DNA from: Bacteroidales bacterium | GTDB taxonomy: Bacteria > Bacteroidota > Bacteroidia > Bacteroidales > F082 | Assembly (NCBI GenBank): GCA_017632935.1 | Contig: JAGBQJ010000013.1 | Coordinates: 69,970-104,899, forward strand | Direction: 5' to 3' | Length of the DNA stretch: 34,930 nucleotides | In this document: piece by piece, positions 1 to 34,930 of the stretch | How the letters are laid out: each line of letters begins with the position of its first letter | Numbering within the stretch: position 1 is the stretch's first letter | Notes under the pieces: model-generated | Database searches by the model: none | What the model was told of the DNA's origin: nothing | What the model saw: only the letters and a program-made list of their open reading frames with translations | Program-made: the position numbers and the translations under genes

Positions 1-1
1 G

Positions 2-298
2 GGGGGTACCATCGAGTTTAAGGTGAATTGCCCGAATGACAATTTCAACCGCACCTTTGAAGGTCGGCCTTGTGTGACCGACAACGATTTTCTGATTAAT
101 ATGACGGCTCCTTCTTGGGGCGCTAATCCGAATTATGAGTTGACGGTTTATGTCTATAAAAATGACCAGGGAGATATTCGTCTTCATGGCTTCGCCAGAC
201 ACATCATCTACGAACTTGTCTATAACCCACAGACTGAACAAAACGACCACGTCGTCAAGTCAAAGATCAATTACTATTTTGACGTTGTCAAAAACTGA
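2..298 (+). CDS. Partial hypothetical protein (C-terminal end)
   Basis: The reading frame is open to the left edge of the window, so this is the last ~98 codons of a gene whose start lies outside. A GTG at 23 is in frame, but nothing marks it as the true start. The visible part has no membrane segment. Its alternating hydrophobic and polar residues, with several Tyr and Asn, suggest a beta-rich fold. One motif is NYELTVYVYKN and the end is INYYFDVVKN. I do not recognise a family. It ends two bases before the stop codon of the convergent histidine kinase gene, with no obvious terminator hairpin between them. The function is unknown; a secreted or surface protein is possible but unproven without the N-terminus. 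Confidence 0.6.
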   Translation, partial: GGTIEFKVNCPNDNFNRTFEGRPCVTDNDFLINMTAPSWGANPNYELTVYVYKNDQGDIRLHGFARHIIYELVYNPQTEQNDHVVKSKINYYFDVVKN

Positions 299-300
299 AT

Positions 301-1809
301 TCATTTCTTTAGGGTGATCCGGAAAGTGGTCCCTTCGCCTACCACGGAAGATTTAACGAAAATCTTGCCTTTGTGGTAATCTTCGATGATGCGCTTGGCC
401 AAGGACAAGCCTAAGCCCCAGCCGCGTTTCTTGCTCGTATAGCCAGGGTTGAAAACCTGTTTGATTTGTGACTTCGGGATGCCCTTGCCCGTGTCGCTCA
501 AGTCGAGGTGGATATGGTCGCCGTCGTCGATGAGGTCGAGGGTGATTTTGCCGTGGTCGCCCATGGCGTCGATGGAGTTTTTGGTGAGGTTTTCAAGCAC
601 CCAGCGGAACAGGGAGGGTATCAAAGGCATAATCAGTTCGCCCTCAGGTAGGTTGACTTCAAACTCGAACTTTTTGGAGAACCGCTTTTCCAGGTAGTCC
701 ATCGTGTCGTGGATGAGGTAAACGATGTCGGTAGGTTCAGGCACAGGCACGGAACCGATTTTTGAGAAGCGGTCGGTGACGATTTGCAGGCGCTCGATGT
801 CTTTTTCCATTTCGTAGGTGCCCACGAAAGGCTCGTCTTGCATCTTCAAGAGCTCAATCCAGCCCATCAGCGAAGAGAGCGGCGTGCCTAGTTGGTGCGC
901 GGTTTCCTTGGCCATGCCAGCCCACACCTGATTTTGCTCCGAACGGCGAGCATAGCTGAAGAGCAGGTAGGCAATCAGGAGGAATAGCGCGAAAACAACG
1001 AACTGAATGATAGGATAGTAACGCATCTGCTGCACCAAGTCAGTGGTGCGGTAGAAGATGGTGGCCTTGCCTTTGTTCATGAACTCGATTTGCAGCGGGT
1101 CGTTCTCGTTGCGCATGATTTCCAGCTGTTGTCGCACGTAGTTGGAGTCCTGCATCATGAGGGAGTCGAGGTTGCCGAAACTGAGGATGGTGTCTTGGGC
1201 CTCATTGGTGACGATGACGGGAACGCCCATTGAGTTAAGCGTGATTTCCTCCATGAAGTGGTCCGACATGTCCTCCAAAACGGCCTTCAGGTCGGTGTAT
1301 ATCCGAGATTCGTTGTAATACAAATATTGAACGAAGCCATAGCCTGGATCGATTTTGATGGGCGTAAACTTCGAGTAGGCTTGTTTCATCTCGTCATCGA
1401 AGACTTGCTTTCCCTCCTGCTCGGGAGGCAGGTTGGCACGCGACACGATGTTGCCTTTGCTGTCGGTGAGGACCAAAGGGATGCTGATGTTGTTCCGGAT
1501 GATATCGACGTAGACCGCGGTGTTCTCGTTGGAAGAGATGTCCATGACGCGGCGGTAGGCGTTGGCCAAGAGTTCGACGCGCAACTGTTCCTGTTCGCTC
1601 ACTTTGTTGAAGAATTCCTCCGTCGATTTCATCATCACGGCATGTTGCTCCATGGCGGCAGCCCACATCTTCACTTGGCGCGTCTCCTGTTCTGCAATAG
1701 ATTTCACCAAGTGGTTGGTGTACCACAACGATGCACCGATGATGAGCAAGGCGACAATCGCCAAAGCCCATTTCCAGTGTTTTTTGTTGGTATAGAGGTT
1801 CGTTTTCAC
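301..1809 (-). CDS. Membrane sensor histidine kinase
   Basis: This 502-residue protein has a membrane helix near residues 13-32, an extracytoplasmic sensor region of about 230 residues, and a second helix near 266-286. The H-box KETAHQLGTPLSS carries the likely phosphorylated His305. The ATPase domain shows an N-box (ENLTKNSIDAMGD, around 406-418), a G1 box (DTGKGIP, from 439) and a G2 box (GWGLGLSLAKRI, from 463). It should therefore autophosphorylate in response to an envelope signal, but the signal is unknown. The start is GTG, as no ATG lies upstream in frame. It begins 30 bases after rpoN on the same strand, so the two are probably co-transcribed. No response regulator is nearby, so its partner must be elsewhere. 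The kinase call is firm; the pathway is not known. Confidence 0.9.
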   Translation of the reverse strand: MKTNLYTNKKHWKWALAIVALLIIGASLWYTNHLVKSIAEQETRQVKMWAAAMEQHAVMMKSTEEFFNKVSEQEQLRVELLANAYRRVMDISSNENTAVYVDIIRNNISIPLVLTDSKGNIVSRANLPPEQEGKQVFDDEMKQAYSKFTPIKIDPGYGFVQYLYYNESRIYTDLKAVLEDMSDHFMEEITLNSMGVPVIVTNEAQDTILSFGNLDSLMMQDSNYVRQQLEIMRNENDPLQIEFMNKGKATIFYRTTDLVQQMRYYPIIQFVVFALFLLIAYLLFSYARRSEQNQVWAGMAKETAHQLGTPLSSLMGWIELLKMQDEPFVGTYEMEKDIERLQIVTDRFSKIGSVPVPEPTDIVYLIHDTMDYLEKRFSKKFEFEVNLPEGELIMPLIPSLFRWVLENLTKNSIDAMGDHGKITLDLIDDGDHIHLDLSDTGKGIPKSQIKQVFNPGYTSKKRGWGLGLSLAKRIIEDYHKGKIFVKSSVVGEGTTFRITLKK

Positions 1810-1839
1810 AATGATAAAAACGAAGTTGTAATTGAATTA

Positions 1840-3348
1840 TTATATCGTCTTCCTCATCCTGCCTACGGGAATACCCAACTGTTCCCTATACTTTGCTACG
1901 GTGCGACGTGCGATGGGATATCCTTTCTCTTTCAGCACCACCATCAATTGTTCATCGGTCATGGGGTTGGCCTTGTCCTCGTTGTCGACGGCATCTTTCA
2001 GGATTTTCTTGATTTCTCGGGTGGAGACCTCTTCGCCTTCTTGGTTGGTGATGCCTTCGCTGAAGAAGAACTTCAACAGATGTGTGCCGTATGGCGTCTG
2101 AACGTATTTGCTGTTGGCCACGCGCGAGATGGTGGAGATGTCGAGTCCCACCTTGTCGGCCACGTCCTTCAGAATCATGGGCTTGAGTTGAGTCTCGTCG
2201 CCCGTCAGGAAGTAGTCCTTTTGAATGTCGGCGATGGCTTTCATCGTGATATAGAGCGTGTTCTGCCTTTGGTTGATAGCGTCGATAAACCACTTGGCAG
2301 AGTCAATCTTCTGCTTCACGAACTGCACGGCTTCCTGCTTGCCACGGTTGTCCTTGCTGTTGGAGAACTCTTCCAGCATCTTCAGGTACGACTTGCTAAC
2401 ACGCAGTTCAGGGGCGTTGCGACCGTCCAAGGAGAGCTCCACCTTGCCATCTCTGACGAAGACAAAAAAGTCGGGCGTGATGTAGTGGATGTTCTTGGTG
2501 CTGGAGGTAGAGGCATCTGCGGGCTTGGGGTTGAGTTTGAGGATCTCGTCCAAGGCGGCTTTCAGGTCGCGGTTGCTGACCTCCAGCTTCTTGGCGATTT
2601 TATCGTAATGCTTCTTGGTGAACTCCTCGAAGAAGTCCTTGACGATAGTCATGGAGAGGCTGTAGTCCTTATGGAAGGGGTTGTCTTCCTGAAGGCGTTT
2701 CAGCTGGATGAGTAGACATTCCTGCAGGTCACGGGCGGCGATGCCGGGTGGGTCGAGCTGCTGCACGATGCGGAGCACTTCGGTCACCTCTTCCTCGGTT
2801 GTGGAGACGTTCATCGTGAAGAGCATGTCATCGACGATGTTGGCGACGGGGCGGTTGAGGTAGCCGTTGTCATCCAAGTTGCCGATGATGTATTGCCCAA
2901 TCTCGAGTTGCTTCTCTGTCAGGTCGTGGTAGGCGAGTTGTTGGTTTAGGTAGTCTTGGAAGGTCTCCTCGTTGGCGATGGGCGCTTCGTAGTCGTCATC
3001 GTCACCGCTGTAGTTGTTGGCTTGCAGCTTGTAGGAATAGTCTTCTAGGTCTTCTTCCGAGAGGTAGTCGTTGATGTCGAACTCGTCGTCCTTGCTGAAG
3101 TCCACCTCGTCGTCGTTGTAGTCGTCGTTCTCGCCGTTGTCGTCGTCAGTGGGCTCGTCAACGGTTGGCTCGTTGTCGTCATAGTCGTTGTCACGAACGT
3201 CTTCTAAGGCGGGGTTGATTTCCATCTCCTCCTTGATACGTTGCTCGAGTTCGATTAATGGCAGCTGCAACAGCTTCATCAGCTGGATCTGCTGCGGAGA
3301 GAGCTTCAGCTCCTGCCGCTGGGTTTGAGTCAATCGTTGGTTGTTCAT
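1840..3348 (-). CDS. rpoN: RNA polymerase sigma-54 factor
   Basis: Sigma-54 directs RNA polymerase to -24/-12 promoters and needs an ATP-driven enhancer-binding activator to open them. This 502-residue protein has the full family layout. The Gln/Leu-rich region I (LSPQQIQLMKLLQLP) binds the activator. A very acidic region II spans about residues 48-120. The core-binding and helix-turn-helix regions follow (the latter around DVADKVGLDISTISRVAN). The diagnostic RpoN box ARRTVAKYR lies at 480-488. It sits between asnS and the histidine kinase on one strand. Co-transcription is likely, but a structured repeat fills the gap to asnS. No enhancer-binding protein is in the window, so the targets are unknown. 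Confidence 0.97.
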   Translation of the reverse strand: MNNQRLTQTQRQELKLSPQQIQLMKLLQLPLIELEQRIKEEMEINPALEDVRDNDYDDNEPTVDEPTDDDNGENDDYNDDEVDFSKDDEFDINDYLSEEDLEDYSYKLQANNYSGDDDDYEAPIANEETFQDYLNQQLAYHDLTEKQLEIGQYIIGNLDDNGYLNRPVANIVDDMLFTMNVSTTEEEVTEVLRIVQQLDPPGIAARDLQECLLIQLKRLQEDNPFHKDYSLSMTIVKDFFEEFTKKHYDKIAKKLEVSNRDLKAALDEILKLNPKPADASTSSTKNIHYITPDFFVFVRDGKVELSLDGRNAPELRVSKSYLKMLEEFSNSKDNRGKQEAVQFVKQKIDSAKWFIDAINQRQNTLYITMKAIADIQKDYFLTGDETQLKPMILKDVADKVGLDISTISRVANSKYVQTPYGTHLLKFFFSEGITNQEGEEVSTREIKKILKDAVDNEDKANPMTDEQLMVVLKEKGYPIARRTVAKYREQLGIPVGRMRKTI

Positions 3349-3350
3349 TC

Positions 3351-3430
3351 AGTTAGGAGTTAGGAGTTAGGAGTTAGGAGTTGATAGTTCGGAATAATAC
3401 TCCTCACTACTAACTCCTCACTCCTCACTC
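3351..3430. repeat. Inverted pair of 7-base tandem repeat arrays
   Basis: Bases 3351-3382 hold about 4.6 copies of AGTTAGG. Bases 3399-3430 hold about 4.6 copies of ACTCCTC in strict 7-base phase, with one variant (ACTACTA). The second array is close to the reverse complement of the first, with a 16-base spacer. Transcribed from asnS into rpoN, this could fold into a long imperfect hairpin. It fills nearly the whole asnS-rpoN gap. No promoter of the TAnnTTTG type was seen inside it. Confidence 0.9.
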
Positions 3431-3432
3431 TA

Positions 3433-4872
3433 TTAATATAAACAGTTTTTCGGAGTTCTCGGGAACGGGATGACGTCGCGGATGTTGGTCATGCCGGTGA
3501 TGAAGAGCAGCAGACGCTCGAAGCCGAGGCCGTAGCCCGAATGCGGCACCGAGCCGAAACGACGGCTGTCGAGGTACCAGTTCATACTTTCCTCGGGGAT
3601 GCCGACTTCGTGCATGCGGTCAAGAATCTTGCTGATGTCGGTCTCGCGCTCAGATCCGCCAATGATTTCGCCAATGCCGGGGAAGAGCACGTCCATGGCG
3701 CGGACGGTCTTGCCGTCTTCGTTCTGTTTCATATAGAAGGCCTTGATCTCCTTCGGGTAGTCAGTCAGGATGACGGGCTTCTTGAAGTGCTTCTCGACGA
3801 GGTAACGCTCGTGCTCCGACTGCAGGTCGACGCCCCAGCCGTCAACGGGATACTGGAACTTGCCCTTCTTGTTGTAGTTGGAGTTGCGCAGGATGTCGAT
3901 GGCCTCGGTGTAGGTCAGGCGGACAAACTCATGCTCGAGCACGAAGTGCAGCTTGCTGATGAGCTCCATCGACTTGTCTTCCTCTTTCTTGCCTTTCTCT
4001 TCGTCTTGCAGGCGCTTGCTGAGGAACTGGAGGTCGTCCATGTTGTTGTCCAAAGCGTATTGGATCAAATACTTCAGCATCTCCTCGGCGAGGTCCATGT
4101 TGTCGTTGATGTCGTAGAAGGCCATCTCAGGCTCAATCATCCAGAACTCGGCCAAGTGGCGCGTGGTGTTGGAGTTCTCGGCACGGAAAGTGGGGCCGAA
4201 GGTGTAAATCTTGCCTAAGGCTGTGGCCGCCAGCTCGCCTTCGAGCTGACCCGAAACGGTGAGGTTGGTCGACTTGCCGAAGAAGTCCTGCTTGTAGTCG
4301 ATGTTGCCTTGCTCATCGCGAGGCGGGTTGTTGAGGTCCAAGGTGGTCACCTGGAACATCTCACCGGCGCCTTCGGCGTCGGAGGCGGTGATGAGCGGTG
4401 TGTGGATATTGTAGAAGCCTCGCTCGGTGAAGAACTTATGGATGGCGAACACCATGGCGTGGCGCAGACGCATGACGGCACCGAAGGTGTTGGTGCGGAA
4501 ACGCAGGTGAGCGATGTCACGCAGGAACTCCAAGGAATGTTTCTTGGGTTGCAGCGGGTATTCATCAGGGTTGGCGGGACCGAACAGCCCAATCTCCTTC
4601 ACGGAAAGCTCCACGGCCTGGCCGCTGCCCATCGAAGCAACGAGGACACCCTTGGCCCAGAGGGAAGCACCGGCGTGCATTAATGCCAGTTTTTCCTCGG
4701 GGATGACATTCAGGTCGATGACCAGTTGCAGGTTGTTAATGGTGGAGCCGTCGTTGAGGGCGATGAAGGCCACGTTTTTGCTGCCGCGCTTATTGCGCAC
4801 CCAGCCCATTACAGTAATCTCATTGTCAGAGGCTTGCATCTGCAAGGCTTGCTTGATTTCTACTCTTTTCAT
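3433..4872 (-). CDS. asnS: Asparaginyl-tRNA synthetase
   Basis: This class II synthetase charges tRNA-Asn with asparagine using ATP. The 479 residues are the normal length. An OB-fold anticodon-binding domain comes first (about 1-110, with [17 protein letters not shown]). The catalytic domain follows, with class II motif 2 at 229-245 ([17 protein letters not shown]) and motif 3 near 448-453 (GLGFER). The DAEGAGEMF stretch and the PRTPKNCLY end are typical of AsnRS rather than AspRS. The start at 4872 gives the expected N-terminus. A near-consensus -7 element (TTACTTTG on the minus strand, 4913-4920) lies about 40 bases upstream. It is probably the first gene of the asnS-rpoN-kinase run and diverges from the DAHP synthase gene. 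Confidence 0.97.
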
Positions 4873-4954
4873 CGTATGTTGTTTTCTTTGTAATCGAATA
4901 TGAATTAAAATGCAAAGTAACGAAAAAAAATGCCACGGTCAGCCAAAATTGCCG

Positions 4955-4962
4955 TATATTTG
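4955..4962 (+). promoter_or_regulatory. -7 element TATATTTG before DAHP synthase gene
   Basis: This matches the Bacteroidota -7 consensus TAnnTTTG and is followed by C, as most others here are. Only five bases separate it from the ATG, so the transcript would start at or within a few bases of the start codon. No clear -33 TTG was found. Confidence 0.6.
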
Positions 4963-4967
4963 CAACT

Positions 4968-6014
4968 ATGAAAGATTCATTGATCATTGCAGGTCCGTGT
5001 AGCGTCGAAAGCGAAGAACAGATCATGGCCACGGCGCAAGCCTTGGCGCAGATCCCGCAGGTCACCATGCTGCGCGGCGGCATCTGGAAGCCACGGACTC
5101 GCCCCGATGCCTTCGAGGGCAGGGGAGAGCAGGGCCTCGTGTGGCTTCGTGAAGCGAAACATGAGACGGGCTTGCGAACAATCACAGAAGTGGCCACACC
5201 TGAGCATGTCGAGTTGGCGCTGAAGTATGATGTCGATGCCTTATGGATAGGCGCCCGCACGGTGGTCAACCCCTTCTCGGTGCAGCAGCTGGCTGATGCC
5301 TTGAAGGGCACCGACATTCCCGTGTTCATCAAAAACCCGGTATCACCTGACTTGAATCTTTGGTTGGGTGCCTTCGAACGTTTCCAGAAGGCTGGCCTGA
5401 CGCAGCTGTCGGCCATCCATCGCGGCTTCGTGTATTATAAGGAGTCGCCCTACCGCAATTACCCCATGTGGGAAATCCCCATTGAGCTGACACAAAGACT
5501 GAATGTGCCGCTCATCACCGACGTGAGCCATATCTGCGGTAACCGCGAGTTGCTGCAATCCACGGCGCAGAAAGCCCTCGACCTTGCCACTGACGGATTA
5601 ATGATAGAATGTCACGTCAATCCTGATGCAGCTTTGACTGATGGCAAACAGCAAATCACGCCCGAGGAATTAATGCAGTTGTTGGCCAGCTTGACCTTCC
5701 GCTCGAAGCAGTCGGGCCATGTGGAGCGCGACCTTGCGGGGCTCCGAGGCGAAATCGACGATATCGATAGTGAGTTGCTACAACTGCTGGCACGCCGCAT
5801 GGAGGTGAGTGCGCAGATTGGGGAGTACAAGAAGCGCAACAATGTCACCGTGGTGCAGATGGATCGTTGGAAGAAGATTCTGGCCGACCATGTAGCCGCT
5901 GGCGAAGGAATGGGTCTGTCGCCTATATTAATTAATAAGGTGTTCGAGGCCATCCATCAGGCTTCCATCGAGCGTCAGGGGCGCATCATGGAAAATGAGG
6001 AAGAAGTCCATTAA
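4968..6014 (+). CDS. DAHP synthase / chorismate mutase fusion
   Basis: This enzyme makes 3-deoxy-D-arabino-heptulosonate 7-phosphate from phosphoenolpyruvate and erythrose 4-phosphate, the first shikimate step. Its second domain turns chorismate into prephenate. Residues 1-245 form a type I-beta (KDO8P synthase-like) barrel with GPCS (9-12), the KPRTRP phosphoenolpyruvate motif (41-46), IHRG (150-153) and ECHVNPDAALTDG (from 214). Residues 254-340 form an AroQ-type mutase; Arg260, Arg277, Lys288 and Arg300 align with the catalytic Arg11, Arg28, Lys39 and Arg51 of the E. coli enzyme. Fusions like this usually allow feedback control of the synthase by prephenate or its products. The ATG at 4968 is the only sensible start. 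No other aro or tyr gene is beside it, and its stop overlaps that of the convergent lipoprotein. Confidence 0.95.
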   Translation: MKDSLIIAGPCSVESEEQIMATAQALAQIPQVTMLRGGIWKPRTRPDAFEGRGEQGLVWLREAKHETGLRTITEVATPEHVELALKYDVDALWIGARTVVNPFSVQQLADALKGTDIPVFIKNPVSPDLNLWLGAFERFQKAGLTQLSAIHRGFVYYKESPYRNYPMWEIPIELTQRLNVPLITDVSHICGNRELLQSTAQKALDLATDGLMIECHVNPDAALTDGKQQITPEELMQLLASLTFRSKQSGHVERDLAGLRGEIDDIDSELLQLLARRMEVSAQIGEYKKRNNVTVVQMDRWKKILADHVAAGEGMGLSPILINKVFEAIHQASIERQGRIMENEEEVH

Positions 6015-6520
6015 TTATAAATTGTTAGTTTGCTCCCGTCGAAGGTGGTGTGATACTGGATCAAAGGATACACCACAGTGCCGTCGGTGGGGAAGCTGGG
6101 AATCATGTCGAAATTGTCGTTGATGATGATTTGCCCGTTCAGGATGTTGTAGTAGGCATTGTTGCAGCGGTCAATCACCCAACCGCCGTCCACCACCAGT
6201 CTGGTCGTGTTGCCTTGGCTGTCGGTGCAAGCATCGGGCTCGTTGGGCGGCATGCGGTCGTAGACGGCGAACATGTCATCAACATTGTCGGCATCAGGTC
6301 TATGGAAGACGATAAGGCCGCGGCTCGTGCTTTCAATTGGGGCGGTGATGTATTCCCAACCGCTCACAAACCGTAGGTTATAGTATTGGTAATCGTTTAC
6401 GTTGATCTCAATCGGATACGGCAGTAACGGCCTATGAGGGTTTTCGGGATATTTCTCGCATCCGTGGAGGAAGGGCAGCAGCCCCATTAATATTAATAGG
6501 TGTAGTTTCGCGTTTTTCAT
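6011..6520 (-). CDS. Putative lipoprotein, unknown function
   Basis: The 169-residue product has a short signal peptide ending in a lipobox (FLHGC), with Cys21 as the likely lipidated residue. The mature part is small and rich in Tyr, Asn and Asp, and looks beta-stranded. Two further Cys residues (in DACTDSQG and VIDRCNNAYY) could form a disulfide in the periplasm or on the surface. It resembles the many short Bacteroidales lipoproteins of unknown role, and I do not assign a family. It converges on the DAHP synthase gene, sharing three bases at the stop codons. On the other side it diverges from another small lipoprotein gene. Confidence 0.8.
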   Translation of the reverse strand: MKNAKLHLLILMGLLPFLHGCEKYPENPHRPLLPYPIEINVNDYQYYNLRFVSGWEYITAPIESTSRGLIVFHRPDADNVDDMFAVYDRMPPNEPDACTDSQGNTTRLVVDGGWVIDRCNNAYYNILNGQIIINDNFDMIPSFPTDGTVVYPLIQYHTTFDGSKLTIYN

Positions 6521-6575
6521 GACAGCAAAGAAACGCTTTTTTTCGCAAAATAGTACGGCGATGGCGGAAAAATGT

Positions 6576-6583
6576 TACATTTG
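6576..6583 (+). promoter_or_regulatory. -7 element TACATTTG before small lipoprotein gene
   Basis: This matches TAnnTTTG and is followed by CA. It lies 18 bases before the ATG of the small basic lipoprotein gene, so the leader should be short. No clear -33 TTG is visible at the right distance. Confidence 0.6.
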
Positions 6584-6601
6584 CATCCAAAATAGTATGT
6601 C

Positions 6602-6868
6602 ATGAAGAAGCGAATAAGCATAATAGCCTGCTTGTTGGCTCTTCTGTTGTTATTTGGTTCGTGTGCCTCATCACGGTCGCGGGCCATGCGTAAGGCAGAG
6701 CGCCAGCTTGAGCAGCAGGAGAAGCAATCCAAGAAACAATATGATAAGGCTAAGACGACCCATTACAAGCGTCAGGCCAGGAAGACCAAGCGCATGATGG
6801 AGAAAGACAGGCGTCGCGCCGAGCGGATGAGGCGTAGGCAGCGCAGCAACCCGTTCTTTTCTTCCTGA
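6602..6868 (+). CDS. Small very basic lipoprotein
   Basis: The 88-residue product starts with a clear signal peptide and lipobox (LFGSC, Cys21). The mature part is almost entirely Lys, Arg, Gln and Glu, with a predicted long helix (MRKAERQLEQQEKQ and so on) and an Arg-rich end before NPFFSS. It has no aromatic core and is unlikely to be a globular enzyme. A lipid-anchored helix with strong positive charge could contact peptidoglycan, lipopolysaccharide phosphates or nucleic acid; this is inference. It has its own -7 element and no terminator before the next operon, 244 bases on. That gap is AT-rich and holds only the promoter of the receptor operon. Confidence 0.75.
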   Translation: MKKRISIIACLLALLLLFGSCASSRSRAMRKAERQLEQQEKQSKKQYDKAKTTHYKRQARKTKRMMEKDRRRAERMRRRQRSNPFFSS

Positions 6869-7022
6869 AATGAGCGGAAAACGGGTATAGAAGCTAAAAA
6901 ACGCGATTGAAGCGGTAAAAAATCTTGTTGAAGTGTATTTTTACAAATGACTGAAAATCAAAAATATAAACAATCGGAGCGAAAATTCGCAGAGAAAAAA
7001 ATGCAAAAAACGAATATTTTTC

Positions 7023-7053
7023 TTGCGTACTTTCAAATAAGGTTGTAATTTTG
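7023..7053 (+). promoter_or_regulatory. Promoter of the receptor / giant protein / PorV operon
   Basis: A -33 TTG at 7023-7025 and a -7 TAATTTTG at 7046-7053 are separated by 20 bases, which fits the Bacteroidota consensus well. It leaves a leader of about 50 bases before the receptor start at 7113. It is the only good promoter before the three-gene unit. Confidence 0.7.
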
Positions 7054-7112
7054 ACGACTTTTAATGCACTCTTATGCACCAAACAAAGTAGTATTACATA
7101 AAATTACAAGGT

Positions 7113-10100
7113 ATGTTTAAAAATTTACTAATGACCCTTGCTGCAGTGTTGGTCACCTGCACGATGACCATGGCTCAAGCGCAAGGAAGACTGAAAGGCA
7201 AGATTACCGATGACACAGGAGAAACGGTACCATTTGCAAACGTCATTGTTGAAAAAGGCGGAACACAAGTGGGAGGTACATCTTCTGACTTTGACGGTAA
7301 TTATGACATCAACCCGATTCCTCCGGGAACGTACACCTTGAAGGCAAGCTGTATCGGCTACAATGCCTATGTTGTGAACAACATCGTCATTCCGGCCAAC
7401 AAGATTACCTTCTACGACATCAAGATGGCCAGTGGCGCTATCAACATTGGCGAAGTCACGGTTGTCGACTACGAAATTCCTTTGATTTCAAAGGATAACA
7501 CCACGCAAGGTGCCTCCATCACCTCCGAGGAAATCGCCAAACTGCCTGTGCGTTCGGCAGAAGGTGTCGCCGCCAGTGTTGGTGGTGTGTTCTCCGCTGA
7601 CGGTGAGGTCGGCTCCATCCGTGGTTCACGTGAAGGCGCTGTCTACTACATCGACGGTGTGAAAGTCATCGGTAGCACGAGCGTGCCTCAGAGCGCTATC
7701 GACCAGGTCGACGTCATCTTGGGCGGTACGCCTGCCATGTATGGTGACGCCATGGGCGGTATCATCAACATGACCACTAAGGGCCCCAGCCGTACTTGGG
7801 GTGGCGGTATCGAAGCCGAGTACTCGGTCGACGGTTACGGCCACGGCCGCTTGGGTGGTAGCTTGCAGGGACCGCTCATCAAGAGCAGAAAGGACGACAA
7901 GGAAGCCCTCCTCGGTTTCTTCCTCGCTTTTGATTTGACGCGCAACCAGTATGGCTACAGCTCCGCTGTCGGTTACTGGCGTGCCACTGACGAGTATATG
8001 GACAAAATCAGAACACAACCTCTGACCATCGGCATTGGTACCAACGCCACTGCTGCCTACACGCAGAGAGATGACCTGTTCCAGACCCGCTTCCTCAACA
8101 ACACAACCAACCAAAGCATTAACCTGACGGGTAAGATCGACGTCCGTACGGGCAAGACCACCAACCTCACCATCGGTGGTTCGATGGTCAGAAACAGTGG
8201 ACACTATGCCAATGGCCGCGGCCAGTATTACTTCAATACTGACAAGAACTATCTGTCCAAGTCGGGCACCTATCGTGGCTATGTCCGTTTCACCCAGCGT
8301 TTCCAGAGCGATCCTAACAGCACTTCGTTGGTCTCCAATGTGTACTACAGCATCCAGGCCGACTATTCGCGCTATCATGGTGAAGAGGGCGACCCCGATC
8401 TTTGGAACAACATCTTTGCCTATGGCAACTTGGGTAAGTTCACCACTTACAGAGCTCCCAACTATTCGTTCCAGAGCACGGCTATCGACTCAGTGTTGGT
8501 CAACGGAGAATACAAGAGCCTCAGCAATGTGTTCGTGTTGAATAACTACTACGACACTTTGGTGACCTTCAAGCCCTCCAATTTCAACCCTGATTTGGCC
8601 ACCTATGCCAACAATTACTTCGAATTGTATAAGGACTATGGCACTGAGGGTTACTACAACAACCTCTCCAACATCATCCTGAACAACGGTCTGATCAACG
8701 GCATGTCGCCCAACTATGTGTATGGCATGTATGCAGTTCCGGGCACCATCCAGTCTTCTTACTCCAAGTTCGTCAACGACCAGATTGCCGTGAATGTGAA
8801 CGGATCAATGACGCTCGGCAGAGGCGACAACTCTCACGATATCAAGTTGGGCTTCCAGTATGAGCAACAGAACAATTCACAAATGTCGTATAGCGCCAAC
8901 TACTGGACGCTGATGCGCGACATGACCAACTTCCACATCAGAGAGCTTGATCTGGACCACCCCTACGCCAATACATACGATGGCCACGCCGATACGGTGC
9001 TGTTCAACAGACTGTATGACGAAACCACCCAATATACGTTCGACGCCCGCCTGCGTCAGGCCATGGGTCTGCCGGTTGACGGCACGGAGTGGATCCTTAT
9101 CGATACCTACGATTTCGACAACAATACCATTAAGTATTATGATGTTAATGGTAAGCTGCAGATCGGTAGGGTTGACGGCGGCCTCGACATGAGCATGTTC
9201 GGTGCCGACGAGCTGACCCGCGACGGTAACTTCTCGGTTTACTATTATGGCTACAGCTACGACGGCCACAACAAGTACGCTTTGACCGAACGTCCTTCAC
9301 TCTCCGACTTCTTCAACCATCAAGATAATGAAGGTGTCTTTGACCGCCCGATTGGTGCCCAACAGCCCATCTACATGGCCGGTTACCTTCAGGACAAGTT
9401 CGCTTTCAAAGACCTGATCTTCAACATTGGTGTCCGTGTCGACCGTTTCGATGCCAACCAGGATGTGTTGAAAGACCCGTATGTGCTTTATGACTTTAAT
9501 ACCGTTGGCGATGTCAAGAATGCTTTGGCCAACCAATCCATAACCACTGGCGATTTCAATTTTGCCGGTGATGTCTCTAACATCTATATTCCCGATAACA
9601 TCGGTGACGATTATGTTCCTTATGTGAACAAGATCAGCGAAATCACTGAAATCGTTGGTTACCGTAACGGTAACACTTGGTACAACGCGGAAGGTGTTGA
9701 AATCTCCAACCCCGAAGTCCTTGACTATGGTACGGGTGTGACGCCTTGGATTAAGGATAAATATGTTGACATGGCCAATCGTAAGGTTGACATCAACTCC
9801 TTCAAGGACTATGATCCCGCTTGGAGCATCATGCCTCGTATCTCCTTCTCCTTCCCGATTTCCGACGAAGCTTTGTTCTTCGCCCACTACGATGTGTTGA
9901 CGCAGCGTCCTACCAGTGCCTTCTACTGCAGCCCGCTGTATTACTTGCGCTTCACCGACCTTTCCGGTACGGTTGCCAACCCCAACCTGAAGCCTTCGCA
10001 GACCATCGAGTATGAACTCGGTTTCACCCAGAAGGTGACCAACACTTCTTCAATGACGATTTCGGCCTACTACCACGAGTTGCGTAACATGATCCAGATG

Positions 10101-10883
10101 TACCGCTTCAACGGTGCCTTCCCCAAGTCATACAACTCCTACAGCAACCTCGACTTCGGTACCGTCAAGGGTTTGACTGCCAGCTACGATATGCGTCGTA
10201 CGAAGAACGCCCGTATCCGTGCCAGCTACACCCTGCAGTTCGCCGACATGACTGGTTCTTCGACCTCCACCGCCGCCGCTTTGATTGCTGCTGGTGTGCC
10301 TAACCTGAGATCCACCTTCCCGACCAATGCCGACCGTCGTCACAGCTTCAACCTGACCCTCGACTATCGTTATTCAGAAGGTAAGGACTATGACGGTCCC
10401 ACCATCAAGGGAGTCCAGTTCCTGTCCAACACCGGTTTTGCTCTGCAAGTCAACGGTGGTTCGGGTACGCCTTTCACCGCTGCCCGTAACGTGTCGTCGC
10501 CCATCTCGGGTGGTAACAGCCTGCTCCAAGGTACCTACAATGGTTCCCGTATCCCGGCTTCGTTCCGTTTCGACCTCCGTGTCGACAAGGACTTCAACTT
10601 CACCATGGGTGGAAAGAAGGAAGGCTCGAAGGGTCGCGATGCTTTCGTGAACGTGTACCTGCAAGTGCTTAACCTGCTCAACTCTAAGAACATCGTTGGT
10701 GTGTATAACGCTACCGGTAACCCCGATGACGACGGTTACCTCTCGGCACCTGAATGGGCTAATGAGATCAACAGTCAGATTGACCCGCAGGCTTACATCC
10801 AAATGTATGAACTGTATGTCAACAATCCAGGTTTCTACTCGATGCCTCGTCACATCAGAGTGGGTTTGAGCTTCAATTTCTAA
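7113..10883 (+). CDS. TonB-dependent receptor (first gene of T9SS-linked unit)
   Basis: This 1256-residue outer-membrane receptor has a signal peptide (about 1-24) and a carboxypeptidase-like regulatory domain (about 25-110: GRLKGKITDDTGETVPFANV). A plug domain follows (about 125-225, with the YYIDGVKV and GGTPAMYGDAMGGIINMTT motifs). The rest is a long beta-barrel rich in Tyr, Asn and aromatic pairs, ending in LSFNF, the usual terminal Phe. Such proteins import a ligand with energy from TonB-ExbBD. There is no SusD-like gene beside it. The next gene, 37 bases on, instead encodes a giant secreted protein, followed by a PorV-like barrel. Gly GGT and Arg CGT codons appear favoured, unlike the GGC/CGC of purL, which hints at high expression. 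The substrate is unknown. Confidence 0.93.
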   Translation: MFKNLLMTLAAVLVTCTMTMAQAQGRLKGKITDDTGETVPFANVIVEKGGTQVGGTSSDFDGNYDINPIPPGTYTLKASCIGYNAYVVNNIVIPANKITFYDIKMASGAINIGEVTVVDYEIPLISKDNTTQGASITSEEIAKLPVRSAEGVAASVGGVFSADGEVGSIRGSREGAVYYIDGVKVIGSTSVPQSAIDQVDVILGGTPAMYGDAMGGIINMTTKGPSRTWGGGIEAEYSVDGYGHGRLGGSLQGPLIKSRKDDKEALLGFFLAFDLTRNQYGYSSAVGYWRATDEYMDKIRTQPLTIGIGTNATAAYTQRDDLFQTRFLNNTTNQSINLTGKIDVRTGKTTNLTIGGSMVRNSGHYANGRGQYYFNTDKNYLSKSGTYRGYVRFTQRFQSDPNSTSLVSNVYYSIQADYSRYHGEEGDPDLWNNIFAYGNLGKFTTYRAPNYSFQSTAIDSVLVNGEYKSLSNVFVLNNYYDTLVTFKPSNFNPDLATYANNYFELYKDYGTEGYYNNLSNIILNNGLINGMSPNYVYGMYAVPGTIQSSYSKFVNDQIAVNVNGSMTLGRGDNSHDIKLGFQYEQQNNSQMSYSANYWTLMRDMTNFHIRELDLDHPYANTYDGHADTVLFNRLYDETTQYTFDARLRQAMGLPVDGTEWILIDTYDFDNNTIKYYDVNGKLQIGRVDGGLDMSMFGADELTRDGNFSVYYYGYSYDGHNKYALTERPSLSDFFNHQDNEGVFDRPIGAQQPIYMAGYLQDKFAFKDLIFNIGVRVDRFDANQDVLKDPYVLYDFNTVGDVKNALANQSITTGDFNFAGDVSNIYIPDNIGDDYVPYVNKISEITEIVGYRNGNTWYNAEGVEISNPEVLDYGTGVTPWIKDKYVDMANRKVDINSFKDYDPAWSIMPRISFSFPISDEALFFAHYDVLTQRPTSAFYCSPLYYLRFTDLSGTVANPNLKPSQTIEYELGFTQKVTNTSSMTISAYYHELRNMIQMYRFNGAFPKSYNSYSNLDFGTVKGLTASYDMRRTKNARIRASYTLQFADMTGSSTSTAAALIAAGVPNLRSTFPTNADRRHSFNLTLDYRYSEGKDYDGPTIKGVQFLSNTGFALQVNGGSGTPFTAARNVSSPISGGNSLLQGTYNGSRIPASFRFDLRVDKDFNFTMGGKKEGSKGRDAFVNVYLQVLNLLNSKNIVGVYNATGNPDDDGYLSAPEWANEINSQIDPQAYIQMYELYVNNPGFYSMPRHIRVGLSFNF

Positions 10884-10920
10884 TAGGAGAGACTATTCAT
10901 AACGAAAAATTACAAGTATT

Positions 10921-13900
10921 ATGAAGAATATATTTCGAATTTTGTTAGCGACCCTGCTCATCGCGGGCGCTGTGACTCCCGGAAAGGCTGACAGGTACAA
11001 GTATGAGCAAAATAACAGCAAAGGCCAGCGTGCCCAGACTGCTGCCGGTTGTACGCCTTCGTCAGCTTTCGAATGGCTTGACATCAACAATGTCAGAACC
11101 CGTATCAACGCGGGTGGTGACATGTGGTGGGACCTTCCCTCTGGAACGGGTTCCAAGTACTTCATTCCCGCCAACGGCTCTGCTACTTCATTGTTCGCTG
11201 GCTCCCTGTGGATCGCTGGTGTCGACGTCAACAACCAGTTGAAGTGCGCCGCCCTGCGTTTCCGTCAGGTAGGTAACGACTACTACACCGGCCCTCTGAC
11301 CGTCGACGGCAAGGCCTCCATCACTCCCGAGACCTGCGCTAAGTGGGATAAGATCTTCAAGATCACCCGCGCTGAGGTCGACGAGTTCCTCGCCAACTAT
11401 CAAGCTGGCAATGTCGAGGAAATCCCGTCCATCATTGCCAACTGGCCTGCCATTCGTAGTGGTGACGATCCGGAAGGCATCGCCTACTATCTGGCTCCTT
11501 TCTACGATGCTGACGGTGACGGTGATTATAATCCTGCCAATGGTGACTATCCTTACTATGATATCACCAACGAACTCTGCCATACCAAGATTCCGACGAT
11601 GGAAGAAGAGGTTTATGGAACCATGCACGGCTCCATCTTGGCCGACCAAGTGCTGAAGGGCGACCAAACCCTGTGGTGGATCTTCAATGATAAAGGTGCT
11701 GCCCACACTGAGTCGGGCGGTCAAGCCATCGGTATCGAAGTCCGTGCTCAAGCTTTCGCTTTCGCCACGAACGACGAAATCAACAACATGACTTTCTACA
11801 GCTATGAAATCATCAACCGTTCCACCTATACTTTGACGGGCACTTACTTCTCGCCTTGGACCGACGTTGACCTCGGTTACGGTTACGACGACTATGTAGG
11901 TTGCGACGTTGAACGTGGTCTCGGCTATGGTTACAACGGTGCCTATATCGATGGTAGTGGTGAACCTGAAGCCTACGGCGCTCAGCCTCCGGCGTTGGGT
12001 ATCGACTTCTTCCAGGGCCCCTACATGGATGCGGACGGTATCGACAACCCGAAATATGAAACCACTATCGTTAAGACTTTTGACCATATCGATCCTGCCA
12101 CCAATGACTCCATTTTCACTTTCGACACGGTCTATGGTAACCAAATGGTCGACGAAAGTATTAACGGTGTGAACTTCGGCAACGGCATCATCGACGACGA
12201 ACGTTTCGGTATGCGCCGTTTCGTGTATCACAACAACAGCTCCGCCGATAACGGTGACCCGAGCACGGCTCCCCAATACTACAACTACCTGCGTGGTATT
12301 TGGAAGAACGGTGCCAAGATGCGTTACGGTGGTGATGCCTTCTCGAGCAGCGACGTTGTCGGCCCTGAATGCGACTTCATGTTCCCTGGCGATTCCGACC
12401 CGTGGAACTGGGGTACTGGCGGCAACGCGCCTAACGGTGGCTTCAATACCGGTGGTAAGTATTGGACTGAAGAGCAGTGCGGCAATGCACCTAACGACCG
12501 TCGTTTCATGCAGTCGGCTGGTCCCTTCACCCTGGAACCCGGTGCTGTCAACTACATCACCTTCGGTGTGCCGTGGGCACGTGCTACCTCTGGTGGTGCC
12601 TGGGCATCTGTTGAACTGCTGCGCGTGGTCGACGACAAGTGCCAAGCCTTGTTCGACAACTGCTTTAAGGTCATCGACGGCCCCAGTGCTCCCGATTTGA
12701 CCATCCGCGAGCTCGACCAAAAGCTCATCATCTATCTGTCGAATGGTACGCTCTCCAACAACTACAAGGAAGGCTACATCGAGCTTGACCCCGAAATCCC
12801 GACTGGTAGAACTGAGAATGAACTGGTTGCTAAAGATACCACGTGGTATATTAGTGTTGATGGCGATAGTATTTATCAAGTGGAAGAGAAATACCAAGAC
12901 ACCACTTATGTTTACGACAGATATTATCGTTTTGAAGGTTATAAGGTGTATCAGCTGGCCAACGCCGAGGTGGGTGCTGATGAGCTGAACAACAACGACA
13001 AGGCCCGTCTGGTGTTCCAGTGCGACGTCCGTAACAACGTGGGCCGTCTGCTCAACTACGAATTCGATGAGTCGTTGCAAGCTAATGTGCCGTTCCTGAA
13101 GGTGAACGGTGGCGATGCTGGTATCACCCACAGCTTCGTGGTTACCGAGGACGAGTTCTCAACAAGCGACAACCCGAACTTGATCAACCACACACCTTAT
13201 TACTATATGGCTGTTGCTTATGCATACAACAACTATCTGACCTACAACCAGGACGACGCTCTCGGTCTGCAAGGTCAAAAGAAGCCTTATCTCGAAGGTA
13301 GAAAGAACATTCAGGTGTATACCGCTATTCCTCACATGACTATCAACGGTACTGTGTTGCAATCTCACTATGGTGACAGCCCTGCCATCACCCGTGTCGT
13401 TGGCGCTGGTAATGGTTACACTGAACTTGAACTGAGCCAAGCTTCGATTGATGAAATCATGAGCAAGAGACTCGCTGATGGTTATACCGAAGACGAAAAC
13501 CATAATCCTGTCTTTATCGATCACAATCCTGACATCAATGAACCGGTTCTCTTCGGTAACCCCAACTATCCTGCCTGCTACCATCCCACCTACGAGCCTG
13601 GTTATGGTCCCATCGACGTGAAGATCATCGACCCGTTGAATGTGAAGTCACACAACTACGAGTTGGTCTTTGACGAAATGTTTGAGAAATACACGCAGCA
13701 CGTCACCAACAATCCTGACATCAGAGGTGACTCCGCTGCCCGTATGGTGAACCGTTGGTGGCTGAGGGATCTTGACGAGCCCGAAGAAGAGGGAGTCAAT
13801 CCTATCCCGAGTGACACGACGACTATTTACGACAACGAACAGCTGTTTATTGATCGCGGTATTTCCGTAAGTGTTACTCAGGTCTATCAGTTCGGCCGTA

Positions 13901-15531
13901 TCTGGATTGGTAAGTATTATAACAGCAGTGATAGCCAGTCGCCATGGAAAGACTACAATACTGTGGTTGCCACCAACAACGGTGTGGTCGGTTCTTCTAT
14001 CGAATACACCGATCCTAGCAACCAATGGATGAGCTTTATCCGCGATATTGACGTTCCTGACTCCTATTTGAACTGGATCCGTTCGGGATCGTATGTGGAT
14101 ATGAACAATGCTTCCTACAACGACTATCAGATGTCATCTCAATCCTATGGTGGTACTGGTTCAAGTAAGCCTTGGGACCCGAATGAGAATTGGGAGAAGA
14201 TTGCCAGTCGTGCATGGACTACTCCGCTGTTTGCCACGTATTCTGGCCAAGGTGGTCAGAGGAACCCTGGCCCGGGACGTAGTGTTGACGCACGTATCGA
14301 CGGCCACTTTAAGCTTACAACCAGCATCGATATCGTGTTTACTGCTGATAAGAGCAAGTGGACCCGTTGCCCCGTCATCGAGATGGGTATGGATAAGAAA
14401 CTTAACGAAAACGGCGTTGATCGTTTCTATCTGCGTAAGCACGCTTCGGTTGACAAGGATGGTAACCCATACATGCTTAAGGACCAAAACAATAATGACA
14501 GTATTCCGTTCAACCTCTGGTTAAAGGCTGGCCAAGCCGAGTATGCAAGTGCTAACGAGGACGACCCGAACTTCATCGCTCCTCAGGGCATGGGCTGGTT
14601 CCCGGGCTATGTCATCGATGTGGAGAATGGCGTGCGTTTGAACGTGGCCTTCGGTGAAGACTCCTATCTGGAGGACATGGGCGGCCGCGACATGATCTTC
14701 AACCCGGCCAAAGTCCAGAAGGCTACGGCCGAAGATGCTTCGGGCTTGCTGCAAGAGTATGACCCGGCCATCTTCCGTGGTGCTGACAATGATCCTGTGT
14801 TTGGTGGTAAGCACTTCGTCTACATCTGGCGTATGGACTCCATCGCTGTGGATAATACGGTGCCGTGGAAATACCTGACGAATTATGGTTATGACGGTGG
14901 TCAACTGTTGTTCAACTCCTTTAATGCGCTCCAGCATATGACCGAAGATTATAGTGATGTCGTGATTGACTTCATATACCAAATGGTCATGTGGATGGGT
15001 ATGCCGATGGGTGTGGAAAGCATGGAATGGCTGCCTGAAGGCAACGACTGCCGCATCCGCATCCGTTTGGCCAAGCCTTACGCTCCTGGCTATGGTTACC
15101 CGTTGCAGGTGGAGAATCCTGACCTGAACGTGAACAACATGAATCCGAAGTACATCTTCTCGATTGAAGGCTGGGATCCTGTCCAAAACGATCCTAAAAA
15201 GACCGACGAAGACTTGAACCTCATTACGGTGGTGCCTAATCCTTACTATGCTTACAATTCATACGAAGGCAACGCACTGACCAACAAGGTGAAGATCACC
15301 AACCTGCCTAACAAGTGTATCGTTTCCATCTATACCTTGAGTGGCACGAAGGTGCGTCAGTTCCGTAAGGATAATGAAGAACCGAGTATCGAATGGGACC
15401 TCACGAACTTTGCCAATACGCCTGTGGCTAGCGGCTTCTACTTGATCCACATCAAGGATTTGACCAGCGGCGGCGAGCGTACCATCAAGTTCTTCGGTGC
15501 CATGCGTCAAGTTGACCTGAACACATTCTAA
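10921..15531 (+). CDS. Giant T9SS-exported surface protein
   Basis: This 1536-residue protein has a signal peptide (about 1-23) and a large beta-rich ectodomain. A DADGDGDYNPANGDYP motif (196-211) resembles the Ca2+ loops of thrombospondin type 3 repeats. The stretch HTESGGQAIGIEVRAQAFAF and the GCDVERGLGYGYNG region match a family I know from large Bacteroidota T9SS proteins of unknown function. The last ~95 residues look like a T9SS sorting domain: VVPNPYYAY, then KITNLPNKCIVSIYTLSGT, then ASGFYLIHI and TIKFFGAMRQ. It should be exported by Sec, then cross the outer membrane by T9SS. It lies between its receptor and a PorV-like gene, with gaps of 37 and 33 bases. No catalytic motif was found, so an adhesin or ligand-binding role is only a guess. 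Confidence 0.88.
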   Translation: MKNIFRILLATLLIAGAVTPGKADRYKYEQNNSKGQRAQTAAGCTPSSAFEWLDINNVRTRINAGGDMWWDLPSGTGSKYFIPANGSATSLFAGSLWIAGVDVNNQLKCAALRFRQVGNDYYTGPLTVDGKASITPETCAKWDKIFKITRAEVDEFLANYQAGNVEEIPSIIANWPAIRSGDDPEGIAYYLAPFYDADGDGDYNPANGDYPYYDITNELCHTKIPTMEEEVYGTMHGSILADQVLKGDQTLWWIFNDKGAAHTESGGQAIGIEVRAQAFAFATNDEINNMTFYSYEIINRSTYTLTGTYFSPWTDVDLGYGYDDYVGCDVERGLGYGYNGAYIDGSGEPEAYGAQPPALGIDFFQGPYMDADGIDNPKYETTIVKTFDHIDPATNDSIFTFDTVYGNQMVDESINGVNFGNGIIDDERFGMRRFVYHNNSSADNGDPSTAPQYYNYLRGIWKNGAKMRYGGDAFSSSDVVGPECDFMFPGDSDPWNWGTGGNAPNGGFNTGGKYWTEEQCGNAPNDRRFMQSAGPFTLEPGAVNYITFGVPWARATSGGAWASVELLRVVDDKCQALFDNCFKVIDGPSAPDLTIRELDQKLIIYLSNGTLSNNYKEGYIELDPEIPTGRTENELVAKDTTWYISVDGDSIYQVEEKYQDTTYVYDRYYRFEGYKVYQLANAEVGADELNNNDKARLVFQCDVRNNVGRLLNYEFDESLQANVPFLKVNGGDAGITHSFVVTEDEFSTSDNPNLINHTPYYYMAVAYAYNNYLTYNQDDALGLQGQKKPYLEGRKNIQVYTAIPHMTINGTVLQSHYGDSPAITRVVGAGNGYTELELSQASIDEIMSKRLADGYTEDENHNPVFIDHNPDINEPVLFGNPNYPACYHPTYEPGYGPIDVKIIDPLNVKSHNYELVFDEMFEKYTQHVTNNPDIRGDSAARMVNRWWLRDLDEPEEEGVNPIPSDTTTIYDNEQLFIDRGISVSVTQVYQFGRIWIGKYYNSSDSQSPWKDYNTVVATNNGVVGSSIEYTDPSNQWMSFIRDIDVPDSYLNWIRSGSYVDMNNASYNDYQMSSQSYGGTGSSKPWDPNENWEKIASRAWTTPLFATYSGQGGQRNPGPGRSVDARIDGHFKLTTSIDIVFTADKSKWTRCPVIEMGMDKKLNENGVDRFYLRKHASVDKDGNPYMLKDQNNNDSIPFNLWLKAGQAEYASANEDDPNFIAPQGMGWFPGYVIDVENGVRLNVAFGEDSYLEDMGGRDMIFNPAKVQKATAEDASGLLQEYDPAIFRGADNDPVFGGKHFVYIWRMDSIAVDNTVPWKYLTNYGYDGGQLLFNSFNALQHMTEDYSDVVIDFIYQMVMWMGMPMGVESMEWLPEGNDCRIRIRLAKPYAPGYGYPLQVENPDLNVNNMNPKYIFSIEGWDPVQNDPKKTDEDLNLITVVPNPYYAYNSYEGNALTNKVKITNLPNKCIVSIYTLSGTKVRQFRKDNEEPSIEWDLTNFANTPVASGFYLIHIKDLTSGGERTIKFFGAMRQVDLNTF

Positions 15532-15564
15532 AATGTAATTGCTAACCGTAAATAACTTATCATC

Positions 15565-16653
15565 ATGAAGAAATCATTTAGATATATCGTCTTGAGCTTC
15601 GTAATCCTTATGGGATTAAGTGCTCCTCAAGCATTTGCAGGAAATAAAGACCGTTCAGGCCAAGCTGGCGCTTCCGAGCTGTTGATTAACCCCTGGGCCG
15701 CTTCTTCGGGCTGGGGCAATGCAGGCATGTCGTCTATTCATGGCGTCGAAGCCATCTTTGGCAACGTGGCTGGCATCAGCTCATGCCGCACCCTGGATGT
15801 TGATTTCAGCCACACATGGTGGTTGCAGGGCATAGGCAACGACACCCGTATCTCTTCGTTCGGCTTTTTGGCCCGCGTGGGAGAATCGAGCGTGTTGGGC
15901 CTGTCGTTCATGTCGTTCAGCATCGGTGAGATTCCGATCACGACGGTTGGAAATCCCGATGTCGGTACCCTTGGTACCTACAAGCCCAACCTGATGAACA
16001 TCAACCTGGCGTTTGCTAAGGCTTTCTCCAACAGCATCAGCGGCGGTGTCAACTTGAAGATCATCAGCGAGTCCATTAAGGATATGAGCGGTGTCGGCGT
16101 GGCCTTGGATGCTGGTATCCAGTATGTCACCGGTCCCTTCGACAACATCCACTTCGGTATCACGCTGAAGAACATTGGACCCACCATGAAGTTCTCGGGT
16201 GACGGTCTCTCGTTGAAGGTGTTCATGGACAACGCCAGCAATCAGCAGTTCACCATGGTGCAACGTGCCGACGACTTCGAGTTGCCCACCCAGTTGAGCA
16301 TCGCTGCCGCCTATGACTTCCTGTTTGCCGAAACAAACAGAATCACTTTGGCTGGTGACTTTGTATCCAACTCCTTCACCAACGACCAATTCACCGTCGG
16401 TTTGGAGTATGGCTGGAAAGAGATGTTCATGATCCGTGCCGGTTACACTTATGAAAACGGCATCTGGTCGAGGGAAGGCATCCTTTACGACGATGGCTGC
16501 ATGAACATCAACCGTGGCCTCAGCGCTGGTATGTCCCTCGATGTGCCGGTATCGAAGAAGGAAGACGCCATGCGTTTCGCAGTGGATTATTCCTACAGAG
16601 ACACCTACACCTTCGGTGGCACCCACAGCGTGGGCGTGAGAATTATTTTCTAA
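15565..16653 (+). CDS. PorV/PorQ-family outer-membrane protein
   Basis: The 362-residue product has a signal peptide ending near AFAG. The N-terminal pattern (SGQAGASELLINPWA, then GNAGMSS, then AIFGNVAGIS) is diagnostic of the PorV/PorQ branch of FadL-like barrels. The rest is a beta-barrel that ends in VGVRIIF. In T9SS, PorV collects cargo at the SprA translocon by its C-terminal signal and carries it to the attachment complex, and PorQ plays a related part in that complex. This copy sits directly behind a T9SS cargo gene, 33 bases on, with no attachment sortase (PorU) nearby. It is therefore more likely a cargo-specific paralogue than the core porV. That is inference; family membership is well supported. 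Confidence 0.88.
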   Translation: MKKSFRYIVLSFVILMGLSAPQAFAGNKDRSGQAGASELLINPWAASSGWGNAGMSSIHGVEAIFGNVAGISSCRTLDVDFSHTWWLQGIGNDTRISSFGFLARVGESSVLGLSFMSFSIGEIPITTVGNPDVGTLGTYKPNLMNINLAFAKAFSNSISGGVNLKIISESIKDMSGVGVALDAGIQYVTGPFDNIHFGITLKNIGPTMKFSGDGLSLKVFMDNASNQQFTMVQRADDFELPTQLSIAAAYDFLFAETNRITLAGDFVSNSFTNDQFTVGLEYGWKEMFMIRAGYTYENGIWSREGILYDDGCMNINRGLSAGMSLDVPVSKKEDAMRFAVDYSYRDTYTFGGTHSVGVRIIF

Positions 16654-16680
16654 AACTGATACCAGTTCAGAAATAATTCG

Positions 16681-16688
16681 TATCTTTG
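16681..16688 (+). promoter_or_regulatory. -7 element TATCTTTG upstream of the greA leader terminator
   Basis: This is a consensus TAnnTTTG followed by CAG, 28 bases after the PorV-like stop codon. Transcription should start near 16694, just before a strong terminator hairpin. No other -7 element was seen between that hairpin and greA, so this appears to be the greA promoter. Confidence 0.65.
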
Positions 16689-16703
16689 CAGTCGCAAACC
16701 AAA

Positions 16704-16738
16704 GGAAGACCCTTATTTCGATAAGGGTCTCCTTTTTT
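16704..16738 (+). terminator. Intrinsic terminator in the greA leader
   Basis: A perfect 10-base stem (AGACCCTTAT / ATAAGGGTCT) closes a TTCG tetraloop and is followed by CC and six T. It could end the upstream operon. As it lies downstream of the only visible greA promoter, it may also act as an attenuator. Confidence 0.9.
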
Positions 16739-16766
16739 GACGCTTTTTTTGAGAAATACCAAAGTC

Positions 16767-17240
16767 ATGTCAGAAATCAAATACTTTACCCCAGAAGGGT
16801 TACAGAAACTCAAGGACGAGCTTGATGAACTGATTCTTCGCGAACGTCCGCGCATCGTGCAAGCCATCCAGGAAGCACGCGACAAAGGCGACCTCTCTGA
16901 GAATGCCGAATACGATGCCGCCAAAGAGGCCCAAGGCCTGCTTGAAGCCAAAATCGCCGAACTGCAAGACCTCATCTTCAACGCCCGTATCCTCGACGAA
17001 TCGAAGATGGACAACTCGAAGGTGCTGCTCTACTCAACGGTGAAGATCAAAAACACCAAGTCGGGCATGATGATGACCTACGCCATCGTGCCTGAGAAGG
17101 AAGCCAACTTCAAGGAAGGCAAACTGTCCATCAACTCGCCCATAGGCCAAGGTCTGCTGGGCAAGCAAGTGGGCGACGTGGCTGAGATTCAGGTGCCCGC
17201 TGGCAAGGTGCAGTTTGAAATCATGGAAATCACCCGTTAA
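16767..17240 (+). CDS. greA: Transcription elongation factor GreA
   Basis: GreA enters the secondary channel of RNA polymerase and stimulates cleavage of backtracked RNA, rescuing stalled complexes. The 157 residues have the normal layout: an N-terminal coiled coil (about 1-75, with LRERPRIVQAIQEARDKGDLSENAEYDAAKEAQG split by short turns) and a C-terminal FKBP-like domain (SVKIKN-type strand, then SPIGQGLLGKQVGDVAEIQVP). The acidic tip residues in the DLSENAEYD stretch are present. The ATG at 16767 gives the standard MSEIKYFTPEGLQKL start; an in-frame TTG at 16737 falls in the terminator U-tract and is unlikely. The HIT gene begins 13 bases after the stop, so the two form an operon. Confidence 0.96.
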   Translation: MSEIKYFTPEGLQKLKDELDELILRERPRIVQAIQEARDKGDLSENAEYDAAKEAQGLLEAKIAELQDLIFNARILDESKMDNSKVLLYSTVKIKNTKSGMMMTYAIVPEKEANFKEGKLSINSPIGQGLLGKQVGDVAEIQVPAGKVQFEIMEITR

Positions 17241-17253
17241 AAAACCAAGCATT

Positions 17254-17646
17254 ATGGCTACCATCTTCTCAAGAATCATTCAAGGTGAAATCCCTTGCTA
17301 TAAGATCGCCGAGGACGAGCGTTTCTTCGCCTTCATGGACATCAACCCCGTGGCCGTGGGTCACACCTTGGTGGTGCCCAAGCATGAGGATGACTACATC
17401 TTCAACCTCGACGACGACGAAATCGGTGCCATGATGGTCTTCGCCAAGAAAGTGGCCAAGGCCATTGAGAAAGCCGTGCCTTGCAAACGCATTGGCGTGG
17501 CCGTTATCGGCTTGGAGGTACCTCATGCCCACATCCACCTCATCCCCATCACCCAAGAAGGCGACATGGACTTCAAAAAGGAACATGTCCACATGAGCGA
17601 GGAGGAATTCCGCGAGGTGCAGAAGCGCATTGTGGAGAACCTGTAA
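17254..17646 (+). CDS. HIT-family nucleotide hydrolase
   Basis: HIT proteins of the Hint branch hydrolyse adenosine phosphoramidates and related nucleotides by a histidine nucleophile. The 130-residue product has the family start (MATIFSRIIQGEIPCYKIAED), the GHTLVVPK strand and the histidine triad HAHIHLIP near the C-terminus. The ATG at 17254 was chosen because the protein then aligns with family members; an upstream extension would overlap greA. It follows greA by 13 bases and probably shares its transcript. A perfect 30-base palindrome with a T-run follows the stop and should terminate it. The physiological substrate is unknown. Confidence 0.94.
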   Translation: MATIFSRIIQGEIPCYKIAEDERFFAFMDINPVAVGHTLVVPKHEDDYIFNLDDDEIGAMMVFAKKVAKAIEKAVPCKRIGVAVIGLEVPHAHIHLIPITQEGDMDFKKEHVHMSEEEFREVQKRIVENL

Positions 17647-17667
17647 GGTGATTCGACATTTCTGATT

Positions 17668-17703
17668 TGTAGAGACGGTGCATGCACCGTCTCTACATTT
17701 TTT
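17668..17703. terminator. Perfect 30-base palindrome with T-run
   Basis: Bases 17668-17697 form a perfect inverted repeat centred on GCATGC, with arms TGTAGAGACGGTGCA and its exact complement. Six T follow. It should terminate the greA-HIT transcript. The sequence resembles a mobile palindromic repeat seen in many Bacteroidota genomes, so it may be a repeat that has become a terminator. Confidence 0.9.
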
Positions 17704-17705
17704 AT

Positions 17706-17713
17706 TACCTTTG
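17706..17713 (+). promoter_or_regulatory. -7 element TACCTTTG before the Plug gene
   Basis: This matches TAnnTTTG and is followed by CA, two bases after the palindromic terminator. It lies 17 bases before the ATG at 17731. The expected -33 position falls inside the palindrome, with no clear TTG. Confidence 0.6.
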
Positions 17714-17730
17714 CACCAAATAATAACCCG

Positions 17731-19002
17731 ATGAAAAGAATCACCTTATTAATATGGACCTTGCTCTTTTCTGCAGGCCTCTTTGCGCAGGATTTTGATT
17801 TGCCTTGCGGCAATATCAACTACAGGCCTGAAGTGCAGACCGTGCTTCTTTATGCCGACGACAACCAGCTGAACGACCCCATTGTTCCGCTTGGGGACAT
17901 GATGGGCCGTCTGACCCTTTCTTTCGATATCATCGACGGCGAGGGCGAGGTGCTGAACTATACCTTCATCCATTGCAGCCACGACTGGATGCCCACCGAA
18001 ATCCAGCGTATGCAATATGCCTCAGGCTTTGAGTCGGGCCGCTTGGACGATTACGCCTTTTCGCGCAACACCTTGATTGATTACGTCAACTACCAACTCA
18101 GATTCCCTACTGAGGACATGATGCCGCTCCTCTCGGGTAACTACCTGCTCATCGTTTATGGAGATGATATGAACGACCTTTATTTCACGCGCCGTTTCAT
18201 GGTCGTCGACGAGAAAGCCCATGTGGGTGCCACGGTGCCGCGTTATCCCGACGACCTGACGCTCACTGATACCCACCAGCAGCTCAATATCAAGGTGAAC
18301 ATGAACAACTACTTGACAGGCAACACGGAGCAATACAGCTTCCTGACCATCCGTCAAAACGGGCGCTGGGACAATGCCGCCGAGGGCTTGAAGCCCACCT
18401 ATGTCTATCCCGATTACATCTCCTTTGAGCATCATCCCCAGACCGTGTTTGAGGCTGCCAACCAATACTTCCGCTTCAATACCAGCAATTTCCATTTTCA
18501 GTCGGAAAACCTGGCTCACATCCGGCAGACCGACGAGTGCTACGAAATCGACATTGCCACTTGTAAATCTCGGGCTAGGGAGGCCTACGTCTCCTATGAG
18601 GACATCCACGGCGAAAAGTTCATCTATGTGGAAGACGAGAACATGGACAATGTGACCGAAGCCGACTATTGTCGCGTCAACTTCTTCTATGAGAGTGAGG
18701 CTCCGTTGACCCACGAGGATCTTTACATCATGGGTGCCCTTAACGACTGGTGCTTCAACGAGAGCAACAAGATGACCTACGACTACCGATTGCACGGCTA
18801 CACTTGCTCGATGGTGCTCAAGCAAGGCTATTATAACTTCATGATGGTCACCCTCGACCGTGGCACCAATGAGATTCTTACCGACCTGACTGTAGGCAAT
18901 CACTGGGAGACCAACAATGTCTACAAGCTGTATTTCTACTTCTACAACGCCCTCAAAGGTTACGACGAGTTGATAGGTTATTCCATCGTGAATTCACATT
19001 GA
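17731..19002 (+). CDS. T9SS Plug protein (DUF5103)
   Basis: In Flavobacterium johnsoniae this family blocks the periplasmic face of the SprA translocon when no cargo is passing. The 423-residue product has a signal peptide (MKRITLLIWTLLFSAGLFAQ) and no membrane segment after it. The mature part begins with the conserved IV-type strand pattern (RPEVQTVLLYADDNQLNDPIVPLG split by turns), then the SFDIIDGEGEVLNYTFIHC and HDWMPTEI region, and later the DLYIMGALNDWCFNES stretch. These match the DUF5103 / T9SS plug family as I know it. It shows that a T9SS is present or was present in this organism. It stands as a single gene after greA-HIT, and its stop is followed by an intergenic repeat. Confidence 0.85.
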   Translation: MKRITLLIWTLLFSAGLFAQDFDLPCGNINYRPEVQTVLLYADDNQLNDPIVPLGDMMGRLTLSFDIIDGEGEVLNYTFIHCSHDWMPTEIQRMQYASGFESGRLDDYAFSRNTLIDYVNYQLRFPTEDMMPLLSGNYLLIVYGDDMNDLYFTRRFMVVDEKAHVGATVPRYPDDLTLTDTHQQLNIKVNMNNYLTGNTEQYSFLTIRQNGRWDNAAEGLKPTYVYPDYISFEHHPQTVFEAANQYFRFNTSNFHFQSENLAHIRQTDECYEIDIATCKSRAREAYVSYEDIHGEKFIYVEDENMDNVTEADYCRVNFFYESEAPLTHEDLYIMGALNDWCFNESNKMTYDYRLHGYTCSMVLKQGYYNFMMVTLDRGTNEILTDLTVGNHWETNNVYKLYFYFYNALKGYDELIGYSIVNSH

Positions 19003-19009
19003 CGTTCCC

Positions 19010-19088
19010 GTCATTGCGAGGAGGAACGACGAAGCAATCCAGACCAATAAGCTTTCACCCTAGATTGCTTCGCTTCGCTCGCAATGAC
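19010..19088. repeat. Palindromic intergenic repeat before priA
   Basis: The left arm (19010-19039) starts GTCATTGCGAGG and ends CGAAGCAATC. The right arm (19063-19088) is its imperfect reverse complement, starting GATTGCTTCG and ending GCAATGAC. The same family makes up the array at 34749-34930, including the adjoining CGCTTTGCGTCATTGC and CTAGGGTG segments. It lies wholly between the Plug stop and the priA start. Confidence 0.9.
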
Positions 19089-19121
19089 GCAAAGCGACGA
19101 CAAATCGAAATAAACCCGTAC

Positions 19122-21614
19122 ATGAATCCTTCTTCATCCGATAGAATCACTTTGTTTGCCGAGGTGCTCCTTCCGATTCCCGTGCCAGGCACCTTCACCT
19201 ACCGTGTGCCCTTCGCCTTGAACGACCAAGTGCGCGTGGGGCAACGGGCCGTGGTGCAGTTCGGTAAGACCAAGATCGTGTCGGGACTCATCGTCGGGCT
19301 GACGGAGCAAGTGCCTTCGGTGGAAGTCAAATTCCTGATGGATTTGCTTGATGACCAGCCGATTGTGAATGAGAAACAGCTGAAATTCTGGGACTGGGTG
19401 AAGACCTATTACATGTGTCATCCTGGCGAGGTGATGCAAGCCGCCTTGCCATCGGCCTTGAAGCTGAGCAGCGAGACGACAGTAGCCCTTTCACTTGATT
19501 ATGTCCTCGATTCCGTGACGCTTAACGACTTCGAATACCTCATTGTGGAAGCCCTGCAAATCAAGCCGAAAATCACCATCAGCGAGGTGAGCAAAATCAT
19601 CGGTTTCAAGAAGGTCATGCCGCTGGTACACAGCATGATGGAGAAAGGCATCCTCGTGATGGAGGAGGAGCTGAACGAGAAATACAAGGCCAAATATGAG
19701 CGTTTCGTGCGGCTTGTGGCGGAGTATCGCGATGAGGCGAAAGTCCATGAGTTGATGGACACACTCACCAAGCGTGCTTATAAGCAGTTGGAGGTCTTGC
19801 TGGCTTTCATCACCTTGGGCGGTGATGCCGACAACGACGTGATGGCCAAGTCCTTGCTGCAAAAGGCCAATGCCACTTCCACGATACTGAAAAACATGGC
19901 CGACAAGGGCATTTTCGAGGTCTACGAGCGCAAGGTCAGCCGGCTGAAGGAATTCAAGGTGCAGACCGATGTGGACAGCATACAACTCACTGAGGCACAA
20001 CAGAAAGCTTACGATGGCATAAAAGCAGGATTTGAAGGAAACAAGCCGGTGCTGCTCCATGGTGTGACTTCGAGCGGCAAGACGGCCCTTTACATTAAAC
20101 TGATTAAGGAAGCCATTGACAAGGGCAAACAGGTGCTGTATCTCCTGCCTGAGATTGCGCTTACAGCACAGATTATCAACCGGTTGAAGGAGTATTTTGG
20201 CGACAAGCTTGGAGTGTACCATTCGCGTTATGGCAACAACGAAAGGGTAGAGGTTTGGGAACAAGTGCGTGACTTTGGACAGACGCAATCACCAAAGCAT
20301 CAGATTATTATTGGCTCACGCTCAGCCATCTTTTTGCCCTATTCCGACATCGGCCTCATCATCGTTGACGAGGAGCACGATAGTAGCTTCAAGCAGATTG
20401 ATCCTGCACCGCGCTACAACGCCCGCGATGCCGCCATCGTGCTGGCCGCCATGCACAAGGCCAATATCGTTTTAGGCTCAGCTACACCTTCTTACGAGAG
20501 CTACTTTAACGCCTTGAGCGGCCGTTATTATCTGGTGGAAATCACTGAGCGTTTCGGCGGCGTGCAGATGCCCGAGATTATCCTCAGCGACATGCGCGTG
20601 GAGCAGCGGCGCAAGACCATGAAAGCCGACTTTGGCAGCACCTTGCTTGACGCGATGAAAGAAACCTTGGACGAGCACAACCAAACCATCTTGTTCCAAA
20701 ACCGGCGTGGTTTCTCGTTGCGTTTGGAATGCGACGATTGCCATTACGTGCCGCAGTGCATCAATTGCGACGTGAGCCTCATCTACCACAAGAGCCAAAA
20801 CGTGTTGCGTTGCCATTATTGCGGCTACACGGCCAGTGTGCCGAGTGAATGCCCCGTTTGTCACAGTCCCAACATCCGCATGCACGGCTTTGGTACAGAG
20901 AAGATTGAAGAAGACTTGAGTCTCGTTTTGCCTGAAGCCAAGGTGGCCCGTCTCGACCTCGACACCACCCGCTCGAAAAACGACTACCAGAGCATCTTGG
21001 AGCGCTTTCAGGACAAGGAAACCAACATCCTCGTGGGCACCCAGATGGTCACCAAAGGTCTCGATTTCGACTCGGTGAAGGTGGTGGGCATCCTCAATGC
21101 TGACAACATGCTTTCCTTCCCCGACTTTCGTGCCCACGAGCGCAGCTTCCAGCTGATGGCCCAGGTGGCGGGTAGGGCAGGACGCAAAGGCAAGCAGGGC
21201 AAGGTCATCATACAGACCTACGAGCCGGCGCATCCCGTGCTACAGGACGTGTTGCGCAACGACTTTCGAGGACTTTACGACAAGCAGATGGTCATTCGCA
21301 AACAGTTTGGTTATCCGCCGTTCTATCGTTTGATTCTCATTCGCCTGAAACACAAGGACTATCAGAAGCTTAATCCCGCAGCGGCAGAATTGGCCTTGAT
21401 GCTTCGCCCCATATTCAAGCAGGATTTGCTCGGACCGGAGTATCCAGTAGTTTCAAGGGTCAAAAATCTGTATATCAAGCAGATGATGGTGAAGTTTAGG
21501 CGGGATTACAATGCTCAGAAAGTCAAGGAGTTGATTGTCGAGCAAATTCGTTTGTTTCAACAGAATTCCGACTACAAGGCCGTCCAAGTGCAGATTGACG
21601 TGGACCCGATGTGA
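19122..21614 (+). CDS. priA: Primosomal protein / replication restart helicase PriA
   Basis: PriA recognises stalled forks and reloads the replicative helicase, using a 3'-to-5' ATPase. The 830-residue protein has an N-terminal DNA-binding domain (RITLFAEVLLPIPVPGTFTY is split across its start), Walker A GVTSSGKT (314-321) and Walker B DEEH (416-419). A zinc-binding Cys cluster begins at Cys537, with eight Cys in CxxC-like pairs. The helicase C-terminal half includes GTQMVTKGLDFD and QVAGRAGRKGKQG. The ATG at 19122 was chosen because the frame further upstream is a translated intergenic repeat (SLRGGTTKQS), not conserved protein. No promoter is visible, so it may be read from the Plug gene. 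Confidence 0.95.
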   Translation: MNPSSSDRITLFAEVLLPIPVPGTFTYRVPFALNDQVRVGQRAVVQFGKTKIVSGLIVGLTEQVPSVEVKFLMDLLDDQPIVNEKQLKFWDWVKTYYMCHPGEVMQAALPSALKLSSETTVALSLDYVLDSVTLNDFEYLIVEALQIKPKITISEVSKIIGFKKVMPLVHSMMEKGILVMEEELNEKYKAKYERFVRLVAEYRDEAKVHELMDTLTKRAYKQLEVLLAFITLGGDADNDVMAKSLLQKANATSTILKNMADKGIFEVYERKVSRLKEFKVQTDVDSIQLTEAQQKAYDGIKAGFEGNKPVLLHGVTSSGKTALYIKLIKEAIDKGKQVLYLLPEIALTAQIINRLKEYFGDKLGVYHSRYGNNERVEVWEQVRDFGQTQSPKHQIIIGSRSAIFLPYSDIGLIIVDEEHDSSFKQIDPAPRYNARDAAIVLAAMHKANIVLGSATPSYESYFNALSGRYYLVEITERFGGVQMPEIILSDMRVEQRRKTMKADFGSTLLDAMKETLDEHNQTILFQNRRGFSLRLECDDCHYVPQCINCDVSLIYHKSQNVLRCHYCGYTASVPSECPVCHSPNIRMHGFGTEKIEEDLSLVLPEAKVARLDLDTTRSKNDYQSILERFQDKETNILVGTQMVTKGLDFDSVKVVGILNADNMLSFPDFRAHERSFQLMAQVAGRAGRKGKQGKVIIQTYEPAHPVLQDVLRNDFRGLYDKQMVIRKQFGYPPFYRLILIRLKHKDYQKLNPAAAELALMLRPIFKQDLLGPEYPVVSRVKNLYIKQMMVKFRRDYNAQKVKELIVEQIRLFQQNSDYKAVQVQIDVDPM

Positions 21615-21635
21615 TTTGTATTTCTCTCCCAAACG

Positions 21636-21670
21636 GCACTTTTCAAAAATTTCATCGTTTTCAAAAGTGC
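21636..21670. repeat. Inverted repeat downstream of priA
   Basis: The arms 21636-21648 and 21658-21670 (GCACTTTTCAAAA and TTTTCAAAAGTGC) pair with one mismatch around a 9-base loop. There is no T-run after it. It may be an mRNA 3'-end stabiliser or a binding site. Confidence 0.6.
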
Positions 21671-21675
21671 GATAT

Positions 21676-21697
21676 TCGACAATAGTGTCGACTTTTT
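21676..21697 (+). terminator. Weak intrinsic terminator after priA
   Basis: A 6-base perfect stem (TCGACA / TGTCGA) with an ATAG loop is followed by C and five T. The stem is short, so termination may be partial. Confidence 0.55.
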
Positions 21698-21742
21698 CCC
21701 CATAAAGTAGTCAAAACCTTTCGTGGTATAAAAATTTATACC

Positions 21743-21750
21743 TATCTTTG
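21743..21750 (+). promoter_or_regulatory. -7 element TATCTTTG before the DUF4160 gene
   Basis: This is a consensus TAnnTTTG followed by CAG, 15 bases before the ATG at 21766. A TTTCG at about 21719 could serve as a weak -33 element. It should drive the two-gene DUF4160/DUF2442 unit. Confidence 0.6.
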
Positions 21751-21765
21751 CAGAAAATTTCTGCC

Positions 21766-21999
21766 ATGCCTACTTTGCTGATAACCTTTGGAATGCGGTT
21801 TTTTTTCTATTTGGATGAGCATCAGCCCATCCATGTGCATGTGGATTGTAACGGCAAGAAAGCCAAAATCGCTTTGGAGCCAACGGTTAGTTTAGTATAT
21901 AACCACGGGCTGAAAGAGCAGGAACTGAAAAAAGCCATCGACACTTGCATCATCTATCGCGAGAACTTCATTGAGGAATGGCATAAACGTTTTGACTAA
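21766..21999 (+). CDS. DUF4160 protein
   Basis: The 77-residue product begins MPTLLITFGMRFFFYLDEHQ and continues with PIHVHVDCNGKKAKI, then ends in a helix (KKAIDTCIIYRENFIEEW). This matches the DUF4160 pattern: an FxYxxEHxPxHVHV strand pair with conserved histidines, then a strand and a C-terminal helix. The biochemical role is unknown. The family is very often paired with a DUF2442 gene, as here, 13 bases downstream. Such pairs look like toxin-antitoxin modules by size and arrangement, but this is inference. The ATG at 21766 fits the family; an in-frame TTG at 21748 lies inside the -7 element. It has its own promoter and sits between terminators. Confidence 0.82.
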   Translation: MPTLLITFGMRFFFYLDEHQPIHVHVDCNGKKAKIALEPTVSLVYNHGLKEQELKKAIDTCIIYRENFIEEWHKRFD

Positions 22000-22012
22000 A
22001 CAATCATGGAAT

Positions 22013-22429
22013 ATGGAAAAGATAAAGAACATCTGGTTTGACGAAAAGAGAATCTATGTGAAGACGACAGAAGGCCGTGTGCTAAGTCGTCCTTTGGAGG
22101 CTTATCCTGAGCTCAAAGATGCATCAATGGAGCAACGTAACGACTTCACCATTGATGAGGAAGGCACTGCTATCCGTTGGGAAGACTTGGACGCCGATAT
22201 GCACATTTCGAGTTTTTATGAGACGAGTGAGCCGAACAGCCAGAATGAGGTGGCTGAGATGTTCAAGCGTTTCCCTTGGCTTAATGTGTCGGAAGTGGCC
22301 CGCGCTATTGGTATCAACAAGAGCCTTTTGGCCCGCTACATCTATGGCATTTCTAAACCAAGTGAGCAACGCCTACAACAAATCCGTTATACTTTGCATG
22401 TTCTCGGGACGGAACTGCAAAGTGCATAA
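22013..22429 (+). CDS. DUF2442 protein with C-terminal helix-turn-helix
   Basis: The 138-residue product has a DUF2442-like N-terminal half (about 1-65: IKNIWFDEKRIYVKTTEGRV, then RPLEAYPELKDA and IRWEDLDADMHIS). A helix-turn-helix follows (about 85-130: LNVSEVARAIGINKSLLARY, then IYGISKPSEQRLQQI). The second half looks like an XRE/Cro-type DNA-binding domain, so it could repress the promoter at 21743. The start at 22013 matches the family; an ATG seven bases earlier is out of frame. Its stop overlaps the first of two terminators. As the partner of DUF4160, it would be the antitoxin-like, DNA-binding member if the pair is a toxin-antitoxin unit. Confidence 0.8.
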   Translation: MEKIKNIWFDEKRIYVKTTEGRVLSRPLEAYPELKDASMEQRNDFTIDEEGTAIRWEDLDADMHISSFYETSEPNSQNEVAEMFKRFPWLNVSEVARAIGINKSLLARYIYGISKPSEQRLQQIRYTLHVLGTELQSA

Positions 22430-22458
22430 ATGATCTATTATAGGAAATCATTTTTTTT
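22428..22458 (+). terminator. Intrinsic terminator 1 after the DUF2442 gene
   Basis: A 7-base stem (AAATGAT / ATCATTT) begins in the stop codon and ends in an eight-base T-run. It lies immediately before a second terminator. Confidence 0.65.
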
Positions 22459-22484
22459 GGCATTGGAATAATGCCGTTTTTTTT
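22459..22484 (+). terminator. Intrinsic terminator 2, back to back with the first
   Basis: A perfect 6-base stem (GGCATT / AATGCC) with a GGAAT loop is followed by G and eight T. Two terminators in tandem should insulate the receptor gene downstream. Confidence 0.75.
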
Positions 22485-22515
22485 GTGGCTTCTTTGTTCA
22501 AAAAAACTATTTTTG
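22482..22515 (+). promoter_or_regulatory. Promoter of the second receptor gene
   Basis: A -33 TTTG at 22482-22485 and a -7 TATTTTTG at 22508-22515 are 22 bases apart. The -7 element is followed by CAG and lies 27 bases before the ATG at 22543. The -33 element overlaps the T-run of the second terminator. Confidence 0.6.
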
Positions 22516-22542
22516 CAGCCTTAAACGAGCAACATCATTTCT

Positions 22543-25041
22543 ATGAAAAAAACTATTCTATTCCTGCTGGCGCTATTATGTTGCGCCCAACTCTCTTTCG
22601 CCGCCATCACCGTGAAAGGCCGCGTCTTCGACAACTCGACGGGCCATCCTATGGAATACGCCACCGTGCGTGCCTGCACTTTGCCTGATAAGACCTTCGT
22701 GTCGGGATGTGTCACCAATTCCTCGGGACATTTTACTATGGAACTCGAGAAAGGCCGCTATGAGCTTGAAATCCAGTATATGGGCTTTGTCACTTCTTTT
22801 AAAACCATCAACCTTGACGGCACTAAAAGCACAGTCGATGTGGGCAAGATCAGCCTCTCGCCCGACAGCCGTATGCTGAACGAGGTGAATGTGGTGGCCG
22901 AGAAAAGCACCTACGAGATGACCCTTGACAAGCACGTCTTCAACGTAGGCAAGGACGTGGGCAACACCGCTGGCAATGCCATCGAAGTGCTGGAAAACAT
23001 CCCCGCCGTGTCGGTCGATGTAGAAGGCAATGTCAGCCTGCGTGGCGACGATGGCGTGCGCATCCTCATCGATGGCAAGGAGTCGGGCCTCTCAGGCATG
23101 AGCACCCAGGACGCGCTGCGTACCCTGCAAGGTGACATGATTGAGAGGGTAGAGGTCATCACCAATCCTTCAGTGCGTTACGATGCAGAAGGTTCGGCGG
23201 GCATCATCAACATCATCCTGAAGAAAGACAAACGCCAAGGCTTCAATGGCGCGGTCAACCTGCGTACGGGCTATCCCTGGATGTACGGCGCGAGCCTCAC
23301 GGGCAACTACCGTCTGAAACGCTGGAACTTCTTTGGCAGCTATGGCTTCAATAGCCGCAGTAACATCGGTGGTGGCGTCAACCAGACCAAACGCTTTGTG
23401 CTGGATACCATTGGTGAAGGCCCCGGCATGACTTTCGACACCCTCTTCACCCAACTCACCGACCAGACCACGGAACGCCGTATGCGCCGCATGGGTCATA
23501 ACGTGCGTGTGGGTGCGGATTACTATATTACTGATAATGACATTGTTAGTGCGGCTTTCGTCTACCGTTATGGCCGTTTGGAGACACATCCTGTGGTGAA
23601 ATACTTCGACGAATACCCTTTGCTGGGCACTTCATCCTACGACGAGCGTGCCGAGGACTATGAGGAATACGAGCCCATGTACGAGGTCACTCTCGACTAC
23701 GACAAGACCTTTGAACGCAAAGGCCGCAGCCTGAAGGCCAACGTGCGCTATTTCACCAACGCTGAGAACTCGAACTCCGACATCACGGAGACGCTCTATC
23801 CTGACAAGAACATGGAGCAGACCTTGTGGACGCTCTATCAGAAGACGGGCAACGACCAGAACATGCGCAATTTGCAGGCCAGCATCGACTATGTGCATCC
23901 TTTCCTGCTCAATGCGAAGTGGGAAATCGGCGCGAAATACACCAACCGCAACATCAACAGCCTCTCGGAAGTGACGGAGCAAGACAGCACGGGGCAATAT
24001 CATCCATTGAGCGACTATTGCTACGACTATGAATACAGCGAGCAAGTGGCCGCGTTTTACACCAGCCTCGGCAACGAATGGGGTCGTTGGTCGGGACAAA
24101 TCGGTCTGCGTGCCGAGATGACCGACATCATGACCAATCTGAGGGGGTATGCCCACGATGGCACCGACTCCATCAACGGCGGCAAGCCCTATTTTGACTT
24201 CTTCCCGAGCGCCCACCTCAATTATTCAGTGAGCGAGAACGACCAGTTCCAAGTGAGCTACACGCGCCGCATCCGCCGTCCCGGATTCTGGCAGATGAGC
24301 CCCTTCCGTTCCTACAACGACAACCGTAACATCCGCATGGGCAACCCCGCCTTGCAGCCGACCTATACCGACAGCTACGAGTTAGGCTATATCCATTTCT
24401 GGGATAAGGCAAGCTTCAACTTCACGGCTTATTACCGCCACAGTAACAACATGATACGTCATTATACCTACGAGCGAGAAGGTGTGTTCTACAGTGTGCC
24501 CATCAACTTCGGCAAGGCTGACGATTTCGGCGTGGAAGCCGTTGCCCAAGGCCAGATGACGAAATGGTGGAACTTAAATGGCAATGTCAATTTCTTCCGC
24601 TCGCATTTCAATGGCGAAATCAATGGCAAGACATACGATGACGCCACTTGGATGCTCTTCGGTCGCGCTGTTTCGAAGTTCAAGATCAGCAATTGGTTTG
24701 ACCTGCAGCTGACTGCGCATGTCATGGGCCCGCACAAGGAGCCGCTCGGTATGCACAAGGGCAACTGGTGGATGGACCTCGCGGTGAGCAAAGACATCCT
24801 TAACGGCAACGGCACTATCACTTTCAACGTGCGCGACCTCTTTAACAGCCGCAGTTGGGGCGGTGAGTCGTGGGGCGACGGCTTCTGGCAGTACAGCACC
24901 AGCACCTGGAACCGTCGTTCGTTCTCGCTCAACTTCAACTACCGCATCAACCAGCAGAACATGAAGCGTGGCCGTCGTCCGATGGATGAAGGCGGCGACG
25001 AAGGCGGTGGCGAGGAGCAGCAGATGGAAGAAGGATATTAA
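22543..25041 (+). CDS. TonB-type receptor with outer membrane beta-barrel family domain
   Basis: The 832-residue product has a signal peptide (about 1-20), a carboxypeptidase-like domain (about 23-105: ITVKGRVFDNSTGHPMEYATV) and a plug-like domain (about 115-235). The plug has NIPAVSVDVEGNVSLRGDDG, then ILIDGK, then RYDAEGSAGIINIILKK. These fit the receptor-like family with a compact barrel (OMP_b-brl_3 type) rather than SusC. The barrel's last strand is RRSFSLNFNYRI, followed by an unusual ~30-residue tail rich in Gly, Glu and Arg instead of an aromatic end. No SusD-like or substrate-processing gene is beside it, so the ligand cannot be told. It has its own promoter and is probably a single-gene unit. 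Confidence 0.9.
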   Translation: MKKTILFLLALLCCAQLSFAAITVKGRVFDNSTGHPMEYATVRACTLPDKTFVSGCVTNSSGHFTMELEKGRYELEIQYMGFVTSFKTINLDGTKSTVDVGKISLSPDSRMLNEVNVVAEKSTYEMTLDKHVFNVGKDVGNTAGNAIEVLENIPAVSVDVEGNVSLRGDDGVRILIDGKESGLSGMSTQDALRTLQGDMIERVEVITNPSVRYDAEGSAGIINIILKKDKRQGFNGAVNLRTGYPWMYGASLTGNYRLKRWNFFGSYGFNSRSNIGGGVNQTKRFVLDTIGEGPGMTFDTLFTQLTDQTTERRMRRMGHNVRVGADYYITDNDIVSAAFVYRYGRLETHPVVKYFDEYPLLGTSSYDERAEDYEEYEPMYEVTLDYDKTFERKGRSLKANVRYFTNAENSNSDITETLYPDKNMEQTLWTLYQKTGNDQNMRNLQASIDYVHPFLLNAKWEIGAKYTNRNINSLSEVTEQDSTGQYHPLSDYCYDYEYSEQVAAFYTSLGNEWGRWSGQIGLRAEMTDIMTNLRGYAHDGTDSINGGKPYFDFFPSAHLNYSVSENDQFQVSYTRRIRRPGFWQMSPFRSYNDNRNIRMGNPALQPTYTDSYELGYIHFWDKASFNFTAYYRHSNNMIRHYTYEREGVFYSVPINFGKADDFGVEAVAQGQMTKWWNLNGNVNFFRSHFNGEINGKTYDDATWMLFGRAVSKFKISNWFDLQLTAHVMGPHKEPLGMHKGNWWMDLAVSKDILNGNGTITFNVRDLFNSRSWGGESWGDGFWQYSTSTWNRRSFSLNFNYRINQQNMKRGRRPMDEGGDEGGGEEQQMEEGY

Positions 25042-25093
25042 TTTTTTATGGATTTATCTGGGACTACTTGGCAAAGAATCCCGATAAAAATTC

Positions 25094-25101
25094 TATCTTT
25101 G
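25094..25101 (+). promoter_or_regulatory. -7 element TATCTTTG before purL
   Basis: This is a consensus TAnnTTTG followed by C, 32 bases before the purL ATG. A TTG at 25068-25070 could be the -33 element, with a 23-base spacer. No purine riboswitch or PurR-like operator was recognised in the short leader. Confidence 0.65.
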
Positions 25102-25133
25102 CGCCATCGTTTTATGCATAAAACCTTGCGCTT

Positions 25134-28100
25134 ATGATATGCTTTTTCCAATCTGGAAATCAGAGAGTTATCGCGGTTGATTCCAAATCCGAGCTTTCAG
25201 GGGAAACCGATTCCAAACTTTCATGGCTTTTCGGTAATGCCGAAAAAATCGAAAAAGACACGGTGAAAGGCCATTTCATCGGGCCGCGTCGTGAGATGAT
25301 CACGCCGTGGAGCACCAACGCCGTCGAGATCACCCAAAACATGGGCATCAAGGGCGTCGTCCGCATCGAGGAGTTCCAAAGAGTGGATTCTAAAAAGGCC
25401 CCTTACGACCCGATGCTGCAAAACCGCTACGAGAATCTCGACCAGAAGGTTTTTGCCGTTGACCGCAAGCCCGAGCCGCTGAAATACATCGACGACATCG
25501 AGGCCTACAACCAGCAGGAAGGTCTGGCTCTAAGCGCAGAGGAAATGGATTATCTGAAAGGCATATCGGCAAAGATTGGGCGTAAACTCACTGATAGTGA
25601 GGTGTATGGCTTTGCGCAGGTCAACTCAGAGCACTGCCGCCACAAGATTTTCAACGGCACCTTCATCATCAATGGCAAGAAGATGCCCAACACGCTGTTT
25701 GCCCTCATTAAGCGCACCTCGAAAGAAAACCCGAACAGACTTGTGTCGGCCTACAAGGATAATGTGGCTTTCATCCTGGGTCCCAAGGTGGAGCAGTTCG
25801 CTCCCGCAGAGCCGAACAAGCCTTCAGCCTTTCAAATCAAACCCATTGAGACAGTGATTTCGTTGAAAGCTGAGACACACAACTTCCCGACCACCGTGGA
25901 GCCTTTCAATGGTGCTGCCACGGGAACGGGCGGCGAGATCCGCGACCGTCTGGCTGGCGGTCAGGGCAGCCTGCCGTTGGCAGGAACAGCCGTTTACATG
26001 ACCTCCTATCCCCGCACGGAGCAAGGCCGCGACTGGGAGAAGGACATCGAGCCGCGCAAGTGGCTCTATCAGACGCCGGAAGAGATCCTCATCAAGGCCT
26101 CCAACGGCGCCTCCGACTTCGGCAACAAGTTCGGTCAGCCCCTCATCAACGGCAGCCTGCTGACCTTTGAGCATAGCGAGAAAGAGACGTTGGGCTACGA
26201 CAAGGTCATCATGCTGGCTGGCGGCATCGGCTTCGCCAAGGTGAAGGACGCCAAGAAACTGGAACCCGAGGAGGGCGACGTCATCATCGTGCTGGGCGGC
26301 GACAACTACCGCATCGGCATGGGAGGCGGCGCAGTGTCGAGCGTCGACACGGGTCAATACAGCAACGCTATCGAGCTCAACGCAGTGCAACGTGCCAATC
26401 CTGAGATGCAGAAACGCGTGAGCAACGTCATCCGCGCCATGGCCGAGAGCGACCATAACCCCATCCGCAGCATCCATGACCATGGTGCAGGCGGCCACCT
26501 CAACTGTCTCTCTGAGCTCATCGAAGACGCAGGTGGCGTGGTCTATGTCGACAACCTGCCCGTCGGTGACCCGACATTGTCCGACAAGGAAATCATCGGC
26601 AACGAGTCGCAAGAGCGTATGGGTTTGTTGGTGAACAAAAAGGACGCTGCGATGATCAAGGAGACTGCCGAGCGCGAGCGTGCCCCATATTACGAAGTGG
26701 GCGAGGTGACGGGCGACGAGCGTCTGCGTTTCGTCCGCAAGAAAGGCAAGGCCCCCATCGACTTGGCCATCTCTGACTTTTTCGGCAGTGCGCCCAAGAC
26801 GATTTTGAAAGACAAGACCAAGCCTTATCATTTTAAGAAAATCAGCTATACTAAGCGCGACATACACAAATACCTCAACAATGTGCTGCAGATGGAAGCC
26901 GTGGCCTGCAAGGACTGGCTCACCAACAAGGTGGACCGCTCCGTGACGGGTCGCGTGGCACAGCAGCAGTGCGTGGGAGAGGTGCAGCTGCCTCTGAGCA
27001 ACCTCGGCATCAGCGCCTTGGACTACAACGGTAAGCGTGGCATCGCCACGGCTTTGGGTCACGCCCCCATTGCGGGCCTCATCGACCCTGCCGCCGCCTC
27101 GCGCCTCTCCGTTTCCGAAGCCTTGACCAACATTCTCTGGGCACCCATTGAAGGCAACCTTGAAGGCATCTCGCTGAGCGCTAACTGGATGTGGCCTGCC
27201 AAGCAGGAAGGCGAAACTGCCCGACTCTACGAAGCCGTGAAAGCCTTGAGCGACTATTGCGTGGCCTTGGGCATCAACGTGCCGACGGGCAAGGACAGCC
27301 TCTCCATGACGCAGAAATACCCTGATGGCGAAAAGGTTGTCGCTCCTGGCACGGTCATCGTCTCCGCTGCAGGCGAAGTGTCGAGCATCCGTCAGGTGGT
27401 GCGCCCCGTGATGAAGGCCGACGAAAACACGGAATTGCTCTATATCGACTTCTCAAAAGACGGCTTCGAGCTGGGCGGCAGCAGCTTCGCCCAGAGCATC
27501 GGCGCCATCGGTCAGGCTACGCCCGACGTGAAGAGCGTCAACTACTTCAAGAAGTGCTTCAACGCCATCCAGAAGCTCATTGAGAGCAACTTGATTTTGG
27601 CTGGTCACGATGTGTCGGCGGGCGGCTTGATTACCACGCTGTTGGAGATGAACTTCGCCAACACGACCTACGGCATGAATCTTGACCTCAGCGCCTTCGA
27701 CAAGGACGACCTCATGGCCGTGCTGTTCTGCGAGAAGCCCTCGGTGGTCATCCAAGTGTCGAACGACGGCATCGCCAACCGTATGTTGCGCGAACTGGGC
27801 ATCGCCTTCAAGATGATTGGCAAGCCTCAAGCCAAGCGGCAAATCAACATTCTGCATGCTGGACACAACTATATCTTCGACATCGACGCGCTGCGCGACA
27901 CTTGGTACAAGTCATCGTACCTCCTTGACCGCAAGCAGAGTGGCGATCGTAAGGCCATGGAGCGTTTCATGAACTACAAGAAACAGTACCTGCACTACAG
28001 CTTCGGCCGTGGCTTCACGGGCAAGGCCGCTACGCTCGGCATCGACCTGCACCGCCGCAAGCCTACGGGCATCAATGCGGCCATCATCCGCGAGAAAGGC

Positions 28101-28823
28101 TGCCAGTGCGACCGGGAGATGGCTTACGCCCTCTATCTCGCTGGCTTTGACGTGCGCGATGTCACCATGACTGACCTCGCCACGGGTCGCGAGACGTTGA
28201 AGGATGTCAACATGATCGCCTTCGTGGGTGGTTTCTCCAACTCCGACGTGCTCGGCTCGGCCAAAGGCTGGGCGGGCGCCTTCCTCTACAACAAGAAGGC
28301 TAAGAAAGCCTTGGACGACTTCTACGCTCGCGAGGACACCTTAAGCCTCGGCGTCTGCAACGGCTGCCAGCTGATGATGGAACTGGGCCTGCTCTATCCT
28401 GACCACGAGGAGCACCCCGTGATGATGCACAACGACTCGCACAAATTCGAGTCGGGCTTCCTCAATGTAGAGATTGCCCAAAACGAGAGTGTGATGCTCA
28501 AGTCGCTGTCGGGCAGAAGATTAGGTGTTTGGATTGCCCACGGCGAGGGACGTTTCTACTTCCCGTATTTCCGCGACAAGTACAAGATCGTGATGAACTA
28601 CGGCCAGGACGAATATCCAGGCAACCCCAACGGCAGCGACTGGTCGACGGCAGGTATCTGCTCCAACGACGGCCGCCATCTTGCCATGATGCCGCATCTT
28701 GAACGCGCCTTCCTACCCTGGCAGTGGGCCTTTTATCCCGATGAACGCAAGAACGACGAAGTCTCGCCTTGGATGGAAGCGTTTGTGAATGCTCGGAAGT
28801 GGGTGGAGGAGAACAGAGAATAA
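25134..28823 (+). CDS. purL: Phosphoribosylformylglycinamidine synthase
   Basis: This enzyme makes formylglycinamidine ribonucleotide from FGAR, glutamine and ATP, the fourth step of purine synthesis. The 1229-residue single chain holds all parts: an N-terminal PurS-like region, two AIRS-like synthetase halves (LKAETHNFPTTVEPFNGAAT, then GTGGEIRD; later FELGGSSFAQ), and a C-terminal glutamine amidotransferase domain. That domain has the catalytic Cys1075 in GVCNGCQLMMELG and the His-Glu pair in AHGEGRF (around 1136). The length and layout match the Proteobacteria/Bacteroidota large type, not the PurS-PurL-PurQ type. No other pur gene is beside it. The next gene is a lipoprotein, 42 bases on, with no terminator between. 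Confidence 0.97.
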   Translation: MICFFQSGNQRVIAVDSKSELSGETDSKLSWLFGNAEKIEKDTVKGHFIGPRREMITPWSTNAVEITQNMGIKGVVRIEEFQRVDSKKAPYDPMLQNRYENLDQKVFAVDRKPEPLKYIDDIEAYNQQEGLALSAEEMDYLKGISAKIGRKLTDSEVYGFAQVNSEHCRHKIFNGTFIINGKKMPNTLFALIKRTSKENPNRLVSAYKDNVAFILGPKVEQFAPAEPNKPSAFQIKPIETVISLKAETHNFPTTVEPFNGAATGTGGEIRDRLAGGQGSLPLAGTAVYMTSYPRTEQGRDWEKDIEPRKWLYQTPEEILIKASNGASDFGNKFGQPLINGSLLTFEHSEKETLGYDKVIMLAGGIGFAKVKDAKKLEPEEGDVIIVLGGDNYRIGMGGGAVSSVDTGQYSNAIELNAVQRANPEMQKRVSNVIRAMAESDHNPIRSIHDHGAGGHLNCLSELIEDAGGVVYVDNLPVGDPTLSDKEIIGNESQERMGLLVNKKDAAMIKETAERERAPYYEVGEVTGDERLRFVRKKGKAPIDLAISDFFGSAPKTILKDKTKPYHFKKISYTKRDIHKYLNNVLQMEAVACKDWLTNKVDRSVTGRVAQQQCVGEVQLPLSNLGISALDYNGKRGIATALGHAPIAGLIDPAAASRLSVSEALTNILWAPIEGNLEGISLSANWMWPAKQEGETARLYEAVKALSDYCVALGINVPTGKDSLSMTQKYPDGEKVVAPGTVIVSAAGEVSSIRQVVRPVMKADENTELLYIDFSKDGFELGGSSFAQSIGAIGQATPDVKSVNYFKKCFNAIQKLIESNLILAGHDVSAGGLITTLLEMNFANTTYGMNLDLSAFDKDDLMAVLFCEKPSVVIQVSNDGIANRMLRELGIAFKMIGKPQAKRQINILHAGHNYIFDIDALRDTWYKSSYLLDRKQSGDRKAMERFMNYKKQYLHYSFGRGFTGKAATLGIDLHRRKPTGINAAIIREKGCQCDREMAYALYLAGFDVRDVTMTDLATGRETLKDVNMIAFVGGFSNSDVLGSAKGWAGAFLYNKKAKKALDDFYAREDTLSLGVCNGCQLMMELGLLYPDHEEHPVMMHNDSHKFESGFLNVEIAQNESVMLKSLSGRRLGVWIAHGEGRFYFPYFRDKYKIVMNYGQDEYPGNPNGSDWSTAGICSNDGRHLAMMPHLERAFLPWQWAFYPDERKNDEVSPWMEAFVNARKWVEENRE

Positions 28824-28865
28824 AACCAATCAAATATAAGTTCAACTAAACGAAAGGAAAACATT

Positions 28866-29645
28866 ATGAAAAAACTGTCATTAGCATTAGTGGCCCTTTT
28901 GGCCTTTTCGTTCGTGGGATGCCAGGGATGGTTAAACATCGACGACCCTGATCCAGATCCAGAGCCGGAACCCGATCCGGATCCGGAAGTGGAAGCCGTG
29001 ATTACGCTTGAGGAAACCTCAGCTACACTGCATTACGGTGAAACCTATCAGATTGTTGCTGAATGCGAAAGCCCTATCACGTATACAAGTGAGAATGAGT
29101 ACAATGCAACAGTATCAGAAGATGGTCTGGTGACCGCGAATTTTGTGGGTAGCACAACCATTACGCTTGAGTCGGAATCTGACACCCAGACTTTTGAGGT
29201 GACGGTTGAGCCTATTAGCGATCTCTATCCTGAGCCCGAAATTGAAATCGGCGAAACGAAGGAATCTATCCTTGAAAAATTTGGCACACCAGGTGCTGAA
29301 GTTGAAGGAGCTATTGGATATCAAGGGTATTCGGATAATGCCCCCATGTTAATGGTGATGTTCGACGAGGAAGATCTCGTTGTGAGTTATGGCGTTATCA
29401 TCGGAATCGACCTTGAGGAAGACCTGAACACTTTCCTGTCGGAAAGATACATGTTCGCCCAGGAAGAAGAGGGTGTGAGGATCTATATGAACGCCTTGAG
29501 CGTTGAAGACGCCACCTTGTTTGTTGGCTCCGAAGCCTTCGATGAGGAATATTTGATGGCTTTCTATATGGGCAACACCAGTGAGCCTGAGCCCGAGGAG
29601 AAGTCCGCCGACATTAAGGCTATTCTGAAAGCCTTGGGTAAATAA
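28866..29645 (+). CDS. Lipoprotein with Ig-like domain and acidic Pro linker
   Basis: The 259-residue product has a signal peptide and lipobox (FVGC, Cys19), then a DP/EP linker (about 27-41) encoded by short repeats. An Ig-like domain of BIG2 type follows (about 45-115: LEETSATLHYGETYQIVAE, then VSEDGLVTANFVGSTTITLE). The C-terminal part (from about 128) starts EIGETKESILEKFGTPG, which recalls the first helix of BamE/SmpA-like folds; this is inference. The end has another EPEPEE stretch. It is probably anchored in the outer membrane and displayed by the stiff linker. It follows purL by 42 bases without a promoter that I can see, and a terminator ends it. Confidence 0.8.
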   Translation: MKKLSLALVALLAFSFVGCQGWLNIDDPDPDPEPEPDPDPEVEAVITLEETSATLHYGETYQIVAECESPITYTSENEYNATVSEDGLVTANFVGSTTITLESESDTQTFEVTVEPISDLYPEPEIEIGETKESILEKFGTPGAEVEGAIGYQGYSDNAPMLMVMFDEEDLVVSYGVIIGIDLEEDLNTFLSERYMFAQEEEGVRIYMNALSVEDATLFVGSEAFDEEYLMAFYMGNTSEPEPEEKSADIKAILKALGK

Positions 29646-29667
29646 GTATAACAGAGTAAAAAATCAG

Positions 29668-29699
29668 AACCGGCGGGGCGATTCGCTCTGCCGGTTTTT
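29668..29699 (+). terminator. Intrinsic terminator overlapping the ybaK start region
   Basis: The outer stem AACCGGC / GCCGGTT (29668-29674 and 29690-29696) can be extended inside by GGGCG / CGCTC with a G-U pair. Five T end just at the first possible ybaK ATG (29700). Confidence 0.8.
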
Positions 29700-29705
29700 A
29701 TGCAA

Positions 29706-30203
29706 ATGGCTAAAATCAACAAAACCAACGCCTGCCGTATCCTCGACGCAAAAGGCATCGCATACGAGCTGATTCCCTACGAAGTCGACGAGAACGACCT
29801 CGGGGCGCAGCACATCGCCGACCAGCTGGGCGAGGACATCGACCAGGTGTTTAAGACCTTGGTGCTGAAAGGCGACAAGATCGGGCATTTCGTGTGCGTC
29901 ATCCCGGGCAACGACGAACTCGACCTGAAGAAGACCGCCAAGGTCACGGGTAACAAGAGCTGCGACCTCATTCCGATGAAGGAGCTGCTGCCCTTGACGG
30001 GCTATATCCGTGGCGGATGCTCGCCCGTGGGCATGAAGAAACAATTCCCGACCTTCATCCACGAAACTTGCGAACTCTTTGATTACATTTATGTTAGCGC
30101 AGGGGTGAGAGGTCTGCAGTTCAAACTCAATCCCCAGGATTTGATTCAAGTGGTGGACATGACCGTCGCCGATTTGACCATCTTTGAATTGGGTCAGAAA
30201 TGA
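29706..30203 (+). CDS. ybaK: Cys-tRNA(Pro)/Cys-tRNA(Cys) deacylase
   Basis: YbaK-family enzymes remove cysteine wrongly attached to tRNA-Pro, and so protect translation. The product of about 165 residues has the family pattern: INKTNACRILDAKGIAYELI at the start, VFKTLVLKGD, then VIPGNDELDLKKTAKVTGNK with the conserved Lys, and RGGCSPVGMKKQFPTFI. The start may be 29700 (MQMAK) or 29706 (MAK). I chose 29706 because 29700 abuts the terminator U-tract and family members begin at this point. No promoter lies between the terminator and the gene, so it may depend on read-through. Its stop overlaps the GNAT start by four bases (ATGA), which suggests translational coupling. Confidence 0.93.
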   Translation: MAKINKTNACRILDAKGIAYELIPYEVDENDLGAQHIADQLGEDIDQVFKTLVLKGDKIGHFVCVIPGNDELDLKKTAKVTGNKSCDLIPMKELLPLTGYIRGGCSPVGMKKQFPTFIHETCELFDYIYVSAGVRGLQFKLNPQDLIQVVDMTVADLTIFELGQK

Positions 30204-30694
30204 CGTACATCATCCGCAAATCGACCATGGATGACCTGCCCGTCATCCTTGACCTCCGCGACCAAGCCCGCGAAATCATGCGCAGCTATGGCAACATTTA
30301 TCAATGGCCCGATGGCTATCCGCGCGACGATATGTTCAAGAAAGACATTGAGTTAGGCGGCAGCCATGTCATGCTTGATGAAACGGGAGTCATCGTCGGC
30401 ACCTTCGCCTTGATTCCTAGCCCTGAAGTGACTTACAACGTCATCTACAACGGTCAGTGGCTCGATGACGAGCCTTATCATGTCATCCACCGTATTGCCA
30501 GCACACCTGAATCGCATGGTGTTTTGGATGCGCTTTTAGACTACTGTGAGAGTCAGGTCGGGAACATCCGCATCGACACGCACAAGGCCAACGTCATTAT
30601 GCGCAAAGGCTTGAAAAAGCACGGTTATCAGTATTGCGGCATCATCCACCTCTTGAACGGCGACGAGCGGCTGGCGTTTCAGAAAAGACGATAA
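30200..30694 (+). CDS. GNAT-family acetyltransferase
   Basis: The 164-residue product has the GNAT layout: IIRKSTMDDLPVILDLRDQA at the start (first strand and helix), the GVIVGTFALIP strand, then HVIHRIASTPESHGVLDALL at the acetyl-CoA-binding turn. It ends with IRIDTHKANVIMRKGLKKHG, then YQYCGIIHL, the usual IDT...N..M...KKxGF pattern. It should transfer acetyl from acetyl-CoA to a small molecule or peptide amine; the target is unknown. It overlaps ybaK by four bases and is probably translated from the same mRNA. After it comes a 226-base repeat-rich gap before the convergent permease gene. Confidence 0.9.
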   Translation: MTYIIRKSTMDDLPVILDLRDQAREIMRSYGNIYQWPDGYPRDDMFKKDIELGGSHVMLDETGVIVGTFALIPSPEVTYNVIYNGQWLDDEPYHVIHRIASTPESHGVLDALLDYCESQVGNIRIDTHKANVIMRKGLKKHGYQYCGIIHLLNGDERLAFQKRR

Positions 30695-30722
30695 ACACGC
30701 TATGAAGCGTCATCGCGGACTA

Positions 30723-30864
30723 GCCTCCCATGTCATTCCTGCAGAGGTATGTGCGGGAGGGGGGAATCTATGGGAGGCGGAACAAACGGCAATGACTTAA
30801 TATGACGGCCTCACCATGCATAGATCCCAAGCCTTTGCCCACTGGCCCCCGTAGGGATGACATG
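30723..30864. repeat. Nested inverted repeats between convergent genes
   Basis: Outer arms 30729-30775 and 30819-30864 are imperfect inverted copies, each with a CATGTCAT(T/C)CCT-type outer end and an (A/G)ATCTATG-type inner end. Inside the left part, 30723-30731 and 30770-30778 form a perfect 9-base inverted repeat (GCCTCCCAT / ATGGGAGGC). The rest of the gap (30695-30920) holds nothing else that I can see. Confidence 0.7.
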
Positions 30865-30920
30865 CCTGGTGACGCCTGCTTTCACATAGAATAAGAAATC
30901 TATCCCTCAGCAGAAGTCCC

Positions 30921-32084
30921 TCAATCAATATTCTCAATAATTTTATCCTCTTCGCTTAAGTTGGGGACCAACCGCTGTATGGGCTTGTAGCGGTAGAAAA
31001 ACCGGATAGCGACGACGCGTACCACCGTGTAGGTCGGGATGGCCACCAACATGCCCACCATGCCGCCGATATGACCCGCCAGCAACAGCACGATGAAGAT
31101 TTCCAAAGGATGCGCCTTGATGCTCGTCGAATAAATGACGGGCTGGTAGATGAGGTTGTCGACCAATTGCGCCGTCAGCATGATGGCGAGGATGATGAGC
31201 GCAAACACCCATACGTTGACGCCCAACCCTGCACCGATGCCGAGCTTGAGCACGACACCGAGTCCCATGCCGAGCAACGCCCCGATGAGCGGTCCCACGT
31301 AAGGAATCACGTTGAGCATACCCGCAATGAAGGCGATGCCGATGGCATAACTGAAGTCGAGGCGGGCGATGAGCCACAACCCGAGGAAGTCGACCAAGGC
31401 CACGCCGAGCATCTCGACAAGCAACCCCGCGAAATAACGTGACAACAACTGCTTGATCTCGCTCAGTGTCTTGCTCAAAGTGAGTTCATGTTTGTCAGGC
31501 ACGAGGGCGCAGACGATTCGCTCAAACATGCCGTCTTCCTTGATGAAAAAGAAGGAGATGAACACCACCGCAAACAAGGCCACAAAGGTGTTGGCAATCA
31601 ACGAGGCCACTGACCCTACGATGTCGCTCACCTGGTTGAAACTCACCAAATCCCTGAGCTTGCCCAACACCACCGCTGTGATGTCGAAGTCGGGGCCGAG
31701 GTCGGGAAACAAGCCTATGATCCACTCGTTCACCTTCTCGATGGGGTTGGAGCTGAAGTTGAAGGCGGTATTGTCGCTGATGGTCAAGGCGTCACGTATG
31801 ATGTTGGAAACCAATGGAATCATCTGGGTGATGAGCAACACTAACAGACTGATAATGAGTATGATGGTGATGAGAGCCAAAAGCCAGTTGGGCGCGCTCT
31901 TCCCCTTGATTTTGATCTTCTTCAGCAATTGCATGAAGGGTCGCCCGATCATGGAGACGACGAAGGCCACGATGATGTAGATGAGCACGCTTTTGAAGTA
32001 CCAACACAAGGCCAAGATCAGGGCCAATCCACCCAGTTTGATGATGTAACCTGCTAATTTATCGGTGTTTCGCTCGTTTTCCAT
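30921..32084 (-). CDS. AI-2E family (PerM-like) membrane permease
   Basis: This 387-residue membrane protein has about eight helices: two near the start (LALILALCWYFKSVLIYIIVAFVV region), one or two near 70-95, and a cluster in the second half including NVIPYVGPLIGALLG and LAGHIGGMVGMLVAIPTY. A soluble loop of about 70 residues lies in the first half. These are marks of the AI-2E/PerM family, whose members include the AI-2 exporter TqsA and Na+/H+-related transporters, so the substrate cannot be named. The ATG at 32084 was chosen because upstream sequence in the frame is not hydrophobic or conserved and would overlap the divergent transglycosylase gene. A minus-strand -7 element lies 26 bases upstream. 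Confidence 0.9.
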   Translation of the reverse strand: MENERNTDKLAGYIIKLGGLALILALCWYFKSVLIYIIVAFVVSMIGRPFMQLLKKIKIKGKSAPNWLLALITIILIISLLVLLITQMIPLVSNIIRDALTISDNTAFNFSSNPIEKVNEWIIGLFPDLGPDFDITAVVLGKLRDLVSFNQVSDIVGSVASLIANTFVALFAVVFISFFFIKEDGMFERIVCALVPDKHELTLSKTLSEIKQLLSRYFAGLLVEMLGVALVDFLGLWLIARLDFSYAIGIAFIAGMLNVIPYVGPLIGALLGMGLGVVLKLGIGAGLGVNVWVFALIILAIMLTAQLVDNLIYQPVIYSTSIKAHPLEIFIVLLLAGHIGGMVGMLVAIPTYTVVRVVAIRFFYRYKPIQRLVPNLSEEDKIIENID

Positions 32085-32110
32085 GGTTTTGCTCTTAGCA
32101 TTTGAAATGA

Positions 32111-32118
32111 CAAAATTA
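32111..32118 (-). promoter_or_regulatory. -7 element TAATTTTG for the permease gene
   Basis: The minus strand reads TAATTTTG here, 26 bases before the permease ATG. It is 32 bases from the -7 element of the divergent transglycosylase gene, so the two promoters share their upstream DNA. Confidence 0.55.
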
Positions 32119-32150
32119 GCATTTTTTCTCTCTTTATAAACGATTTTTGG

Positions 32151-32158
32151 TATTTTTG
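32151..32158 (+). promoter_or_regulatory. -7 element TATTTTTG for the transglycosylase gene
   Basis: This matches TAnnTTTG and is followed by CG, 44 bases before the ATG at 32203. No clear -33 TTG was seen. It is back to back with the permease promoter. Confidence 0.55.
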
Positions 32159-32202
32159 CGTTCTCATTATACAGAATCTCACCTTTTTTAAACCTAACCC
32201 CG

Positions 32203-33738
32203 ATGAAACGTACATATCTTCTTCTGCTTTTGATGCTTTTCCCCTTCGCCCAACTGCTTGCACAGGTCAATCCTGAGACGCAAAGTGCCGACACGGTCGA
32301 ACTCGATGACCAGCGTATCAATGACCTGAACTCAGGCCGTGCGGTGGTGGAGGAGTCAACGGTGATGGAGATGCTCGATCTGGTGAGTTCCATCACCACG
32401 ACGAAGGATGTGTACTTAGACATCGACAGGGACGTGTGGAACAAGTATGGCTTCAAAGAAGGTGAGGTGCCGGTCTACGACGACAGCGTCTACATGCAGC
32501 GCATCCAGACCTTGGCCTATGAGACCACCGTGCCGCTGACCTACAACGCCCACGTCAAGTCGTTCATCGATCTGTATGCCAACCGCCGCCGCCAGCAGAC
32601 GAGCCGCATGTTGGGCCTTTCCTATGTCTATTTCCCGATGTTCGAGGAATACCTCACCAGATACAATTTGCCTCTGGAACTCAAGTACTTGGCTATGGTG
32701 GAGTCGGCCCTCAACCCTACGGCAGGCTCGAAGGCGGGCGCCAAAGGCCTGTGGCAGTTCATGCGCGGCACGGGTGCCGAATACGGTCTGAGGGTGAGTT
32801 CCCTCGTCGACGACCGCTTCGACCCCGAGAAGGAGACCGAGGCCGCCTGTCAATACCTGCAGAGCCTCTATTCCCGCTATGAGGACTGGTTCCTCGTGCT
32901 GGCCGCCTACAACTCGGGCCCAGGCACGGTCAACAAAGCCATTATCCGCGCCGGTGGCGTGAAAAACTACTGGGCCATCTGGCCTTATTTGCCCGCCGAG
33001 ACGCGCGGCTACGTGCCGGCCTTCATCGCCGTCACCTACGTGATGAACTATGCTGCCGAACACAACCTCTATCCCATGAATCCCGGCTTGCTGATGCATG
33101 GCACCGACACCGTGATGGTGCGCAACCGCGTGGGCTTCGACCAAATCAACGAGTGCTTGGGCGTGCCTATGGTCGACCTCGAGTTCTTCAACCCGCAATA
33201 CACCAAGCGCATCATCCCGGGGACGCAGGAGTATCCTTATTCGCTGCGCATGCCCACCAAGTACGCCCTGCGTTTCACCCAGCTTGAGGACAGCATCTAC
33301 TCCTACGCAAGCCGCTCGCAGAAAGTCCAGGAGGTCATCGAGGAGAAGGTGGAGGCGGTGAGCGACAGCTTCGTGCATGTGGTCAAGAAAGGCGAGAGCC
33401 TCGGCAGCATCGCGAGGAAATACCACGTCACGGTGGCCAGCCTCAAGAAGTGGAATCACCTGAAGCGTGAGACCATCCATGTCGGGCAACGGCTCACCAT
33501 CTACCGCTCAGGCGCGCCCATGGCACAGGTGAGTAGCAAAACGACGAAGAGTAGCAGCAGTAGCAGCAAGGCCACCAATACGAAATCGTCGTCAGTCAAG
33601 ACACACACCGTGAAGAAAGGGGAGTCGCTCAGCACCATCTCCAAGAAATATGGCTGTACCAACAACGACCTCAGAAAGTGGAACAACCTGAAAAGCAACA
33701 CCCTCCATGTCGGGCAGAAGCTAAAAATCAAAAAATAA
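32203..33738 (+). CDS. Membrane-bound lytic transglycosylase with two LysM domains (MltD-like)
   Basis: This enzyme cleaves peptidoglycan glycan strands with formation of anhydromuramyl ends. The 511-residue product has a signal peptide (about 1-21, ending LLAQ), an N-terminal region of about 100 residues, and an SLT domain with the catalytic Glu167 in LAMVESALNPTAGSKAGAKG. GLWQFM and the AAYNSGPGTVNKAI motif follow in that domain. Two LysM repeats come last (about 388-435 and 466-511), joined by a Ser/Thr/Lys-rich linker. There is no lipobox, so it is periplasmic or bound through LysM rather than lipid-anchored. The DUF4837 lipoprotein gene starts four bases after the stop, so the two form an operon. 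Confidence 0.94.
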   Translation: MKRTYLLLLLMLFPFAQLLAQVNPETQSADTVELDDQRINDLNSGRAVVEESTVMEMLDLVSSITTTKDVYLDIDRDVWNKYGFKEGEVPVYDDSVYMQRIQTLAYETTVPLTYNAHVKSFIDLYANRRRQQTSRMLGLSYVYFPMFEEYLTRYNLPLELKYLAMVESALNPTAGSKAGAKGLWQFMRGTGAEYGLRVSSLVDDRFDPEKETEAACQYLQSLYSRYEDWFLVLAAYNSGPGTVNKAIIRAGGVKNYWAIWPYLPAETRGYVPAFIAVTYVMNYAAEHNLYPMNPGLLMHGTDTVMVRNRVGFDQINECLGVPMVDLEFFNPQYTKRIIPGTQEYPYSLRMPTKYALRFTQLEDSIYSYASRSQKVQEVIEEKVEAVSDSFVHVVKKGESLGSIARKYHVTVASLKKWNHLKRETIHVGQRLTIYRSGAPMAQVSSKTTKSSSSSSKATNTKSSSVKTHTVKKGESLSTISKKYGCTNNDLRKWNNLKSNTLHVGQKLKIKK

Positions 33739-33742
33739 TACC

Positions 33743-34747
33743 ATGAAAAACATCATCAAAACCGCAATCGTCGTTCTGCTCGTCGCCCTGACGGCCTCCT
33801 GCTCTGAGGAGTCGAAGACGAAGAGCCGCGACCGCTCGGTGGGCAGCACCTCCGAGATTTTGGTGGTCACCCCGACCAAACAGCTGTGGGAGGGTGTCAT
33901 CGGTGACTCGCTCCGCAGCTATTTTGAAAGATACCAGTACGGACTGCCTCAGCCCGAGGTGCACAACACGCTGGCTCACCTCACCACGGAAGGCTTCTCC
34001 GACATGTTCAAGAAGCACAAGTGCATCATTGAGGTCGAGATCGACCGCAACCTCGACAAGGCCGTGGCCACCACCGCCGAAGACGTCTGGGCCGTGCCGC
34101 AGCGTTATGTCAAAATCAGCGCGCCCGACGCCTATGCTTGGGTCGAGCTCTTCGACCAGCAGAAGGAAATCTACCAGCAGTGGTTCGACAAGGTGGAACG
34201 CGACCGCATGTTGACCGTCTTCCGTCCCACCAAAGACGAGAACCTCTCTCAAGCCATCGCCAAGAAGTTCGGCTTCACGCTGACCGTGCCCAAAGGCTTC
34301 TTTATCGCCAAGAGCGAGCCCGACTTCATGTGGCTGCGCAAGGAGCTGGAGCTCTCGAGTGCCGATATCGTCATCTACCAAACTGATTATCAGGATACTT
34401 TGCAGTTTGAGACGAAGAGCCTCCTGGCCATGCGCGACCTGATGATGAGCCAATACATCCCTGGCCCTTCGGAAGGCTCCTACATGGGCACCGAGACCGA
34501 ATTTGTCCCGCCCCTGGTGACCACCGCAACATATTTTCCCGCCGGCTTTACCAAGGAGATGCGTGGCATGTGGAAGGTCCACAACAACTTCATGGGCGGG
34601 CCTTTCGTCTCCTACACCTTCGCCGACACCCGTCGAGGCAAGCTCGTCACCGTGGAAGGCTTCTACTACGAGCCCAACCAGCTGAAACGCAACGCTTTGC
34701 TCCAACTCGAATCGATTGCCTATAGCCTGAAGTTTGTGGAGGAATAA
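33743..34747 (+). CDS. DUF4837 lipoprotein
   Basis: The 334-residue product has a signal peptide and lipobox (LTASC, Cys20). The mature part starts with a Ser/Lys-rich stretch and then SEILVVTPTKQLWEGVIGDS, followed by EVHNTLAHLTTEGFSDMF and a C-terminal half with YIPGPSEGSYMGTETEFVPP and GGPFVSYTFADTRRGKLVTV. This matches the DUF4837 family of Bacteroidota lipoproteins. Its role is unknown. The four-base gap to the lytic transglycosylase gene suggests a shared role in envelope or peptidoglycan maintenance; this is inference from context. It is followed by the repeat array at the window end, with no hairpin terminator seen. Confidence 0.85.
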   Translation: MKNIIKTAIVVLLVALTASCSEESKTKSRDRSVGSTSEILVVTPTKQLWEGVIGDSLRSYFERYQYGLPQPEVHNTLAHLTTEGFSDMFKKHKCIIEVEIDRNLDKAVATTAEDVWAVPQRYVKISAPDAYAWVELFDQQKEIYQQWFDKVERDRMLTVFRPTKDENLSQAIAKKFGFTLTVPKGFFIAKSEPDFMWLRKELELSSADIVIYQTDYQDTLQFETKSLLAMRDLMMSQYIPGPSEGSYMGTETEFVPPLVTTATYFPAGFTKEMRGMWKVHNNFMGGPFVSYTFADTRRGKLVTVEGFYYEPNQLKRNALLQLESIAYSLKFVEE

Positions 34748-34748
34748 T

Positions 34749-34930
34749 CGGACTGCCGCTTTGCGTCATTGCGAGGCACGAAGCAATCTAGGGTGGAGAC
34801 TATCCTTGTCGCCGCTTTGCGTCATTGCGAGGCACGAAGCAAATCGAAGACTCAACGTAGTCAATCCGGACTGCCGCTTCGCGTCATTGCGAGGAACGAA
34901 GCAATCCAGGGTGGAGACTATCCTTGTCGC
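34749..34930. repeat. Tandem array of the intergenic repeat at the window end
   Basis: Bases 34749-34812 and 34867-34930 are 64-base copies that differ at three positions, 118 bases apart. A partial copy (34813 to about 34843) lies between them. Each contains CGTCATTGCGAGG and CGAAGCAA. The family is the same as the repeat before priA. The array runs to the window edge and may continue. Confidence 0.92.

Follow-up and report, generated by a model that had tools for sequence, protein, structure and literature searches.

What does a gene trio made up of a TonB-dependent receptor, a giant candidate cargo of the type IX secretion system (T9SS) and a PorV/PorQ-family barrel do as a unit? The trio lies in a 34,930-nucleotide stretch of a Bacteroidales genome (the whole stretch analysed, referred to here as the window), and a sequence-only reading of it had proposed that the cargo replaces SusD as the surface partner of the receptor and is delivered by a shuttle of its own. 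As that reading had it, three ORFs are present, all on the + strand and separated by gaps of 37 and 33 bases. ORF and domain searches identify the first (7113-10883) as a 1256-residue TonB-dependent receptor with CarboxypepD_reg and Plug domains and no SusC/RagA match; the second (10921-15531; ORF, domain and genome searches) is a large T9SS cargo of 1536 residues, the proposed surface partner of the receptor; the third (15565-16653; ORF and domain searches and a tree) is a PorV/PorQ-family barrel of 362 residues. They were also suggested to stand behind one good promoter. A Bacteroidota-type promoter-like site, CTTG-N20-TAATTTTG, is present at 7022-7053 (+), with 0.02 matches of the relaxed pattern expected by chance; however, that pattern was fitted to the site, and the strict Bacteroidota pattern misses it. 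Sigma-70-like sites are not enriched (13 observed vs 10.2 in shuffles); upstream of the trio, a single one lies on the same strand, about 490 bases off. A terminator-like hairpin of 10 pairs with a T run (16707-16730, +) begins 54 bases past the last stop of the trio, in a region where terminator-like sites are not commoner than in shuffles.

A domain scan of the flanks identifies a DAHP synthase/chorismate mutase upstream of the trio; on the downstream side it finds GreA, then a HIT protein and the Plug protein of T9SS. The occurrence of greA and HIT genes downstream of the trio within the order is read as vertical inheritance. The Plug protein (PF17116; 17731-19002, +) is encoded 84 bases past the HIT gene, so that two T9SS-related units are near neighbours in the window. 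Away from the trio, at 22543-25041 (+), the window encodes another TonB-receptor-like protein, which belongs to the OMP_b-brl_3 family. The genome itself (2.86 Mb, 62 contigs, 92% complete) contains sprA, as dependence of the cargo on T9SS had led the sequence-only reading to expect, together with one PorQ, two PorU and two proteins that pass the PorV cut-off. A T9SS is therefore likely present, and the trio barrel comes on top of the two other PorV proteins and the PorQ as an additional member of the PorV family.

Matches to the cargo at E<=0.001 were detected in 155 of 296 genomes of the phylum and in 86 of 198 genomes of the order, although some of the weak ones (down to E 4e-4) may be matched through the sorting domain alone. 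The nearest named relatives among the matches listed are Bacteroidales and Bacteroidia genome bins, several of them from ruminant stomachs, and a search of viral contigs with one pattern found no cargo relative. Regions were fetched round 80 cargo matches, mostly stronger ones, and searched in six frames with profiles of all three proteins. The gene order proves to be conserved: receptor, cargo and barrel follow one another on one strand in 71 of 81 loci (the window and the 80 fetched). Among named loci, taken as the best 80 matches listed from one profile scan, the trio is present in 74; the two sets overlap in some genomes.

Most of the exceptions (13 of the 16 loci without the trio in both sets together) are cut ends or short paralogs. 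Among the best 80 named loci listed, contig ends truncate four, and L210 and L214 lack the trio. Of the fetched loci, L033 runs out at a contig edge and L105 begins at one, and L071 begins at the edge of the fetched region, with a receptor just upstream (L285); L071 also carries two more cargos without a receptor or barrel of their own. A full-length cargo with neither receptor nor barrel near is found in L066, L210 and L214. In six loci of the order (L136-L141), short cargo paralogs of about 530-800 residues occur with no receptor or barrel nearby, and these might use the trio barrel in trans. In L133, receptor, cargo and barrel are followed in a row by a second full-length cargo, perhaps a case of one barrel serving two cargos.

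Co-occurrence with sprA, another expectation of the sequence-only reading, is complete in the phylum sample. A sprA match is present in 229 of the 296 genomes (228 over the cut-off); all 155 cargo genomes have it, and the cargo is found in none of the 67 genomes without it. The converse does not hold, as 74 of the 229 sprA genomes have no cargo, and the cargo, and with it the trio, is therefore no core part of T9SS. In the order sample sprA is present in 84 of 86 cargo genomes vs 187 of 198 overall (p 0.12), a comparison of little power because sprA is so nearly universal there; the two cargo genomes without it are 74% and 82% complete.

The first gene is confirmed as a TonB receptor by Pfam matches to the CarboxypepD_reg and TonB Plug domains. 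SusC/RagA (TIGR04056) is absent among the NCBIfam hits of the window receptor at E<=1, and one paralogous receptor scores 86 bits on that model, for which the cut-off is 368. A stretch at residues 114-128 (7452-7496, +), which follows the N-terminal domain and precedes the plug, resembles by eye a TonB box and can be aligned across the 103 receptors compared. The claim that the receptor has no SusD partner is also borne out: the cargo matches no Pfam family at E<=1, and no SusD match is found among the nine window neighbours scanned.

The T9SS-type C-terminal signal that the reading had attributed to the cargo is borderline in the window protein alone, where the sole NCBIfam match, TIGR04183 (T9SS tail; residues 1439-1513), scores 18.2 bits, below the cut-off of 23, leaving the claim weak on this protein. 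Homologs settle it: at E<=0.01, TIGR04183 is matched by 23 of 31 core cargo homologs and the PorZ model by 25 of 31. The window cargo matches TIGR04183 and not the PorZ model at E<=0.01, and the type B tail TIGR04131 is absent among its NCBIfam hits at E<=1. Profile searches place the sorting domain, of the subtype peculiar to the trio, at residues 1434-1536 (15220-15528, +). The cargo C-terminal profile matches PDB 5m11 (PorZ) at E 0.0011, and PorZ is the best named C-terminal relative of the cargo homologs; among the long paralogous cargos, the PorZ model matches 7 of 20 and TIGR04183 1 of 20. Many core cargos have, past the usual T9SS end motif, a further conserved tail with the consensus end R-x-x-D-L-x-x-F (15478-15528 in the window).

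A profile of the last 112 residues of the cargo, built from 76 core cargos, was run on the paralogous loci described below, and counts take in only proteins that reach E 1e-4 with it. The 33 proteins between a receptor and a barrel, three of which were in the training set, score 45-148 bits, and the four cargos of rearranged trios 54-62, vs 20-31 bits for 16 other sorted proteins of these loci, three PorU or PorU-like proteins among them. Judged by these scores, the trio cargos have a C-terminal subtype in common, one with the PorZ-like features described above, and this domain is all that the short paralogous cargos share with the window cargo family. An NLPxxC-like motif was considered as a marker of the subtype; its regular expression matches none of the 16 other sorted proteins but, among cargos, 22 of 37 paralogous and 49 of 76 core ones, and it was rejected as specific yet insensitive, whereas the profile score did separate the classes.

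The assignment of the third gene to the PorV/PorQ family is secure, with NF033709 matched at 153 bits against a cut-off of 90. The barrel falls under the cut-offs of the more specific models, namely the equivalogs for canonical PorV (NF033710; 90 bits, cut-off 250), PorQ (NF033711; 53, cut-off 220) and PorV2 (NF052325; 45, cut-off 325), and of PorP/SprF (TIGR03519; 27, cut-off 91), although it narrowly passes the looser Pfam PorP_SprF model (23.9 vs 22.3). In a PorV-family tree of 84 rows, the core trio barrels cluster in a single clade (support 100/99) that also takes in one second-copy barrel from genome G267; the remaining paralogous trio barrels group together (85/97), and 16 canonical PorV rows are a third cluster (90/94). 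A further three rows with the canonical label (L234, L255, L257) fall outside that cluster; their branches are long, and the choice of ORF probably put them in the wrong reading frame. Another 14 loci, including the PorQ of the window genome, have no usable row, and the tree is therefore silent on PorQ. By model scores and tree, then, the trio barrel belongs to a PorV subfamily apart from canonical PorV.

Far from being a single case or a local oddity, the arrangement recurs as a large family, and its paralogous copies are numerous. Among the genomes examined, PorV-family matches number 8-28 per genome in other classes vs 3-8 in the class of the window. In three genomes, all of other classes (G188, G050 and G267), every PorV-family gene over the cut-off was examined (8, 9 and 20 genes), and 26 of these 37 sit with a receptor and a cargo that bears the same C-terminal domain, three of the 26 trios being in rearranged order (L262, L298, L304). 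Three more directly follow a PorU-sized protein, confirmed as PorU in two cases and taken as PorU-like in the third (L301) from its place, size and C-terminal score. The other eight have no adjoining receptor; in one of them (L293) a receptor-like ORF starts five genes on. One genome holds 16 trios, and their pairwise distances are correlated between receptor and barrel (r 0.84), C-terminal domain and barrel (0.68), and receptor and ectodomain (0.85; each p 0.0005). The parts of these trios diverge together as a unit, although cassette duplication alone would also give such a correlation. Rhodothermus marinus DSM 4252 likewise has a trio, carried on its plasmid pRMAR01 and annotated as a TonB-dependent receptor (RMAR_RS14120), a hypothetical protein (RMAR_RS14115) and a PorV/PorQ family protein (RMAR_RS14110), and followed by a peptidoglycan-recognition protein and then a serine hydrolase. 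A layout that recurs in three genomes (L262, L270, L298) runs cargo, a protein of about 710-775 residues, one of about 515-590 residues, receptor, barrel.

The neighbours of these paralogous trios, which include 20 loci (L259-L278) selected by high PorV scores, bear on the nature of a ligand. A T9SS tail is present in 34 of 113 operon-like neighbours (21/48 and 13/65), hand-chosen from 149 of at least 150 residues with ten of L293 left out, vs 2 of 80 other genes of the same loci (p 3e-7), the latter drawn at random from 109 of at least 200 residues. Often the adjoining protein is a T9SS-tailed amylase, cellulase or CBM protein. L276 has an alpha-amylase and a CBM20 protein near the trio, each T9SS-tailed; L259 has a T9SS-tailed GH9 along with a sensor kinase that carries Reg_prop and Y_Y_Y domains; and L321 has a T9SS-tailed CBM9 protein and a GH10, followed at about 8 kb from the trio by a SusCD pair, with ORFs in the same layout in L322. 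Further neighbours are a putative glucoamylase (L264), a GH88 (L291) and a GH38 (L308), and those that are not sugar enzymes include a T9SS-tailed peptidase S51 protein (L260) and cytochrome/TPR proteins (L295). These neighbours make a glycan ligand likely for several paralogs; it is less sure for the window trio, beside which no enzyme gene was seen.

The most conserved part of the cargo is its predicted super-beta-sandwich region at residues of about 44-585 (11050-12675, +), recognised from predicted fold and alignment, and it contains the invariant acidic residues D315, D317, D323, D324, D329, D344 and D362. The N-terminal half of the cargo is predicted to be the super-beta-sandwich of sugar-processing enzymes minus their helical barrel, a fold that structure comparison traces to glycoside hydrolases and phosphorylases; at 8-11% identity to these enzymes, a shared fold is no proof of sugar binding. 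The model of the window cargo itself has just three Foldseek hits at E<=0.001, all to one entry. In the fold prediction, helices past residue 460 are scarce and short, which is why the helical barrel is regarded as absent. PorZ ranks top in Foldseek for a whole cargo homolog (E 5e-7), a match that was given little weight because its TM-scores are 0.10-0.13 and its rmsd is 32 A.

We consider it probable, though by no means assured, that the three genes form a TonB-dependent uptake unit equivalent to SusCD but reliant on T9SS for delivery of the partner. In this scheme, for which we infer receptor-cargo contact, surface retention, a ligand and transport, the receptor would import the ligand with energy from TonB, as its plug and TonB-box-like stretch suggest. 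The cargo would exit by Sec and SprA via its C-terminal domain, in keeping with that domain and the sprA co-occurrence, and the PorV-family barrel of the trio would take it from SprA. The barrel would then retain the cargo on the surface by gripping the uncleaved C-terminal domain, in the manner of PorV with PorU and PorQ with PorZ, while the super-beta-sandwich would capture the ligand, most likely a glycan, and hand it to the neighbouring receptor. By analogy, "anchor" may fit the barrel better than the "shuttle" of the sequence-only reading, since the C-terminal domains of the homologs have their best named match in PorZ, which according to the literature is retained uncleaved on its barrel.

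The cargo and the barrel might instead be a cognate T9SS attachment pair, with the receptor separate, only co-regulated and in no complex with the cargo. Cognate pairs without a receptor do exist, both where PorU and PorV are side by side and, as an established case, in type B cargo with PorP/SprF. However, a receptor is also present at those 26 of the 37 PorV-family genes, and in the genome with 16 trios the receptor-barrel distances track at least as closely as those between the short C-terminal domain and the barrel, and we regard a separate receptor as unlikely. The alternative that the cargo is no binding partner but a surface enzyme (glycosidase or lyase) draws on the occurrence of the super-beta-sandwich in glycoside hydrolases and phosphorylases and on the many invariant acidic residues in that region. 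In GH15, GH94 and GH116, however, catalysis is carried by the helical barrel, which appears to be missing from the cargo model, and the cargo matches no Pfam family; of the explanations considered, an enzyme is the least probable.

It is also conceivable that the core trio is an accessory of T9SS or of outer-membrane biogenesis, as BamG-BamH is for BAM, and has no part in nutrient uptake. The gene for the T9SS Plug protein close downstream and the lack of enzyme neighbours in the window would fit such a role, as would recent BAM structures that, in the accessible part of their description, show a barrel and a large surface protein in biogenesis. Yet the 74 sprA genomes mentioned above manage without the trio cargo, paralogs reach 16 per genome with several beside sugar enzymes, and the conserved region of the cargo has, as predicted, a sugar-enzyme fold. 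An accessory role thus seems very unlikely, and the uptake unit remains the preferred reading.

Compared with SusCD, the trio likewise has a TonB receptor with an adjacent large partner and many copies per genome, and some copies are in loci with T9SS-tailed sugar enzymes. However, the partner lacks any SusD match and bears a T9SS domain, a PorV-family barrel accompanies it, and the SusC/RagA model is not matched by the window receptor. The C-terminal domains of PorU and PorZ remain uncleaved, bound to PorV and PorQ, according to the available text of PMC10202324 (see also PMC5562754). The proposed likeness, by analogy, is a surface protein whose uncleaved domain would be held by a PorV/PorQ-family barrel; those pairs serve the processing of cargo, however, whereas the trio adds a TonB receptor gene and its barrel does not fall among canonical PorV in the tree. 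Type B cargo has a dedicated PorP/SprF barrel (SprB-SprF, PG1035-PorP-PorE), also proposed as a surface anchor in the available text of PMC12618676 and PMC9143113. There, too, the dedicated barrel is encoded just downstream of its own cargo, but the C-terminal class and the main barrel family are different, and those same portions of the two papers do not mention a TonB receptor for type B operons.

A xylan locus of R. marinus (Rmar_1067-1081), in which the accessible text of PMC6987092 places a TonB receptor beside a xylanase and a hypothetical protein that bears a T9SS domain, was considered as a further example, with Rmar_1070-1072 as the trio. At L319, where the layout is similar and a receptor and a sorted protein stand between two GH10 genes, no PorV-family gene is present, and the xylan locus was therefore dropped as support; the sorting domain at L319 scores 20 bits on the C-terminal profile, like ordinary cargo. 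Two genomes of the same genus as L319 carry a trio near GH10, its receptor cut by the edge of the region, and are used as support in its place.

The trio appears undescribed in the literature searched, which covered PorV with TonB receptors, shuttles, operons, BAM, PULs and C-terminal classes, preprints and most subscription papers being outside its scope. A dedicated barrel is in itself not new in kind, since such barrels are known for type B cargo from the available text of PMC12618676. We give an even chance to the broader proposition that the trio is a third, phylum-wide build of TonB uptake, in which a receptor, a T9SS-exported binder and an anchor of a PorV subfamily that reads its own C-terminal subtype replace SusD, in up to 16 copies per genome. 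If this is true, TonB nutrient uptake and type IX secretion, two hallmarks of the phylum, would be joined in one unit. Many unexplained PorV-family paralogs and "hypothetical" cargos would then acquire a role, and the cognate cargo-barrel pairs of the family would make a natural collection in which to study the sorting and surface retention of T9SS cargo.
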